Source: Actinomyces timonensis DSM 23838 (GTDB lineage: Bacteria; Actinomycetota; Actinomycetes; Actinomycetales; Actinomycetaceae). Taken from it: a stretch of 64,000 bases of DNA. The stretch is from contig NZ_JH806632.1 of the NCBI RefSeq assembly GCF_000295095.1, forward strand, positions 446,450 to 510,449. The letters are read 5' to 3'. The position numbers and the translations under genes are program-made. Under the pieces are notes generated by a model. It made no database searches and was not told where the DNA came from. It worked only from the letters and a program-made list of their open reading frames with translations. Shown piece by piece: positions 1 through 64,000 of the stretch. Within the stretch, counting starts at the first letter, position 1. Each line of letters begins with the position of its first letter.

Positions 1-787
1 CGTGGAGGATGAGGAGCGCCCCCAGGGTCGCGACGATGAAGCCGAGCTGGGACAGCGTGAAGCCGGTGGCCACCCCGACCTTCCCCGTCGCCCACAGCAT
101 GAGGGCGTTGCCAAGGCACCAGACGGCCCCTGCCCCGAACGCTGGGAGGCGCCTCGGCCCCGCGATGGGCTCACGCCTGGGCAGGACCACCATGGTGAGG
201 ACCGCGCCGAGGAGCACGCCGATCCCCATCGGGCCCAGGGCGTGGTCGGAGGGCACCTCCACTTCCCGGAGCACCGAGGCGTACGAGCCGTAGAGCACTG
301 AGGTGATCGTGGTGCTGATCAATCCTCGACGGCGAGCCGCCGCATCGGGCTCCGGGCCGGCGCCGGCCTTCTCCTGCCATGAGCAAGCCGTGCCGCCAAT
401 GCTGATGAGCAGCAGTGCTGCCAGTCCGAGGGGCATGGCCCCGGGCGCCCGCCACTCGCCGAACAGCACAATGCCGAGCATCGCGTTGATGCTCAGCTGC
501 ATCGCGCTGGTCAGTGGCTGGGTCAGAGCGACGCCCCAGGCCATGTAGGCGCGCAGCATGAAGATCTGACCGCCGGTCCACATGAGACCGCAGACGATGC
601 CCCACACAAGGGACCGGCCGTACCAGGGGGCGCCCAGGAGCAGGGCGGCGAGGATACTGCCCGTTCCCGCCCCAAGAAGCACCATCGTGTTCTGGCGCCT
701 GGGATCGGTGGGGAACGCTCCCAGAAGGAGGGCCATGACGCCCCACAGGACCGAGGGGATAAGGGCGAGGGCGATGTTCATCGCCAT
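1..787 (-). CDS. GRP-family (GlcU/RbsU-like) sugar transporter, C-terminus cut by window edge
   Basis: Membrane carrier of the glucose/ribose porter branch of the drug/metabolite transporter superfamily, expected to import a sugar by ion symport. About 262 codons are visible and the frame is still open at the window edge, so roughly the last 20-40 residues are missing. Nearly all of it is hydrophobic helices with short basic loops. The late segment GVATGFTLSQLGFI and the WGIVCGLMWTGGQ stretch resemble Bacillus GlcU. Translation can start at 787 or at a second ATG at 781; an in-frame TAA lies two codons upstream of 787. The substrate cannot be told from sequence. Confidence in the family is good, in glucose specificity low. 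Confidence 0.75.
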   Translation of the reverse strand, partial: MAMNIALALIPSVLWGVMALLLGAFPTDPRRQNTMVLLGAGTGSILAALLLGAPWYGRSLVWGIVCGLMWTGGQIFMLRAYMAWGVALTQPLTSAMQLSINAMLGIVLFGEWRAPGAMPLGLAALLLISIGGTACSWQEKAGAGPEPDAAARRRGLISTTITSVLYGSYASVLREVEVPSDHALGPMGIGVLLGAVLTMVVLPRREPIAGPRRLPAFGAGAVWCLGNALMLWATGKVGVATGFTLSQLGFIVATLGALLILH

Positions 788-878
788 AGTTTACGGTCCC
801 GGAACCGCGCGGGGGTCGAGTCCGCTGGGGCAAGGTCCGATCAGGCGGTGGCGCCCAGCGGCCAAGGGCCAGAGGCCC

Positions 879-1505
879 TCAGAAGAGCGTGCCGCGCTCG
901 GCGCGCAGGCGGGCGCGACGAGCGGCCGTGGCGCCGGGCACCGCGGCGGGCTCCCCGGATGCGCCGGTCGGCCCCGACGGCGTCCGCGAGCCGTCGGCAC
1001 TGGGCGCGCCTGACGGCGTCGGGGAGGCGCCGACCCCCGGCCAGCCCGGCCCGCTGGGTACAGCGGCGCCCCGCTGGTAGGCGGTGGCGGCGGCGCGGGC
1101 GCGGGTGTCGGCCGCCTCGTTCATGGGGTGGCCGACGTGGCCCCGCACCCATTCGAAGCGCACCTGGCGCCCGGCCAGGGCCTCATCGAGGGCGCGCATG
1201 AGGTCCTCGTTGAGGACGGGCTTGCCGTCGGCCTTGCGCCAGCCGCGCTTCTTCCAGCCGTGGCGCCACTTGGTCAGGGAGTTGATGACGTACTGGGAGT
1301 CCGCCTGGATGAGGAGCTCCTCCCCCGCCAGGCCCGCGGCCGCCGTCGTCCGCAGGAGCTCGAGGACGGCGGTGAGCTCGCCGCGGTTGTTGGTGGACTC
1401 GGGCCAGCCCCCGGCCGCCCAGCAGCCCTCGTCCACGTACCACGCCCAGCCCGCGGGACCGGGGTTGCCCAGGGCGGACCCGTCCGCCGCCGCGATGATC
1501 GTCAT
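879..1505 (-). CDS. rnhA: Ribonuclease HI with low-complexity C-terminal tail
   Basis: Cytoplasmic endonuclease that cuts the RNA strand of RNA-DNA hybrids during replication and R-loop removal. The catalytic acids are visible as D8 (AADGS), E43 (NRGEL), D69 (QADSQ) and D133 (NEAAD), with the conserved H123 in RGHVGH. The enzyme fold ends near residue 145. A further 60 or so residues rich in G, P, S and A, ending in a basic RRARLRAERGTLF, form a tail with no recognised domain. The 208-residue length is therefore longer than the usual 150-160. It stands alone between the sugar transporter and marC, both on the same strand. Family call is secure. Confidence 0.93.
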   Translation of the reverse strand: MTIIAAADGSALGNPGPAGWAWYVDEGCWAAGGWPESTNNRGELTAVLELLRTTAAAGLAGEELLIQADSQYVINSLTKWRHGWKKRGWRKADGKPVLNEDLMRALDEALAGRQVRFEWVRGHVGHPMNEAADTRARAAATAYQRGAAVPSGPGWPGVGASPTPSGAPSADGSRTPSGPTGASGEPAAVPGATAARRARLRAERGTLF

Positions 1506-1563
1506 GCCGCCCAGCCTATAGGCCGCGGCCGGCCGGTCCGCACCGCTCGATGGTCCGGGCGCT

Positions 1564-2208
1564 TCAGCCGCTCAGCCCGGGGAAGAGCCGGGACAGGCCG
1601 GCTGCCAGCATGCTCACGGCGATGGCGGCCAGGATCATCCCCATGAGCCGGGTCATAATGGTGCGCAGCGTAAGCGACATGTGCCGCCCGATGGTGCTGG
1701 AGAAGTGCAGCACGGCGCCCAGCGCCCCCAGGACCAGGACGAGGGAGAGCACGACGGCGGCGATCCCCTTCGCGCCGCCGGCCTGGGTGAACAGGACGAT
1801 AATGGTGGTGATGGTCCCGGGACCCACGATTATGGGGAAGGTCATGGGGTAGAAGGCGACGTCGTTGGCGGCGGCGTAATCGACGGCGTGGGCCTTCTCC
1901 GTCTTGCTGCCCTCGTGCGCGCTCGAGCCGCGCCCGCTCAGCATGCCCAGCGCGATGGTGAGCAGGACCAGGCCGCCGGCGACCCGGAAGTCGTCGATGC
2001 TGATCCCGAAGAAGCGCAGCAGGGCCGAGCCGCTGACCGCGACCACCGCGCACATGAGGGCGCTGAACAGGGTCGTGCGCCAGGCGGTCCGCCGCTGCTG
2101 GGCCGGCTCCTGGCCGGCTGTCAGGGACAGGAAGAGCGGCAGGTTGACGAAGGGGTTCATAATGGCGAAGAAGGCACCCAGAGCCTTGACGAGCAGGGTG
2201 AGGTCCAT
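1564..2208 (-). CDS. MarC-family integral membrane protein
   Basis: Six-helix inner-membrane protein of the MarC/UPF0056 family, whose function is unknown in spite of the name; the antibiotic-resistance link was withdrawn for E. coli MarC. The family marks are the N-terminal AFFAIMNPFVNLPLFL helix and the central FPMTFPIIVGPGTITT-type motif (here YPMTFPIIVGPGTITT). The ATG at 2208 is preferred over an upstream GTG at 2232, because an AGAAGGGGG ribosome-binding site lies just upstream of 2208 and would otherwise be inside the gene. This gives 214 residues, normal for the family. It is the gene downstream of ptsH but is separated from it by a strong terminator, so probably transcribed on its own. 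Confidence 0.88.
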   Translation of the reverse strand: MDLTLLVKALGAFFAIMNPFVNLPLFLSLTAGQEPAQQRRTAWRTTLFSALMCAVVAVSGSALLRFFGISIDDFRVAGGLVLLTIALGMLSGRGSSAHEGSKTEKAHAVDYAAANDVAFYPMTFPIIVGPGTITTIIVLFTQAGGAKGIAAVVLSLVLVLGALGAVLHFSSTIGRHMSLTLRTIMTRLMGMILAAIAVSMLAAGLSRLFPGLSG

Positions 2209-2236
2209 GGCGCCATTGTGCCCCCTTCTCACGATC

Positions 2237-2269
2237 GTGGGGCGCGCACCACCACGGTGCGCGCCCCAC
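2237..2269 (-). terminator. Hairpin terminator after ptsH
   Basis: A perfect 14-bp GC-rich stem (GTGGGGCGCGCACC, 2237-2250) with a 5-base loop and its complement at 2256-2269 lies 32 bases past the ptsH stop codon and just before the marC ribosome-binding site. There is no long T-run, as is common in actinobacteria. Confidence 0.7.
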
Positions 2270-2301
2270 GCCGGATGAGCGGGCGGTCCGCCCGCGACGC
2301 C

Positions 2302-2568
2302 TCAGGCGTCCAGGTCGGTCTCGAGGAGGGCCTTGAGCTCCGCGAGGGCGCTCTCGGATCCGTCAGCCTCGGAGGCAAGGGTGACGACGTCGCCGTGACC
2401 GGCGCCCAGCGTCATAACGCCCAGGATGGAGGAGGCGTCGACGGGGGCGCCGCCCTCCTTGGCGATGGTGACCGGGACGCCCTTCTCGGCGACGGCCTTG
2501 ACGAAGGTGGCGGCAGGACGGGCGTGCAGCCCGACCTTGGAAGCGATGGTGGCGGTGACCTGTGCCAT
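2302..2568 (-). CDS. ptsH: Phosphocarrier protein HPr
   Basis: Small cytoplasmic phosphocarrier of the sugar phosphotransferase system: it takes phosphate from enzyme I on a histidine and hands it to the EIIA domains. The phosphorylation site H15 sits in VGLHARPAATF, and the regulatory-serine region DASSILGVMTLG (S46/S47) is present. The start at 2568 is chosen because AAGGAGC lies 6 bases upstream and the product is then 88 residues, the normal size. No enzyme I or EII gene lies next to it, so HPr is encoded away from its partners. Confidence 0.95.
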   Translation of the reverse strand: MAQVTATIASKVGLHARPAATFVKAVAEKGVPVTIAKEGGAPVDASSILGVMTLGAGHGDVVTLASEADGSESALAELKALLETDLDA

Positions 2569-2766
2569 GAGCGGCTCCTTATGAGATGAGAGGGGCGGCA
2601 CCTCGAGACCGTATGCGCCCCATGATTGACGCGCACCAGCTGGAGGGCTGGCGTCCTGACTGACAGTACCCGACGGGGCGGCCTCGTCGCAGGCGCATGG
2701 GCGGGCCGATGCGATCCGATCGCGATCCGAACGCGCGCACCGGCTCGTCGCGCGCCGGGGCGCCGC

Positions 2767-3891
2767 TCAGCTCGGGGCGTAGGGGGCCAGGACGATGCCG
2801 ACGCGCTGGAGCTCCTTGACGTCGCTATAGCCGGTCGTGGCCAGGGTGCGGCGCAGGGCGCCCATGATGTTGAGCGTGCCGTCGGCGCGGTCGGAGGGGC
2901 CGTTGAGGATCTCCTCGAGGGTTCCCACGGTGCCCACGTGGGTGCGGTAGCCGCGCGGGAGCCGGGCGTGGTAGGCCTCCGAGCCCCAGTGGTAGCCGCC
3001 GCCCGGCGCCTCGGCGGCGCGGGCCAGGGCGGCGCCGAGCATGACGGCGTCGGCCCCGCAGGCGATGGCCTTGACGACGTCGCCGGAGTTGCCGACCCCG
3101 CCGTCGGCGATGACGTGGACGTAGCGGCCCCCGGACTCGTCCATGTAGTCGCGCCTGGCGGCGGCCACATCGGCGACGGCGGTGGCCATGGGCATGTGGA
3201 GGCCGAGGACCTGCCGGATGGAGGAGGACGCGCCGCCTCCCTGCCCGACGAGCACGCCAGCGGCCCCGGTGCGCATGAGGTGGAGGGCCGCCGTGTAGGT
3301 GGTGACCCCGCCGACGACGACGGGCACGTCGAGCTCGTAGATGAAGCGCTTGAGGTTGAGCGGCTCCTTGGCCCCGGAGACATGCTCGGCCGAGACCGTG
3401 GAGCCCCGGATGATGAGCAGGTCAACGCCGGCCTCGATGACGGCGCGCCAGTGCTCGAGCGTGTGGTTGGGGCTGAGCCTGCCCGCGACGACGGCGCCCG
3501 AGGCCCGCAGCGCCGCGACGCGCTCGGCGATGAGGCCGTGGTCCACGCGACGCGAGTAGACATCCTGCAGGACGCGCGTGGCCTCCTCGGGGGCGGCCGA
3601 GCGGATGCGCGAGTAGGCCTCGGAGGGGTCCTCGTAGCGGGTCCACAGGCCCTCCAGGTCGAGGGCGCCGATGCCGCCCAGGCTGCCGACGGCGATCGCG
3701 CTGCCGGGGCTCATCGCGGAGTCCATGGGGGCGGCCATGACGGGCAGGTCGACGTGGTAGGCGTCGAGCTGCCAGCCGACGCGCACGTCGCGCACGTCCC
3801 GGGTGCGCCGGGAGGGGACGAGGGCGATGTCCTCGAAGGAGTAGGCCTGGTGGGCGCGCTTGGAGCGCCCGATCTCGATCTCACCGCTCAT
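2767..3891 (-). CDS. GuaB3-family IMP dehydrogenase-related protein
   Basis: TIM-barrel protein of the IMP dehydrogenase / GMP reductase superfamily, of the actinobacterial GuaB3 type. It has no CBS domains (374 residues). The flavin/phosphate-type segments IADGGVGNSGDVVKAIACGADAVMLG and MAAPMDSAMS follow the superfamily pattern in position. The loop that holds the catalytic cysteine in true IMPDH (GSICTTR) reads GASSSIR here, with S223 at the Cys position, so normal IMPDH chemistry is unlikely. Its function is therefore unresolved; GMP reductase-like activity has been shown for some bacterial GuaB3 proteins. Full-length guaB lies 2.5 kb away on the same strand, separated by the exonuclease gene on the other strand. 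Confidence 0.85.
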   Translation of the reverse strand: MSGEIEIGRSKRAHQAYSFEDIALVPSRRTRDVRDVRVGWQLDAYHVDLPVMAAPMDSAMSPGSAIAVGSLGGIGALDLEGLWTRYEDPSEAYSRIRSAAPEEATRVLQDVYSRRVDHGLIAERVAALRASGAVVAGRLSPNHTLEHWRAVIEAGVDLLIIRGSTVSAEHVSGAKEPLNLKRFIYELDVPVVVGGVTTYTAALHLMRTGAAGVLVGQGGGASSSIRQVLGLHMPMATAVADVAAARRDYMDESGGRYVHVIADGGVGNSGDVVKAIACGADAVMLGAALARAAEAPGGGYHWGSEAYHARLPRGYRTHVGTVGTLEEILNGPSDRADGTLNIMGALRRTLATTGYSDVKELQRVGIVLAPYAPS

Positions 3892-3973
3892 GGCCCGATC
3901 CTAGACGGGCGCTCCCGGCCACCGCCCGCGGGGCGCCCGGATACGTGTCAGTGCCCAGTGGCATCCTGGGTCC

Positions 3974-4720
3974 ATGAGCGCAGAACCCGCCGCATGGGCC
4001 TCCGGACCACTCCTCGGATTCGACACCGAGACCACGGGCGTCGATCCCACCAGCGAGCGCCTGGTGACCGCCGCACTGGTGGCGCGCGGGCCACGCGGGG
4101 CCGACGGCGCGCGGTCCCAGTCCGTCACCACGTGGCTCGCCGATCCCGGGGTCGAGATCCCGGCGGCGGCCGCCGCCGTCCACGGGATCACCACCGAGCG
4201 CGCGCGGGCGGAGGGGCGCGCCATCGAGGAGGTCCTCGCCGAGGTCTCCGACGTCCTCGTCACCGCGATGGGGGCGGGCACCCCCGTGGTCGCCTTCAAC
4301 GCCTCCTATGACCTCACCCTCCTGGAGGCCGAGCTCTCCCGCCATGGCCTGGCCACCATGCGCGAGCGCCTGGGACGCGAGCTGGGGCCGATCCTCGATC
4401 CGCTGGTCATCGACCGCGCCGTGGACCGCTTCCGCCGGGGCAAGCGGCGCCTGGGGGACATGGCCGCCGTCTACCGCGTTCCGGTGGATGAGGCCCTGCA
4501 CACGGCGGAGGTCGATGTCATCGCCACGCTCGACGTCCTCGAGGCGATCCTCACCGCCCACCCGGCGGTGGCCGCCACCCCCGCCGAGGAACTGGTGGCC
4601 GTGCAGGCGCGCTACCACCGGCAGTGGGCGGAGTCCTTCAACGAGTGGCTGGCGAGGAAGAACCCGGGCCGGCCCGGGGCGCAGACCGCCTGGCCGCTGC
4701 CGGACTCCGCACTGGCCTGA
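3974..4720 (+). CDS. DnaQ-like DEDDh 3'-5' exonuclease domain protein
   Basis: Single-domain exonuclease of the DnaQ/ribonuclease T superfamily, acting on nucleic-acid 3' ends with two metal ions. All DEDDh residues are visible: D17 and E19 in FDTETTG, D113 in FNASYDLTLL, then H176 and D181 in LHTAEVDV. The product is 248 residues with no polymerase-epsilon-like extra domains; the last 50 residues, after the core, are helical and basic (ARYHRQWAESFNEWLARK). It is divergent from guaB3 and convergent with guaB. Whether it proofreads DNA polymerase III or degrades RNA or DNA by itself cannot be read from the sequence. Confidence 0.88.
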   Translation: MSAEPAAWASGPLLGFDTETTGVDPTSERLVTAALVARGPRGADGARSQSVTTWLADPGVEIPAAAAAVHGITTERARAEGRAIEEVLAEVSDVLVTAMGAGTPVVAFNASYDLTLLEAELSRHGLATMRERLGRELGPILDPLVIDRAVDRFRRGKRRLGDMAAVYRVPVDEALHTAEVDVIATLDVLEAILTAHPAVAATPAEELVAVQARYHRQWAESFNEWLARKNPGRPGAQTAWPLPDSALA

Positions 4721-4833
4721 GAGCCGCCGCCAGCCCGTGCGAGCGGGCGGGCGCGAGTGGCGGCGGGGCGCTGGCGCGCTGGCCGGCCAGGCGCCGCCGC
4801 CCCAGCGTCCCAGGGCCACGCCGCTCAGTCGCC

Positions 4834-6860
<2,027 letters not shown>

Positions 6861-6997
6861 TGCGGACCTCCCCTTCTCGCTAGTGGGTGTGATGACGTTG
6901 TCTGCCGCGCTCGATGCGCGCTGTGCCGCCGTCGCGGGGGCCGGCAAGCGCTCCTGAGTGCGAGCCGCGGGGCCGGTCGGGCCCCGTGCCGGGAATG

Positions 6998-7027
6998 AAT
7001 CTACGTCCGCGATTAGCACTCAGTCAA
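6998..7027 (-). promoter_or_regulatory. groES promoter (-35 TTGACT, -10 TAGATT)
   Basis: On the minus strand TTGACT (7022-7027) and TAGATT (6998-7003) are separated by 18 bases, a good housekeeping-sigma promoter. The -35 box lies inside the CIRCE spacer, so HrcA binding would block polymerase. The leader to the groES ATG would be about 130 bases. Confidence 0.7.
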
Positions 7028-7039
7028 CGCGAGTGCCAG
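7013..7039. promoter_or_regulatory. CIRCE operator (HrcA binding site)
   Basis: TTAGCACTC, nine bases, then GAGTGCCAG. This matches the CIRCE consensus TTAGCACTC-N9-GAGTGCTAA with two changes in the second arm. It is the binding site of the heat-shock repressor HrcA and is placed over the groES promoter. Confidence 0.9.
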
Positions 7040-7107
7040 ACGGTCGCGGTGCTTTCGCCGACGGCGTGGCCGGGGGCGCCGGGGCTGAGGAGGCGGCCGC
7101 GCGCGGC

Positions 7108-7953
7108 TCAGCGGTGCGCGCGGGTCCAGGCGACGGCGTCGTCGACGCTCGTCTCATGGCGACCGAGGATCGGATCGCGGCCGCTGAGGGCGTCCCATGC
7201 GGCCTTGGGCAGGGCCAGCCCCTCCCTGGCCAGGGCCTTGGCGTAGGTGCCCCGGTCGGCGTGGGCGCGGGCGTCCCCCACGCCGTCGGCATCGACGCCC
7301 GCCGCGCGGCACAGGGCGACGGCCCGGGGCACGTGGTAGTCCTGCGAGACCATGAGCGCACGGTCGACGCCGAAGACCTTCTTCGCGCGCACGCAGGTGG
7401 CGTGGGTGTCGAAGCCCGCGTAGTCGAGGGCGATCGCCTCGGTGGGGACGCCGTCGCGCTCAACGAGGTAGCGGCGCATGGCCTCCGGCTCGTTGTAGTG
7501 GGCGTCGCCGTTGTCCCCGGAGACGAGGATCGCGTCGACCTTCCCGTCCCGGTAGAGCTGCGCGGCGGCGTCCAGGCGGTAGGCGAGCCAGGGCGATGGA
7601 TCGCCGGAGGGGTAGACCTGGGCGCCCAGGACGATCGCGACCGGCGCCGAGGGGGTTCCGCCCTCGCCCGGATCGTACAGCCGCCCCGCGCTGGCGCCAG
7701 CCACCCAGATGGCGGGCGAGGCGAGGAGGACGACGGCGAGGCCGAGGCATCCCAGGATGATGCGACGGCACCGCCTGGGGCGGGGAGAGCGCCGCTCGTG
7801 GGCCTCGCCGTCGGCGCGCTCCGCGCTCGGCGCGCCCGGGCTGGCCGGCGCGCCCGGCATACCCGCGCTGGCCGGAGTCGTGTTCGGCGCGCCCGGGCTC
7901 CTCGAGCCCTCCGGGTTCGCGCTGCTCGCGACGTCGTGCCCGGGGTCGGTCAT
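7108..7953 (-). CDS. SanA/YdcF-family (DUF218) membrane protein
   Basis: Envelope protein of the SanA/YdcF family, linked in enterobacteria to vancomycin exclusion at high temperature; the biochemical activity is unknown. A 60-residue cytoplasmic region rich in P, G, A and S precedes one membrane helix (about residues 65-87). The extracellular DUF218 domain then shows the family marks IVLGAQVYPSG, ILVSGDNGDAHYNEPEAM and MVSQDYHVPRAV. The ATG at 7953 has a strong GAGGAGGGA site 3-5 bases upstream and is preferred to an upstream in-frame start at 8037. It is divergent from the methyltransferase gene. Confidence 0.85.
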   Translation of the reverse strand: MTDPGHDVASSANPEGSRSPGAPNTTPASAGMPGAPASPGAPSAERADGEAHERRSPRPRRCRRIILGCLGLAVVLLASPAIWVAGASAGRLYDPGEGGTPSAPVAIVLGAQVYPSGDPSPWLAYRLDAAAQLYRDGKVDAILVSGDNGDAHYNEPEAMRRYLVERDGVPTEAIALDYAGFDTHATCVRAKKVFGVDRALMVSQDYHVPRAVALCRAAGVDADGVGDARAHADRGTYAKALAREGLALPKAAWDALSGRDPILGRHETSVDDAVAWTRAHR

Positions 7954-8054
7954 TCTTCCCTCCTCATCGGATCCGCCATGGCATGCGGACCACCTTAGGG
8001 CCGCCGGGCCCGGATGGCGACGGGGAGAACTGAACACATGCCATGATCGGGGCG

Positions 8055-9479
8055 ATGACTGACTCCCCGCACGACACCGCCACGACTGAGCCCGATCACA
8101 CCGAGCAGCCCGCCGCGCCCTCCGACCAGGCCGCCCAGCCCACGCAGCCCGCCGCGCCCTCCGACCCGGCGGCGCTCGCCCTCATGCCCCTCCTCACCCC
8201 GGAGGGCTGGGCGCTGCTCGGCTCGCTGCCCCCGTATGACGAGGCTGAGGCGCTCAGCCTCACCGAATCCATGCGCGAGGAGGGCCACTCCCCCGAGCTC
8301 GTCGCTGCGGCGCTGTCGCAGCAGCGCCTGCGGGGGCGGGCCGAGGCCAAGTTCGGCCCCTTCGCCACGGCCATGCTCTTCACCCCCGATGGGCTGGAGC
8401 AGGCCACGCGCCTGGCCGTCGCCGCCCGGCACGCCGCCCGCTACTCGGCGGCAGGGGCGAGCAGGGTCGCGGACCTCGGCTGCGGCATCGGCGGGGATGC
8501 CATGGCCCTGGCGGGGCTCGGGCTCGCCGTGCTCGCCGTCGAGCGCGACGAGGCGACGGCGGCGCTGGCCACGATCAACCTCATGCCCTTCGAGCAGGCG
8601 CGGGTGCGCTGCGGCGACGCCCTGGGCATCGACCTTGAGGCCGAGGGTGTCGACGCCGTCTTCGCCGACCCTGCCCGGCGCGCCGGGAGCCGCCGCATCA
8701 CGGACCCGGAGCAGTGGTCCCCCGCTCTGTCCGAGCTGCTGGCGCTGCGCGAGTCGGTTCCCGCCCTCGGCCTCAAGGTGGCGCCGGGACTCGACCACGC
8801 AGCCATCCCCGACGACGCCCATGCGCAGTGGGTGAGCGTCGATGGCGCCGTCGTCGAGGCCGGGCTGTGGTTCGGGCCGCTGGCGCCCGAGGGCCCGGGG
8901 CGCTCGGCTCTGTGCCTGCGCACCGGCGGCGCGGATGGGGCATCCGCTGAGGCCGGCGGGACTGGCGCGGTGAGCGCGTCAGTGCTGCGCGATGAGAGCG
9001 GCGCCGCGCCGTCGTCACAGCCCGAGCAGGCCGAGCCCATCGGGGGAATCGACGAGCTCGGCGCGCTCATCATCGAGCCCGACGGCGCTGTCATCCGCGC
9101 GGGCCTGGTGGCGCAGGTGGCCAGGAGCGCGGGCGCCCGGCCCGTCGGCTCGCGCATCGCCTACCTGACGGCGGATGAGGCGCCGGGCGCGGAGCTCGAG
9201 CCCTTCGTGCGGGCGTGGCGGATCGTAGACGTCCTGCCGCTGCACCTGAAGTCCCTCAAGGCGCGGGTGCGCGAGCGCGGCATCACCCGCCTGGAGATTC
9301 ACAAGCGCGGCGTCGACGTCTCTCCCGACCAGCTCCGCACGGCCCTGCGGCTGCGCGGAGGCAAGGGCAACGAGGGCGAGACCTGGCTGCTCACCCGCAT
9401 CGGCGCCCAGGGCGGCGAAGGGGAGAAAGGCTCCAAGGGCGCGAAAGGCGCCGTCCTCGTCGTCGCCCCAACTCCTTAG
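8055..9479 (+). CDS. SAM-dependent methyltransferase with C-terminal THUMP-like domain
   Basis: Class I Rossmann methyltransferase of a widespread but uncharacterised actinobacterial family. The SAM-binding motif I is VADLGCGIGGDAMAL, and a DPARR motif follows at the position of motif IV (AVFADPARRAGSRR). The C-terminal 80 residues (ITRLEIHKRGVDVSPDQL, then LRLRGGKGNEGETWLLT) fit the THUMP-like domain, suggesting an RNA substrate; this is inference from the domain. A G/A/S-rich stretch interrupts the middle. Translation could also begin 12 bases earlier at 8043; neither ATG has a strong ribosome-binding site. The N-terminal 40 residues are low-complexity. Confidence 0.8.
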   Translation: MTDSPHDTATTEPDHTEQPAAPSDQAAQPTQPAAPSDPAALALMPLLTPEGWALLGSLPPYDEAEALSLTESMREEGHSPELVAAALSQQRLRGRAEAKFGPFATAMLFTPDGLEQATRLAVAARHAARYSAAGASRVADLGCGIGGDAMALAGLGLAVLAVERDEATAALATINLMPFEQARVRCGDALGIDLEAEGVDAVFADPARRAGSRRITDPEQWSPALSELLALRESVPALGLKVAPGLDHAAIPDDAHAQWVSVDGAVVEAGLWFGPLAPEGPGRSALCLRTGGADGASAEAGGTGAVSASVLRDESGAAPSSQPEQAEPIGGIDELGALIIEPDGAVIRAGLVAQVARSAGARPVGSRIAYLTADEAPGAELEPFVRAWRIVDVLPLHLKSLKARVRERGITRLEIHKRGVDVSPDQLRTALRLRGGKGNEGETWLLTRIGAQGGEGEKGSKGAKGAVLVVAPTP

Positions 9480-9488
9480 CCCCGCTTA

Positions 9489-9575
9489 TCGCCGAAACCG
9501 GGCGAACAGCACGGCGAAACCGGGCGGTTTTCCACAGATCCGAATCTCGCCGTGCTGTTCGCCCGGTCTCGTTCA
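9489..9575. repeat. Dispersed palindromic repeat, near-complete copy (R1)
   Basis: Two arms built on the core ACCGGGCGAACAGCACGG form a perfect 21-bp inverted repeat (9497-9517 and 9547-9567). The interior contains a truncated second unit followed by TTTTCCACA (9528-9536). It is intergenic between two convergent genes. The same structure recurs at 19102-19187 and its parts elsewhere in the window. Confidence 0.85.
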
Positions 9576-9609
9576 TAGGGTGGGGCGATGAGGGGGCGGG
9601 TCAGGAGAA

Positions 9610-10662
9610 TCAGGGGATGCGGGCGATGATCGTGTCGAGCGGCATGCCGGAGTCGGGTGCGAAGTCCAGGGGCGAGGGCTCGACGCCGGCGCGCACGGCA
9701 GCCGCCCCCAGGGCCGCGATCTGGGCCCCGTTGTCCGTGCAGTAGCGCAGCGGCGGGATGCGCAGCGCGATCCCCGCCGCCTCGCAGCGCTCGGCAGCGA
9801 GCTCGCGCAGCCGGGAGTTCGCCGAGTAGCCGCCGCCGATGACGAGAGTGTCGCAGTCGGCGTCGAGGCAGGCGGCCACGGCCTTGGCGGTCAGCGAGTC
9901 GTTGATCGCCTCGGAGAACGCCGCGCAGATGTCGTCGACGGGGACCTCCTTCCCGCCGTCCTCCAGGGACTCCACATAGCGGGCCACGGCCGTCTTGAGG
10001 CCGGAGAAGGAGAAGTCGTAGCGGTGGCGCTCGCGGTCCTTGGCGGCGGCCAGCCCCCGTGGGAAGCGGATCGCCTCGCGGTCGCCGGCCCGGGAGTGGC
10101 GGTCGACATGCGGGCCGCCGGGGTAGGGCAGGCCGAGGAGGCGGCCGACCTTGTCGAAGGCCTCCCCCGCGGCGTCGTCGAGGGTGCCTCCGAGTTCGAC
10201 GACGTCGGTGGCGATGTCCCGGATGCTCAGGATGTTCGAGTGCCCGCCGGAGACGATGAGCCCGATGAAGCGCTCGGGCAGGGGCCCGTCGACGAGCTCG
10301 TCGACGGCGAGGTGCCCGATGACATGGTTGACGCCGTAGATCGGCTTGCCGAGCGACGTGGCGAGCGCCTTGGCGGCGGAGATGCCCACGGTGAGCGAGC
10401 CGATGAGCCCGGGCCCGGCGCACACGGCGATCGCGTCGACCTCCTCCAGCCCCACCCCGGCACGCTCCAGGGCGGCGTCGAGCGTGGGGACGAAGGACTC
10501 CAGGTGGGCGCGGGAGGCGATCTCGGGAATGATCCCACCGAAGCGGGCGTACTCATCCATCGAGGTGGCGGTGACATCGCCGAGGAGCTCGCGGCCGCGC
10601 ACGAGGGCGACGCCGGTCTCATCACAGGTGGACTCGATGCCGAGGATCAAGGGTTCGCTCAC
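9610..10662 (-). CDS. tsaD: tRNA N6-adenosine threonylcarbamoyltransferase TsaD
   Basis: Catalytic subunit that transfers threonylcarbamoyl from TC-AMP to A37 of ANN-decoding tRNAs, working with TsaB and TsaE. The metal-binding histidines H113 and H117 are visible in VNHVIGHL, and the ASKHA-fold segments [13 protein letters not shown] and [14 protein letters not shown] are present. The GTG at 10662 ([11 protein letters not shown]) gives 350 residues, the normal size; the frame is open for 73 more codons but that part overlaps the sdh terminator. Its partners tsaB, rimI and tsaE are upstream on the same strand, but the sdh operon lies in between. Confidence 0.95.
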
Positions 10663-10680
10663 GGCGCTCAGCCTAGTACG

Positions 10681-10717
10681 CGCTGGGGCGGCCACCTGTG
10701 CGGTGGCCGTCCCAGCG
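10681..10717 (-). terminator. Hairpin terminator after the sdh operon
   Basis: A 16-bp stem with one mismatch (10681-10696 with 10702-10717, loop TGTGC) lies about 60 bases past the sdhB stop and just upstream of the tsaD start, separating the two transcription units. Confidence 0.7.
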
Positions 10718-10774
10718 GCAAGGCGCGTGCGCGCCGTCATCCCCCGTGCCCGGGAGGCGGAACTCAGTGCGATC

Positions 10775-11541
10775 TCAGTGAGCCTTCTGGCCCTTCCACA
10801 GCGCGTGGCCGAGGTCGCGGTTGAGGCGCGAGATGACCTCGATCGGCACGGACTTGGGGCACACCGCGGCGCACTCGCCAATATTCGTGCAGCCGCCGAA
10901 GCCCTCGGCGTCGTGCTGGTTGAGCATGGAGACCACGCGGGCGAGGCGCTCGGGCTGGCCCTGCGGGAGCAGGCCCAGGTGCGAGATCTTCGCGCCGGTG
11001 AACAGCATGGCGGAGGCGTTCGGGCAGGCGGCCACGCAGGCGCCGCAGCCGATGCAGGCGGCGGCCTCGAAGGCGGCGTCGGCCTTCTCCTTCGTCACCG
11101 GCACTGAGTGCGCCTCGGGGGCGCCGCCGGTGTTGACCGAGATGTAGCCGCCGGCCTGGACAATGCGGTCCAGGGCGGAGCGGTCCACCATGAGGTCCTT
11201 GAGGATCGGGAAGCCCGTCGAGCGCCAGGGCTCGATGGTGATCGTGGAGCCGTCCTTGAAGGAGGGGTCCTCGGCCAGGTGGCGCATGTGCAACTGGCAG
11301 GTGGTGGAGCGGATGGGCCCGTGGGCCTGCCCGTTGATGACGACGCCGCACTGGCCGCAGATGCCCTCGCGGCAGTCGGAGTCGAAGGCCACGGGGTCCT
11401 TGCCCTCGGCGAAGAGCTGCTCGTTGAGCAGGTCGAGGACCTCGAGGAAGCTCATGTGCTCCTCGATGCCGGTCATCGAGTACTCCTCGAAGTGGCCCTT
11501 GGCGCTCGTGTTCTTCTGGCGCCAGATCTTCAGCTTGATGT

Positions 11542-11545
<4 letters not shown>
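10775..11545 (-). CDS. sdhB: Succinate dehydrogenase / fumarate reductase iron-sulfur subunit
   Basis: Electron-transfer subunit of complex II, passing electrons from the flavoprotein to the membrane quinone site. All three clusters are visible: [2Fe-2S] ligands C58, C63, C66 and C83; [4Fe-4S] in [13 protein letters not shown] (C164, C167, C170, C174); and the third cluster in [14 protein letters not shown] (C219, C225, C229). It starts at a GTG whose first bases overlap the sdhA stop codon (GTGA), so translation is coupled. The length is 256 residues. It is the last gene of sdhC-sdhA-sdhB. Confidence 0.96.
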
Positions 11546-13575
<2,030 letters not shown>

Positions 13576-13580
13576 GTCTT

Positions 13581-14363
13581 TCACTTACCCATCCAGTTGA
13601 TGCCCGCGTTCGCGGCCTCGACGGCGTACTTCGCGGCGTCCATGGGCTCAGGGGTGAGGCCCAGGAGAATCGCGGTGGGCACGCACATGAAGGCGAAGAA
13701 GAGGCCGAAGGCGACGATGAACGCGATGAGGCGGACGAAGGGGATGACGTTGCCGCGGATCGCCCCGAGGGTCTGCAGGGCGGACCACACGCCGTGCCAC
13801 ACGTGCAGGCACAGGGCGGCCAGGGCCACCGCGTAGATGAGCCAGACCCACCACAGCTGGAAGCCGTAGTACATGTTCATGTAGGCGCGGCCGTGCTCGT
13901 AGTGCCCGCCGGGCGTCAGGTGGAGAGTGGTGAACTGGAGGATGTGCCAGACGAGGAACAGCAGGAGGATGACGCCGCCCCAGCGCATGGTGCGCATGGC
14001 GTAGCGGGAGGCGAAGTAGTCCGCGTTGGACTTCTTCACCGCGTAGGCGTCGTTGCCGCGGGCCTTCTTGTTGCGGATCCACAGGTGGAAGGCGCTGCCG
14101 GCGTGGGCGGCGAGGCACACGAGGAGGGCCACGCGCAGGATCCACAGGAAGCCGCTGAAGGGCAGGATCGGGACGAGCAGCTCGCGCAGGAAGTACGCGT
14201 AGTGGTCGTAGGCGATCTCACCCTCGAAGTAGTGAGTGTTGCCGTAGGCGTGGAACAGGACGAAGAACAGGAACACGAGGCCTGAGACCGCCATCATGCG
14301 CTTCATGAAGACGGTCGTCGTCAACGCGCTCCGCTTCTTGGAGGGAACAGTCGCTTTGGTCAC
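13581..14363 (-). CDS. sdhC: Succinate dehydrogenase cytochrome b558-type membrane subunit
   Basis: Single membrane anchor with five predicted helices that binds two haems b and the quinone; no sdhD is needed or present. Candidate haem-ligand histidines lie in [26 protein letters not shown] and CLHVWHG. It starts at a GTG (14363), the first gene of sdhC-sdhA-sdhB. The 254 bases upstream should hold the operon promoter, but I see no convincing -35/-10 pair there. The length is 260 residues. Confidence 0.93.
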
Positions 14364-14617
14364 GCGGCGAGCCTACGGATCCCTCGCCGCCGATGTTCGG
14401 GACCCTTGGACCCAGAACGTCAGATAACCCGCCCGACCCCGCGTTTCCAGGCAAAACTCTGGACATTTCGCCGTCGCGCGCTGCTGGCAGGCCCATGGGG
14501 TGAGGCCCGGACAGCACTAGATCAGCCCGGCATTTCGTCACACCCATGTATAGGAAATAGTGATGGAGGTCCTATTCGACGGCGCCCCGAGGTGCCTGGG
14601 AGGGCTGTTCGGGCCGG

Positions 14618-15241
14618 TCAGACAGCCTCCGAGCCCACGGGCCCGACGCCGCTGGCGCGCGCGGTCCCGGGGAGCGCCAGTCGCATGACGACGGCGTCCT
14701 CGGTGGGGGCGGAGTAGTAACGGCGGCGCCTGCCGATCGGCTCGAAGCCGCGTGCGAGGTAGAGCGCCTGGGCGGGCTCGTTGGAGGCGCGGACCTCCAG
14801 AAGGATGGCGCCACAGCCGGCCTCCCGCGCCTGCGCGATGAGGTGATCGAGCATGAGGCGGGCCAGGCCGCGGCGCCGGGCGCGCGCCGCCGTGGCGATG
14901 GTGAGGAGGTCGGCGTCCCCCCGGCCGTCGCCGAACCAGAGCCCCGCGTAGCCGAGGATCGCGCGGCCGCCATCGGCACCGCCAGCGCCGCCAGCGCCAT
15001 CAGCCCCATCGGAATCATGAGCGCCCTCGCCCTCAGCATTCTCGCTCTCGACGACGACGTAGCGGCGGTCGGCCCCCTCCCCCTGGCTGGCCGCGAGCTC
15101 GGCGCCCAGCAGCGCCGGGCTCCACGCCTCACCCCCGAAGAGCTCGGCCTCGAGGGCGGCGACGACGTCGAGATCATCGGCGCGCATCTCGCGCAGGCGC
15201 GCTGGCGGGCAGGCGGGGGGCTCCGCGGGCTCGGTGCGCAT
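14618..15241 (-). CDS. rimI: Ribosomal protein S18-alanine N-acetyltransferase RimI-like
   Basis: GNAT-fold acetyltransferase, expected to acetylate the N-terminus of ribosomal protein S18. The acetyl-CoA-binding loop is ARARRRGLARLMLDHLI, followed by the family segment GCGAILLEVRASNEPAQALY and GFEPIGRRRRYY. A G/A/D-rich insert of about 20 residues (around 75-92) interrupts the fold before the central strand, which is odd for RimI. It starts 17 bases past tsaB and is clearly co-transcribed with it. Members of this position in actinobacteria may act on other targets, so substrate is inference. Confidence 0.88.
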   Translation of the reverse strand: MRTEPAEPPACPPARLREMRADDLDVVAALEAELFGGEAWSPALLGAELAASQGEGADRRYVVVESENAEGEGAHDSDGADGAGGAGGADGGRAILGYAGLWFGDGRGDADLLTIATAARARRRGLARLMLDHLIAQAREAGCGAILLEVRASNEPAQALYLARGFEPIGRRRRYYSAPTEDAVVMRLALPGTARASGVGPVGSEAV

Positions 15242-15258
15242 GAGGGCCTCGGCCGCCC

Positions 15259-16005
15259 TCAGCCCGCGAGGGCGCGCTTGCGGCCCGCGGGCATCTGCAC
15301 GTCCGCCAGGCGCAGGTAGAGGGGCTCGGTGGCGAGCTCCTCACCCCGGGCCAGGCGGGCCAGGGCGATGCGCACCTGCGCCTCGGCGCTGCCCGAGGCG
15401 GGGGCCAGCACGGGGCGGCCATCCGCGATCTCGGGGTAGAGGACGCATCCCGATCCGGCGGGGACTGCGTCAGGGCCGAGGCCCGCCAGGCGCTCGGCGG
15501 CGGCGAGCGGGGTCGTGACCGCTGGCGCGGAGAGAGCCTCGACGTCGTCGGCACCCCGAGCGCGGTAGGCGGCGCAGTAGACCTCCTTGCGGCGCGCGTC
15601 CGTGGCCACGAGGATGGTCGCGGCCTCGGCCGCCTCCCGCCCGCGCTCGGCGGTGAGCTCGTCGAGGGCCAGGCGGGCGACGGCGTCGAGACTCGGCACC
15701 CCATGCGCGGGGATCGAGCGGGCGCGGGAGAGGGCCCGGGCGGTGACGAGGCCGGCGCGCAGGCCGGTGAAGGGCGCGGGGCCGGTGGCGGCCACGACGG
15801 CGTCGAGCGGGACGTCATCGGAGGGGGCGGCGAGGGCGGTGGCGAGCATCGGCCCGAGCGACTCGGCGTGACGACGGGAGTCCTGGAGCGCTTGGGCGGA
15901 CAGGATCTCCAGGGGGCGCCGGACGCCGTCGGCGGAGACGCCGGGCTCGGCGTCGCACAGGAGGAGCTGGGTGCCGAGGGAGGAGTCGATGGAGAGGATG
16001 CGCAC
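15259..16005 (-). CDS. tsaB: t6A biosynthesis protein TsaB
   Basis: Inactive ASKHA-fold partner that scaffolds the TsaB-TsaD-TsaE complex for tRNA t6A37 formation. The N-terminal MRILSIDSSLGTQLLLCD and the central VAATGPAPFTGLRAGLVTARAL are the family signatures. The length is 248 residues. It lies between the unknown membrane protein gene and rimI, in the usual actinobacterial order tsaE-tsaB-rimI-tsaD, broken here by one gene before it and the sdh operon after rimI. Confidence 0.93.
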   Translation of the reverse strand: MRILSIDSSLGTQLLLCDAEPGVSADGVRRPLEILSAQALQDSRRHAESLGPMLATALAAPSDDVPLDAVVAATGPAPFTGLRAGLVTARALSRARSIPAHGVPSLDAVARLALDELTAERGREAAEAATILVATDARRKEVYCAAYRARGADDVEALSAPAVTTPLAAAERLAGLGPDAVPAGSGCVLYPEIADGRPVLAPASGSAEAQVRIALARLARGEELATEPLYLRLADVQMPAGRKRALAG

Positions 16006-16029
16006 GGGGGGAGCCTATCCCGGCGCGGG

Positions 16030-17076
16030 TCAGGGCTGCTCGGGCGTCCTGGCCATCTCGGGGGTCTTGGCGTCCTCAGCAGAGCCCTCGCCACGCTTGG
16101 GAGCCTGGTCCGGGCGGGCGACCTCAGCCGTCCTCCAGCGCCGGGGCTTGGCCGGGGGCCTCGTGGGCGCGAGGACCCGCCGCTCCCGGCGCACCGTGAT
16201 GACGATGAGGAGCAGGCCGAGGCCGACGGCGGCGGCCACCTCCGCCTGCTGGTCCGAGCTGAGCACCGAGTCCTCGCCCTTGCTGCCCACGGCGGGGGCG
16301 GGGGTGGTGCCGTGGGAGCGCTGGAGGATGACGGCGGAGTAGTCGTCCAGGGAGATGGGGCCGGCGAGCATCTCCTGGGCACCATGGGAGGCGGCCCGGG
16401 CTTGGCCGCCCGAGACCACGTACCAGTCGGTGGACTGCCCGAGGACGATGACGGTCCCCTGGGCTCCCGAGGGGGATGCCGAGCCCGTGGAGGTGGGCGA
16501 GGGACTGGCCGACGGCGTTCGCGCCGTGGGTGGCGCCTGGGTGCTGCCGGGGGCTGAGGCCTGGGGGGAGGCGGTCTCCAGGAGGGCGGCGGCGAGGAGC
16601 TCGTCCTCGACGGGGGCGCCCTGGGCCGTGGAGTCGGCGACGACGACGGCGATCGCGCCGATGGGGTCGCCGTCGGCCAGGACGGGCGCGACCCAGAGGG
16701 CGGCCGCGGGGAGAGGAGCCTCCGGGGCGCTGCCGTCGAGGAAGCCGGTGGACCAGCGGTGGACCTGGGCGGGCTGGCCAAGCGTCGTGGAGGCCCCGCT
16801 CGCCGCCATGCCGGAGGCGAGCGACGACCCCTGGTCCTGGAGCCACGCGCGCGCGATGGCCTCGTCCCCGGGGGCGGGATCGGCGGCGGCGTGCAGGTCG
16901 GGGATCGTGGAGGATGAGGCGGGGGCCGTGGGTGTCGTGGAGCGCGCGGGTGAGGCGGCGGCGCTGGGGGCGATGAGGAGCCGGGCGGCTGCGAGCGGCG
17001 CGAGCATCATGAGCACGACGACGAGCGCCGGGATCACGGGGCGCGCCGGGAGGCGGCGGGGGGCCGTGCGCATCAT
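16030..17076 (-). CDS. Uncharacterised two-helix membrane protein inside the t6A operon
   Basis: I do not recognise a family. The 348 residues show one N-terminal membrane helix (about 13-33), a long extracytoplasmic region, a second helix (about 278-294) followed by RRERR, and a 50-residue basic then acidic cytoplasmic tail. The extracytoplasmic part has a possible globular section (residues about 70-175), then a P/S/T-rich linker (TARTPSASPSPTSTGSASPS) and a short folded part (VIVLGQSTDWYVV). The ATG overlaps the tsaE stop codon by four bases (ATGA) and tsaB follows 24 bases later, so it is part of the operon. The topology suggests an envelope function unrelated to t6A; this is inference. 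Confidence 0.75.
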   Translation of the reverse strand: MMRTAPRRLPARPVIPALVVVLMMLAPLAAARLLIAPSAAASPARSTTPTAPASSSTIPDLHAAADPAPGDEAIARAWLQDQGSSLASGMAASGASTTLGQPAQVHRWSTGFLDGSAPEAPLPAAALWVAPVLADGDPIGAIAVVVADSTAQGAPVEDELLAAALLETASPQASAPGSTQAPPTARTPSASPSPTSTGSASPSGAQGTVIVLGQSTDWYVVSGGQARAASHGAQEMLAGPISLDDYSAVILQRSHGTTPAPAVGSKGEDSVLSSDQQAEVAAAVGLGLLLIVITVRRERRVLAPTRPPAKPRRWRTAEVARPDQAPKRGEGSAEDAKTPEMARTPEQP

Positions 17077-17669
17077 CCGGCCAGCGCGCTGAGATCCACG
17101 CCGGCCCAGCGCCGCCCGTGGGCGCGGATCGTGATGGCGCGGCGCCCGTCGTCGACGCCATCGAGGTCGAGGGCCGGGCGGGCCGCGGGGTCGGCGTCGC
17201 CAGGTGCGGAGGCGCCGTCGTCACGAGTCGCGGGATCGGCGCCGCCGGCCGCGGGGAGCCCGCCGTGGGGGCGGTCCACGGAGATCTCGAGGCGGTCCTC
17301 GGCGAGGCCCTCGACCTTGTCCTGGCCCCATTCGACGAGGGTGACGGAGCGCTCAATGGAGGAGTCGAGGTCGAGGGCGTCGACCTCCTCGAGGCTGGTG
17401 AGGCGGTACGCGTCGACGTGGATGAGGTCCGGCCCGTCCCCAAGGGCGGGGTGGGCGCGGGCGATGATGAAGGTGGGCGAGGAGACGCGGCCGCGCACAT
17501 CCATGGCGGCGCCGATCCCTTGGGCGAGGGTGGTCTTGCCCGCGCCGAGCCCACCGGTGAGGAGCACGAGGTCACCGGAGCGGAGCAGGGCCGCGAGGCG
17601 CGCGCCGAGGGCGCGGGTGGACTCCGCCCCGGTCGTCTCGACGACGATCTGGCTCAGGGTGTGGAACAT
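17073..17669 (-). CDS. tsaE: t6A biosynthesis ATPase TsaE
   Basis: P-loop ATPase needed to reset the TsaB-TsaD complex during t6A synthesis. The Walker A motif GGLGAGKTT is at residues 39-47, and SSPTFIIARAH and LVEWGQDKV are family signatures. The C-terminal third carries a low-complexity insert of about 35 residues rich in P, A, G and D, so the 198-residue length exceeds the usual 150-160. It sits 29 bases downstream of alr and overlaps the next gene by four bases. Confidence 0.93.
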   Translation of the reverse strand: MFHTLSQIVVETTGAESTRALGARLAALLRSGDLVLLTGGLGAGKTTLAQGIGAAMDVRGRVSSPTFIIARAHPALGDGPDLIHVDAYRLTSLEEVDALDLDSSIERSVTLVEWGQDKVEGLAEDRLEISVDRPHGGLPAAGGADPATRDDGASAPGDADPAARPALDLDGVDDGRRAITIRAHGRRWAGVDLSALAG

Positions 17670-17698
17670 CGCGACTCCTCTCGGCTGGAAGCGGCGGT

Positions 17699-19051
17699 TC
17701 AGACTCTATCCTCCCAGCCAACTCCCAGATAAACGCGCGGGACCCGCGCGCCAAGGCGGGTGACGATCTCATAGTTGATCGTTCCGCACACGGCGGCCCA
17801 CTCGTCCGCCGTCGGGATGCCCGCGGGATCAGCGCCGTCGCCCCACAGCACGGCGGTGTCGCCGGCCCGAGCGCCGGGGGCGGGGGCGCTGGAGCCGCCG
17901 GGGGCGGGGGCGCCAGAGCCGCCGGGAGCGGCGGGCCCGAGGTCGATGACCATCTGGTCCATGCACACCCGGCCGACGATCCGGGCGTGGACCGGGGCGG
18001 GGGCGGCATCGCCGCCTCCACCCTGGGAGGGGATCACCGTGACGGGGGCGCCGGAGGCGGAGCGGGGAATGCCATCGGCGTAGCCGAGGGGGACGAGGCC
18101 CACCCACCGGTCCGTGGGCGCGGTCCAGGTTCCGCCATAGGAGACCGCTTGGCCGGCGGGGATGCGCTTGACGAGGGTGAGGGGCGCCTCCAGGCGCATG
18201 GCGGGGCGAAGCCCGAGCCCGGCGCTGGTGGCCACGGTGGGATCGGGCGAGAGCCCGTAGAGCCCGATGCCGGCGCGCACGAGGTCGAGGCGCGCGTCGG
18301 GGTGCCAGAGCAACCCGCCGGTGGCGGCGAGGTGGCGGACGACGGGCGTCAGGCCGGCGGAGGCGACGGCGTCGGCGGCGGCGTGGAAGCGGGCGAGGTG
18401 GTCCTCGGTGGAGCCGGAGTCGGGCTCGTCGGCGCGGGAGAGGTGGGACCACAGGCCGACGACGGCGAGGCTCCCGGCGCGCTCGGCGCCAGCGAGCTCG
18501 GCGGCCAGCGCGGGGAGCTCGTTGTCGGTCGCGCCGGCGCGGGACATGCCGGTGTCGGCCTTGAGATGGACGCGGGCGGCGCGGCCCTCGGCCTCGGCCG
18601 CCGCGGCGATGGCGCGGGCCTGGTCGATGGTGGACACGGAGAGGTCGAGGTCGGCGGCGATCGCGGCGCGCAGCGGGGAGCCGGGGGCGGCGGCGCGCTC
18701 GGGAGTGAGGACGGGGGCGAGCCAGGTGAGGACGCGCGGCGCCGTCGGGGTCGGAAGCGCGCGGGCCTCGGGAGCGGGCCGGGCGATGCCGGCGGCGTCG
18801 AGCAGGGAGCGCAGGTGGAGGGCCTCGGCGAGCTGGGCGACGCCGAGCCAGGTGGCGCCGGCGCCCAGGCAGGCGCGGGCGACGGGCTCCAGGCCGTGCC
18901 CGTAGGCGTCCGCTTTGACGACGGCCATCCACGGGGTGCCGGCAGCCTGGGCAAGAACCGCGGCGTTGTGGGCGATGGCGCCGAGGTCGATGACGGCCCG
19001 GGAGGTGGTGGCGGGGGTCGGCTGCGGGGCAGAAGGTGTTGTCGCGCTCAC
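17699..19051 (-). CDS. alr: Alanine racemase
   Basis: PLP enzyme that makes D-alanine for peptidoglycan. The PLP lysine K46 is in VVKADAYGHG; the second-subunit tyrosine region AVSYGGTW and the CMDQMVIDL strand are present. A repetitive insert of P, G, S and A (two near copies of PGGSGAPA-like units) follows CMDQMVIDLGPAA and is absent from typical Alr, giving 450 residues against the usual 370. The GTG at 19051 is chosen as start with GGGAG upstream. It is the first gene of the run alr-tsaE-(membrane protein)-tsaB-rimI. Confidence 0.93.
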   Translation of the reverse strand: MSATTPSAPQPTPATTSRAVIDLGAIAHNAAVLAQAAGTPWMAVVKADAYGHGLEPVARACLGAGATWLGVAQLAEALHLRSLLDAAGIARPAPEARALPTPTAPRVLTWLAPVLTPERAAAPGSPLRAAIAADLDLSVSTIDQARAIAAAAEAEGRAARVHLKADTGMSRAGATDNELPALAAELAGAERAGSLAVVGLWSHLSRADEPDSGSTEDHLARFHAAADAVASAGLTPVVRHLAATGGLLWHPDARLDLVRAGIGLYGLSPDPTVATSAGLGLRPAMRLEAPLTLVKRIPAGQAVSYGGTWTAPTDRWVGLVPLGYADGIPRSASGAPVTVIPSQGGGGDAAPAPVHARIVGRVCMDQMVIDLGPAAPGGSGAPAPGGSSAPAPGARAGDTAVLWGDGADPAGIPTADEWAAVCGTINYEIVTRLGARVPRVYLGVGWEDRV

Positions 19052-19101
19052 GCGGTGATTCTCCCACTCCTCCCCCACCCCCACCCATCACCCCCTCTTA
19101 T

Positions 19102-19187
19102 AACCGAGACCGGGCGAACAGCACGGCGAAACCGGGCGGTTTTCCACAGATCAGAATCTCGCCGTGCTGATCGCCCGGTCTCGCATA
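19102..19187. repeat. Dispersed palindromic repeat, near-complete copy (R2)
   Basis: Same structure as the copy at 9489-9575. The arms at 19109-19129 and 19159-19179 differ by one base, the interior has TTTTCCACA (19140-19148), and the element is flanked by TTATAA on one side and ATATAGGGG on the other. It is intergenic between the nnr gene and alr, both on the minus strand. Confidence 0.85.
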
Positions 19188-19197
19188 TAGGGGCGGG

Positions 19198-20928
19198 CTA
19201 TTTCTTGGTGGTGCGCGGGGTGGGGAGGGCTCGGGCGCGGAGGCGCTGACGGGCCTGGGGAAGATGCTCGGCGACATCCATGGCGGCGATGGGATGTCCC
19301 TCCTTCCCCCGCGCCTCCCCACTGGCCAGGCGGCCGGCGTCGGCGTGGAGGCGCACAGCCACGGCGGCCGCGAGCGCGATCGCGTCCCCGAGGGCCAGGC
19401 CGCTGACCGCGCCAATACCCCGCTCGTCATGCTCGCCGCCCCCGCCACGCGCGCCCTCACGATCCGCGCGCACGGCCGCGAGCACCGCGCCGAGGGCGCC
19501 GGAGAGGACGTCCCCGCTGCCCGCGGTCGCCAACCAGCCCGGGCCAGAGCCCAGCGAGAGGAGGGGCGCGCCGTCGGGACGGGCGATGAGCACCGGCGTG
19601 CCTTTGAGGACAACGGTCGCACCGGTCTCCTCGGCGAGCCCCCGCACGGCGGATGCGGGCGCTGCCTCGACCTCCTCTCGCGTCGTCGGCTGCCCGAGGC
19701 CGGCGAGGAGCGCGGCGGCCTCGCCCGCGTGCGGTGTGAGGACGTGCTCGGGACCGCAGGCGAGCCCTTCGGCGGCAAGGCCGGGCAGGAGCGGGAGGGC
19801 CCCGGCGTCGATGACCGCCCACTGGCCCTCATCCCTCCCTTGCCGCAGCGCGGCGCGCAGGGCCTCGCGCAGTTCCTCGGCGCGGGGCTCGTCGGCGGGG
19901 TCGGTTCCGGGGCCGACGACGATCGCCTGGCAGCGCCCTGGCGCGGGGACCGCCTCGGGGCGGGAGGCGAGGACGAGGTCGGTGGCCCGCCGGGGGGCCA
20001 GGATGCGCGCCATGCCGGTTCCGGCGCGGATGGCGCCGCTGACGGCGAGGACCGCGGCGCCGGGGTAGGCGTCGCTCCCGGCGTGGATGCCGACGACGCC
20101 GCGCGTGTACTTGTGGTCGGTGGCGCCGGGGACGCGGAGGAGCGGGGCGAGCCGGGCGGGGTCGGGGGCGATGGCGAGCGGCGCGCCGTCTGTGGGGACC
20201 GGCAGCCCGAGGTCGACGACGTCGACTCTCCCGTTCAGGGGCGCTGCGGGCGGGAGGAGGTGGGCCCCGCGCGGGCAGGTGAAGGTGACGGTGCGGTCGG
20301 CGGCGAGGACGGGGCCGGGCAGGGCGCCGTCGTCGACGCCCACGCCGGAGGGGATGTCGACGGCGAGGACGCGGAAGCCCCGCTCGCCAGGCGGGCCCGC
20401 GGCGATGAGGGGGGCGAGGAGCGCCGCGGCGCGAGGACGCAGGGGCCCGCTGGCACCGATGCCGGTGAGGCCGTCGATAACGAGGTCGAGGCGGGCGGCC
20501 TCGGCAGCAGGCTCAGCGGCTGGCCCATCCGCGATCACCACCCCAGCGGCGCGGGCTTCGGCCAGCGCGTCCGCGTGGGGGTGGTCGGTGGCCAGGCGCG
20601 CCTCCACCGTGGCGCCGCGGCGGGCCAGGATGGCCGCGGCGAGGAGGGCATCGCCGCCGTTGTTCCCACCTCCCGCGAGCACGAGGACCTGTCCTTCGGC
20701 GACGGCGCCGGAGGCCTCCCACAACTCGGCGAGGGCGGCGGTGGCGAGGGCCTGGGCGGCGCGGCGCATGTACTGGTCAGTGCCCGCGGTCAGGGGTTCC
20801 TCGGCCCGCGCGATGGCGCGGGCGGCATAGGCGGTGCGGGCCGCGAGGGCGGGGGTGCCGGCGGCCACTGCGGCCCCAGCGGGCCTTGCGGCTCCGGTGG
20901 CGCGGGCCCTGTTCCTAGCGGTGGTCAT
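19198..20928 (-). CDS. nnr: Bifunctional NAD(P)H-hydrate epimerase / ADP-dependent dehydratase
   Basis: Repairs hydrated NAD(P)H: the N-terminal YjeF-type domain (epimerase; AGGGNNGGDALLAA, then DIPSGVGVDDG) and the C-terminal ribokinase-like dehydratase domain (LTPHAGEAAALL, TVVLKGTPVL, ATAGSGDVLSG) are fused in 576 residues. The ATG at 20928 fits the start of the epimerase domain; the frame is open 128 codons further upstream but that overlaps the preceding gene. It is the gene upstream of alr on the same strand, as in many actinobacteria, with the repeat R2 in the gap. Confidence 0.92.
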   Translation of the reverse strand: MTTARNRARATGAARPAGAAVAAGTPALAARTAYAARAIARAEEPLTAGTDQYMRRAAQALATAALAELWEASGAVAEGQVLVLAGGGNNGGDALLAAAILARRGATVEARLATDHPHADALAEARAAGVVIADGPAAEPAAEAARLDLVIDGLTGIGASGPLRPRAAALLAPLIAAGPPGERGFRVLAVDIPSGVGVDDGALPGPVLAADRTVTFTCPRGAHLLPPAAPLNGRVDVVDLGLPVPTDGAPLAIAPDPARLAPLLRVPGATDHKYTRGVVGIHAGSDAYPGAAVLAVSGAIRAGTGMARILAPRRATDLVLASRPEAVPAPGRCQAIVVGPGTDPADEPRAEELREALRAALRQGRDEGQWAVIDAGALPLLPGLAAEGLACGPEHVLTPHAGEAAALLAGLGQPTTREEVEAAPASAVRGLAEETGATVVLKGTPVLIARPDGAPLLSLGSGPGWLATAGSGDVLSGALGAVLAAVRADREGARGGGGEHDERGIGAVSGLALGDAIALAAAVAVRLHADAGRLASGEARGKEGHPIAAMDVAEHLPQARQRLRARALPTPRTTKK

Positions 20929-21037
20929 GGCACCATCCTCGCTCCCAACAGTCCGCAGAACCAGGGGTTTGGGCGTCGAGATCCCGGCTGCGGGGCGGGG
21001 CAACCGCGGCAGCTGGGAGACAGCGGCGCCGTCCGGC

Positions 21038-21721
21038 TCACTCCTCGTCGTCGACGGCGCGGGGGCGCAGCCAGATCGTGAGGGTGGCGACGCCGGTGAG
21101 CGCCAGGGCCCCAGTTCCTGCCAGGGCGTCGTCGACGGTCGCCATGACCCAGGCCCACCAGTAGGCGACCCCGTCGTGCTCGATGCCGAGCAGCCAGTTG
21201 GCCATGACACCGAAGATGACGAGCATGCCCGCGGCTCGGGGACCGGTGAGTGGAGCGAGCCCGATACCGGTCGCCGCGAGGAGCAGGGTGTTGCGGGCGA
21301 ATGTGGGCACACCGAGCGCCCAGGCGAGCGCGCAGGTCGGGATGAGGAGGACGGCGACGCCGAGCACGAGGATGCCGAGGACGCGGGGCCTGCCGCGCGC
21401 GGAGACGATCTCGCGCTCGCCGATGCGCCCGGCGGCCGCCATGATGGCGAGCGCGGGGATGGTGGGGATGATGTTGGTGACGACGGCGCGCACGTTGAGT
21501 CGCCCGGGGATGGGCAGGGGCTCCTTGGTCATGACGGCGCAGAGGAGCACGCCGACGGCGCAGGCGGCGGCGATCTGCGGAAGGAGGAGGTAGCGCAGGG
21601 CGGCGAGCCGCGGACGCGCGCGGTAGGCGTCGGGCAGCCGGTGGCGGGGAGCGTTGTGGTGGGAGCGCCTTGCGGGGCGCCCCAGAGCGGGCGCCGCCCC
21701 GCCCCGGCGCGCTCGGCTCAT
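21038..21721 (-). CDS. Uncharacterised polytopic membrane protein
   Basis: I do not recognise a family. A basic N-terminal region of about 45 residues is followed by around six hydrophobic segments (starting at LRYLLLPQIAAACAVGVLLC and ending at GALALTGVATLTIWL) in 227 residues, closing with an acidic VDDEE. The ATG at 21721 has AGAGGGG upstream and overlaps the stop of a short upstream frame by four bases (ATGA). It lies beside a damaged ABC transporter region and could have been its permease or an accessory protein; nothing in the sequence proves that. Confidence 0.65.
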   Translation of the reverse strand: MSRARRGGAAPALGRPARRSHHNAPRHRLPDAYRARPRLAALRYLLLPQIAAACAVGVLLCAVMTKEPLPIPGRLNVRAVVTNIIPTIPALAIMAAAGRIGEREIVSARGRPRVLGILVLGVAVLLIPTCALAWALGVPTFARNTLLLAATGIGLAPLTGPRAAGMLVIFGVMANWLLGIEHDGVAYWWAWVMATVDDALAGTGALALTGVATLTIWLRPRAVDDEE

Positions 21722-22076
21722 TGAGCCCCTCTGGTGCTGCCGGGCTGTCCGCACTGCTGAAGGTCGTTGATCGCGGCAAGGAGAGCCGCGTCGCGCTCCT
21801 CCTGGGGCATGGAGGCGAGGTCATCAGCGGAACCGAAGGTCCCACTGCCCCCCTCGGCTGATCTTGAGCCAGAGCATGATCGTGTCCCGGCTTCTGGAAC
21901 CCTCCCCGGGGCCTCTTACCGGAGGGCAGTTCCGCGCGTACCAGCGAACAATGTTGTTCTCAACACGGAACTGCTGCGAATCCATAAGATCGAGCGAATT
22001 CAGCGGGATAGCGTCACCAGAGTAGCCATTCGACTGCTCCAGCCGCGCCGGAACCGCGGCACCGGCGCGATTCAGT
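21718..22076 (-). pseudogene. Gene remnant left of the insertion sequence
   Basis: From the insertion-sequence edge a frame stays open for about 84 codons (22076 to a TGA at 21824-21826; it includes LDLMDSQQFRVENNIVRWY). The following 30 codons of another frame (MPQEERDAALLAAINDLQQC, ATG at 21810) run on to a stop overlapping the next gene's ATG. This reads like the 3' end of one gene with a frameshift near 21826, its 5' part lost at the insertion. The base composition is less GC-rich than its neighbours. No family is recognised, and it does not continue the ABC ATPase broken on the other side. Confidence 0.35.
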
Positions 22077-22991
22077 GAGGCTTATTCATAGGGTGTAGGT
22101 GAATATGAGTCCGAGGACTGCGGTGATGGTTTCCGGGAAGGTTTCCGGTGGTCTTCTGCAGCCGGTGCGCAGGACTCTCCAGGCCTTGATGTTGGCGATG
22201 ACTCGTTCGATCTTGTGGCGGATCTGGTTGACGGCCCGGTTGCAGGCCTTGTCGTCTGGGTGGAGGGGAAGTCTCGCGGGTTCTCTTCTCGGGGTGATCA
22301 TGCCCAGCCCGATGCGCCCCTTGTCGCCAATACGCCTGGGTGGTGACGCCCCGTCGGGCAGGTCGGCGGCGGGGACGTCGAGCAGGCCGCCGCGGCGCAG
22401 GGCCTGAGCGTCGTGCGCGCATCCGTCCTGGGGGTCGGACACCCAGGCCAGGGTCCCTGACAGGGCGCAGGCCACCTGGACGCTCAGCCCCGTGGTCTTG
22501 TGCTCACCGGAGCACAGCTCAAAGTGGTCCTTCCAGGACCAGCACTGAAAGCAGGGCGCCGTCGATGATCAGCTGGGCCGTGGCATCCAGGTCCTCCACC
22601 GTTGGAGCACTGCCGTTCAGGCATGCGGCAATCAGGGGCGTGCAGGCGCTGATGACGCGAAAGACGGTGGCCTGCCAGACGCCGTAGAGCTCGGCGAGCA
22701 GCTCCTGGGGCAGGCTGTGCCGCAGCCAGGATCAGGGTCAGGCGCACGCACACGAACAGCCCCAGCGCCCTCGCCCCGAAGACCGGCAGATCGGGGTTCT
22801 CGGCGAAAATGGCCTCGCACAGGCCCATAACCTCACACCGAGGGATTCTCGTGCTACTATTCGTCATGGCGGTTTGCCTCTTGGTCGGATTGGCTTAAGC
22901 ACCAAAGATTCTCTCAAGAGCAAGCCGCCACCCTGCTTAGCGACACGCTATTACCAACAAAACACCCTAAACACCCCTATGAATAAGCCTC
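22077..22991 (-). mobile_element. Decayed IS5-family-like insertion sequence with 17-bp terminal repeats
   Basis: The ends GAGGCTTATTCATAGGG (22077-22093) and its exact complement (22975-22991) bound 915 bp that hold one frameshifted transposase gene. I see no clear target duplication at either edge, which fits a deletion next to the element. It has replaced the 3' half of an ABC ATPase gene on its right side. Confidence 0.85.
22086..22867 (-). pseudogene. IS5-type DDE transposase, frameshifted
   Basis: The transposase reads through three frames. MTNSSTRIPRCEVMGLCEAI to VRLTLI comes first. Then LRHSLPQELLAELYGVWQAT to DLDATAQLIIDGALL, with the first catalytic D in IIDG. Then CWSWKDHFELCSGEHKTTGL to the end, with D in WVSDPQDG and E in HKIERVIANIK. 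At least two frameshifts (near 22725 and near 22550) separate these, so no active enzyme can be made. The reconstructed protein matches the HTH_Tnp_4 / DDE_Tnp_4 type of IS5-family transposase common in Actinomyces. The stop codon lies inside the left terminal repeat. Confidence 0.82.
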
Positions 22992-23421
22992 GCTGCATGG
23001 TCCCGCCGGAAAGAGTCCCGATCCTCGATTCCAGCACCGCATCGAGCCCCAGGGCGACTGCGAGCTCGTCGATCCGATGGTGGGTCTCCCCCTCGCCCAT
23101 CGCCTGGAGCCACGCCGCGTAGAGGAGCGCCGCTCTCACGGTCAAGCGCCTGGGGAAAGAGGATCTCTGCGGCAGGAATCCGAGGCCTGCCCTGGCCTGG
23201 CGCGTCTGGCTCACGAGATCGTTCCCGCCGATGGAGACCCGGCCGCGCTCCAGTGGAATGAGCCCGGTGATCGCGCGGAGGAGAGTGGTTTTACCACTGC
23301 CATTGGGCCCGACGACGGCGGTCACTCCCGTGCCGCAGGTCAAGGATATTCCGTCGAGAATCTCCCTCCCGCCAAGCCGGACTCGGACGCCATCGACCAC
23401 AAGGCCGTCGCCTGTTCCCAT
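22951..23421 (-). pseudogene. ABC transporter ATP-binding protein, truncated by the insertion sequence
   Basis: N-terminal part of an ABC ATPase: Walker A GPNGSGKTT, the Q-loop region LGFLPQRSSFPRRLTV, and the signature LSGGTMQR. The native sequence stops at 22992, directly after the signature motif; the last 11 codons and the stop belong to the insertion sequence. Walker B, the D-loop and the H-loop are missing, so the protein cannot hydrolyse ATP. The missing half is not found on the other side of the element. The start at 23421 has AGGAGGGG upstream. Confidence 0.85.
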
Positions 23422-23597
23422 GCCCCTCCTTCGGCGTTCCCATCAGCCACAGAATCCATCCTGACCGCGTTATTCACAAGGACCATCAGTGGTTTCCCGT
23501 GCCTTTGCCAGGCTCCTCCCAGAATAAGCCCTCCTTTCACAGGAGGGTTCGCCGTTCTTCCCGTCGGCAGTCGCACCGCATCGGGCACACTTGCGCC

Positions 23598-24044
23598 ATG
23601 GGCGCTATCAAGGGGATCGGGACGGACCTCGTGGGGATCGCGCGTCTCGCGGAGGCGCTCGACCGCTCGCCGTCGCTGGCCCGGCGCCTCTTCACCCCCG
23701 CTGAGCTGAGCTCGGGCGGCGACGGCGGCACGAGCGCCCCCGGCAGCGCGGCCCATGCCGCCAGTCCCGGCGCGGCGAGCCTCGCCGCGCGCTTCGCCGC
23801 CAAGGAGGCCGTCATCAAGGCCATTGGCGCGGCCGGCCAGAGCGCTCCCCCAGGCAGCGTGCCCCCTCCCCCACCGTCCTGGCGCTACACGGAGATCGAG
23901 GTCGTCTCCTCCCCCGGGTCTCCCCCGCGCCTCGCCCTCCACGGCGCCGTCGCGCGGCACGCCGCCGCGCTGGGCATCACCGCATGGCACCTCTCGCTCA
24001 GCCACGACGCCGAGGCGGCCCTCGCCTTCGTCGTCGCCGAGTAG
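23598..24044 (+). CDS. acpS: Holo-[acyl-carrier-protein] synthase
   Basis: Transfers 4'-phosphopantetheine from CoA to acyl carrier protein. The metal-binding D of GIGTDLVGIARL and the catalytic ARFAAKEAVIKAIG motif are present. A G/S/A-rich insert of about 25 residues precedes the second motif and a proline run follows it, making 148 residues instead of about 120. The ATG at 23598 is chosen because the family starts at GIGTDLV; the frame is open upstream without homology. It lies just right of the accessory patch and convergent with glmS. Confidence 0.92.
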   Translation: MGAIKGIGTDLVGIARLAEALDRSPSLARRLFTPAELSSGGDGGTSAPGSAAHAASPGAASLAARFAAKEAVIKAIGAAGQSAPPGSVPPPPPSWRYTEIEVVSSPGSPPRLALHGAVARHAAALGITAWHLSLSHDAEAALAFVVAE

Positions 24045-24096
24045 CACGGGGGACGCCGAGTAGCGGAGAAGCAGGCTCCCGGAGGACAAGAGCTCA

Positions 24097-24137
24097 GGGC
24101 CCCGGCGGGCGCGATCGACTCGCTCCCGCCGGGGCCC
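24097..24137. terminator. Bidirectional hairpin between acpS and glmS
   Basis: A perfect 13-bp stem (GGGCCCCGGCGGG at 24097-24109 with 24125-24137) and 15-base loop sit between the two convergent stop codons. Confidence 0.7.
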
Positions 24138-24166
24138 CATCACAACAGCGGCGAGACCCGCCTATC

Positions 24167-26092
<1,926 letters not shown>

Positions 26093-26195
26093 GGGGTGAT
26101 CGAATCATGAGTGGAGCGCTCAGGAAAGCGTCATTGGTCGGGTCTTCTGTGATTCGCGGCAATCGGTTGCGCGGATCTGCGCGCGATCTTGACGC

Positions 26196-27191
26196 ATGAG
26201 TCAGACTTGGGCAGTGACCTCCTCGCACTCCCCCTACATCGAGCTGGCGCGCGAGCAGTGGAGGGCCCTGGCGTCCTCCACTCCCCTGCCCCTGACGCAG
26301 GACGACGTCGTCAAGCTCCGCGGCCTGGGAGACCCCACGGACCTGGTCGAGGTCGACGCCGTCTACCGCCCCCTGACCGCGATCCTCCAGGACTACATCC
26401 TCACCTCCCGGGAGCGCGCCCGCCGCACGGCCGAGTTCCTCGGCGTCGACACCCGCCCGACCCCCTTCGTCATCGCCGTGGCCGGCTCGGTCGCGGTGGG
26501 GAAGTCGACGACGGCCCGCCTCATCGCCCATCTCCTGGCCCGCTTCCCGGGCACGCCCCGCGTGGACCTGGTGACCACCGACGGGTTCCTCCTGAGCAAC
26601 GCCGAGCTGGAGGCGCGCGGGCTCATGGCGCGCAAGGGCTTCCCCGAGTCCTACGACCGGCGCGCGCTCGTGGACTTCGTTGCCGCCGTCAAATCCGGCG
26701 CCCCTCGCGTCGAGGCCCCCGTCTACTCCCACAAGGTCTACGACATCGTCCCCGGGAGCAGCGTCGTCGTCGAGCAGCCCGACGTCCTGGTCCTGGAGGG
26801 GCTCAACGTGCTCCAGCCCGCGCCGAGGGGCAGGGCCGCGCCCGAGCACGACGTCCTACATGAGGGGCATCCCTCCTCCGCGGCCCTGGCGGTATCGGAC
26901 TTCATCGATTTCTCGATCTACGTCGACGCCGATCCCGCCGACATCCGCCGCTGGTACCTGGACCGCTTCCTCACCCTCAAGCGCACCGCCTTCAACGACC
27001 CGGAGTCCTACTTCCAGCGCTTCGCGTCGATCCCCGACGACATCGCCCTGACGGCGGCCAGCGAGATCTGGGAGTCGGTCAACCTGGCGAACCTGCGGGA
27101 GAACATCGCCCCCACCCGCGGTCGGGCGACCCTTGTGCTGGTCAAGGGCCCCGATCACCACATGAGCCGCGTCCTGCTGCGCAAGGCCTGA
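26196..27191 (+). CDS. coaA: Type I pantothenate kinase
   Basis: Phosphorylates pantothenate, the first step of CoA synthesis. The P-loop AVAGSVAVGKSTTAR is present, followed by VTTDGFLLSNAELE, ARKGFPESYDRRALVDF and the CoaA-specific PVYSHKVYDIVP. The length is 331 residues. An insert of about 20 residues (APRGRAAPEHDVLHEGHPSS) replaces a short loop after EGLNVLQ. It is divergent from glmS. Confidence 0.95.
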   Translation: MSQTWAVTSSHSPYIELAREQWRALASSTPLPLTQDDVVKLRGLGDPTDLVEVDAVYRPLTAILQDYILTSRERARRTAEFLGVDTRPTPFVIAVAGSVAVGKSTTARLIAHLLARFPGTPRVDLVTTDGFLLSNAELEARGLMARKGFPESYDRRALVDFVAAVKSGAPRVEAPVYSHKVYDIVPGSSVVVEQPDVLVLEGLNVLQPAPRGRAAPEHDVLHEGHPSSAALAVSDFIDFSIYVDADPADIRRWYLDRFLTLKRTAFNDPESYFQRFASIPDDIALTAASEIWESVNLANLRENIAPTRGRATLVLVKGPDHHMSRVLLRKA

Positions 27192-27334
27192 ACCCGCCCG
27201 CCGCCGTCTCGCCATGCCGACGGTCCTAGATGGTCCCCGCGATCGCCCTCTACTGTTGCGCCCATCACTCACATCCCTGTGATCTGCGTCCTCTCGTCGC
27301 AGCGCCACGGGGATGCCTGCTGAGAGGAGCCACC

Positions 27335-28888
27335 ATGCGCGTGGGAATCCCCTGCCAACCACCGGGCCATGCCCTGGCAGCCGCGACGCCGCGGACCGTC
27401 GCCCGGATCGTCCGCCTGGGCTACGAGGTCGCGGTCGAGCGCGGCGCCGGGGCCGCCGCCAGCTTCCCCGACGCCGACTACGAGGAGGCCGGCGCGCTCC
27501 TGACCGATCGCGCGGGCGCGTGGGGGGCCGACGTCGTCGCCTCCACCGGAGCGCCCACCGCCGCCGAGCTCGACCTCATGCGCCCGGGCGCCGCGCTCAT
27601 CAGCCGCCTCGGCCCTGCGCGCAGCCCGGAGCTCCTGGAGGACCTGCGGCGCCGCGGCCTGACCGGCCTGGCGATCGACGCCGTGCCCCGCATCTCCCGC
27701 GCCCAGGCCATGGACGTGCTCTCCTCCCAGGCGAACCTCGCCGGCTACCGGGCCGTCATCGAGGCCGCCTCCAGCTTCGGCCGCCTGCTGGGCGGGCAGG
27801 TGACCGCGGCCGGCAAGTTCCCGCCGGCCACCGTCTACGTCATCGGCGCTGGCGTGGCAGGGCTCGCGGCGATCGGCACAGCGCACTCGCTGGGCGCCGT
27901 CGTGCGCGGCACCGACGTGCGCCCCGAGGTGGCCGACCAGGTGCGCTCCGTGGGCGCCGAGTTCGTGCCCGTGCCCACCGCCCAGGAGGTCTCCTCCGAC
28001 GGCTACGCCAAGGAGATGAGCTCGGACCAGGCTGCCCTCGCCCAGGCCCTCTACGCCCGCGAGGCGGCCGGCGCGGACATCGTCATCACGACGGCGAACA
28101 TCCCGGGCCGCCGCTCCCCCATCCTCCTTGACCGCGCGGCCGTGGAGGCGATGCGCCCCGGCACGGTCATCGTGGACATGGCGGCGGCCAACGGCGGCAA
28201 CACCGAGCTGACCGTGCCGGGCGAGACCATCACGACGCCCGGCGGCGTCACCATCATCGGGGCCACGGATCTGGCCGAGCGCCTTCCGGCCCAGGCCTCC
28301 CAGCTCTACGGGCAGAACATCGTCAACCTGCTCACCCTCATGACACCCGCCAAGGACGGCGTTCTCGCGCTCGACCTGGAGGACGACGTCGTCCGCGGCA
28401 TCACCGTGTGCGCCGACGGCGAGCTCCTGTGGCCACCACCGCCCATCTCGGTCTCGGCGGCGCCCGCCCCCGGCACCGCGCCGCAGCGCTCCCCGGAGGA
28501 GGAGGCGGCCGAGCTCGCCGCGGCGGCCCGGGCCAAGGCCCGCTCCCGGCGTCGGCGCATGGCGGGGATCGCGGTCACCGCGGCGCTGGCGGCCGCCCTC
28601 GTCCTGGCCACGCCAGCCGCCGTCACCAGCCACTACATCGTGCTGGCGCTGTCCATCATCCTCGGGTTCCACATCATCTCCAACGTGACCCCCGCGCTGC
28701 ACACCCCGCTCATGTCGGTGACCAACGCGATCTCCGGCATTATCCTGCTGGGGGCAATCTCGCAGGTCGGCAACGCGAACCCGCTCATCAGCGCCATCGC
28801 CTTCGTGGCGGTCGCGCTGGCCACGATCAATGTCTTCGGCGGATTCGTGGTCACCCACCGCATGCTCGCCATGTTCAGGAAGGACTGA
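27335..28888 (+). CDS. pntA: NAD(P) transhydrogenase subunit alpha (alpha1 and alpha2 fused)
   Basis: Proton-translocating transhydrogenase subunit that binds NAD(H) and contributes membrane helices. The first 380 residues are the NAD-binding domain I ([20 protein letters not shown], then [17 protein letters not shown]). A charged linker (about 395-430) leads to four helices with the typical [25 protein letters not shown]-type core. The ATG at 27335 has AGAGGAG upstream and gives 517 residues; the frame is open earlier without homology. Many actinobacteria split this into two genes, here they are one. pntB starts four bases later. Confidence 0.94.
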
Positions 28889-28892
28889 GCCG

Positions 28893-30323
28893 ATGCACGC
28901 AGCACTCGCCCTGCCCTCCCCGGTGGCGCTGGCGTACATCGTCGCCGCGCTCCTGTTCATCGCCGCTGCGGCGGGCCTGTCCCGCCACGAGACCGCCGTC
29001 ACCGGCAATATCGCCGGGGCGGTCGGCATGGGGGTCGCCGTGGCGGCCGCCATCGGGCTGGCCCTCACCTCCCACCCGGGCCGCGGCGTGATCGCCACCG
29101 CGGTCCTCATCGCGCTCGCCCTGGGGATCGGCGCGGTCATCGGCATGTTCCTCGCCGGGAGGGTCGCGATGACCGGGATGCCGCAGCTCATCGCCGTCCT
29201 CAACGGGCTCGTGGGCCTGGCCGCCGTCCTCGTGGGATACAACTCCTACGCCACCCCGGACGAGATGTCCCACGCCCTGGGAGCCTTCCACCTCGGCGAG
29301 GTGTTCCTGGGCGTCCTCGTGGGCGCCGTGACCTTCACCGGCTCGGTGCTCGCGGCCCTCAAGCTGTCCGGCAAGGTGCCTGGGCGCCCCCTGACCCTGC
29401 CGGGGCGCAACCTGCTCAACCTCGGGATGCTGCTCGTCTCGGGCGCCCTCATGGTCGCTTTCATGCTCCTGCCCGAGCACTCGCCGGCCGCATGGGCCTG
29501 CCTGGGGGTCATGACGCTCCTGGCGCTCATCCTCGGCGCGCACCTCGTGCTGGCGATCGGCGGCGGGGATATGCCCGTCGTCGTGTCCATCATGAACGCC
29601 TACTCGGGCTGGGCCTCGGCCTTCACCGGCTTCATGATCAACAACGACCTGCTCATCATCACGGGCACGCTTGTGGGCTCGTCCGGCGCCTACCTGTCCT
29701 ACCTCATGTGCCAGGCGATGAACCGCTCCTTCATGTCGGTGCTCCTGGGCGGCTTCGGCACCGAGGGTGCGACGGCGCCCAGGGCGTCGGCGCAGGAGGG
29801 CACGATCGTCGAGACCGATGCCGCGTCCCTGGCGCGCGACCTGCAGTCCGCGCGGCGCGTCGTCATCACCCCGGGCTACGGGATGGCAGTGGCCCAGGCG
29901 CAGTACCCGGTGGCCGTGCTCACCGAGATGCTGCGCTCCCAGGGCGTTGAGGTGAGCTTCGGCATCCACCCCGTGGCGGGCCGCCTGCCCGGGCATATGA
30001 ACGTCCTGCTGGCCGAGGCGAAGGTCCCCTACGACCTGGTCCTGGAGATGGACGAGGTGAACGACGATTTCTCCGACGTCGACGTCGTGCTCGTCATCGG
30101 CGCCAATGACACGGTCAACCCGGCCGCCGAGGAGCCCGGCTCCCCCATCGCGGGCATGCCCGTGCTGCGCGTGTGGGAGGCGGGGCGCGTCGTCGTCTTC
30201 AAGCGCTCGATGGCCACCGGCTACGCGGGCGTGACCAACCCCCTGTTCTTCAAGGAGAACACCGCCATGCTCTTCGGGGACGCCAAGGGCACGGTGGAAG
30301 AGATCATCCGCGCCCTCGACTGA
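28893..30323 (+). CDS. pntB: NAD(P) transhydrogenase subunit beta
   Basis: Membrane and NADP(H)-binding subunit of the transhydrogenase, coupling hydride transfer to proton flow. The N-terminal half is helices with [22 protein letters not shown]. The C-terminal domain III has [52 protein letters not shown] and [12 protein letters not shown]. The length is 476 residues. It follows pntA after four bases, so the two are co-translated, and a strong terminator ends the unit. Confidence 0.95.
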
Positions 30324-30376
30324 CGGGCCGCCGCGTTCTCAGTACTCTCGGCGCCCTCAGCGCTCCCACCGCGGAC

Positions 30377-30417
30377 ATGGAGCGGGGCCCCGGCGCGCTG
30401 CCGGGGCCCCGCTCCAT
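30377..30417. terminator. Bidirectional hairpin between pntB and glmM
   Basis: A perfect 18-bp stem (30377-30394 with 30400-30417, loop GCGCT) lies between the convergent pntB and glmM stop codons. Confidence 0.8.
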
Positions 30418-30438
30418 GAGGTCTATCGCGGTCCCGCC

Positions 30439-31794
30439 TCAGAGGGCCAGGCGCTCCTTGACGACGCCGGCGAGTCGGCTGGCGACGGCGTCGGCCTGCT
30501 CCTGGGTGGCGGCCTCGACCATGACGCGCACGAGCGGCTCGGTGCCCGAGGGGCGCAACAGGACCCGACCGGTCTCGCCCAGGTCCTTCTCCGCGGAGGC
30601 CACCGCGTCCTGCACGGCCTTGTTAGTGCTGGCGGCGCCCTTGTCGACGTTCTTGACGTTGATGAGGGTCTGGGGCAGGCGGGTGACGACGCTGGCCAGC
30701 TCGGCCAGCGTCTTGCCGGTGCGCTTGACGCGCGCGGCCACGTGCAGGGAGGTGAGCACGCCGTCACCGGTGGTGGCGTGGACAGTGTCGATGACGTGCC
30801 CGGACTGCTCGCCGCCCAAGGTGTAGCCGCCCTGGAGCATCCGCTCGAGCACGTAGCGGTCGCCCACGCCGGTCTGGACGGTGCGGATGCCGTGCTCGCG
30901 CATGGCCAGGATGAGGCCGAGGTTGCTCATGACGGTGACGACGAGCGTGTCGGAGCCGAGGGTGCCGTCGGCCTTCATGCCGATGGCGAGCATGCCCATG
31001 ATCTGGTCGCCGTCAACGAGCTTGCCGTCGGCGTCCACGGCCAGGCAGCGGTCGGCGTCGCCGTCGTAGGCCACACCCATGTCCGCCCCGACCGCCGTGA
31101 CGTAGTTCTGCAGCTGCTCGGGGTGGGTAGAGCCGCAGTTGTCGTTGATGTTGAGGCCGTCCGGGGAGGCGTTGATGACAATGACCTCGGCGCCGGCGGC
31201 CCGCAGCGCGGCCGGGCCGACGGCGGAGGCGGCACCGTTGGAGGCGTCGACGACGATGCGCAGCCCGGACAGATCGGTGGCGACGGAGTCGACGAGATGG
31301 TTGATGTAGTTCTGGTCGGCGACGGTCTCCCCCTTGATGACGCGGCCGACGTCGGCGCCGGTGGGGCGGTCGTTGACCTTGCCCAGGAGGGCCTCGATCT
31401 CGTCCTCGACGGCGTCGGCGAGCTTGTAGCCGCCGCGGGCGATGAACTTGATGCCGTTGTCCGGGAAGGGGTTGTGGGAGGCGGAGATCATGACGCCCAG
31501 GTCGATCTCCTGGGTGGCGGTCAGGTGGGCGATCGCGGGAGTCGGCAGGACGCCGACGCGGGTGACATCCACGCCGGAGGAGGCCAGGCCCGAGCTGATG
31601 GCGTGGTCGAGGAACTCGCCGGAGGCGCGGGTGTCGCGCCCGACGATCGCGCGGGGGCGGGCGCCACGGGAACGCGCGCGGGCTTCCTTGGTCAGGACGC
31701 GGGCGGCGGCCTCGCCGAGTTGGACGGCGAGGGCGGGGGTGAGCAGGTCGTTGGCCAGGCCCCGAACGCCGTCGGTGCCGAAGAGTCGTGCCAT
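30439..31794 (-). CDS. glmM: Phosphoglucosamine mutase
   Basis: Converts glucosamine-6-phosphate to glucosamine-1-phosphate on the way to UDP-GlcNAc. The phosphoserine loop [15 protein letters not shown], the metal loop [12 protein letters not shown], the sugar-binding GGEQSGHVI and the C-terminal [15 protein letters not shown] are all intact. The ATG at 31794 ([12 protein letters not shown]) gives 451 residues. It is downstream of rpsI on the same strand, with 235 bases between. Confidence 0.96.
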
Positions 31795-31889
31795 GGGTGG
31801 GTTCCTCTCGTGTCTGGATTCCGAGGAGCATCCTCCCACTGTCCGCCGCGTCGCGCACCGCCAATACCGCCGGCACCGCCAATACCGCT

Positions 31890-31913
31890 GGCGCTGCCAG
31901 CACTGGCAGCGCC
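31890..31913 (-). terminator. Possible hairpin after rpsI
   Basis: GGCGCTGCCAG (31890-31900) and its complement (31903-31913) form an 11-bp palindrome in the rpsI-glmM gap. Just before it the sequence CACCGCCAATACCGC occurs twice in tandem. It could end the rplM-rpsI transcript. Confidence 0.4.
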
Positions 31914-32029
31914 GCCCGTGCCCGGTCGGGAAGCGCGGACGGCGCCCCGCCGGCCTCGCGTGGGAGCGGGGCGGACGGGGCGCCGTCGTTGTCGGAAGGG
32001 CATGGCCAGGGCGGCCAGCCCACGCCGTA

Positions 32030-32527
32030 TCAGCGCTTGGAGTACTGCGGGGCGCGGCGGGCCTTGTGCAGACCGGCCTTCTTGCGCTCGACGATGCGGG
32101 CGTCGCGGGTCAGGAAGCCAGCCTTCTTGAGGGCCGGGCGGTTGGCCTCGCGGTCGATCTCGTTGAGGGCGCGGGCGACGCCCAGGCGCAGGGCACCGGC
32201 CTGGCCGGAGATGCCGCCACCGTGGATGCGGGCGACGACGTCGAAGCGGCCCTCGAGGTCGAGGATCGTGAAGGGGGCGCGCACGAGCTGCTGGTGCAGC
32301 TTGTTGGGGAAGTAGTCCTCCAGAGTGCGGCCGTTGATGGTCCAGTTGCCGGTGCCGGGGATGAGGCGGACGCGGGCGACGGCCTCCTTGCGGCGGCCAA
32401 GGCCCGCCCCGGGGGCGGTGATGGACTGCCCGCGGCCCTCCACGGAGGTGCCGCCGGTCTCGGTGGTGTAGCTGGAGGGGGCGTTCTCCTCGTCCAGCGC
32501 GTCGATGTCGACAGTGGTCTCAGCCAC
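32030..32527 (-). CDS. rpsI: Ribosomal protein S9
   Basis: Small-subunit protein whose C-terminal tail reaches the P-site tRNA. The core runs from about residue 40 ([17 protein letters not shown]) to the invariant end APQYSKR. An N-terminal extension of about 35 acidic and S/T-rich residues precedes it, common in actinobacterial S9. It lies 43 bases downstream of rplM, the usual pair. Confidence 0.97.
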
Positions 32528-32570
32528 GATGTGTCCTTTGCTTGTCGCGGGGTGCCGGGCGCTGGAGCGC

Positions 32571-33014
32571 TTACTGGGCGACCTGGGTGATCTCGAAAGC
32601 CTGCGGGTTCTGCGAGGCGTGCGGGTGCTCGGGGCCGGCGTACACCTTGAGCTTCTTGAGCTGGGCGCGGCCGAGCTTGGTGTGAGGCACCATGCCCTTG
32701 ATGGCCTTCTCGACGGCGCGCTCGGGGCGCGTCGCCAGCAGGTCGCGGTAGGAGACGGCCGTCAGACCACCCGGGTAGCCGGAGTGGCGGTAGGCGAACT
32801 TGCGGTCGGCCTTGCCGTTGGTGAGGGCCACCTTGTCGGCGTTGATGATGACGACGTAGTCGCCGCAGTCGGCGTTGGGCGTGAACTGCGGCTTGTGCTT
32901 CCCACGGAGCAGGTTCGCGGCCTGAGCCGCGAGGCGGCCGAGAACGACGTCGGTGGCGTCAATGACGTACCAGTTCTTCTCGACGTCGCCGGGCTTCGGT
33001 GTGTACGTGCGCAC
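32571..33014 (-). CDS. rplM: Ribosomal protein L13
   Basis: Large-subunit assembly protein. Family segments are [28 protein letters not shown] and [13 protein letters not shown]. The start is a GTG at 33014 ([10 protein letters not shown]) with GAAGG upstream, giving 147 residues; the frame is open further upstream without homology. It is the first gene of rplM-rpsI and has its own promoter about 170 bases upstream. Confidence 0.97.
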
Positions 33015-33181
33015 GGGCGTTGCCTTCGTTTCTCTTGGCGAGCGGTCACGTCGACGAGCGTTGAAGCGTCGCTGTTCGACGAGACCGCCATGGTCAGGTG
33101 AGGTGGTCGGAGCACTCGCGCCCCGGGGCGAGTGGGATGGCACCGCGGTTGCGCGTTCAGCGTGCTGCACGACGGTTGCCC

Positions 33182-33211
33182 ACATTACCGGCCGCTTGTC
33201 AGGGGGGTCAA
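33182..33211 (-). promoter_or_regulatory. Promoter for rplM-rpsI (TTGACC / TAATGT)
   Basis: On the minus strand TTGACC (33206-33211) and TAATGT (33182-33187) are 18 bases apart. This predicts a start near 33175 and a leader of about 160 bases before rplM. Confidence 0.6.
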
Positions 33212-33248
33212 AAGAAGGGGCCGCGCTCCCGCCGTGAATCCTGCCACG

Positions 33249-34238
33249 CTAGTGCCCTGCCTCCTCCGCCGGGAGGGAGCGCAGGACGCGGGCGCGCTGG
33301 GCCTGGGCCGCGAGCTCCTCGTCGGCGGGGTAGGCCACCCGCTCCAGGGTGAGGCCATGGGCGGGGGCGACCGGCGCCGCGGCGTCCCGGCTCGCCCTCA
33401 GCAGGATCCGCGCGGGCCAGTCCTCCTCCCGGCGCCCCTGGCCAACGGCGATGCAGGCGCCCACGAGGGAGCGCACCATCGAGTGGCAGAAGGCGTCGGC
33501 GACGACGTCGAGCACGACGAGGCCCGCATCCGCCCCTTCCCTCCCGGGGGCGCCATCGGGCACCCGGGACCATTCCAGGCGCTTGAGCGTCCGGATGGTC
33601 GTGGCGCCCTCACGGGGCTTGCAGTAGCCGAGAAAGTCGTGCTCGCCGAGCAGTGGCGCGGCGGCGCGGCGCATGGCATCGACGTCGAGCGCCTCCGGGA
33701 TCCACAGCACGCTCCCCCGCCGCCCCGGGTCGCGCAGCCCCGCCGCGGGCCCGCCGTCGGCGATCCGGTAGCGGTAGGCGCGCTCGGTGGCGGAGAACCG
33801 CGCGTCGAAGCCCTGCGGCGCCTCGCGGACCCCATGCACGACGACGTCGCTCGCCCCCCGCGGCGCACTCCCCCCTCCCCCGCCACCAGCGCTCTCGCGG
33901 GCCTCGCGCGCGAGGACCCCGGCGACGCGTGTGAGCAGGGCCTGGGCGGGGGCGCGGTCCGAGCGGCCCGGCAGTGCCCGCCAGGCCTCCTGAGCGACGT
34001 CGACATGGGCCACCTGCGCCGCAGCGTGAACACCCGCGTCCGTCCGCCCGGCCACGGTCAGCCGCACGGGGGCGCGCAGCACCGTGCCGAGCGCCTCAGT
34101 GAGCACTCCCTCAACGGTGCGAAGGCCCGGCTGCGCCGCCCAGCCCGCGAAACCCGCACCGTCATAGGCCAGGTCCAGCCGCACCCGCACCAGCGAGCCA
34201 TCGCCGATCGACTCCCTCGAGCCGTTCAACTCCTCCAT
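33249..34238 (-). CDS. truA: tRNA pseudouridine synthase A
   Basis: Makes pseudouridine at positions 38-40 of the tRNA anticodon arm. The catalytic aspartate is in AGRTDAGVHAAAQVAH, with LAYDGAGFAGWAAQPG near the N-terminus and FCHSMVRSLVGACIAVG in the C-terminal half. A glycine-rich stretch (AGGGGGGSAPRG) interrupts the middle. The length is 329 residues. It lies between the ROK kinase (divergent) and rplM, whereas the common actinobacterial order is rplQ-truA-rplM. Confidence 0.94.
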   Translation of the reverse strand: MEELNGSRESIGDGSLVRVRLDLAYDGAGFAGWAAQPGLRTVEGVLTEALGTVLRAPVRLTVAGRTDAGVHAAAQVAHVDVAQEAWRALPGRSDRAPAQALLTRVAGVLAREARESAGGGGGGSAPRGASDVVVHGVREAPQGFDARFSATERAYRYRIADGGPAAGLRDPGRRGSVLWIPEALDVDAMRRAAAPLLGEHDFLGYCKPREGATTIRTLKRLEWSRVPDGAPGREGADAGLVVLDVVADAFCHSMVRSLVGACIAVGQGRREEDWPARILLRASRDAAAPVAPAHGLTLERVAYPADEELAAQAQRARVLRSLPAEEAGH

Positions 34239-34340
34239 GCCCTTATTCGATCACGGCGCGGGGCCCCGCCGAAGCGCCTGGCGGCCCCAGCCCGCCCATC
34301 CTCGGGGCGCCTGCCCGCGCTTGGCGGTAGCGTCATCCCC

Positions 34341-35144
34341 GTGAGCACGAATCCCGGAGCCCCGAGCCAGGCAAGCCGCGCCAGTCACTCCTCTGTGACG
34401 ACGCTGTCCGTCGACTGCGGGGGCGGCGGCATCAAGGCCTCCGTCCTCGACGCCGAGGGGACGATCAGCTCGCGCGCCGTGCGCACCCCCACCCCCTACC
34501 CGCTCCCGCCGATGAAACTGGTGAAGACGATCGCCGGCCTCGCCGAGCAGCTGCCCCGGGCCGACCGGGTCACTGTGGGGATGCCGGGGATGATCCGCCA
34601 CGGCGTCGTCGTGGCCACCCCCCACTACATCACGAAGGACGGGCCGCGCTCCAAGCCTCTCCCCGAGCTCGTCGAGGCGTGGCACCGCTTCGACATGGGC
34701 TCGGCCATCGCCGAGCACCTCGGCCTGCCCTCGCTCATCCTCAATGACGCGGAGGTCGCCGGCGCCGGTGTCGTCACGGGGCACGGCCTGGAGATGATCG
34801 TGACCCTGGGGACGGGCCTGGGCAACGCCATCTTCGACAACGGCGTCCTGGCGCCGCATGTCGAGGTCTCCCAGGGCCCCGTCCGCTGGGGCCTGACCTA
34901 CGACGACTACATCGGCGAGCACGAGCGCCTCCGCCTGGGCGACGCGCACTGGTCGCGCAGGGTGCGGCGCGTCGTCGACGGCCTGCGGCCCATGTACCTG
35001 TGGGACCGCCTCTACCTCGGGGGCGGGAACTCCCGCAGGATCACAGCCCTCCAGCTCACCCGCATGGGCGACGACGTCGTCGTGGTCCCCAATGAGGCTG
35101 GGATGACCGGCGGGGCGCGCTGCTGGACCATGGCCCGCCCCTGA
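34341..35144 (+). CDS. ROK-family sugar kinase (polyphosphate glucokinase-like)
   Basis: Cytoplasmic kinase of the ROK family, expected to phosphorylate glucose or a related sugar. The phosphate-1 motif is SVDCGGGGIKASVLD and the glycine-rich LGTGLGNAIFDNGV lies around residue 155; the length and the pattern resemble polyphosphate glucokinases more than typical repressors, and there is no DNA-binding domain. The ROK zinc motif CxCGxxGC is not seen. Start may be the GTG at 34341 or the GTG at 34395, neither with a strong ribosome-binding site. It is divergent from truA and ends at two hairpins. Confidence 0.78.
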   Translation: MSTNPGAPSQASRASHSSVTTLSVDCGGGGIKASVLDAEGTISSRAVRTPTPYPLPPMKLVKTIAGLAEQLPRADRVTVGMPGMIRHGVVVATPHYITKDGPRSKPLPELVEAWHRFDMGSAIAEHLGLPSLILNDAEVAGAGVVTGHGLEMIVTLGTGLGNAIFDNGVLAPHVEVSQGPVRWGLTYDDYIGEHERLRLGDAHWSRRVRRVVDGLRPMYLWDRLYLGGGNSRRITALQLTRMGDDVVVVPNEAGMTGGARCWTMARP

Positions 35145-35160
35145 GGCGGCCAGCCCTGCC

Positions 35161-35194
35161 ACGGCCCCGACGGCGGAACTGCCGCCGGGGCCGT
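35161..35194 (+). terminator. Hairpin after the ROK kinase gene
   Basis: ACGGCCCCGACGGCGG and its near complement, with loop AACT, form an imperfect stem 17 bases past the stop codon. Confidence 0.6.
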
Positions 35195-35280
35195 ATGGCA
35201 CCCGGACGACGCGACGGCGGGCTCCGCACGCCAGCCCGCAGAGTGCCCGAACCGCGGGCACCCACCTGATGCGAGCGCGC

Positions 35281-35315
35281 GAAGGGCCCACCCGGATGAT
35301 CCGGGTGGGCCCTTC
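35281..35315. terminator. Bidirectional hairpin between ROK kinase and LAKTG protein genes
   Basis: A perfect 15-bp stem (GAAGGGCCCACCCGG, 35281-35295, with 35301-35315) and loop ATGAT, followed by a T/C-rich run on the plus strand. It can serve both converging genes. Confidence 0.8.
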
Positions 35316-35368
35316 TCTCAGTCCGTGTCAGCTCTCAGTGACGATCGCCGACGGGGACCGGGTGAGGA

Positions 35369-36934
35369 TCAGGCGCGGCGACCGCGACGAACCAGGAAGA
35401 TACCGCCACCGATGACGGCGCCCGCGATGAGCACCGGGACCACGATGCTGGCACCGGTCTTGGCCAGCGACGGCTTGGAGGTGGGCTGGCTGGTGGACGG
35501 GGCCGGGGCGGCGGGGGCCGGAGCGGCCGGGCTCTTGGGAGCCTGGGCGCCGGGCTGCTGCGGAGCCGGGGCCGGGGCGGGCGCCTCGGTGGTGGCGGGA
35601 GCCGGAGCGGGGGCCGGGGCCTCGGTGGTGGCCGGGGCGGTCGGCATCGGAGCCGGAGAGGTGGTCTCGGGAGCCGGAGCGGGGGCCGGGGCCTCGGTGG
35701 TGGCCGGGGCGGTCGGCATCGGAGCCGGAGAGGTGGTCTCAGGGGCCGACGGGGCCGGAGCCGGAGCCGGAGAGGTGGTCTCAGGGGCCGACGGGGCCGG
35801 AGCCGGAGAGGTGGTCTCGGGCGCCGACGGCATCGGGGCCGGAGTGGTCTCCGCCGGGGTGGACGGCGTGGCCGACGGCGTCATGGTCTCCGGGGCGGAG
35901 GGGGTCGCGGTCGGCGGGGTGTTGCTGTTGTTCGGCGGAGTGGTCGAGGGGGTCGGCGTCGGGGTGGCGTTCTTGCCGCCCTGGGCGTTGCCGGAGCCTG
36001 CCTCGGTGGCGGTGATGCCGTTGCGCGAGAAGGTCTGGTCGTTCACCGTGGCGGTGTTGGCCTGAGCGGCCTTCGTGGGCTCGGTGATCGTGTAGAAGCG
36101 AACGCGGCAGATGGCGTCAGCGGACGGGGAGTCGAACTCGATCTGCTCCTGGGGCCAGCCGGGGGCGACCTTCACGTTGGCCGCGCCCTTGCCCTCCTGC
36201 CAAGAGCCGGTGGTGCACACGACGGAGTCGGCGACGTAGGAGGCGCCCGGGTCCTTGACGACCCAGTGGGTGTTCTGGGCGCCGCCGGTGTTCTGGGCGC
36301 GCACCTCCCACATGAAGACGTACTTGCCGCTCTCGTTGATGCCGTTGAACCAGCCGGACTTGAAGGGGTTGGGCTCGGGGTAGTTGGGCTTGACGCCGTC
36401 GCAGCCGGTGTCGCAGGTGCCGTCACCGTTGGAGTCGCCGAAGACGATGGGAGCGGTGGTCGGGCCGACCTGGACGGTGCTCTTCTTGAGGCCGATGCCC
36501 TTGTTGTTGATCTGGGCCTGCGCGGTGAGAGTGCCGTCGGTGAGCTTGTCCCACTTCTCGGCGCCGGCCGTCAGGGTGCAGGTCATGTCCTGCGAGCCGA
36601 CGGTGAAGGTGCAGTTGCCGACGTCGGAGCCATCCTGGTCGAGGAGGTTGAAGGCCAGCGAGCCGTACCACTCCATGCCCTCGCCGAGCTTGACGGTGAA
36701 GGAGTCGCCGGCCTTGGGGGCGTCGGCCTCCCACTTGGCCTGGAGGCTCACCTTGTCCCAGGCCTCGACGGCGACGCCGTTGACCGGGCGCTGGCGGGCC
36801 TCGGAGGTGACCTTGACATCGGTCACCTTGATGTTGTCGGAATCGGCGGCCTGAGCCTGCGTGCTCACGGCGGCGGGAACGAAGGCGCCTGCGGCGACGA
36901 GCGCGCCGGCGGCAAGAGCGGAAGACCGTCTCAT
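35369..36934 (-). CDS. Cell-wall-anchored surface protein with LAKTG sorting signal and proline-rich stalk
   Basis: Secreted protein of 521 residues. A basic signal peptide (MRRSSALAAGALVAAGAFVP, cut near AQA-A) leads to an Ig-like, four-cysteine ectodomain (to about residue 320) with a possible calcium-type loop FGDSNGDGTCDTGCDG. A long stalk of P, A, T, S and E follows (about 325-480). The end is a sorting signal: LAKTG at 490-494, a hydrophobic helix, then RRGRRA. LAxTG-type motifs are used by class E sortases in high-GC Gram-positives, not by the pilus sortase at 56-57.7 kb; no housekeeping sortase is in this window. The ATG at 36934 has GAGGAGAG upstream. Ligand unknown. Confidence 0.85.
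   Translation of the reverse strand: MRRSSALAAGALVAAGAFVPAAVSTQAQAADSDNIKVTDVKVTSEARQRPVNGVAVEAWDKVSLQAKWEADAPKAGDSFTVKLGEGMEWYGSLAFNLLDQDGSDVGNCTFTVGSQDMTCTLTAGAEKWDKLTDGTLTAQAQINNKGIGLKKSTVQVGPTTAPIVFGDSNGDGTCDTGCDGVKPNYPEPNPFKSGWFNGINESGKYVFMWEVRAQNTGGAQNTHWVVKDPGASYVADSVVCTTGSWQEGKGAANVKVAPGWPQEQIEFDSPSADAICRVRFYTITEPTKAAQANTATVNDQTFSRNGITATEAGSGNAQGGKNATPTPTPSTTPPNNSNTPPTATPSAPETMTPSATPSTPAETTPAPMPSAPETTSPAPAPSAPETTSPAPAPAPSAPETTSPAPMPTAPATTEAPAPAPAPETTSPAPMPTAPATTEAPAPAPAPATTEAPAPAPAPQQPGAQAPKSPAAPAPAAPAPSTSQPTSKPSLAKTGASIVVPVLIAGAVIGGGIFLVRRGRRA
35597..35740 (-). repeat. Perfect 72-bp tandem duplication in the stalk of the LAKTG protein
   Basis: Copies 35597-35668 and 35669-35740 are identical, encoding a 24-residue unit (ETTSPAPMPTAPATTEAP plus PAPAP-type residues). 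The identity at DNA level points to recent slippage or recombination, and stalk length is likely to vary between strains. Confidence 0.85.
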
Positions 36935-37121
36935 GACTCTCCTCATGCGAATATGGGACTGGTATGGCTGATCTGGGCACACCGCGCCCGAGGCGCGGCC
37001 ACGTGCCCAAACTAACGGATTCAGAGGCAGATGTCTCGTCTGCATCACAGATTAACTGGTAGATCACATCTCTGTCACAGAGTTCTGAGGTACCGCAGGT
37101 CACCGCCGTTCCAAGGAAATA

Positions 37122-37159
37122 ACGGAGGGCTGGGAGCCTCCCGGCTCCCAGCCCTCCGT
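37122..37159 (-). terminator. Strong hairpin terminator after rplQ
   Basis: A perfect 17-bp stem (37122-37138 with 37143-37159, loop TCCC) lies about 30 bases past the rplQ stop codon and ends the rpsM-rpsK-rpoA-rplQ group before the LAKTG protein gene. Confidence 0.85.
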
Positions 37160-37190
37160 CGTCATGCGACGTGAATCACATGCAGGTGTC

Positions 37191-37943
37191 TCAGGCGTCG
37201 ACCTTCTGCGCGGCAGCGCCACCGGCGGGGGCGAAACCAGCGGCCTCGGCCTCCTCCACCGTGGCGAACCAGACCTCGGCGACCGTGGCGTCATACCAGC
37301 GCGAGCCGGGAACGTGGTACTTCATCGAGTCCTCGTTGCCCTTGATGCGGTGCTCGTCGTCGGGGGCGTCCGCGGAGCCCTCGTCGAGGCGGACGGCGCC
37401 GGCGAACGCGACCTTCTCAGCCTTCTCGCCGGCGTCCTTCGCGGCGGGCTTGGCGTCGTCCTTGGCGTCTGCCTTCGCGGCGTCGGCCTTGTCACTCTTG
37501 GCCTCGGCGACGGCGTCCTGCGCGGCCTTCTTCGCGGCGGACTTGGCGGTCTTGACCGCGTCCTCGACGACGGCCTTCTTGGCGACCGGCTCGAGCACGA
37601 GGGAGATGACGGCCATGGGGGCGTTGTCGCCCTTGCGGGGAGCGGTCTTGACGATGCGGGTGTAGCCGCCGTCGCGGCCCTCCATCTTCGGGGCGATCTC
37701 CTCGAAGAGGCGGTACACGGCGTACTTGTCCGTGATCTTCTTCATCACGGTGCGGCGGGCGTGGAGGTCCCCGCGCTTGCCCTTGGTGATGAGCTTCTCG
37801 GCGTAGGGGCGCAGGCGGCGGGCGCGGGCCTCCGTCGTCGTGATGGACTCGTGGATGAAGAGCTGCCGGGCGAGGTTGGCCAGCAGGTGGCGCTCGTGCT
37901 GGGCGGAGCCGCCCAGGCGGGGTCCCTTGGTGGGGCGAGGCAT
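37191..37943 (-). CDS. rplQ: Ribosomal protein L17 with C-terminal sunset domain
   Basis: Residues 1-122 are L17, which sits near the exit of the polypeptide tunnel ([40 protein letters not shown]). Then comes a lysine/alanine/aspartate-rich, coiled or disordered linker (about 123-180). Residues about 198-240 match the small 'sunset' domain: [37 protein letters not shown]. The domain occurs as an add-on to several actinobacterial proteins and its role is unknown. The product is 250 residues, double the usual L17. It lies 31 bases downstream of rpoA and ends at a strong terminator. Confidence 0.95.
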
Positions 37944-37974
37944 TGTTGTCTCCTAGTGTTTGACGAGGTGGGGC

Positions 37975-38973
37975 TCAGGCCTGCTCGTCGCTGAAGGTGG
38001 GGTTGGTGTAGTCGTCCTCGGCGAGGTAGTCGAGGGGGGAGCCCTTGAGGGACAGGCCGAGCTCGGCGAGCTTGTCCTTGATCTCGGAGATCGACTTGGC
38101 ACCGAAGTTGCGGATGTCGAGCAGGTCGGCCTCGCTGCGCGAGACGAGCTCTCCGACGGTGTGGATGCCCTCGCGCTTGAGGGCGTTGGAGGAGCGCGCC
38201 TGGAGGTCCAGCTCGTCGATCATGAGGGCGAGGTCCTGCTGGAGGGCCTGGTCCATGGGGGACAGGCCGACCTCGATGCCCTCGGCCTCCACGTTGAGCT
38301 CGCGAGCCAGGCCGAAGAGCTCGACGAGGGTCTTGCCCGCCGAGGCGAGCGCGTCGCGGGGCGTGATCGAGGACTTCGTCTCGACGTCGACGATAAGGCG
38401 GTCGAAGTCGGTGCGCTGCTCGACACGGGTGGCCTCCACGGAGTAGGAGACCTTCTTGACCGGCGAGTAGATGGAGTCGACCGGGATCCGGGAGATCTCC
38501 GCGTTCGGGTCCTTGTTCTGGTTGGCGGAGACATAGCCGCGGCCGCGCTCGACGGTCAGCTCGATCTCCAGCTTCCCCTTCTCGTTGAGGGTCGCGATGA
38601 CCAGCTCGGGGTTGTGGACCTCGACACCGGCGGGCGGGGTGATGTCACCGGCGGTGACGGCGCCCGGGCCGGACTTGCGCAGGTACATGACGACCGGCTC
38701 GTCGTTCTCACTGGAGAGCACGATCTCCTTGATGTTGAGGATGATCTGGGCGACATCCTCCTTGACCCCGGGGATCGTGCGGAACTCGTGGGGCACTCCG
38801 TCGATGCGCACGGAGGTGACTGCCGCGCCCGGGATGGACGAGAGCAGCGTGCGGCGCAGGGAGTTGCCCAGCGTGTAGCCGAAGCCGGGCTCGAGGGGCT
38901 CGATGATGAACCGCGCGCGGCGGTTCTCCTCGACGACCTCCTCCGTGAGGGTGGGACGCTGTGCGATGAGCAC
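37975..38973 (-). CDS. rpoA: RNA polymerase alpha subunit
   Basis: Assembly platform of RNA polymerase. The N-terminal domain has [26 protein letters not shown], and the C-terminal DNA-binding domain (about 250-315) has [20 protein letters not shown] and [19 protein letters not shown]. The length is 332 residues. rpsK lies upstream across a 165-base gap with a hairpin; rpsD, which is in this operon in many bacteria, is absent. Confidence 0.97.
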
Positions 38974-39086
38974 TGTCGGTTTCCTTTCGTCGCGGCGCCC
39001 GCTATATGACGCCGTTCCTCATGGTTATCGCCGTGGCACCGGGACTCCCGGGGCGGCGGCCCCGCGCGGCGGGGCTGTGTACGGGC

Positions 39087-39127
39087 CGACGGCGCCCGTG
39101 GCCCTTGGGAGGGCAGGGGCGCCGTCG
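39087..39127 (-). terminator. Hairpin between rpsK and rpoA
   Basis: CGACGGCGCCC (39087-39097) pairs with 39117-39127 across a 19-base loop, 12 bases past the rpsK stop. It may end or attenuate transcription before rpoA. Confidence 0.55.
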
Positions 39128-39138
39128 AACCGGCTGTC

Positions 39139-39540
39139 TCAGACGCGGCGGCGCTTCGGGGGGCGGCAGCCGTTGTGGGCCTGGGGGGTGACGTCCGTGA
39201 TGGAGCCGACCTCGAGGCCAGCGGCCTGGAGGGAGCGGATCGCGGTCTCGCGACCGGAGCCGGGGCCCTTGACGAAGACGTCGACCTTCTTCATGCCGTG
39301 CTCCTGGGCGCGGCGCGCGGCGGCCTCGGCGGCGAGCTGGGCGGCGTAGGGCGTCGACTTGCGGGAGCCCTTGAAGCCGACCTGGCCGGAGGAGGCCCAG
39401 GCGATGACGGCGCCAGCCGGGTCCGTGAGGGACACGATGGTGTTGTTGAAGGTGGACTTGATGTAGGCGTTGCCGTGGGTGACGTTCTTCCGGTCCTTAC
39501 GACGCGGCTTGCGCACGGCGGTGCGGGTCTTCGGAGGCAT
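39139..39540 (-). CDS. rpsK: Ribosomal protein S11
   Basis: Small-subunit platform protein. Typical segments are [37 protein letters not shown] and the C-terminal [18 protein letters not shown]. The length is 133 residues. It follows rpsM after 67 bases. Confidence 0.97.
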
Positions 39541-39607
39541 TCTTCCTTCTTCTTCTCAAGATCTGGTCGCGCGGCGGGCGTCAGCGCCCGGGCCGCGGGT
39601 CAACTGC

Positions 39608-39982
39608 TTACTTGGCCTTCTTCTTGCCGGCCACGGTGCGCTTGGGGCCCTTGCGGGTACGCGCGTTGGTCTTGGTGCGCTGGCCGTGCACCGGGAGGTG
39701 ACGGCGGTGGCGCAGGCCCTGGTAGCAGCCGATCTCGACCTTGCGACGGATGTCGGCCTGGACCTCGCGGCGGAGATCGCCCTCCACCTGGTAGCTGGAG
39801 TCGATGTGGCTGCGCAGAGCCACGAGCTCCTCCTCGGTGAGGTCCTTGACGCGGGTGTCGGGGTTGACGCCCGTTGCCTTGAGGGTCTCGTCCGCACGGG
39901 TGCGGCCGATCCCGAAGATGTAGGTGAGCGCGACCTCGACCCGCTTCTCGCGGGGGAGGTCGACGCCGGAAATGCGTGCCAC
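39608..39982 (-). CDS. rpsM: Ribosomal protein S13
   Basis: Small-subunit head protein contacting L5 and tRNA. Segments [31 protein letters not shown] and [18 protein letters not shown] are typical. The length is 124 residues. It lies downstream of rpmJ with a 175-base gap, which holds no other gene that I can see. Confidence 0.97.
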
Positions 39983-40157
39983 GGTGGTGGTTCTCCTGTG
40001 TGCTCCCGGAGGTCGTCACCCACCTCCCCCGCCTCCTTCGGGCGGCCCCGGCCTCCAGGAACCGAGGGTTGCGCAGTGCTGGCCGATCGGGCTCAGCGCT
40101 GATCGCTGGGGTGGATGCTGATGGTGGCCACGCCTCGCGTGGCCGGTGCGCGGGGCC

Positions 40158-40271
40158 TCAGCCCTGGCGCTGCTTGTGCCGCGGGTTCTCGCAGATGACC
40201 ATGACACGGCCGTGGCGACGGATCACCTTGCAGCTGTCACAGATCTTCTTGACGCTCGGCTTGACCTTCAT
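40158..40271 (-). CDS. rpmJ: Ribosomal protein L36
   Basis: The 37-residue product begins [19 protein letters not shown] and ends [10 protein letters not shown]. It is the zinc-ribbon form, with three cysteines (C11, C14, C27) and a histidine. It lies between infA and rpsM, the usual place. Confidence 0.97.
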
Positions 40272-40302
40272 GATTGTCCTCCGCCGGCCGGGGGCCGACT
40301 TG

Positions 40303-40524
40303 TCACTTGTACCGATAGACGATGCGGCCGCGCTGGAGATCGTAGGGACTCATCTCCACGACAACGCGGTCCTCGGGGAGGATGCGGATGTAGTGCTGCC
40401 GCATCTTTCCGGAGATGTGCGCGAGCACGACGTGCCCGTTGCTCAGCTCCACCCGGAACATCGCATTCGGAAGGGCCTCGACGACCGATCCCTCGACCTC
40501 GATGACTCCGTCCTTCTTAGCCAT
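40303..40524 (-). CDS. infA: Translation initiation factor IF-1
   Basis: OB-fold factor that binds the ribosomal A site during initiation. The product is 73 residues, starting [20 protein letters not shown] and ending [15 protein letters not shown]. It is the gene after map on the same strand, 201 bases away, and should have its own promoter there; I see no clear consensus pair. Confidence 0.97.
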
Positions 40525-40725
40525 GTTCCTCCGTCGGTTCTCTCGCTCGAGTTCTCCGGCGACGACGCCGCCGGTCGGGCGCGCATGCCTCTGCCCGGCC
40601 GGGAGGGACGGATCAGGAGCGGTGGGCGCACCGAGGGCCAACGATACGACACCTCGATACCGCGCCACCATGCGGGAAGGCGCTCCCAGCCGGTGTTTCC
40701 GGCCACATCGGCGCCAAGGGATCGC

Positions 40726-41634
40726 TCAGCCGCGCTCGGGCAGGGGGCGGGGCGAGATGCCGAAGGGCGCCAGGCCCTCCTCCCCGCCGTCGGGGGCGGT
40801 GAGCACCCACACTCCCCCGGGGACGATCGCGACGGTGTGCTCCCATTGGGCGGCGCGCGAGCCGTCCTGGGTGACGACGGTCCAGCCGTCGTCGAGCTCG
40901 CGGACCTCGGGGCCGCCGGAGGTGAGCATCGGCTCGATGGCCAGCACCATGCCGGGGCGCAGCTTGGGGCCCTTGCGCTTGATCGAGTAGTTGAGGACGT
41001 CGGGGGCCTGGTGCATGGCGGTGCCGATGCCGTGGCCGACGTACTCCTGGAGGATGCCGAGGCGGGCGCCGGCGCTCTCCTCGCGGGCCGTCTGGGCGAG
41101 GGCGCGGTCAACGGTGGCCTCGACGGCGTCGCCGATCGCGTTGAGCCGGGCGGCGCGCCCGCTCGTCTCCCCCGCGGCGGCGCGGGCGACCGCGGCGATG
41201 GCCTCCCACAGGGCCTGGCGGGTGGTGGTGTCCAGGAGGCGGTCGGCCTGGGAGGCGTACTCGCCGCCGACGACAGTGGTGAAGGCGGCGTCGCCGTGCC
41301 ACTGCTCGCCGTCGTCGTCGAGGATGTACGCGCCGCAGTCGAAGGTGACGAGGTCTCCCTCCTCCAAGACGCGCGGCCCGGGGATGCCGTGGACGACCTC
41401 GTCGTTGACCGAGACGCACACGGTGGCGGGGTAGTCGTAGTAGCCCAGGAAGTTCGAGTGGGCCCCGGCGGCCTCGATGGTCGCGGCGCAGACGGCGTCG
41501 AGCTCGGCGGTGGTCGCGCCCGGGCAAACGGCCTCGCGCAGGGCGGCGTGGATATCGGCGACGACGAGGCCCGCCCGCCGCATGAGCCGGACCTGGTCCG
41601 GTGTCTTGATCTCGATCTGCTCGCGCGCCAGCAC
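40726..41634 (-). CDS. map: Type I methionine aminopeptidase
   Basis: Removes the N-terminal methionine from new proteins, with a two-metal centre. Metal ligands are visible: D in VTFDCGAY, D in WHGDAAF, H in GHGIGTAMH, E in AIEPML and E in AAQWEHTVAI. The start is a GTG at 41634 with GAGAGGGGG upstream. The length is 302 residues, slightly longer than usual because of inserts after DAAF (REESAGARLGI region). A strong terminator separates it from adk upstream. Confidence 0.94.
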   Translation of the reverse strand: MLAREQIEIKTPDQVRLMRRAGLVVADIHAALREAVCPGATTAELDAVCAATIEAAGAHSNFLGYYDYPATVCVSVNDEVVHGIPGPRVLEEGDLVTFDCGAYILDDDGEQWHGDAAFTTVVGGEYASQADRLLDTTTRQALWEAIAAVARAAAGETSGRAARLNAIGDAVEATVDRALAQTAREESAGARLGILQEYVGHGIGTAMHQAPDVLNYSIKRKGPKLRPGMVLAIEPMLTSGGPEVRELDDGWTVVTQDGSRAAQWEHTVAIVPGGVWVLTAPDGGEEGLAPFGISPRPLPERG

Positions 41635-41655
41635 CGCGCGCCCCCTCTCTCATAG

Positions 41656-41690
41656 CAGTGGCGCGGGACCTCGCCGGTCCCGCGCCACTG
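41656..41690 (-). terminator. Strong hairpin terminator after adk
   Basis: A perfect 15-bp stem (CAGTGGCGCGGGACC, 41656-41670, with 41676-41690; loop TCGCC) begins 13 bases past the adk stop, ending the secY-adk unit before map. Confidence 0.85.
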
Positions 41691-41702
41691 GGGATGACTT
41701 GC

Positions 41703-42287
41703 TCAGGCCGTGGCGCCCGCGGAGGCGAGCGCCGTCATGATGCGCTCGGTGACCTCGTCGATGTCGCCGATGCCGTCGACGCGCACGAGGAGACCCTTGG
41801 CCTCGTAGAGGGCGGCCAGCGGCTCGGTCTGCTCGGCGTAGACCTCAAGGCGGCGGCGGATGACCGGCTCGGTGTCGTCGGCGCGGTTCTGCTCAGTGGC
41901 GCGCTTGAGGAGGCGCTCGACGACGACCTCGGCGTCGGCGGTGATCTCCAGGACGACGTCGAGGGCGAGGCCCTTGGCGGCGAGCATGGCGTCGAGCTCG
42001 TGGACCTGGGCCTCGGTGCGCGGGTAGCCGTCGAGGAGGAAGCCGGAGGCGGCGTCGTCGGCGGCGATGCGGTCGGCGACCATCGCGTTGGTGACGGAGT
42101 CGGGGACGTACTCGCCCTTGTCCATGTACTCCTTGGCCTTGAGGCCGAGCTCGGTGGCGCCGGCGACGTTGGCGCGGAAGATGTCGCCGGTGGAGATCGC
42201 GGGGATGGACAGGCGCTCGGAGATGCGGGCGGCCTGCGTGCCCTTGCCGGCCCCGGGAGGGCCGAGGAGGACCATGCGTGCGCTCAT
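41703..42287 (-). CDS. adk: Adenylate kinase
   Basis: Interconverts AMP, ADP and ATP. The P-loop GPPGAGKGTQ is at the N-terminus, and the AMP-binding STGDIFRANV and LLDGYPRTEAQV follow. The lid is the short form without zinc cysteines (LLKRATEQNRADDTEPVIRRR). The ATG at 42287 overlaps the secY stop by four bases (ATGA) and has GAAGGG upstream. The length is 194 residues. Confidence 0.96.
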   Translation of the reverse strand: MSARMVLLGPPGAGKGTQAARISERLSIPAISTGDIFRANVAGATELGLKAKEYMDKGEYVPDSVTNAMVADRIAADDAASGFLLDGYPRTEAQVHELDAMLAAKGLALDVVLEITADAEVVVERLLKRATEQNRADDTEPVIRRRLEVYAEQTEPLAALYEAKGLLVRVDGIGDIDEVTERIMTALASAGATA

Positions 42288-43573
42288 GAGAGAAACCCTT
42301 CGTAGTGTCGCTGCTGGAGCTGGGAGTTGATCTCCTTGACGGTCTGGAGGCCGACTCCCACCATGATGAGGATAGTCGTGCCGCCGAAGGGCAGCGACTG
42401 CGAGAGGCCCAGCCAGATGACCGCGATGGTCGGCAGCAGCGCGAGGAGCACGAGGTAGATCGCGCCGACGACGGTGACGCGGTTGATGACGTAGGACAGG
42501 TACTTCACGGTGGGCTCGCCCGCGCGGATGCCGGGGATGAAGCCGCCGTACTTCTTCATGTTGTCCGCGATCTCGTCGGCGTTGAAGGTGATCGCCGTGT
42601 AGAAGAAGGTGAAGAAGAGGATGAGGACGCCGTAGGCGACGAGGTAGATCGTGTCCGTCTGGCGCAGGTTCTGGCCGACCCAGGCCGCCCACGAGCTGTT
42701 CGGGGAGAACTGGGAGACGAGCTGGGGCATGGCCAGGATCGAGGAGGCGAAGATGACGGGGATGACGTTCGCCGTGTTGATCTTGATCGGGATGTAGGTG
42801 GTGGAGCCGCCGTACTGGCGCCGCCCGATCATCCTCTTGGCGTACTGGACGGGGATGCGCCGGGTGCCCTGCTCGACGAAGACGACGGCGATCGTGGCCA
42901 CGAGGATGACGGCGATGACCATGAAGAACTTCGAGGCGCCGCCGCTGCCGGTGAGGATCGAGCCGAGGTTCTGCGGGAAGCGGGCGACGATCGAGGTGAA
43001 GATGAGCAGCGACATGCCGTTGCCGATGCCGCGGTCCGTGATGAGCTCGCCCAGCCACATGATGAGGCCGGTGCCGGCGGTCATGGTGACGATCATGAGG
43101 GCGAGGTTGACCGGGCTGTCGTTCGGGATGACCGGGACGGTGCAGGTGGGGAAGAGCTGGCCGTTGGCCGCCGTGGCGACGATGGTGGCGGACTGGAGGA
43201 CGCCCAGGCCGATCGTCAGGTAGCGGGTGTACTCGGTGAGCTTGGCGGTGCCGGCCTGGCCCTCCTTGTGGAGCTCCTCGAATCGCGGGATGACCACGCG
43301 CAGGAGCTGGATGATGATGGAGGCCGTGATGTAGGGCATGATCCCCAGCGCGAAGACGCTCAGCTGGAGGAGCGCGCCGCCGGAGAAGATGTTGATGAGG
43401 CTCAGGAGGCTGGCGTCCTCGGCCTGGCCCACGCAGGTCTGGACGTTCTTGAGGCTCACGCCCGGCGTCGGCAGGACCGAGCCCAGGCGGAACAGGGCCA
43501 TGATGCCGAGGGTGAAGAGGAGCTTCCTCCTCAGGTCAGGCGTCTTGAATGCCTGGACGAAGGCGCTGAGCAC
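42284..43573 (-). CDS. secY: Protein translocase subunit SecY
   Basis: Ten-helix channel of the Sec translocon in the cytoplasmic membrane. Segments FRLGSVLPTPGVSLKNV, ITASIIIQLLRVVIPRFE, GIGNGMSLLIF, MIGRRQYGGSTTYIPIK and FNADEIADNMKKYGGFIPGIRAG are typical. The length is 429 residues. It is separated from rplO by 367 bases with a terminator and a repeat, so it is not read through from the spc operon in the usual way and needs its own promoter. Confidence 0.97.
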   Translation of the reverse strand: MLSAFVQAFKTPDLRRKLLFTLGIMALFRLGSVLPTPGVSLKNVQTCVGQAEDASLLSLINIFSGGALLQLSVFALGIMPYITASIIIQLLRVVIPRFEELHKEGQAGTAKLTEYTRYLTIGLGVLQSATIVATAANGQLFPTCTVPVIPNDSPVNLALMIVTMTAGTGLIMWLGELITDRGIGNGMSLLIFTSIVARFPQNLGSILTGSGGASKFFMVIAVILVATIAVVFVEQGTRRIPVQYAKRMIGRRQYGGSTTYIPIKINTANVIPVIFASSILAMPQLVSQFSPNSSWAAWVGQNLRQTDTIYLVAYGVLILFFTFFYTAITFNADEIADNMKKYGGFIPGIRAGEPTVKYLSYVINRVTVVGAIYLVLLALLPTIAVIWLGLSQSLPFGGTTILIMVGVGLQTVKEINSQLQQRHYEGFLS

Positions 43574-43754
43574 GCGGTCTCCTGTGGGCTCGGGGAATCG
43601 GCGTCGAATGGCCCGGACACGGGCGCGACGGCGGACGCGCAGGCGCGCGCCGGGCTCACACTACCCCGGAGCACGGGTCTCCTTCGAGGCCGTGACCCTT
43701 TCGGAAGGCAAGGCGTATATCACGCGCGCTCCTCCCCGCCTCCACCCCTCCGGC
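43574..43754. other. Non-coding gap upstream of secY
   Basis: No gene is seen. This part of the 367-base secY-rplO gap should hold the secY promoter; TAGTGT on the minus strand near 43662 is a possible -10 box but has no good -35 partner. The rest of the gap holds a tandem repeat (43755-43814) and the rplO terminator. Confidence 0.5.
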
Positions 43755-43814
43755 CGAGACCGGGCGAACAGCACCGCGAGACCGGGCGAGCAGCACGGCG
43801 AGGCCGGTTCGGGC
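43755..43814 (+). repeat. Dispersed repeat, two tandem units (R3)
   Basis: Two 22-bp units with core ACCGGGCGAACAGCACCG and ACCGGGCGAGCAGCACGG (43759-43780, 43781-43802) follow each other directly, then a divergent GCCGGTTCGGG. There is no inverted partner nearby. Confidence 0.85.
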
Positions 43815-43861
43815 GGCTCCGCGCGCCGTCGTCGCGAGACCTTCCCCGCCCGACAGCGCGG

Positions 43862-43909
43862 CGAGGCCCCGGTGGAGCGGACCTCACGTCCGCCCCCACC
43901 GGGGCCTCG
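43862..43909 (-). terminator. Strong hairpin terminator after rplO
   Basis: A perfect 14-bp outer stem (CGAGGCCCCGGTGG, 43862-43875, with 43896-43909) enclosing a second short stem begins about 30 bases past the rplO stop codon. It should end the spc operon before secY. Confidence 0.8.
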
Positions 43910-43940
43910 TCATGCTCGCTTGGAGCGATCAGCTCACTGA

Positions 43941-44456
43941 TCAGTCCTCGGAGAGCTCGATCGTGCCGCCAGCGGCCTCGATCTTCTCCTTGGCGGAGGC
44001 GGACCAGGCGTCCGCCTTGACCGTCAGCTTGACGGAGACGTCCCCGCCGCCGAGGACCTTGACCAGGTGCCCGTGGCGCACAGCGCCAGCGGCCACGAGG
44101 TCGGCCACGGTGACCGTCCCACCGGAGGGGAACAGCTCGGCGATGCGGCCGACGTTGACCGGCTGGAACTCCACGCGGTTCGGGTTGCGGAACCCGCGGA
44201 GCTTGGGCAGGCGCATGTGCAGAGGCATCTGACCGCCCTCGAAGCCGGGGCGCACCTGGTAGCGGGCCTTCGTGCCCTTGGTGCCGCGCCCGGACGTCTT
44301 GCCCTTGGAGCCCTCACCGCGACCCACGCGGGTCTTGGCCTTCTTGGCGCCCGGGGCGGGGCGGAGGTGGTGCAGCTTGACGACGCGCACCTTCTCCGTC
44401 TCGGACCCAGCGGCGTTCTCGGCGGCCTTCTCAGAGGCCTTCTTGGTGTCTGCCAT
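43941..44456 (-). CDS. rplO: Ribosomal protein L15
   Basis: Large-subunit protein. The family core is [37 protein letters not shown] and [20 protein letters not shown]. The ATG at 44456 ([11 protein letters not shown]) starts one base after the rpmD stop and gives 171 residues with a 25-residue N-terminal extension. It is the last gene of the spc operon here. Confidence 0.96.
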
Positions 44457-44457
44457 C

Positions 44458-44661
44458 TCAGACCTCCTCAACGGTCACGAGGTGGTGCACCGTCGCGATC
44501 ATGCCGCGAACGGTGGGGGTGTCCTCGCGAACAGTGGACTGGCGGATCTTGCGCAGGCCGAGGGACTTGAGGGTCTCGCGCTGGCGGTGGGTGCCACCGA
44601 TGCCGGAGCGGACCTGGGTCACCTTGAGCTGCTTCGTGCTCGCGGTCTTGGTGTCAGCCAT
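44458..44661 (-). CDS. rpmD: Ribosomal protein L30
   Basis: 67 residues; core [20 protein letters not shown] and [20 protein letters not shown]. Its ATG shares one base with the rpsE stop codon (TGATG), and rplO follows after one base, so all three are translationally coupled. Confidence 0.95.
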
Positions 44662-45365
44662 CACGCCTCCACTCCTTCAGCGGCCTTCTCGGCCTCCTTC
44701 TTCTCCGCCTCAGCGCGCTTCTCGGCCTCGCCCTCGGCGCGGGCCCGCAGCATGGACTGCGGGGCGACGTCCTCCAGGGGCAGGCCACGGCGGGCGGCAA
44801 CCGTCTCGGGCTGCTCGAGCCTCTTGAGCGCGTCGACCGTCGCGTGGACGATGTTGATCGCGTTCGAGGAGCCGAGCGACTTCGACAGGATGTCGTGGAT
44901 ACCGGCGCAGTCCAGCACGGCGCGCACCGGGCCGCCGGCGATAACACCGGTACCGGGGGACGCCGGGCGCAGGAGGACGACTCCGGCGGAGTCCTCGCCC
45001 TGGACCAGGTGGGGGATGGTGCGCCGGATCATCGGGACGCGGAAGAAGTTCTTCTTCGCGAACTCCACGGCCTTGGCGATCGCGGCGGGCACCTCCTTCG
45101 CCTTGCCGTAGCCGACGCCGACCGTGCCCTCGCCGTCACCGACGACGACCAGCGCCGTGAAGGTGAAGCGGCGGCCGCCCTTGACGACCTTGGACACGCG
45201 GTTGATGGTGACGACGCGCTCGATGTACTTGTCGTCGTTGCCGCGGCCGGAGTTGCGGTCGCGGCGGTCGTTGCGGTCACGACGGCCGCGGCTCTCGCCC
45301 CGGTTCTCGTCGTTGCGGGCCGAGCCGTCGGACGACGCGGACCTGTCTCGCTGCGGTGCAGCCAT
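44661..45365 (-). CDS. rpsE: Ribosomal protein S5
   Basis: Small-subunit fidelity protein. The double-stranded RNA-binding fold ([20 protein letters not shown]) and the C-terminal domain ([40 protein letters not shown]) are intact. An arginine/aspartate-rich N-terminal extension of about 45 residues and a lysine/glutamate/alanine C-terminal tail make it 234 residues, longer than the usual 165-200. Confidence 0.96.
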
Positions 45366-45399
45366 CAGATTCTCCTTTGCTTTCTCGTCGTCTCAGTGC

Positions 45400-45774
45400 T
45401 CAGAGCACCAGGCCGCCCTCGCGGGCGCCGTCAGCGACGGCCGCGACACGGCCGTGGTACTTGTTTCCACCGCGGTCGAAGACGACCGCCTCGATGCCCA
45501 GGGCCTTGGCGCGCTCGGCCACGAGCTCGCCGACCTTGTGGGCGGCGCCGACCTTGTGGCCCTCGACGCCCTTGCAGGCCTCCTCGAGGGTCGAGGCGGA
45601 GCACAGCGTGTGGCCGATGGTGTCGTCGACGACCTGGGCGACCATGTGGCGGTTGGAGCGGGTGACGACCAGGCGCGGGCGCTCGGGCGTGCCATTGACG
45701 TGCTTGCGCACGCGCTGGTGGCGGATCTTGCGGGCAATAGCCTTGGACTTGCCCCTCTTGATCGAGTAAGCCAT
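45400..45774 (-). CDS. rplR: Ribosomal protein L18
   Basis: 5S rRNA-binding protein; [20 protein letters not shown] and [20 protein letters not shown] are typical. The ATG at 45774 ([11 protein letters not shown]) gives 124 residues; a GTG at 45780 overlapping the rplF stop (GTGA) is an alternative start that would add two residues. Confidence 0.96.
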
Positions 45775-45776
45775 GG

Positions 45777-46316
45777 TCACTTACCAGCCTTTCCGACCTT
45801 GCGGCGCACGTTCTCGCCGGCGTAGCGCACGCCCTTGCCCTTGTAGGGCTCCGGCGGGCGGATCTTGCGGATGTTCGCGGCGACCTCGCCGACCTGCTCC
45901 TTGGAGATGCCGGAGACGGCGATCTTCAGGTTGCCGTCCACCGTGAAGGTGATGCCCTCGGGGGGCTCGACGACGACGGTGTGAGAGAAGCCGAGGAAGA
46001 GCTCGATGGCCGAGCCCTTGGCGGCGACGCGGTAACCGGTTCCGACGATCTCGAGGTTCTTGACATAGCCCTCGGTGACGCCGATGACCATGTTGTTGAT
46101 GAGCGTGCGGGCCAGGCCGTGGAGCGAGCGCGAGCGGCGCTCGTCGTCGGGACGGGTCACGAGGATCGTGCCGTCATCCTGCTTGGCCACGCTCAGGGGC
46201 TCCGAGATGACGCGGCTCAGGGTGCCCTTGGGGCCCTTGACCGTCACCTCGTTGCCATTGATGGTGACGTCCACTCCGGCGGGAACCGGAACGGGGAGTC
46301 GTCCAATACGAGACAT
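45777..46316 (-). CDS. rplF: Ribosomal protein L6
   Basis: 179 residues with both L6 repeats: [33 protein letters not shown], then the C-terminal [20 protein letters not shown]. It follows rpsH after 22 bases. Confidence 0.97.
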
Positions 46317-46338
46317 GGTGTTCCTCCGTTCCTTTCTC

Positions 46339-46737
46339 TCACCAGACGTAGGCGAGGACTTCCCCGCCGACGCCCTTGTTCTCAGCCTGGCGGTCGGTCA
46401 GGAGGCCGGAGGAGGTGGACAGGATGGCCACCCCCAGGCCGCCGAGGACCTTGGGCAGGTTCGTGGACTTCGCGTAGACGCGCAGGCCGGGCTTGGAGAT
46501 CCGCTTGAGGCCCTGGATGGCGCGCTGGCGGTTGGCTCCGTACTTGAGGCTCAGCGTGAGCGTCTTGCCGACCTCGGCATCCGTGACCTCGTAGTCGGCG
46601 ATGTAGCCCTCGGTCTTCAGCATCGCGGCGATGTTGACCTTGAGCTTGCTCGACGGCATCGAGACGGTGTCGTGGTAGGCGCTGTTTGCATTGCGCAGAC
46701 GGGTCAGCATGTCTGCGATCGGGTCTGTCATAGTCAT
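46339..46737 (-). CDS. rpsH: Ribosomal protein S8
   Basis: 132 residues; [20 protein letters not shown] and [20 protein letters not shown] are typical. A second in-frame ATG two codons in (MTDPIADM) is equally possible as start. It follows rpsN after 58 bases. Confidence 0.97.
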
Positions 46738-46795
46738 GAGTGGGCCTTGGCCCTTCCTCGTCGTGGTTTCCTCAGCGGACCTGCGACGTAAGTTC

Positions 46796-46981
46796 TTACC
46801 AGCTGGACTTGCTCACGCCGGGGAGCTCGCCACCAAGGGCCATCTCCCGCAGGCAGATACGGCACAGGCCGAACTTGCGGTACACGGAGTGCGGGCGGCC
46901 GCAGCGCTGGCAGCGCGTGTAGGCACGAACACCGAACTTCGGCTTCCGGTTCGCCTTCTGGATGAGAGCGGTCTTCGCCAT
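46796..46981 (-). CDS. rpsN: Ribosomal protein S14, zinc-binding type
   Basis: 61 residues with the zinc ribbon CQRCGRPH and CRICLRE, i.e. the C+ form (type Z) that does not need the longer zinc-free paralogue. The ATG at 46981 is one base past the rplE stop. Confidence 0.96.
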
Positions 46982-46982
46982 G

Positions 46983-47540
46983 TCACTTCTCCTTGAAGGG
47001 GAAGCCGAGCCGCGCGAGCAGCGAGCGGGCCTCCTCATCGGTCTTGGCCGTGGTCACGATGGTGATGTCCATGCCACGGACGCGGTCGATCGAGTCCTGG
47101 TCGATCTCGTGGAACACAGCCTGCTCCGTGAGACCGAAGGTGTAGTTGCCATTGCCGTCGAACTGCTTGGGGCTCATTCCGCGGAAGTCGCGGATTCGCG
47201 GCAGCGAGATCGAGATGAGGCGGTCGAGGAACTCCCACATGCGGTCGCCGCGCAGCGTGGCGTGCGCGCCGATCGGCTGGCCCTCGCGCAGCTTGAACTG
47301 CGCGATGGACTTGCGGGCCTTCGTGATCTGGGGCTTCTGGCCGGTGATGGCCGCCAGGTCGCGGACGGCGCCCTCGATCATCTTGGAATCGTGGGCGGCC
47401 TCGCCCACACCCATGTTGACGACGATCTTCGAGATGCGGCCGATCTCCATCACGTTGGAGTGCTTGAACTCATCGCGGAGGGCGGGGAGCACCTCCTCGG
47501 CGTACTTGGTCTTGAGACGGGGGGTGATCTTGTCGCTCAT
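46983..47540 (-). CDS. rplE: Ribosomal protein L5
   Basis: 5S rRNA-binding protein of 185 residues; [40 protein letters not shown] and FPEIDQD-type [20 protein letters not shown]. Its ATG shares one base with the rplX stop codon. Confidence 0.97.
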
Positions 47541-47884
47541 CAGAGGTCCTTCCCGCTCGCCTTGGCGTAGCGCACGCGAACGGTGCGCTTGCGGCCGTTG
47601 GGCCGGACGCCCTCCTCGACGCGGAAGCCGACGCGAGTGCGCTTCTTGGTCTGGGGGTCCACGGGCATCACGTTCGAGATGTGGATCGGGGCCTCGACGG
47701 TCTCGATGCCGCCGGTGCGGGCGCCCTGGGCGGACTGCCCGACCTTGACATGCTTGGTGACGCGCTGGACGCCCTCGACGACGACGCGGTCGGTGGCCTT
47801 GATGACCTCCAGGACACGGCCGGTCTTGCCCTTGTCCTTGCCCGCGATGACGATGACCTGGTCGCCCTTCTTGATGCGTGCCAT
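47540..47884 (-). CDS. rplX: Ribosomal protein L24
   Basis: 114 residues with the KOW motif [20 protein letters not shown] and the following [20 protein letters not shown]. It begins two bases after the rplN stop. Confidence 0.97.
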
Positions 47885-47886
47885 TT

Positions 47887-48258
47887 TCAGATCACCTCCA
47901 TGGCGAGCGAGACGATGCGCATGAACTTCTTCTCGCGAAGCTCACGGCCGACGGGGCCGAAGATGCGCGTGCCGCGCGGCTCCCCATCAGTGTTCTTGAG
48001 GATGACGGCCGCGTTCTCATCGAAGCGGATGTACGAGCCGTCCGGACGACGGCGCTCCTTGCGGGTACGGACGACGACGGCCTTGACGACGTCGCCCTTC
48101 TTGACGTTGCCGCCGGGGACAGCGTCCTTGACGGTGGCGACGATCGTGTCGCCGATGCCCGCATAGCGCCGGCCCGAGCCGCCGAGCACACGGATGCACA
48201 GGATCTCCTTGGCACCGGTGTTGTCGGCGACCTTCAGTCGCGACTCCTGCTGGATCAT
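47887..48258 (-). CDS. rplN: Ribosomal protein L14
   Basis: 123 residues beginning [20 protein letters not shown]. The ATG at 48258 with GAAGGAGA upstream is the conserved start. It is the first gene of the spc operon here. Because rpsQ, normally directly upstream, is 1.7 kb away beyond a terminator, rplN must have its own promoter in the 48.3-48.6 kb gap; I see no clear -35/-10 pair there. Confidence 0.97.
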
Positions 48259-48585
48259 AGGGTGTTCTCCTTCGTCGAGCCGGTTCTCGGGTCCCCCCGA
48301 GCCTTGCCGAACGTTCTTGGTGTTCTTGCGCGCTGCTCCCCCGGCCCGGAGGCAGGAGGAGTCCACGAAGCGTGGGTCCCATCAGACACAGGCGCAGGAG
48401 CGCGGGGTCTCTGATGGGCGCGCCGAGGGCGCACGCAACTGTCACAGCCTAGTGCAGCGCCGAAGGCCCCCGATACCAGAGGCCCCCTCCCACCCCTGTG
48501 CCTTTCCTCACCAGCCTCCCGCCGCTCTCCCCCAACCCGCCCCCGCCTGTCCCCCGCCTGTCCCCCGCGCCATTCATCGCCCGTC
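48259..48585. other. Non-coding gap upstream of rplN
   Basis: No gene is seen. It should hold the spc-operon promoter and a leader of unknown length. TAGGCT on the minus strand near 48453 is a possible -10 box without a convincing -35. A C-rich, CCCGCCTGT-type tandem stretch lies at about 48535-48570. Confidence 0.5.
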
Positions 48586-48640
48586 CTTATATCCGAGACC
48601 GGGCGAACAGCACGGCGAAACCGGGCGGTTTTCCACAGAT
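48586..48640 (+). repeat. Dispersed repeat, left half-element (R4)
   Basis: Same sequence as the left arm plus interior of the complete copies (core at 48598-48618, then the interior with TTTTCCACA at 48629-48637), but the right arm does not follow. The first 34 bases (48594-48627) are an exact inverted repeat of 49831-49864, on the far side of the nuclease-like gene. Confidence 0.85.
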
Positions 48641-49864
48641 TCTCCAGCCCTGTTCCATCGCGCTGCTCCGGCAGTGACCCTTGATACATGTACGACCCCC
48701 ATGACACCCCAGCTGCTCCCCATCCCACGCACCGCGCATCAACTGCCGCTCATTCCCATCACGACGTCGCCTCCGGCGCCGTCAAACCGCTTCGCCGAGG
48801 AAGCGTCCTGGTTGTCCACCCCGATGAGCCCTTCTGGGAAACCGCCTCACGCGCCCGGGCGAAGATCCTGTCAATATTCGAGGCAGAGCGCTTGGAGGGC
48901 ACCGTCTGCCTGGAATCCGCCGCCAGACTTCATGGCGCGCGGGTCATGGCGCAGAGCCAGTCCGTGGACATCATCACCTCTTGGAAACCGAACGGCCTCA
49001 AACGGAGGCCCTGTCCTCGTCGCCCAGCCCGCGTCCCGTCCCGCGACGCCTCCCCCGCCGAGCGCCGCCGCCTCCTCGAGGCCAGGCCGATCGTGCGTCA
49101 CCACATGCCACTGGCCGCGGGCGACGTCGTCGACCATGACGGGCTGCGCGTCACCAGTCCGGAGCGGACGATTCTCGACTGCGCGCGCTTCCTTCAGCCC
49201 GACCGCGCCCTCGCCGTCGTCGATTCCCTCTTCGCCGTCGTCGTGGGCGCGGGCGATCACCCGTGGGACCACCGGCGCCGGATCGAGGCGGCCTGCGCGG
49301 AGCTGCGCCGCCGACTCCTCGCGCGACTGGAGGAATGGGCTGGTCAGCGCGGCTACCGGCGCGCTCAGGCGGTTCTCCTCGCAGCGACGGCCATGAGCCA
49401 GTCCGTCTGGGAGTCCGAGGCCCGGCGGCTCTGCCTAGCCTCTGGGATCACTCCCCCGCAGGTGCAGGTACCCGTGCGCGGGGCCGACGGCGGCGTGTAC
49501 TTCGCGGATCTCGGCTGGCTGCTCGTCCGCCTTCTCCTGGAGGTCGACGGCGAGGTCAAGCTCGCGGTGGATCCCGACGGCGAGATGCGGCGTCGGATCG
49601 CCCGGGAGGAGGCGATCCGCGAGGCCGGCTTCGATGTTCTTCGCCTAACGCCCGAGGATCTGAGAGACTCTCGCGCGGCGGTGCGCCGAATCTGGGACGC
49701 GCTGCCGCCGTCGGCACGGGACGCCAGTCCGATCACAGCACTGCTGACGACTCACGAGCGCGACTCCGGAGGGTTACGGCCGTCGGCGTGAGCCCGCAGC
49801 ACCCTCCGCTGCGAATCTCGCCGTGCTGTTCGCCCGGTTTCGCCGTGCTGTTCGCCCGGTCTCG
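48594..49864. mobile_element. Candidate cassette: nuclease-like gene between 34-bp inverted repeats
   Basis: Perfect 34-bp inverted repeats made of the dispersed-repeat units bound 1.27 kb carrying one gene on the plus strand, against the minus-strand ribosomal operons. The outer flanks are also alike (CGTCCTT a few bases outside both ends). No transposase is present and no target duplication is clear, so mobility is an inference. Confidence 0.35.
48688..49791 (+). CDS. DUF559/AbiEi-like protein with putative PD-(D/E)xK nuclease domain
   Basis: 367 residues lying between the S10 and spc operons, in opposite orientation. The middle (about 70-185) resembles the AbiEi-type antitoxin fold seen in actinobacterial DUF559 proteins (LESAARLHGARVM, MPLAAGDVVDHDGLRVTSPE, RTILDCARFL). 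The C-terminal part (about 240-335) matches DUF559, a Vsr-like endonuclease fold: ESEARRLCLASG, YFADLGWLLVRLLLEVDGEVK (E285, D287, K291) and EAIREAGFDVLRLTPEDL. The first 45 residues are low-complexity. The start at 48688 has no good ribosome-binding site. The biological role of this family is unknown; a defence or toxin-antitoxin role is inference. It is framed by inverted repeats R4 and R5. Confidence 0.68.
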   Translation: MYDPHDTPAAPHPTHRASTAAHSHHDVASGAVKPLRRGSVLVVHPDEPFWETASRARAKILSIFEAERLEGTVCLESAARLHGARVMAQSQSVDIITSWKPNGLKRRPCPRRPARVPSRDASPAERRRLLEARPIVRHHMPLAAGDVVDHDGLRVTSPERTILDCARFLQPDRALAVVDSLFAVVVGAGDHPWDHRRRIEAACAELRRRLLARLEEWAGQRGYRRAQAVLLAATAMSQSVWESEARRLCLASGITPPQVQVPVRGADGGVYFADLGWLLVRLLLEVDGEVKLAVDPDGEMRRRIAREEAIREAGFDVLRLTPEDLRDSRAAVRRIWDALPPSARDASPITALLTTHERDSGGLRPSA

Positions 49865-49872
49865 GTGAGAAA
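49811..49872 (-). repeat. Dispersed repeat, right half with two tandem units (R5)
   Basis: Two units in minus orientation (49818-49838 and 49840-49860) followed by CTCG. It is the inverted partner of R4, with the intervening gene between them. Confidence 0.85.
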
Positions 49873-49879
49873 GGACGAC

Positions 49880-49920
49880 GACGCCGCGGCAGCCGGCATA
49901 AGCGGGGCTACCGCGGCGTC
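49880..49920. terminator. Hairpin terminator after rpsQ
   Basis: A 15-bp stem with one mismatch (GACGCCGCGGCAGCC at 49880-49894 with 49906-49920, 11-base loop) lies about 24 bases past the rpsQ stop. It ends the S10 operon and could also serve the convergent nuclease-like gene. Confidence 0.75.
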
Positions 49921-49943
49921 GCGATGCTGTGATCAGCGGGAGG

Positions 49944-50231
49944 TCACTTGGCCTTCTCGATGATCTCCACGAGGCGCCAGTGCTTGGTGGCGCTCAGGGG
50001 ACGGGTCTCCATGATCGAGACGAGGTCGCCGACGGCGGCCGTGTTGTTCTCGTCATGGGCCTTGACCTTCTTGGACCGACGGATGACCTTGCCGTAGAGG
50101 GAGTGCTTGTAGCGCTCCTCGACGAGGACGACGATCGTCTTGTCCATCTTGTCGGAGACGACGTAGCCGCGGCGGACCTTGCGCTGGTTGCGCTCGGGGG
50201 CGGCCTCAGTACTGGTGGTCTGCTCGCTCAC
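49944..50231 (-). CDS. rpsQ: Ribosomal protein S17
   Basis: 95 residues; [20 protein letters not shown] and [20 protein letters not shown]. The start is a GTG overlapping the rpmC stop by four bases (GTGA). It is the last gene of the S10 operon. Confidence 0.97.
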
Positions 50232-50473
50232 TTGGACTCCTGGCTGCTCGGAGCGGTACGGATGCCGAGCTCACGCTCGCGCACGATGGTGTAGATGCGG
50301 GCGATGTCGCGGCGCACGGCCTTGAGTCGGCCGTGGTCCTCGAGCTGGCCGGTCGCCGAGGCGAACCGGAGGTTGAACAGCTCGGCCTTCGCCTTGGTGA
50401 GCTCCTCGGCGAGGCGCTCGTTGTCCATGCCGTCGAGGTCGGCGGGGGTCAGGCCCTGGGATCCGATTGCCAT
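50228..50473 (-). CDS. rpmC: Ribosomal protein L29
   Basis: 81 residues; [20 protein letters not shown] and [20 protein letters not shown] are the L29 helices. Its ATG shares one base with the rplP stop codon, and it overlaps rpsQ by four bases. Confidence 0.96.
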
Positions 50474-50892
50474 CAGACGTCACCACCCTCACGAGTCACG
50501 AAACGGGTCTTCATCGGGAGCTTGTGCATCGCGCGGCGCATGGCCTCACGGGCGAGCTCCTCGGGGACGCCCCCGAGCTCGAACATGATGCGGCCGGGCT
50601 TGACGTTGGCGATCCACCACTCCGGGGCGCCCTTACCGGAACCCATGCGGGTCTCGGCGGGCTTCTTGGTCAGCGGACGGTCCGGGAAGATGTTGATCCA
50701 CACCTTGCCGCCACGCTTGATGTGACGGGTCATGGCGATACGGGCCGCCTCGATCTGGCGGTTGGTGATGTAGGCGGGCTCGAGGGCCTGGATGCCGAAA
50801 TCACCGAAGGCGAGCTGATTGCCGCCCTTGGACATGCCCGAGCGGTGCGGGCGGTGCTGCTTGCGGAACTTGGTCCGGCGGGGGATGAGCAC
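50473..50892 (-). CDS. rplP: Ribosomal protein L16
   Basis: 139 residues beginning [20 protein letters not shown], with [20 protein letters not shown] and [20 protein letters not shown]. It starts three bases after the rpsC stop. Confidence 0.97.
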
Positions 50893-50895
50893 GGC

Positions 50896-51708
50896 TCAGG
50901 CCTCCGTTCCCTGCGTGGCGGCAGCGTTCTCGGTGGCCGGCGCCTGCTCGACCTGCTGCTCGCCGCCCTGACGCGCGCCGCGCTCGCCGCGTCGCGCACC
51001 ACGGCGGTCGCCGGAGCGACCCCCACGGCCGCGCGGGGCGGACTCGGCCTGCTGGCGGGCGAACTCACGCTCGGTGAGGTCGCCCTTGTAGATCCACACC
51101 TTGACGCCGAGACGGCCGAAGGTGGTCTTGGCCTCGTAGAAGCCGTAGTCGATGTTCGCGCGCAGGGTGTGCAGCGGCACGCGGCCCTCGCGGTAGAACT
51201 CGGAACGGCTCATCTCGGCGCCGCCGAGGCGGCCGGAGCACTGAACACGGATGCCCTTGGCGCCGGCGCGGATGGCGGACTGCATGCCCTTGCGCATCGC
51301 GCGGCGGAAGGACACGCGGGAGGCGAGCTGCTCGGCGATGCCCTGTGCCACGAGCTGGGCGTCCAGGTCGGGGCTCTTGACCTCGAGGATGTTGAGCTGG
51401 ACCTGCTTGCCGGTCAGCTTCTCCAGAGAGCCGCGCAGGCGCTCGGCCTCGGCGCCGCGGCGCCCGATGACGATGCCCGGGCGGGCGGTGTGCAGGTCGA
51501 CGCGGACGCGGTCGCGCGTGCGCTCGATGTCGACCTTGGAGATGCCGGCCCGCTCCATGCCATCGGCCATGAGGCGGCGGATCTTGACGTCCTCCTCAAC
51601 GAAGTCGCGGTAGCGCTGACCGGGCTTCGTGGAGTCCGCGAACCAGCGCGAGCGGTGGTCCGTGGTGATGCCCAGGCGGAACCCGGTCGGGTTGACCTTC
51701 TGCCCCAT
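50896..51708 (-). CDS. rpsC: Ribosomal protein S3
   Basis: 270 residues; [20 protein letters not shown], the KH domain around [20 protein letters not shown], and [20 protein letters not shown]. The C-terminal 55 residues are an arginine/glycine/glutamine-rich tail, common in actinobacteria. Its ATG overlaps the rplV stop by one base (TAATG). Confidence 0.97.
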
Positions 51709-52085
51709 TACCGGGCTCCTTCCTTCGTAGCGGTGTCGGCGCGGTCGCCGACGTAGACGGTGATGTGGCTGGTGCGCTTGAGGATCCGGCTCGCGCGGCC
51801 CTGGGCCCGCGGGCGGAACCGCTTGAGGGTCGGGCCCTCGTCAGCGAACACCTCGGTGATGAACAGATCGTTCTCGTCGAACCGCTCGCCGGCGGCCTCG
51901 GCCTTGAACCGGGCGTTGGCGATCGCGGACTCGATGACCTTGCGCACCGGCACGGCAGCGGCCTGCGGGGCGAAACGGAGCACGTTGACAGCCTCGACGG
52001 CGCGCTTGCCGCGGACGACGTCCACGACGCGGCGAGCCTTCATCGGCGTGCAGCGCACGTACTTGGCCTGCGCCTTAGCTTCCAT
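51708..52085 (-). CDS. rplV: Ribosomal protein L22
   Basis: 125 residues; [20 protein letters not shown] and the tunnel-loop end [20 protein letters not shown] are typical. It follows rpsS after 30 bases. Confidence 0.97.
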
Positions 52086-52115
52086 AGTTCTCTTTGCCTC
52101 TCAACTCTCCGCGCG

Positions 52116-52394
52116 TCAGCGGCGCGACTTGCGGTCGTCCTTGACGTGCCCGCGGAAGGTGCGGGTCGGGGCGAACTCGCCGAGCTTGTGGCCCACCATG
52201 GACTCGGTGATGAAGACCGGGACGTGCTTCCGGCCGTCGTGGACGGCGAAAGTGTGTCCGAGGAAGTCCGGCGTGATGACCGAACGACGGGACCAGGTCT
52301 TGATGACGTTCTTGGTGCCCTTCTCGTTCTGGGCGTCCACCTTCTTCTGGAGGTGGTCGTCGACGAAGGGACCCTTCTTCAGACTGCGCGGCAT
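52116..52394 (-). CDS. rpsS: Ribosomal protein S19
   Basis: 92 residues beginning [20 protein letters not shown] and ending [11 protein letters not shown]. It follows rplB after 12 bases. Confidence 0.97.
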
Positions 52395-52406
52395 ATCCGG
52401 CTCCTA

Positions 52407-53243
52407 TCAGCGCTTCTTGCCGGTCCGACGACGACGCACGATGAGGCGGTCGCTGGACTTGTTGGGACGACGGGTACGGCCCTCGGGCTTGCCCCACGGA
52501 GAGACGGGGTGGCGGCCACCGGAGGTGCGGCCCTCACCACCACCGTGCGGGTGGTCCACCGGGTTCATGACGACACCGCGGACGGTCGGGCGGACGCCCT
52601 TCCAGCGCATGCGGCCGGCCTTGCCCCAGTTGATGTTGGACTGCTCGGCATTGCCGACCTCGCCGACCGTGGCGCGGCAGGCGACCTCGACCATCCGGAT
52701 CTCGCCGGAGGGCATGCGCAGCGTGGCGTACTTGCCCTCCTTGGCGACGAGCTGGACGGAGGTGCCGGCCGAGCGGGCGATCTTCGCGCCGCCACCGGGG
52801 CGCAGCTCGACGGCGTGCACAAAGGTACCGGTGGGGATGTTGCGCAGCGCGAGGTTGTTGCCGGGCTTGATGTCCGCGCCCGGACCAGCCTCGACGACGT
52901 CGCCCTGGGCGAGCTTGTTCGGAGCGATGATGTAGCGCTTCTCGCCGTCGGCGTAGTGCAGCAGGGCGATGCGCGCGGTGCGGTTGGGGTCGTACTCGAT
53001 GTGAGCGACCTTGGCGGGCACGCCGTCCTTGTCGTGACGACGGAAGTCGATCACGCGGTAGGCGCGCTTGTGACCGCCGCCCTTGTGGCGGGTGGTGACG
53101 CGGCCGTTGTTGTTGCGACCACCGGTCTTGTGGAGCGGGCGAACGAGGGACTTCTCGGGCTCGCTGCGCGTGATCTCGACGAAGTCGGCCACGGAGGAGC
53201 CACGGCGACCCGGCGTCGTCGGCTTGTACTTACGGATTCCCAT
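52407..53243 (-). CDS. rplB: Ribosomal protein L2
   Basis: 278 residues; [40 protein letters not shown] and the peptidyl-transferase-region [20 protein letters not shown] (with the conserved histidine). It follows rplW after 27 bases. Confidence 0.98.
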
Positions 53244-53270
53244 GTCGATCCTTTACCTTCCGTGTCCGTG

Positions 53271-53576
53271 TCAGTTCGCCACGTCGCCGAAGATGTCGAT
53301 GCTGCCCTCGCGCAGCGTGACGATCGCGCGCTTGGTGTCCTTGGACTTGCCGAGCCCGGTGCGGGTGCGGCGGGTCTTGCCCTTGCGGTTGGCCGTGTTC
53401 ACCGAGTCGACCTTGACGTTGAAGATGGACTCGATGGCCATCTTGATCTCGGTCTTGTTGGAGCCCGGAGCCACGAGGAACGTGTACTGGCCACGGTCCA
53501 TGCAGGCGTAGGACTTCTCGGAGACGACCGGCGCGATGATGATGTCGCGGGGGTTCTTGGACTTCTCGAGGCTCAC
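53271..53576 (-). CDS. rplW: Ribosomal protein L23
   Basis: 101 residues starting at a GTG ([11 protein letters not shown]) that overlaps the rplD stop by four bases (GTGA). [20 protein letters not shown] and [20 protein letters not shown] are typical; L23 forms the docking site for trigger factor and SRP at the tunnel exit. Confidence 0.96.
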
Positions 53577-54223
53577 TTGGACTCCTCCTCGCCCTTGCCG
53601 AGGAACGAGTCCAGGGCAGCGGAAGTGAAGACGACGTCGTCGTTGACCAGGACGTCGTAGGTGTTGAGCTGGTCGGCCCACAGGACGTGCGCCTCGGGAG
53701 CGTTGCGCAGGCTCAGGCGGCTCAGGTCATCCTCGCGGGTGACGACGACGAGGGCCTTGCGGTCCGTCAGGTTGCGCAGCGCGCCGAGGGCCGACTTGGT
53801 GGAGGGCTTCTCGGTGGTGACGAACTCGGTGATGACGTGGACGCGGCCGTTGCGGGCGCGGTCCGACAGGGCCGAGCGCAGGGCGGCGGCTTTCATCTTC
53901 TTGGGCGTGCGCTGGGTGTAGTCGCGCGGCTGCGGGCCGTGGACGGTGCCACCGCCGGCGAACTGGGGGGCGCGCGTGGAGCCCTGGCGGGCGCGGCCGG
54001 TGCCCTTCTGGCGGTAGGGCTTCTTGCCACCGCCGCGGACCATGCCGCGGGTCTTGGTGGCGTGGGTGCCCTGGCGGGCCGCGGCGAGCTGGGCCACGAC
54101 GACCTGGTGCATGAGCGGGATGTTGAGGTCGACGTCGAAGATCTCGGCGGGGAGCTCGGCGGTGCCCTTCTTGGCGCCCTTGGAGTCGACGATCGCGACG
54201 GTGAGGGTCTGGTTCTCAGCCAT
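53573..54223 (-). CDS. rplD: Ribosomal protein L4
   Basis: 216 residues; [39 protein letters not shown] and [20 protein letters not shown] form the tunnel loop. It follows rplC after four bases. Confidence 0.97.
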
Positions 54224-54227
54224 GGTC

Positions 54228-54896
54228 TCAGGCTCCCTTCACGGCCGTGCGGACGACGACGACCTGTCCCTTGGGGCCCGGGACGGCGCCGTTGACGAGG
54301 AGGTAGCCCTTCTCGACGTCGATGCCGCGGACCTTGAGGTTCTGGACGGTGGTGGTGGCGTGGCCCATGCGGCCGGCCATGCGCAGGCCCTTGAAGATGC
54401 GGCCGGGCGTGGCGCAGGCGCCGACGGAGCCGGGCTTGCGGTGGTTGCGGTGCGCGCCGTGGGAGGCGGAGACGCCCTTGAAGCCGTGGCGCTTCATGAC
54501 ACCCGCGAAGCCCTTGCCCTTGGAAGTGCCGGTGACGTCGACCAACTGGCCGACCTCGAAGGTGTCCGCGCCGAGCTCCTGGCCCGGGGTGAACTCCGAG
54601 GCGATGGAGGTGCGCAGCTCGGCCACGTGGCGGCGGGGGGCGACCCCGGCCTTGGCGAAGTGGCCGGCGAGGGGCTTGGTGACCTTGCGCTCGTCGATGT
54701 CGCCGAAGGCGAGCTGGACGGCCTCGTACCCGTCGGTCTCGACGGTGCGGACCTGGGTCACGACGTTGGTGTCGACGCGCACGACCGTGACGGGGCGGAG
54801 GACTCCGTTCTCGTCCCAGATCTGCGTCATGCCGAGCTTGGTGCCGAGGAGCGCCTTGGCAGGCGCGGCGGCTGCCGGCTTGTTAAGCGTAGTCAT
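54228..54896 (-). CDS. rplC: Ribosomal protein L3
   Basis: 222 residues; [40 protein letters not shown] and [20 protein letters not shown]. It follows rpsJ after 11 bases. Confidence 0.97.
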
Positions 54897-54907
54897 GGCG
54901 ATGGTCC

Positions 54908-55216
54908 TCAGAGCTTGATCTCGATGTTGACATCGGCCGGGAGGTCGAGGCGCATGAGCGAGTCAACGGCCTTCGGCGTCGGGTCGATGATGTCGATCAG
55001 CCGCTTGTGCGTGCGCATCTCGAAGTGCTCGCGGCTGTCCTTGTACTTGTGGGGCGACCGGATGACGCAGAACACGTTCTTCTCGGTCGGCAGCGGCACC
55101 GGGCCCACGACCGTCGCGCCAGCGCGGGTCACGACGTCGACGATCTTGCGCGCCGAGGAGTCGATGACCTCGTGGTCGTAGGACTTGAGCCGGATGCGGA
55201 TCTTCTGTCCCGCCAT
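54908..55216 (-). CDS. rpsJ: Ribosomal protein S10
   Basis: 102 residues beginning [20 protein letters not shown], with [20 protein letters not shown] and [20 protein letters not shown]. It is the first gene of an eleven-gene S10 operon. A promoter about 240 bases upstream fits. Confidence 0.98.
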
Positions 55217-55250
55217 GGCGCCAAACCTCTCTTACTTTCGGGCGACCGGT

Positions 55251-55545
55251 CCACGCGCTCGGGCGTGTCGCAAGCGCGACGCTCCACGGGTCTCTCTCAT
55301 GAGGGAGGGTGGGCCGGTCTGGACACACGGAAACCCGATCGGTGATCGGCTCCGTCAGACTGGTTCCCGGGACGACCCCGGGAGGTGGCTGCCGGGACTG
55401 GCGGGCGCCGCCGCGATGAGCGCGGCAGCAGGACCAGGGCCCAGCGGCTGGACAACGCTATCAGGGCGGGGTGCGGGCCGGTCAACCTGAGAACGGGCGC
55501 AGGGCTGTGAGACCGACCACCGTCCCACGCGCTCGGGCGTGTCGC
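55251..55545 (+). repeat. Pair of 21-bp direct repeats flanking the S10 promoter
   Basis: A 21-bp sequence starting CCACGCGCTCGGGCGTG occurs at 55251-55271 and again, identical, at 55525-55545. One copy lies in the presumed rpsJ leader and the other upstream of the candidate promoter. Confidence 0.75.
55457..55485 (-). promoter_or_regulatory. Candidate promoter of the S10 operon (TTGACC / GATAGC)
   Basis: On the minus strand TTGACC (55480-55485) and GATAGC (55457-55462) are 17 bases apart. This gives a leader of about 235 bases before rpsJ. The -10 box is a weak match. Confidence 0.45.
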
Positions 55546-55621
55546 GGGGAGCTGGCGGGTGGGTGGCCGGTTGCGGCGGGCGACGCCGCCCCCCTCCCCC
55601 CTCTCCGCTCCTCCTCTGTGG

Positions 55622-55676
55622 CGAGACCGGGCGATCAGCACGGCGAAACCGGGCGATCAGCACGGCGAGACCGGTT
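55622..55676 (+). repeat. Dispersed repeat, two tandem units (R6)
   Basis: Two units of the ACCGGGCGATCAGCACGG form (55626-55647 and 55648-55669; GATC replaces GAAC), followed by ACCGGTTCGGG as after R3. It is the left, inverted partner of R7 across the small peptide gene. Confidence 0.85.
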
Positions 55677-55701
55677 CGGGGTCGGCTCGAGGGGGCTCGC
55701 G

Positions 55702-55807
55702 GAGCACCGTGAGGTGCGTCCTGCACCGGTGGTTGCGCGGAGCACCTTCGGCTGCGTTCCCACCGCACCCCACGGTGCTCGAGGCAACCACCGGTGCAGG
55801 ACGCACC
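55702..55807. repeat. Interleaved inverted repeats upstream of the small peptide gene
   Basis: A perfect 24-bp inverted repeat (55713-55736 with 55784-55807; core TGCGTCCTGCACCGGTGG) has a 47-base loop. A second one, GAGCACCGTG (55702-55711) with CACGGTGCTC (55771-55780), is interleaved with it, so the two stems cannot both form in simple nested fashion. Confidence 0.85.
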
Positions 55808-55943
55808 CCACGAGGCCCATGACCAGGCCCCCGATGGCGTCACCTCCGCCGCCTACGATGGTGCCGCCTTCTCCGGCACCTCCTCCCGGAACACGTCCGT
55901 GTCCTTGCCGGGGAAGGAGGCAGCCAGGGAGGAGGTGAGGGCC

Positions 55944-56087
55944 GTGACCCGTCCGAAAGGCCGGCACGCCAAAGTCCACGAGGACAAGGAAACGGCCCGG
56001 CAGGTGAGCGAAATACTTAACTCCATCGCTCGCCTGATCCGAGCCGTCGGTGTCCTTGTGGATGCCCTCGGTCGATGGATCAACTGA
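55944..56087 (+). CDS. Small uncharacterised peptide with amphipathic C-terminal helix
   Basis: A 47-residue product starting at a GTG (VTRPKGRHAKVHEDK) with a very strong GGGAGGAGG site about 9 bases upstream. The first half is charged and basic; the second half (SEILNSIARLIRAVGVLVDA, then LGRWIN) would form an amphipathic or membrane-seeking helix with a tryptophan near the end. It is followed 15 bases later by a perfect terminator hairpin, which supports real expression. The frame is open upstream to 55794. I recognise no family. A membrane-active or signalling peptide, or a small toxin, are guesses. Confidence 0.5.
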   Translation: MTRPKGRHAKVHEDKETARQVSEILNSIARLIRAVGVLVDALGRWIN

Positions 56088-56102
56088 GCCATCGGCCTCG
56101 GA

Positions 56103-56130
56103 GACCCATCCGGTAGCCGCCGGATGGGTC
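56103..56130 (+). terminator. Hairpin terminator after the small peptide gene
   Basis: A perfect 11-bp stem (GACCCATCCGG, 56103-56113, with 56120-56130; loop TAGCCG) lies 15 bases past the stop codon, followed by CCCACCATTAT. Confidence 0.75.
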
Positions 56131-56250
56131 CCCACCATTATGGGCCCCGACGCCGCGGCTGTCCACGACAGGTGGCGAGGCGCCCGGCCTGGTAATCGCA
56201 TCAGGACATCGGAGACGTTCACGCGCATCCCAGGCGACCCGATCGATGTA

Positions 56251-56299
56251 TCTCGCCGTGCTGTTCGCCCGGTTTCGCCGTGCTGTTCGCCCGGTCTCG
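56251..56299 (-). repeat. Dispersed repeat, two tandem units (R7)
   Basis: Two units in minus orientation ending in CTCG, one base before the srtC stop codon. It is the inverted partner of R6, and the same two-unit form as R5. Confidence 0.85.
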
Positions 56300-56300
56300 A

Positions 56301-57686
56301 CTAGGAGGTGAGGGGGCCGTAGGGGGTCTGGCGGGAGACCCTGGAGGTGAGCTCCTCAGAACGTCCCTCAGAAGAGCCAGGGTCGTCGGGGCTGTCGGCC
56401 GACGGCGTGGAGCCCGCGGATGAGCCGGAGCTCAGGGGCGTCCACTGGACCTCGTCGGGCGAGGGCGCGGACCATGTCTCCCCCGATCTCGGCAGAGGGC
56501 CGGCGTCCGGGTCCTCGGGCGTCGCAGCCGAGTGGAGGGAGACGGCGCTAGCGACCTCTACCGACGACGGCGTGGCCGCGGCAAGCGCCTCCTCACCGGA
56601 GCCGCCCTCACCGTCCTTACCGTCCTCGCCGCCGTCCTTCTTGGCCGCGGCGGCCTTGGGCGGGTAGCCGGTGCGCCAGAGGTAGAGGCCAACAGCGATG
56701 ACGACTCCGCTGATCCACACCGCCCACCAGGGGAATCCGGGGACGTCGGGCTTGGCGCCGGCCGCGGCGAGGTCGTCGGCGGGGGTGGGGGTGATGCGCT
56801 CGGCGGTGACGAGGATGCGGTGGGTGTTGATGCCGAGCGGGGTGCAGGTGACGAGGGTGACGAGGTCGCGGTCGGGGTCGGCGCGCAGAGCCTCGGTCTC
56901 CTCGGGGGCGACGACCTTGGTCTCGACGACTTGGTAGCTGAGGACCTCGCCGAAGACCTCGAGGGTGAAGGTGTCGCCGACGCCGACCTTGTCGAGGTTG
57001 GTGAACATGGTGGCGTTGGCGAGGCCGCGGTGGCCGGTGATGACGGAGCGTGTGCCTTTTCCTCCGACGGGCAGGGAGGTTCCTTGGAGGTGGCCGAGTC
57101 CGGCGAGGAGGACCTCGTCGGAGGTGCCGTGGTAGATGGGCAGGTCGAGGTCGATGGTGGGGATGCGCAGGCGGCCCATGAGTCCGACGGCGTTGGCGGA
57201 GAGGATCTTGTTGTAGTCGAGGGAGTCGTCGGGATGCTCGCCGGCGCCGATGGGGATGTTGGTGTTGGCCTCGAGGACGGCACCGGAGGAGAGGGCGTCG
57301 TTGTAGGCGTGGGCTTGGGCGAGTTGCTCCTCGGCGGCGGGCTTGGCGTTGTCGACCTGTTGCTCGTAGTCGGCGACGACTTTGGACTGGTTGTACTGGC
57401 TGAACCAGGAGGCGACGGACGGGTAGGAGAAGAGGGCGAGCCCGGCCAGGGCGAGGACGGCGGGGATGATGTTGATGAGGCGGAGCCGCCAGCGGCGCTT
57501 GCCCTCGGGACGGGCGCGGCGGGAGCGGCGCTTGGGAGAGCGCGCGGTGTCGGGGGTGCCGCCGGCCGGAGTGGAGTTCTCGACGGCGGATGCGGACTCG
57601 GGGCTGCCCGCGCTGCTGGCCCGGTCGGGCAGGCTGCGGCTGCGGGTGTCGCTGGGGGCGTCAGCTGTGCCGGTGGTGCTGCTCAT
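56301..57686 (-). CDS. srtC: Class C (pilus-specific) sortase with long cytoplasmic tail
   Basis: Membrane transpeptidase that polymerises the LPLTG pilins encoded upstream. The catalytic H219 (VITGHRGL), C281 (LVTCTP) and R290 (NTHRILV) are visible. A basic N-terminal region (1-68) precedes the first helix (about 69-90), and a second helix (about 319-337, WWAVWISGVVIAVGLYLW), typical of class C, follows the catalytic domain. I do not see the usual DP[FWY] lid motif near residues 130-165. The odd part is the tail after the second helix, about 120 residues rich in S, D, E and G, ending in TPYGPLTS. Third gene of the fimbrial locus, after a hairpin. Confidence 0.92.
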   Translation of the reverse strand: MSSTTGTADAPSDTRSRSLPDRASSAGSPESASAVENSTPAGGTPDTARSPKRRSRRARPEGKRRWRLRLINIIPAVLALAGLALFSYPSVASWFSQYNQSKVVADYEQQVDNAKPAAEEQLAQAHAYNDALSSGAVLEANTNIPIGAGEHPDDSLDYNKILSANAVGLMGRLRIPTIDLDLPIYHGTSDEVLLAGLGHLQGTSLPVGGKGTRSVITGHRGLANATMFTNLDKVGVGDTFTLEVFGEVLSYQVVETKVVAPEETEALRADPDRDLVTLVTCTPLGINTHRILVTAERITPTPADDLAAAGAKPDVPGFPWWAVWISGVVIAVGLYLWRTGYPPKAAAAKKDGGEDGKDGEGGSGEEALAAATPSSVEVASAVSLHSAATPEDPDAGPLPRSGETWSAPSPDEVQWTPLSSGSSAGSTPSADSPDDPGSSEGRSEELTSRVSRQTPYGPLTS

Positions 57687-57843
57687 GGCGGCTCGGGCTC
57701 CTGGTGGGTGGGCGGGGTGCGATGGCTGGGATGGTGGGCGACGGACGACGACGGCGTGGCCGGGGGCGCCGCGCACCGTCGCGGCAGGGGTGGGGGTCCT
57801 GGGGCGGGCCGACGGCGCAGCGCGGAGCTGGGCGGGACGCGCG

Positions 57844-57879
57844 GAGGTGGCGGGGAGGCTGGTGCCTCCCCGCCACCTC
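57844..57879 (-). terminator. Strong hairpin between the pilin and sortase genes
   Basis: A perfect 16-bp stem (GAGGTGGCGGGGAGGC, 57844-57859, with 57864-57879; loop TGGT) lies 60 bases past the pilin stop codon and 160 bases before srtC. It should act as terminator or attenuator, or protect the 3' end of the pilin message. Confidence 0.8.
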
Positions 57880-57938
57880 ATGCGTGGGGCTGATGCCGCC
57901 GGGCGCGGGGCGGGGTCATGCCCGCGCCGGGGTGGTCA

Positions 57939-59573
57939 TCAGGCCTCGTTGGCGCGGCGCTTGCGGGCCGCGAGGACGAAGCCGACGGCGATCGCCATGA
58001 GCGACAGGCCACCGACGGTCATGAGGATCTTGCCCGCGGCACCGGTCAGTGGCAGCTGCGGAACAGTGCTCTTGGTGTTGGTGATGTCGACCTGGTGGTC
58101 GGTGGTCTCGCCAGCCGTCACCTTGAGAGCGGTATTCGCCCCGTCGTCAGTCGGAAGAACGTAGCCCTCAGGAGCTTTCGTCTCAACCAGCACGTAGCAC
58201 CGGCTGTTGTGCTCAACGGCGACCTCCTCCTGGCCCGCCGCGCCCTTCTTGGAGTCCACATAAAGACCATCGATGTTGAACTTACCGTGCTCATCGGTCG
58301 TGAACTCCGTGTTCCCATTCACGGAGATGGGAGCGTTCTCCACTACGTCAGTCTTTGGATCGTCAGAGGCAACGACAGCCTTGCCGCAGTCTTGCGCCCA
58401 CGGATCAGCAGCATTGTAGATCTTGAAGGTAGCACCCTTCAATGCGTCGTTGTTCTGCTTGTCCTTCTTGAACACCGAGGCCGCGCCCCAAGCAGTGACG
58501 GCCTTGTTGGAAGGCACAGGGGGAACGTTCGTCGGAGGGGTCGGGGTCGGGGTGTCCGGAGGAGTTGCCCCCGGAATGGTGTTGACATAAAGATTCGCAG
58601 TGTTGTCGATCTTCGCGGAAGGCGTCTTGGTCTTCGCGGTGAAGACGACCGCGACCTTGGCGTCGGGGTTCTTCTTCAGATTCTCAAGTCCGACCTTCGT
58701 GAACGAAAGAGTGATCTCGTTGCCAACAAGCTTCTTGGTGTACCAAGACGAATCGACAACATTACCAGCAAGAGTCACAGAGTTCTCTTTGATGTCAGGG
58801 GTGGTGTAACCCTCACCCATCGGATCGGAGAGAATGAAGTACTCGAACGACACGTTATCGCTGATCTTCGGCACAGTGGCCGTGACAGGGAACTCAACCT
58901 GAGCCTCATCGTTCAGACCATACTTGACGACCTTGACGTCCTTCTCAGGAGCCTGGACGAGCACGTTCTTCGGGTAGACATTGACATTGTACAGCCACTT
59001 GCCGTTCGAGTTCTCGCCAGCCCCCTGGGCCTTGTTCTCCTCGGTATTGGGGAACGGCACGGTCACAACGAAGGGAGCGGCCTTCTCGGTCACCTTCGCA
59101 GGAGAGGCGGTCTCACAGACCAGGTAGGCGCCGACCGCGAGCTGGCCAATCGTGGCCTGACCGTCAGATCCAGTCTCGTTGGACTCCTTCTTCTGGTCCT
59201 TCTGCACAGCGAGGGTTCCGACCTGATCAACAGGCGACTTGAAATCACTGCCGCATGCATCATTCGGCACGGTGAGCTCGGACAGCTTCTTCCAGACCCC
59301 ATTGTCGCTGAGGTCGGCGTCGAGCTTGAAAGCAGTGAAGGTGACCCCCTGAACAGGAGCCCCTGTTTTACCAGGAGTTCCAGAAGCGGTTCCAGTCGTC
59401 GCCCCCTCCATCTTCTCGTGCTTGTGGATGAGGATGGATCCCTTCTCATCGAAATTGATGTTGCCAGGACCGATGGGATCCGCCGCCAGCGCGGTGGCGC
59501 CGAGGCCGGAGAGGCCCAGGCAGAGGACGCCGGCTGCGCCGAGCGCTCCTCGGGAGAAGCGTGTTGCACGCAT
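57939..59573 (-). CDS. Major fimbrial shaft pilin (FimP/FimA-like, LPLTG)
   Basis: Secreted subunit polymerised into the pilus shaft. After a signal peptide (to about residue 31) come CnaB-type, isopeptide-forming domains. The pilin motif YPKN is at 200-203 with the polymerising lysine K202 (WLYNVNVYPKNVLVQ). An E-box YVLVETKAPEGY lies at 460-471, and the sorting signal LPLTG at 507-511 is followed by a helix and RKRRANEA. The length of 544 residues fits Actinomyces FimP/FimA. It lies between the tip-protein gene and srtC, as in the type 1 and type 2 fimbrial operons. Which type it is cannot be decided without alignment. Confidence 0.92.
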   Translation of the reverse strand: MRATRFSRGALGAAGVLCLGLSGLGATALAADPIGPGNINFDEKGSILIHKHEKMEGATTGTASGTPGKTGAPVQGVTFTAFKLDADLSDNGVWKKLSELTVPNDACGSDFKSPVDQVGTLAVQKDQKKESNETGSDGQATIGQLAVGAYLVCETASPAKVTEKAAPFVVTVPFPNTEENKAQGAGENSNGKWLYNVNVYPKNVLVQAPEKDVKVVKYGLNDEAQVEFPVTATVPKISDNVSFEYFILSDPMGEGYTTPDIKENSVTLAGNVVDSSWYTKKLVGNEITLSFTKVGLENLKKNPDAKVAVVFTAKTKTPSAKIDNTANLYVNTIPGATPPDTPTPTPPTNVPPVPSNKAVTAWGAASVFKKDKQNNDALKGATFKIYNAADPWAQDCGKAVVASDDPKTDVVENAPISVNGNTEFTTDEHGKFNIDGLYVDSKKGAAGQEEVAVEHNSRCYVLVETKAPEGYVLPTDDGANTALKVTAGETTDHQVDITNTKSTVPQLPLTGAAGKILMTVGGLSLMAIAVGFVLAARKRRANEA

Positions 59574-59866
59574 GGGTAGGGATTTCCTTTCAGGATGTGC
59601 CCGGGGATGGGCTGGCGCCGCAGTGTGGGAGCACTGCGCGGGCTCTCATGTGAGAGACCCATGCACCGTGATTGATGGGAACCTGTGGGATGAGCCGACG
59701 GGGATCGGCCATGGGATCAGGCATCCGTGCGATCAGCCCACCCCCTTAGCTCGGACCAAGCGTCGGCTCAGGACTGGGGCCATCGACATTGAGCATATCG
59801 GCTCTCCAGGTCTGAAAACGTCCTGGACGATTGCGATCCGATCTCTCATTATCGCGAGCTGGCGTC

Positions 59867-62752
59867 TCATTCCTGCCGCCTCCGGCGCCGGCGGACCACC
59901 TCCGCGACGACGGTGAGGAAGAACAGGCCCGCCGCTCCCATGAGGAAGACGTCCGAGCCCATACCGCCGGTCAGCGGAAGTGTGGGGACGGGGCTCTTCT
60001 GGTTGGTGAACGGATCGTCGAAGGCGTAGTCCCGCGCGTCGGCAGCGATGGTGAACTCGTGGGAGTCCTTGCTCAGCGTGTAGCCAGCAGGAGCCTTCGC
60101 CTCCACCAGGCTGTAGGCCCGCGCGTTCCAGGGAAGGTCGGCCAGCTTGAAGTGCCCAGGACGCGGATCCTGATCAAGATACGCGCCCACGACGCAGGTG
60201 GCCTGCTCGCAGTCCTTGACCACTGTGTCCGCGGGGACGCCCGGGCCGGTCAGCCTCCACTCGGACCCGGCGAGATCCTCGCTGGTGTCCGCGTCGACCT
60301 TCTGCCAGGCCACCGATCCTTTCTGGGGCTCGTTGCCGATCGCGCCATTCTCGTCCACCACTCCCCCGGCGGGCAGGGTCGCCTCGAGCGCGGAGGGCTT
60401 GATCTGCGGGAAGGTGAATGTCTCCGTGCTGGGCACGTACCCACTCGGGGCGGCCTGCTCCGTGATGGAGTACGTCCCCCACTTGAGACCGGTCAGCGAG
60501 AATCGGCCGGGGGCGGGGTCCTGGTCCTGGTAGTCCCCCGCGGGGCAGGTGCCGGACTCGCAGTCGGTGACCACGGTGCCCGCCGGGACCTCCGGGCCGC
60601 TGAGCGTCCACGCGCTGCCGCCCAGAGCATCGCCGGTGGCAGAGTCCCGCTTGCCCCAGGTCAGCGCACCGGGCTTCGCGGTGTTCGTGATCTCGCAGGA
60701 GACGCGGTCGAGGTTGTTGACGGTCAATGTGGCCGCGCCGCTGCCGTCTGTGGCGCCAACAGACGAGGAGTACACCTTGACGTCGCCGCGAACGGCGTCA
60801 TTGATCGTGCCCGGCGTCTCGGAGCAGGTCCATTGGCCGGGCGCGTAGCCGGCGGCGCCGTCGTTGCTGGAGGACTCGGAGAGGGCGACCTTCCCAGCGG
60901 CGATCGCCAGCGGGTGGTCGCCCGTCGTCCCCTCGGCGGAGACCGTCGCGTTCTCGCCCTTGCCGGAGACGGTCCACTGATCAGCGGTCAGCCCCGGCAC
61001 CTCGTCGGTCTCGTAGGGGTTCTCCACCTTCTTCGTCAACTGGATCGTGGGAACGCGAATGGAGACCTTGTAGTCCTCCACCTCACCGGTCGCCGTGATG
61101 CCGCTCGGCTGCTGGTTGTCACCATTGTTGTCGTTGGTGATGCGGATGCGCATGTAGGAGTCAGCGCGAGAACCGGTCTCCCCGTCAACGCTGCGCACCG
61201 TGTTGGTGACGTCCGCCGGGACGGTCCAGGTCAGTGTCGCACCGCCGCCGCTGCAGGCGACCTCGTCGCTCTTCTCGCCGGGTTCGAAAGTGCCGTTGTT
61301 GTTCCAGTCGATCCATCCGGCGACCTTTCCGACGCCGCCGCATTTGACGTACTGCTGCATCGCTTTGCCCGGCCCCGTGGTGATGCCGCGGGAGCCGCCG
61401 TTCCAGATCGAGGTGTCGATGGCGTCCTCGTCGTCGCGCCACCAGGTGTTCTCATCGTCTCCCAGAGCGTCGTCACTGAACTCCTGGTAGCCCTCGGCAT
61501 CGATATAGGTGCCGAGGACGGGCGAGCTCTGGTCCATGTACATCGACGCCTGGGACACGCTGAAGACATCCGTGGTGCGGGAGATCTCCCCCTCGGTCCA
61601 CTTCGGCTCGAAGAGCGCGCCCGCGTTGCCATAGGAGCTGGGGGCGTCGCCGAAGTCGGTGGCGACGATGAGGCCAAGGGCGACGGCGGAGTAGCCCGCG
61701 CCCTGGATGGTGATCGTCGCGCTCGTCGCGCCCTGCATGAGCATGACCGCGTCAGGGCCGCCGAGGCCATTGGGGCGGCTATATCTCCCGCCATTCTGGT
61801 AGACGCACTCGTCGCCAGTGGGCATGAGGCGCAGCGTCCGACCGCCCCCGGAGATCTCAGCGTTCGTGGTCGTCGGGCAGTTGTCAGACTTGAGGGTGTC
61901 CAAGACTCGCCAGGTCACGGGTTGGCTCGTCGAGGCCTGGACCCACTCGTCGCTCCACTCGTCAGGTGCGTCCCTGAGGGGTTTCACTCCGAAGCGCTTC
62001 GACGAGGCCTCCGCATCGGCGAAGACGAGACCCTGGAGGGGGACATTCTTCACCGAGCCGTCCGAGGCTCGCAGTTCCGCCTTGCAGGAGTAGTCCACGC
62101 TCACACGGGCGTTGAAACCGGTGGGGGTGGTGTCGGAGCCAGGCGTGCCCCAGTCCTTGCCGTCCCAGGTCTTGTTACCGTTGTAGGCGTAACCGTTGGC
62201 CAGACCGATGACCATCTGGTTCTTGTTGACATAGTCCTGGGGATACTTGAGGCCGGCGTGCCACGCCGCACTGCCATCGGTCCATTGACCGGGGCCACCG
62301 ACGTTGTAGAGGTTGTCGAGGGCGTCGCCCGCCCAAGCGCCGGGGATGGTCGCCACGAGGGGGCCCGTGGACTGCTCTTTGGGCATCTTGCCAGGGTGCC
62401 CAAGGTGCTGCAGGTTGGACAAGGTGCAGGTGGTCACCAGTGTCCCGGCGTCGCCCAGGTCCCGGGTGTTGGTGAAGTTCCTCGTCTCACCGTAATCCAG
62501 CACCGGGACATTCGGCTTGGCCACGCCGTCGAACTTCGAGTAATCAGCCCACTGGAGCCACTGGATGGCATCGACATACCGGCCCTTGCCACCGGTCGCG
62601 AAGATCGCGGGCTGGGAGGAATCGCCAGGCGCGGCCTGCGCCGCTGAGGGCAGCGCCGCGGGGGCGGTCAACCCGAGGACCATGCCCGCACCGAGGAGCG
62701 ACGTGACCCCGGCGAGCCGGAGACGCCGCCGAAGTAGGGATCCGAGGGTCAT
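59867..62752 (-). CDS. Fimbrial tip adhesin (FimQ/FimB-like, LPLTG)
   Basis: Pilus tip subunit of 961 residues, likely the receptor-binding part. After a signal peptide (about 1-40) comes a large N-terminal ectodomain with cysteines. A GEVEDYKVSIRVP segment, typical of CshA/SdrD-type calcium-linked GEVEDY domains, then leads to repeated prealbumin-like/CnaB domains: ...CEITNTAKPGALTWGKRDSA, GYVPSTETFTFP, EAKAPAGYTLSKDSHEFT. The sorting signal LPLTG (925-929), a helix and RRRRRRQE close it. The ATG at 62752 starts the signal peptide; the frame is open upstream. It is first in the order tip adhesin-pilin-srtC. Confidence 0.9.
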   Translation of the reverse strand: MTLGSLLRRRLRLAGVTSLLGAGMVLGLTAPAALPSAAQAAPGDSSQPAIFATGGKGRYVDAIQWLQWADYSKFDGVAKPNVPVLDYGETRNFTNTRDLGDAGTLVTTCTLSNLQHLGHPGKMPKEQSTGPLVATIPGAWAGDALDNLYNVGGPGQWTDGSAAWHAGLKYPQDYVNKNQMVIGLANGYAYNGNKTWDGKDWGTPGSDTTPTGFNARVSVDYSCKAELRASDGSVKNVPLQGLVFADAEASSKRFGVKPLRDAPDEWSDEWVQASTSQPVTWRVLDTLKSDNCPTTTNAEISGGGRTLRLMPTGDECVYQNGGRYSRPNGLGGPDAVMLMQGATSATITIQGAGYSAVALGLIVATDFGDAPSSYGNAGALFEPKWTEGEISRTTDVFSVSQASMYMDQSSPVLGTYIDAEGYQEFSDDALGDDENTWWRDDEDAIDTSIWNGGSRGITTGPGKAMQQYVKCGGVGKVAGWIDWNNNGTFEPGEKSDEVACSGGGATLTWTVPADVTNTVRSVDGETGSRADSYMRIRITNDNNGDNQQPSGITATGEVEDYKVSIRVPTIQLTKKVENPYETDEVPGLTADQWTVSGKGENATVSAEGTTGDHPLAIAAGKVALSESSSNDGAAGYAPGQWTCSETPGTINDAVRGDVKVYSSSVGATDGSGAATLTVNNLDRVSCEITNTAKPGALTWGKRDSATGDALGGSAWTLSGPEVPAGTVVTDCESGTCPAGDYQDQDPAPGRFSLTGLKWGTYSITEQAAPSGYVPSTETFTFPQIKPSALEATLPAGGVVDENGAIGNEPQKGSVAWQKVDADTSEDLAGSEWRLTGPGVPADTVVKDCEQATCVVGAYLDQDPRPGHFKLADLPWNARAYSLVEAKAPAGYTLSKDSHEFTIAADARDYAFDDPFTNQKSPVPTLPLTGGMGSDVFLMGAAGLFFLTVVAEVVRRRRRRQE

Positions 62753-63072
62753 AGTGATGGGAACTCTCTCTCTATCGCGCCACCAGAGCCGTGATGGCCC
62801 TGCTGAGGGATGTGGCTGGATCATGCTGGCGACCGCGGGGAACGGCACCACGATGGTGATGAGCAACGCCATCGGCGCACCCGCTCTTGACTTTACACGG
62901 GGTCGACAACAGCAAGCTCACAGCACAATCACATCAGCGTCACGATTTCCGACGAGCGCCAGCAGGCAACTTTCCGCAGTCCACGGGCATGGTTGCGTCT
63001 CAGCATCTGCGCCGACTGCGGAGGATCGCCACGATCTGAATGACCGATCCCTCCACGTGGATGCGGAGCCCT
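62753..63072. other. Non-coding gap between the two tip-adhesin genes
   Basis: No gene is seen. It is less GC-rich than its surroundings and should hold the promoter of the fimbrial locus, but no convincing -35/-10 pair stands out on the minus strand. No terminator-like hairpin is evident after the upstream adhesin gene, so read-through is possible. Confidence 0.5.
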
Positions 63073-64000
63073 TCACCGTCGCTTGTGGCGAACGATCCCA
63101 GCCAGGATCGCCAGGGCGCCAAGCACTCCGCCACCGATATAGAACATGTCGGCGCCCATGCCGCCGGTCAGTGGCAGGGTCGGCACCGGGCTTTTGGCGT
63201 TGGTGAACGCCCCCGGGAAGGCGTGGTCCTGAGGGGTGCCGTCAGCTGCAACCGTGATGGTGAACTCGTGAGGAGCGGTATCCAGGGTGTACCCGGCCGG
63301 CGCCCGGTGCTCGGTCACCGCGCGGGTCACCGCGTCATCCGCGGGCAGTCCCCGCACCTTGAAATACCCCGGGCGCGGGTCGGCGTCGAAGTATGTGGCG
63401 CCATTGGCCTGGGCCGCGCAGTCACCATCCACGCAATCCGAGATGAGCGTGCCCGCCGGAATATCATCGGCGGTGAGCTCCCACTGGGAGTCTGCCAATG
63501 CCTCGCCCGTGGCGGCATCGGTTTTCGACCAGATCACCGCCCCCAGTGCCCGGGTATTCGTCACCGTGCCCAGGTCGAGCGAGAGGGTGCCATCCGCTCG
63601 GGGCGAGCGGTAGTCGAGTGTCCCGGCCTTCCGATCATCGGACTTCACATAGCCCTTCGGCGCGGCCGACTCCACGATCGTGTAATCGCCCCAAAGCGCG
63701 GTCAGCCGGAAGTAGCCGGCGCGGCCATCCTGATCGAGGCTTGTTTCCTCGCAGGTCCCCACGCAATCCGCCACCTCGAAGGTCTGCTCATCCGAGCCGT
63801 CGGTCCTCGTGCGCGTGAGGGTGAAGGTGGCCCCGCCCAGGGGCGTGGCGCCGTCGGCCTCTGTCTTGGTCCACGTGACGGCACCGGCCTGGGCGCTATT
63901 CGTGATCTCGCAGGTGATGCGGTCGTGGTTGTTGACCGTCAGCGTCCCCGTCCCCGTGCCCTCCTGGGAGGCCACGGTGGAGGAGTAGTCCGCGGCCCCG
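63073..64000 (-). CDS. Second tip-adhesin paralogue, N-terminus outside the window
   Basis: The last 309 residues of an LPLTG surface protein closely related to the C-terminal third of the tip adhesin downstream: TLTVNNHDRITCEITNSAQA, KGYVKSDD, HRAPAGYTLDTAPHEFTITV, then SPVPTLPLTGGMGADMF, a helix and RHKRR. It holds two CnaB-like repeats with C-x-C-type cysteine pairs. The frame is open to the window edge. It lies 320 bases upstream of the first adhesin gene on the same strand, so the two look like a tandem duplication with divergence. Confidence 0.88.
   Translation of the reverse strand, partial: GAADYSSTVASQEGTGTGTLTVNNHDRITCEITNSAQAGAVTWTKTEADGATPLGGATFTLTRTRTDGSDEQTFEVADCVGTCEETSLDQDGRAGYFRLTALWGDYTIVESAAPKGYVKSDDRKAGTLDYRSPRADGTLSLDLGTVTNTRALGAVIWSKTDAATGEALADSQWELTADDIPAGTLISDCVDGDCAAQANGATYFDADPRPGYFKVRGLPADDAVTRAVTEHRAPAGYTLDTAPHEFTITVAADGTPQDHAFPGAFTNAKSPVPTLPLTGGMGADMFYIGGGVLGALAILAGIVRHKRR

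Follow-up and report, generated by a model that had tools for sequence, protein, structure and literature searches.

The locus lies in a 64,000-nucleotide stretch of the Actinomyces timonensis DSM 23838 genome (the window), in which the minus-strand ribosomal protein genes rplN and rpsQ flank a single plus-strand open reading frame of 367 amino acids (48688..49791), here called the cargo gene. It is enclosed by two arms, 48593-48627 and 49831-49865, that are 100% complementary over 35 bp with 1203 nt in between; the exact inverted repeat around one plus-strand gene that was originally predicted is thereby confirmed, its true length being 35 bp and not 34. The end unit is 22 bp long, GAGACCGGGCGAACAGCACGGC, and occurs once at the left, where it is followed by GAAACCGGGCGGTTTTCCACAGAT, and twice at the right. 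The left half (48595..48641, plus strand) is made of this one unit and then GAAACCGGGCGGTTTTCCACAGATT, and the right half (49816..49864, minus strand) of two units in inverted orientation, while a C-rich, G-poor tract outside the left half (48570..48594, plus strand) is likely, though not certain, to be part of the element. Motifs of the type TTTTCCACAG or TTATCCACAG, which we take to resemble a DnaA box, are frequent at the inner edges of arrays and in the centres of cargo-free elements, for example at 48617-48641 of the window and at C1:242871, L061, and L116 of the same genome; at the edge of the cargo gene the motif is conserved in four species.

The elements occur in three forms, namely facing arrays of units with little between them (solo), arrays around a gene (filled), and a lone array (single). 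Both of the cargo-free palindromes that had been predicted are present as solos, at 9489..9575 and 19102..19187, and they are built from the same 22-bp unit as the cargo ends. The same unit also builds a single half of two units (about 43756..43805, plus strand) and a second filled pair with two units on either side (about 55623..56297, C1:502077; about 0.6 kb inside without a clear gene), both of which are additional to the elements named before. The proposal that the cargo ends are the halves of a solo holds for the left end as far as TTTTCCACAGAT and also for the right end, except that the latter has one additional 22-bp unit. Allowing up to 3 mismatches, a 19-mer of the cargo end is matched 13 times in the window, where shuffled sequence gives 0.10 on average; Rfam, at gathering scores, yielded no family there. 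Inside several fillings the arrays are adjoined by another repeat, with abundant GCACC/GGTGC half-palindromes (L338 and L339, which represent the slot matching C1:373561; L064; 55.6 kb of the window; L094), and stretches related to it are common to C1:303304, C1:502077, and C1:1322863.

The claim of a DUF559-like C-terminus in the cargo protein is weak but plausible, as the Pfam matches to DUF559 (E = 0.039) and AbiEi_1 (E = 0.00067) both stay under the curated cut-offs. All 11 aligned homologues share D274, E285, G288, and K291, and D287 is nearly invariant; at E ≤ 0.01 these 11 homologues include two matches to DUF559, one to AbiEi_1, and one to REase_MTES_1575. PADLOC gave weak AbiEi matches for the cargo protein, as well as PDC-S01 for an ATPase encoded in another filling, and NCBIfam gave no match for four proteins including the cargo. 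The weak matches place an AbiEi-like part at the N-terminus and a DUF559/REase-like part at the C-terminus.

In the complete genome to which the window belongs (G000, 2.93 Mb), the 19-mer was found 192 times with no more than 3 mismatches, and its reversed control twice. The elements are arrays of 22-24 bp units that consist of a core, CGAGAYCGG, and a lineage-specific tail. The inventory comprises 30 solo, 12 filled, and 31 single elements, i.e., 73 elements in 62 sources; it represents the G000 spelling at up to 2 mismatches, with older spellings (21 hits) mostly outside it, C1:356178 entered as single though its second arm has 3 mismatches, and C1:560258, which is near a solo, not entered as filled. 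Half-ends that neighbour each other within 2.2 kb, solo arms excluded, were oriented +/- (left end, then right) in 12 of 12 cases, where 20000 random placements gave 0.55 on average and never more than 6. In the sequence examined from 11 other genomes there were 16 +/-, 3 -/+, and no same-strand pairs within 3 kb, a set that includes some identical slots of related species. Two near-identical single double-unit ends lie 5.6 kb apart in L118 (C3:233246 and C3:238869), both after a convergent gene and adjoining nearly the same hairpin-like sequence.

The solos are placed at gene ends. With gene positions taken from a codon-usage script and not from annotation, none of the 30 solos lies inside a called gene, and 13 are in convergent, 15 in tandem, and 2 in divergent gaps, the corresponding numbers for all gaps of at least 40 bp in the same sources being 55, 140, and 49. 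A facing stop codon is present for 28 solos; the nearest one is 3-76 nt away from the solo edge, and no more than 43 nt away in 26 of the 28. The outer ends of the arrays (n = 115) contain 54% C and 14% G, versus 39% C and 37% G after 150 control stop codons. Predicted RNA folds of the solos at 9489-9575 (-78.8 kcal/mol, z -6.9) and 19102-19187 (-68.1 kcal/mol, z -9.4) are very stable, and position and fold together give these solos the stable hairpin right after a stop codon that is expected of a two-way terminator; the two halves at the window cargo fold at z -2.1 and -1.8 only. Position, predicted fold, and C-rich outer tract of the solos would fit a hairpin that serves as a 3' end in both directions. 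At C3:271032, a solo in G000 stands where the congener G033 has a small native hairpin. The original prediction had named ordinary terminators found after most genes as a refuting case; this did not hold, with 73 elements in 2.9 Mb, though the solos do stand at terminator positions.

The content of the filled elements is diverse. Pfam analysis of nine filling proteins from eight places revealed DUF6318, AAA_14/DUF4143, a hexapeptide transferase, DUF364, a flavodoxin, a transglycosylase with G5, an NADH:flavin oxidoreductase, a metal-sensitive repressor (at an ambiguous place, C1:559-560 kb), and one protein without family. A 2-kb stretch with two genes, one of them a DUF6318 gene, is found at C1:33 kb, C1:656 kb, C3:158 kb, and C2:387 kb, and partly at C2:317 kb. 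These copies share about 80-93% identity, and their homology ends at CGAGAC arrays with unrelated flanks outside; the number of units varies, and one end of the C2:387 kb copy is the core only. The fetched stretches of G033 hold one copy of this filling, flanked by the left flanks of the G000 copies at C1:656 kb and C3:158 kb, an arrangement that can be read as a rearrangement by recombination between copies. A 4.3-kb bracket from a solo to a double end (L077:2576-6969) contains a broken ISL3-like transposase gene with its own terminal repeats, next to other reading frames.

Searches of same-genus genomes demonstrated that the family is spread across the genus, though patchily. The skeleton GARACCGGKCGA-N8-12-GARACCGG has 114 hits in G000, 136 in G004, 108 in G036, 182 in G033, 8 in G005, and 2 in G061, and none in the other 43 of the 49 same-genus genomes. 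The core pattern GAGAYCGG-N12-18-GARAYCGG reaches at least 12 hits in 20 of the 49 (own genome included), with a maximum of 623, and the reversed-pattern control gave 0 hits except for 3 in G018; G063 has 337 core-pattern hits, none of which is in its fetched 60 kb. The same core appears in other spellings, such as CGAGATCGGGACATATGACACCTC in G020 and CGAGACCGGGACATCGATACCAC in G013, with tails that differ by lineage. A species-private family, as could be supposed from the 0 to 4 hits of the G000 spelling in each of 36 congeners, was rejected, since the skeleton and core patterns limit what is species-private to the spelling. A viral collection held 2 contigs with the GAGACCGG skeleton and none with the GAGATCGGGACA unit, the latter belonging to a clade that includes G016 and G020, and in a wider contig scan the contigs with at least 2 matches were, among the matches listed, all Actinomyces.

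Comparison of unit tails showed that these differ between species at shared sites and are alike within a genome. When units from one slot and side were compared between G000 and a relative, their 14-nt tails matched at 6.64 of 14 positions, and 0 of 55 were identical. Tails from different slots of one genome agree at 13.06 of 14 positions in G000, a figure that is raised by the choice of the G000 units by spelling, and at 11.71 in G033, 10.98 in G036, and 11.14 in G004. In G004 the arms of one solo resemble each other: they are identical in 11 of 16 solos and agree at 28.7 of 30 positions within a solo versus 25.7 between solos, a value reached in 0 of 20000 permutations (all 16 pairs within 120 bp among the matches listed; the same outcome was obtained for a 12-solo subset). 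A similar test gave no significance in G033 (1375 of 10000 permutations) and G036 (1475 of 10000), and it fails in G016 (9459 of 10000); in G000, agreement within solos (12.73) is no higher than between them (12.94), all units being alike.

Positions of the elements are inherited between close species. For 21 of the 73 elements in G000, both flanks were located in the fetched 430 kb of G033; an element is present at 18 of these sites and missing at 3. Some sites are less certain, because a gap of hundreds of bases separates the flank match from the element (C1:367801 in G004 and G033; C3:72179, C3:80613, and C1:357625 in G036). Within the window, the solo at 9489..9575 has a same-place solo in G036 with both arms changed and a 1482-bp interval without core in G033; the solo at 19102..19187 has same-place solos in G036 and G033, again with both arms changed; and the single half at 43756..43805 is also a single half in G004, G033, and G036 (1 to 3 intact cores). 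For the second filled pair, no core was present in the mapped intervals of G033, G036, and G025.

Among the filled slots, six have a mapped counterpart in one relative or more, and two of these differ in state or cargo. C1:303304 is filled in G000 (1.7 kb, with the AAA_14/DUF4143 ATPase gene) and solo in G033 (137 bp) and G036 (129 bp), with the same neighbours. C1:373561 is filled alike in G000 and G004 (by eye, a small secreted protein), solo in G016, and represented by its left half only in G036; in G020 it is filled with a gene that by eye is glycosyltransferase-like, and in G033 it holds other, broken content that is 67% like the ISL3 transposase gene of L077. These two contrasts establish that one and the same slot can be solo or filled, as was originally supposed; the other four mapped filled slots, that of the window cargo among them, display no such contrast. 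The window cargo (C1:495049) and C3:136589 are filled in all four species, and C3:10063 in G000 and G033. The gene in C3:136589 has the same neighbours in G025, G016, and G020 as well, and in G025, which has 1 core-pattern hit genome-wide, it is a resident gene with no core in the interval; the halves can therefore end up around a gene that never moved, which counts against gene capture as a general explanation of the filled form.

The junction of the window cargo was compared across the genus, with 39 congeners matched for rplN and 29 rplN loci fetched. Three of the 29 have the cargo gene there, 22 have a nearby rpsQ but lack the gene, and 4 show neither in the stretch; the gene is thus not fixed at this junction in all relatives, whereas its fixation there without repeats at the edges had been set out beforehand as a finding that would speak against a cassette. 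In the three species with the gene (G036, G033, and G004) the orthologue is 72-77% identical and stands between rplN and rpsQ, with halves at both edges in the same positions, a common inner end GGTTTTCCACAGATT, and unit tails that are all different. Since the gene and both ends sit at the same junction in three relatives, the cargo was not recently captured; it is an old case, bracketed in four species. None of the 22 gene-free junctions has an array in the rplN-rpsQ interval, one lone core being present in L146, so that gene and arrays are missing together outside the clade; this includes G013, G016, G020, and G028, which are array-free here although family-rich elsewhere. The interval in gene-free congeners ranges from 332 to more than 1300 bp, and its length therefore varies without arrays as well. 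The outer C-rich tract is missing from the gene-free junction of G017, G008 and G016 have short C-rich bits only, and G020 has a C-rich stretch without any array. The variable length of the array-free interval and the C-rich stretch of G020 speak against a tidy cassette insertion. By eye, other reading frames without arrays seem to occupy the rpsQ-rplN interval in G009 (L130, 1158 bp) and G062 (L134, 860 bp).

The 34-bp repeats around the cargo are, with a little better than an even chance, the left and right halves of an intergenic palindrome of REPIN-like type that occupies inherited slots, undergoes rewriting of its tails, and exchanges genes through recombination between arrays. The element is composed of arrays of 22-24 bp units, usually C-rich on the outside and mostly located just past stop codons in the position of a terminator, and the solos may act as strong two-way 3' end hairpins. 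The concerted rewriting of tails points to copying between elements, by which the species spelling would be kept. Arrays of one genome are nearly identical and recombination between them may therefore exchange genes: a gene with its two arrays would replace a solo, drop out, or be swapped, and homologous recombination between arrays is the simplest candidate pathway. That the elements are mobile is inferred. A stronger form, in which solos at gene ends are empty sockets, made compatible by the copied unit spelling, into which array-enclosed genes are inserted, swapped, and lost, is a tentative suggestion with the balance against it.

Other explanations account for part of these observations. 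An in-trans transposase that recognises multi-unit ends and moves a gene together with its ends, with solos as cargo-free miniature elements, i.e., a system of mobile insertion cassettes, would agree with ends formed by inverted arrays of 22-bp units, with one filling at four sites whose homology ends at the arrays, and with the joint absence of cargo and ends from all 22 junctions without the gene. Repeated 22-bp binding sites are also a property of the ends of Tn7 and Mu. We nevertheless consider this unlikely, since no target duplication was detected in 42 elements (best real score 0.315 versus shuffled maxima of 0.30-0.36), none of the nine filling proteins scanned is a transposase, and species with different unit tails share sites. 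The L077 bracket supplied a tenth protein, whose matches to ISL3 stay under the cut-offs, and the element it belongs to has its own 35-nt terminal repeats inside the bracket. Classical transposition was rejected for the same 42 elements, as direct repeats were not above shuffled controls, and ISL3 was rejected as the mover because the ends of the L077 copy itself lie within the bracket.

Plain dispersed two-way terminators, with filled pairs representing genes that by chance came to lie between two half elements, would explain why the solos follow stop codons so closely, why both folded solos are very stable, and why the filling of C3:136589 is a resident gene; this is a distinctly unlikely account in view of the single orientation of all 12 close pairs, the occurrence of the same slot as solo and filled in different species, and the weak folding of the halves at the window cargo. 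By analogy with the Neisseriaceae, the units might serve in DNA uptake, as a signal that has species dialects, is enriched through transformation, and often stands as inverted pairs at terminators; the species spellings, the common core, and the inverted pairs at gene ends can be adduced for this. It seems highly improbable, as there are 192 units here versus the 1543 to 5918 given in the accessible part of PMC3630211, the unit is 22 bp and stands in arrays, and no solo was found inside a called gene. Movement of the element by its own nuclease-like cargo, as the original prediction had considered, draws on the conserved D...E-x-D...K pattern of the cargo and has a practically negligible chance: congeners almost devoid of the repeats carry several copies of the gene family (G008 has 6 matches to the gene and 1 core-pattern hit), and the nine other filling proteins scanned belong to other families or to none. 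On these grounds the cargo gene is probably not the mover.

Several known systems share features with the REPIN-like element favoured here. Integron cassettes are single genes beside palindromic attC sites that are alike within a genome, and the Actinomyces elements likewise have single genes adjoining a palindromic site alike within the genome; they differ in layout, for the slots are single and dispersed and a bracketed gene has two inverted arrays at its ends, where an integron cassette has one attC and is lined up with others at attI. Mobile insertion cassettes carry a passenger gene between inverted ends without a transposase, which is also the constitution of the fillings scanned, whereas the Actinomyces elements show no target duplication in the 42 cases compared, have a solo form in the same slot, and have species-differing tails at shared sites. 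ISL3 insertion sequences are represented by remnants inside two brackets (L077 and the G033 content of C1:373561), with the difference that the terminal repeats of the L077 copy are inside its bracket. The nearest known kind is that of the REP/REPIN palindromes, which in the available text of PMC3116915 and PMC3733652 are high-copy, extragenic, hairpin-forming inverted pairs near the 3' ends of convergent and tandem genes. The 192 unit hits, the hairpins of both folded solos, and the placement of all 30 solos outside called genes agree with this description, and according to a suggestion in PMC3116915, DNA inserted into REPINs may give rise to single REPs. The Actinomyces element differs by its tandem 22-24 bp units, its fixed CGAGAYCGG core, and the bracketing of a gene by 12 of 73 elements. 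It is not filed as a REP because its outer edges read CGAGAC and do not carry the GTAG or CGTC tag that the accessible text of PMC3733652 gives for REPs. No Y1 (RAYT) match was found among 10 proteins scanned. DNA uptake sequences of the Neisseriaceae, as far as the available part of PMC3630211 describes them, also occur in species dialects of a core and as inverted pairs suggestive of terminators, and the Actinomyces units differ by being longer, arranged in arrays, far fewer in number, and associated with bracketed genes. No description of such elements in Actinomyces was found in the open-licence literature.

Concerted rewriting at inherited positions requires an active copying process, and the solo and filled states of one slot offer a direct test of the entry and exit of single genes in bacterial chromosomes outside integrons and transposons. 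If the doubtful reading of solos as sockets were true, the system would resemble a dispersed integron without cassette arrays or a dedicated integrase, and the spelling dialect would limit gene exchange between species. The states of the slots can moreover serve as a marker for gene turnover in Actinomyces.
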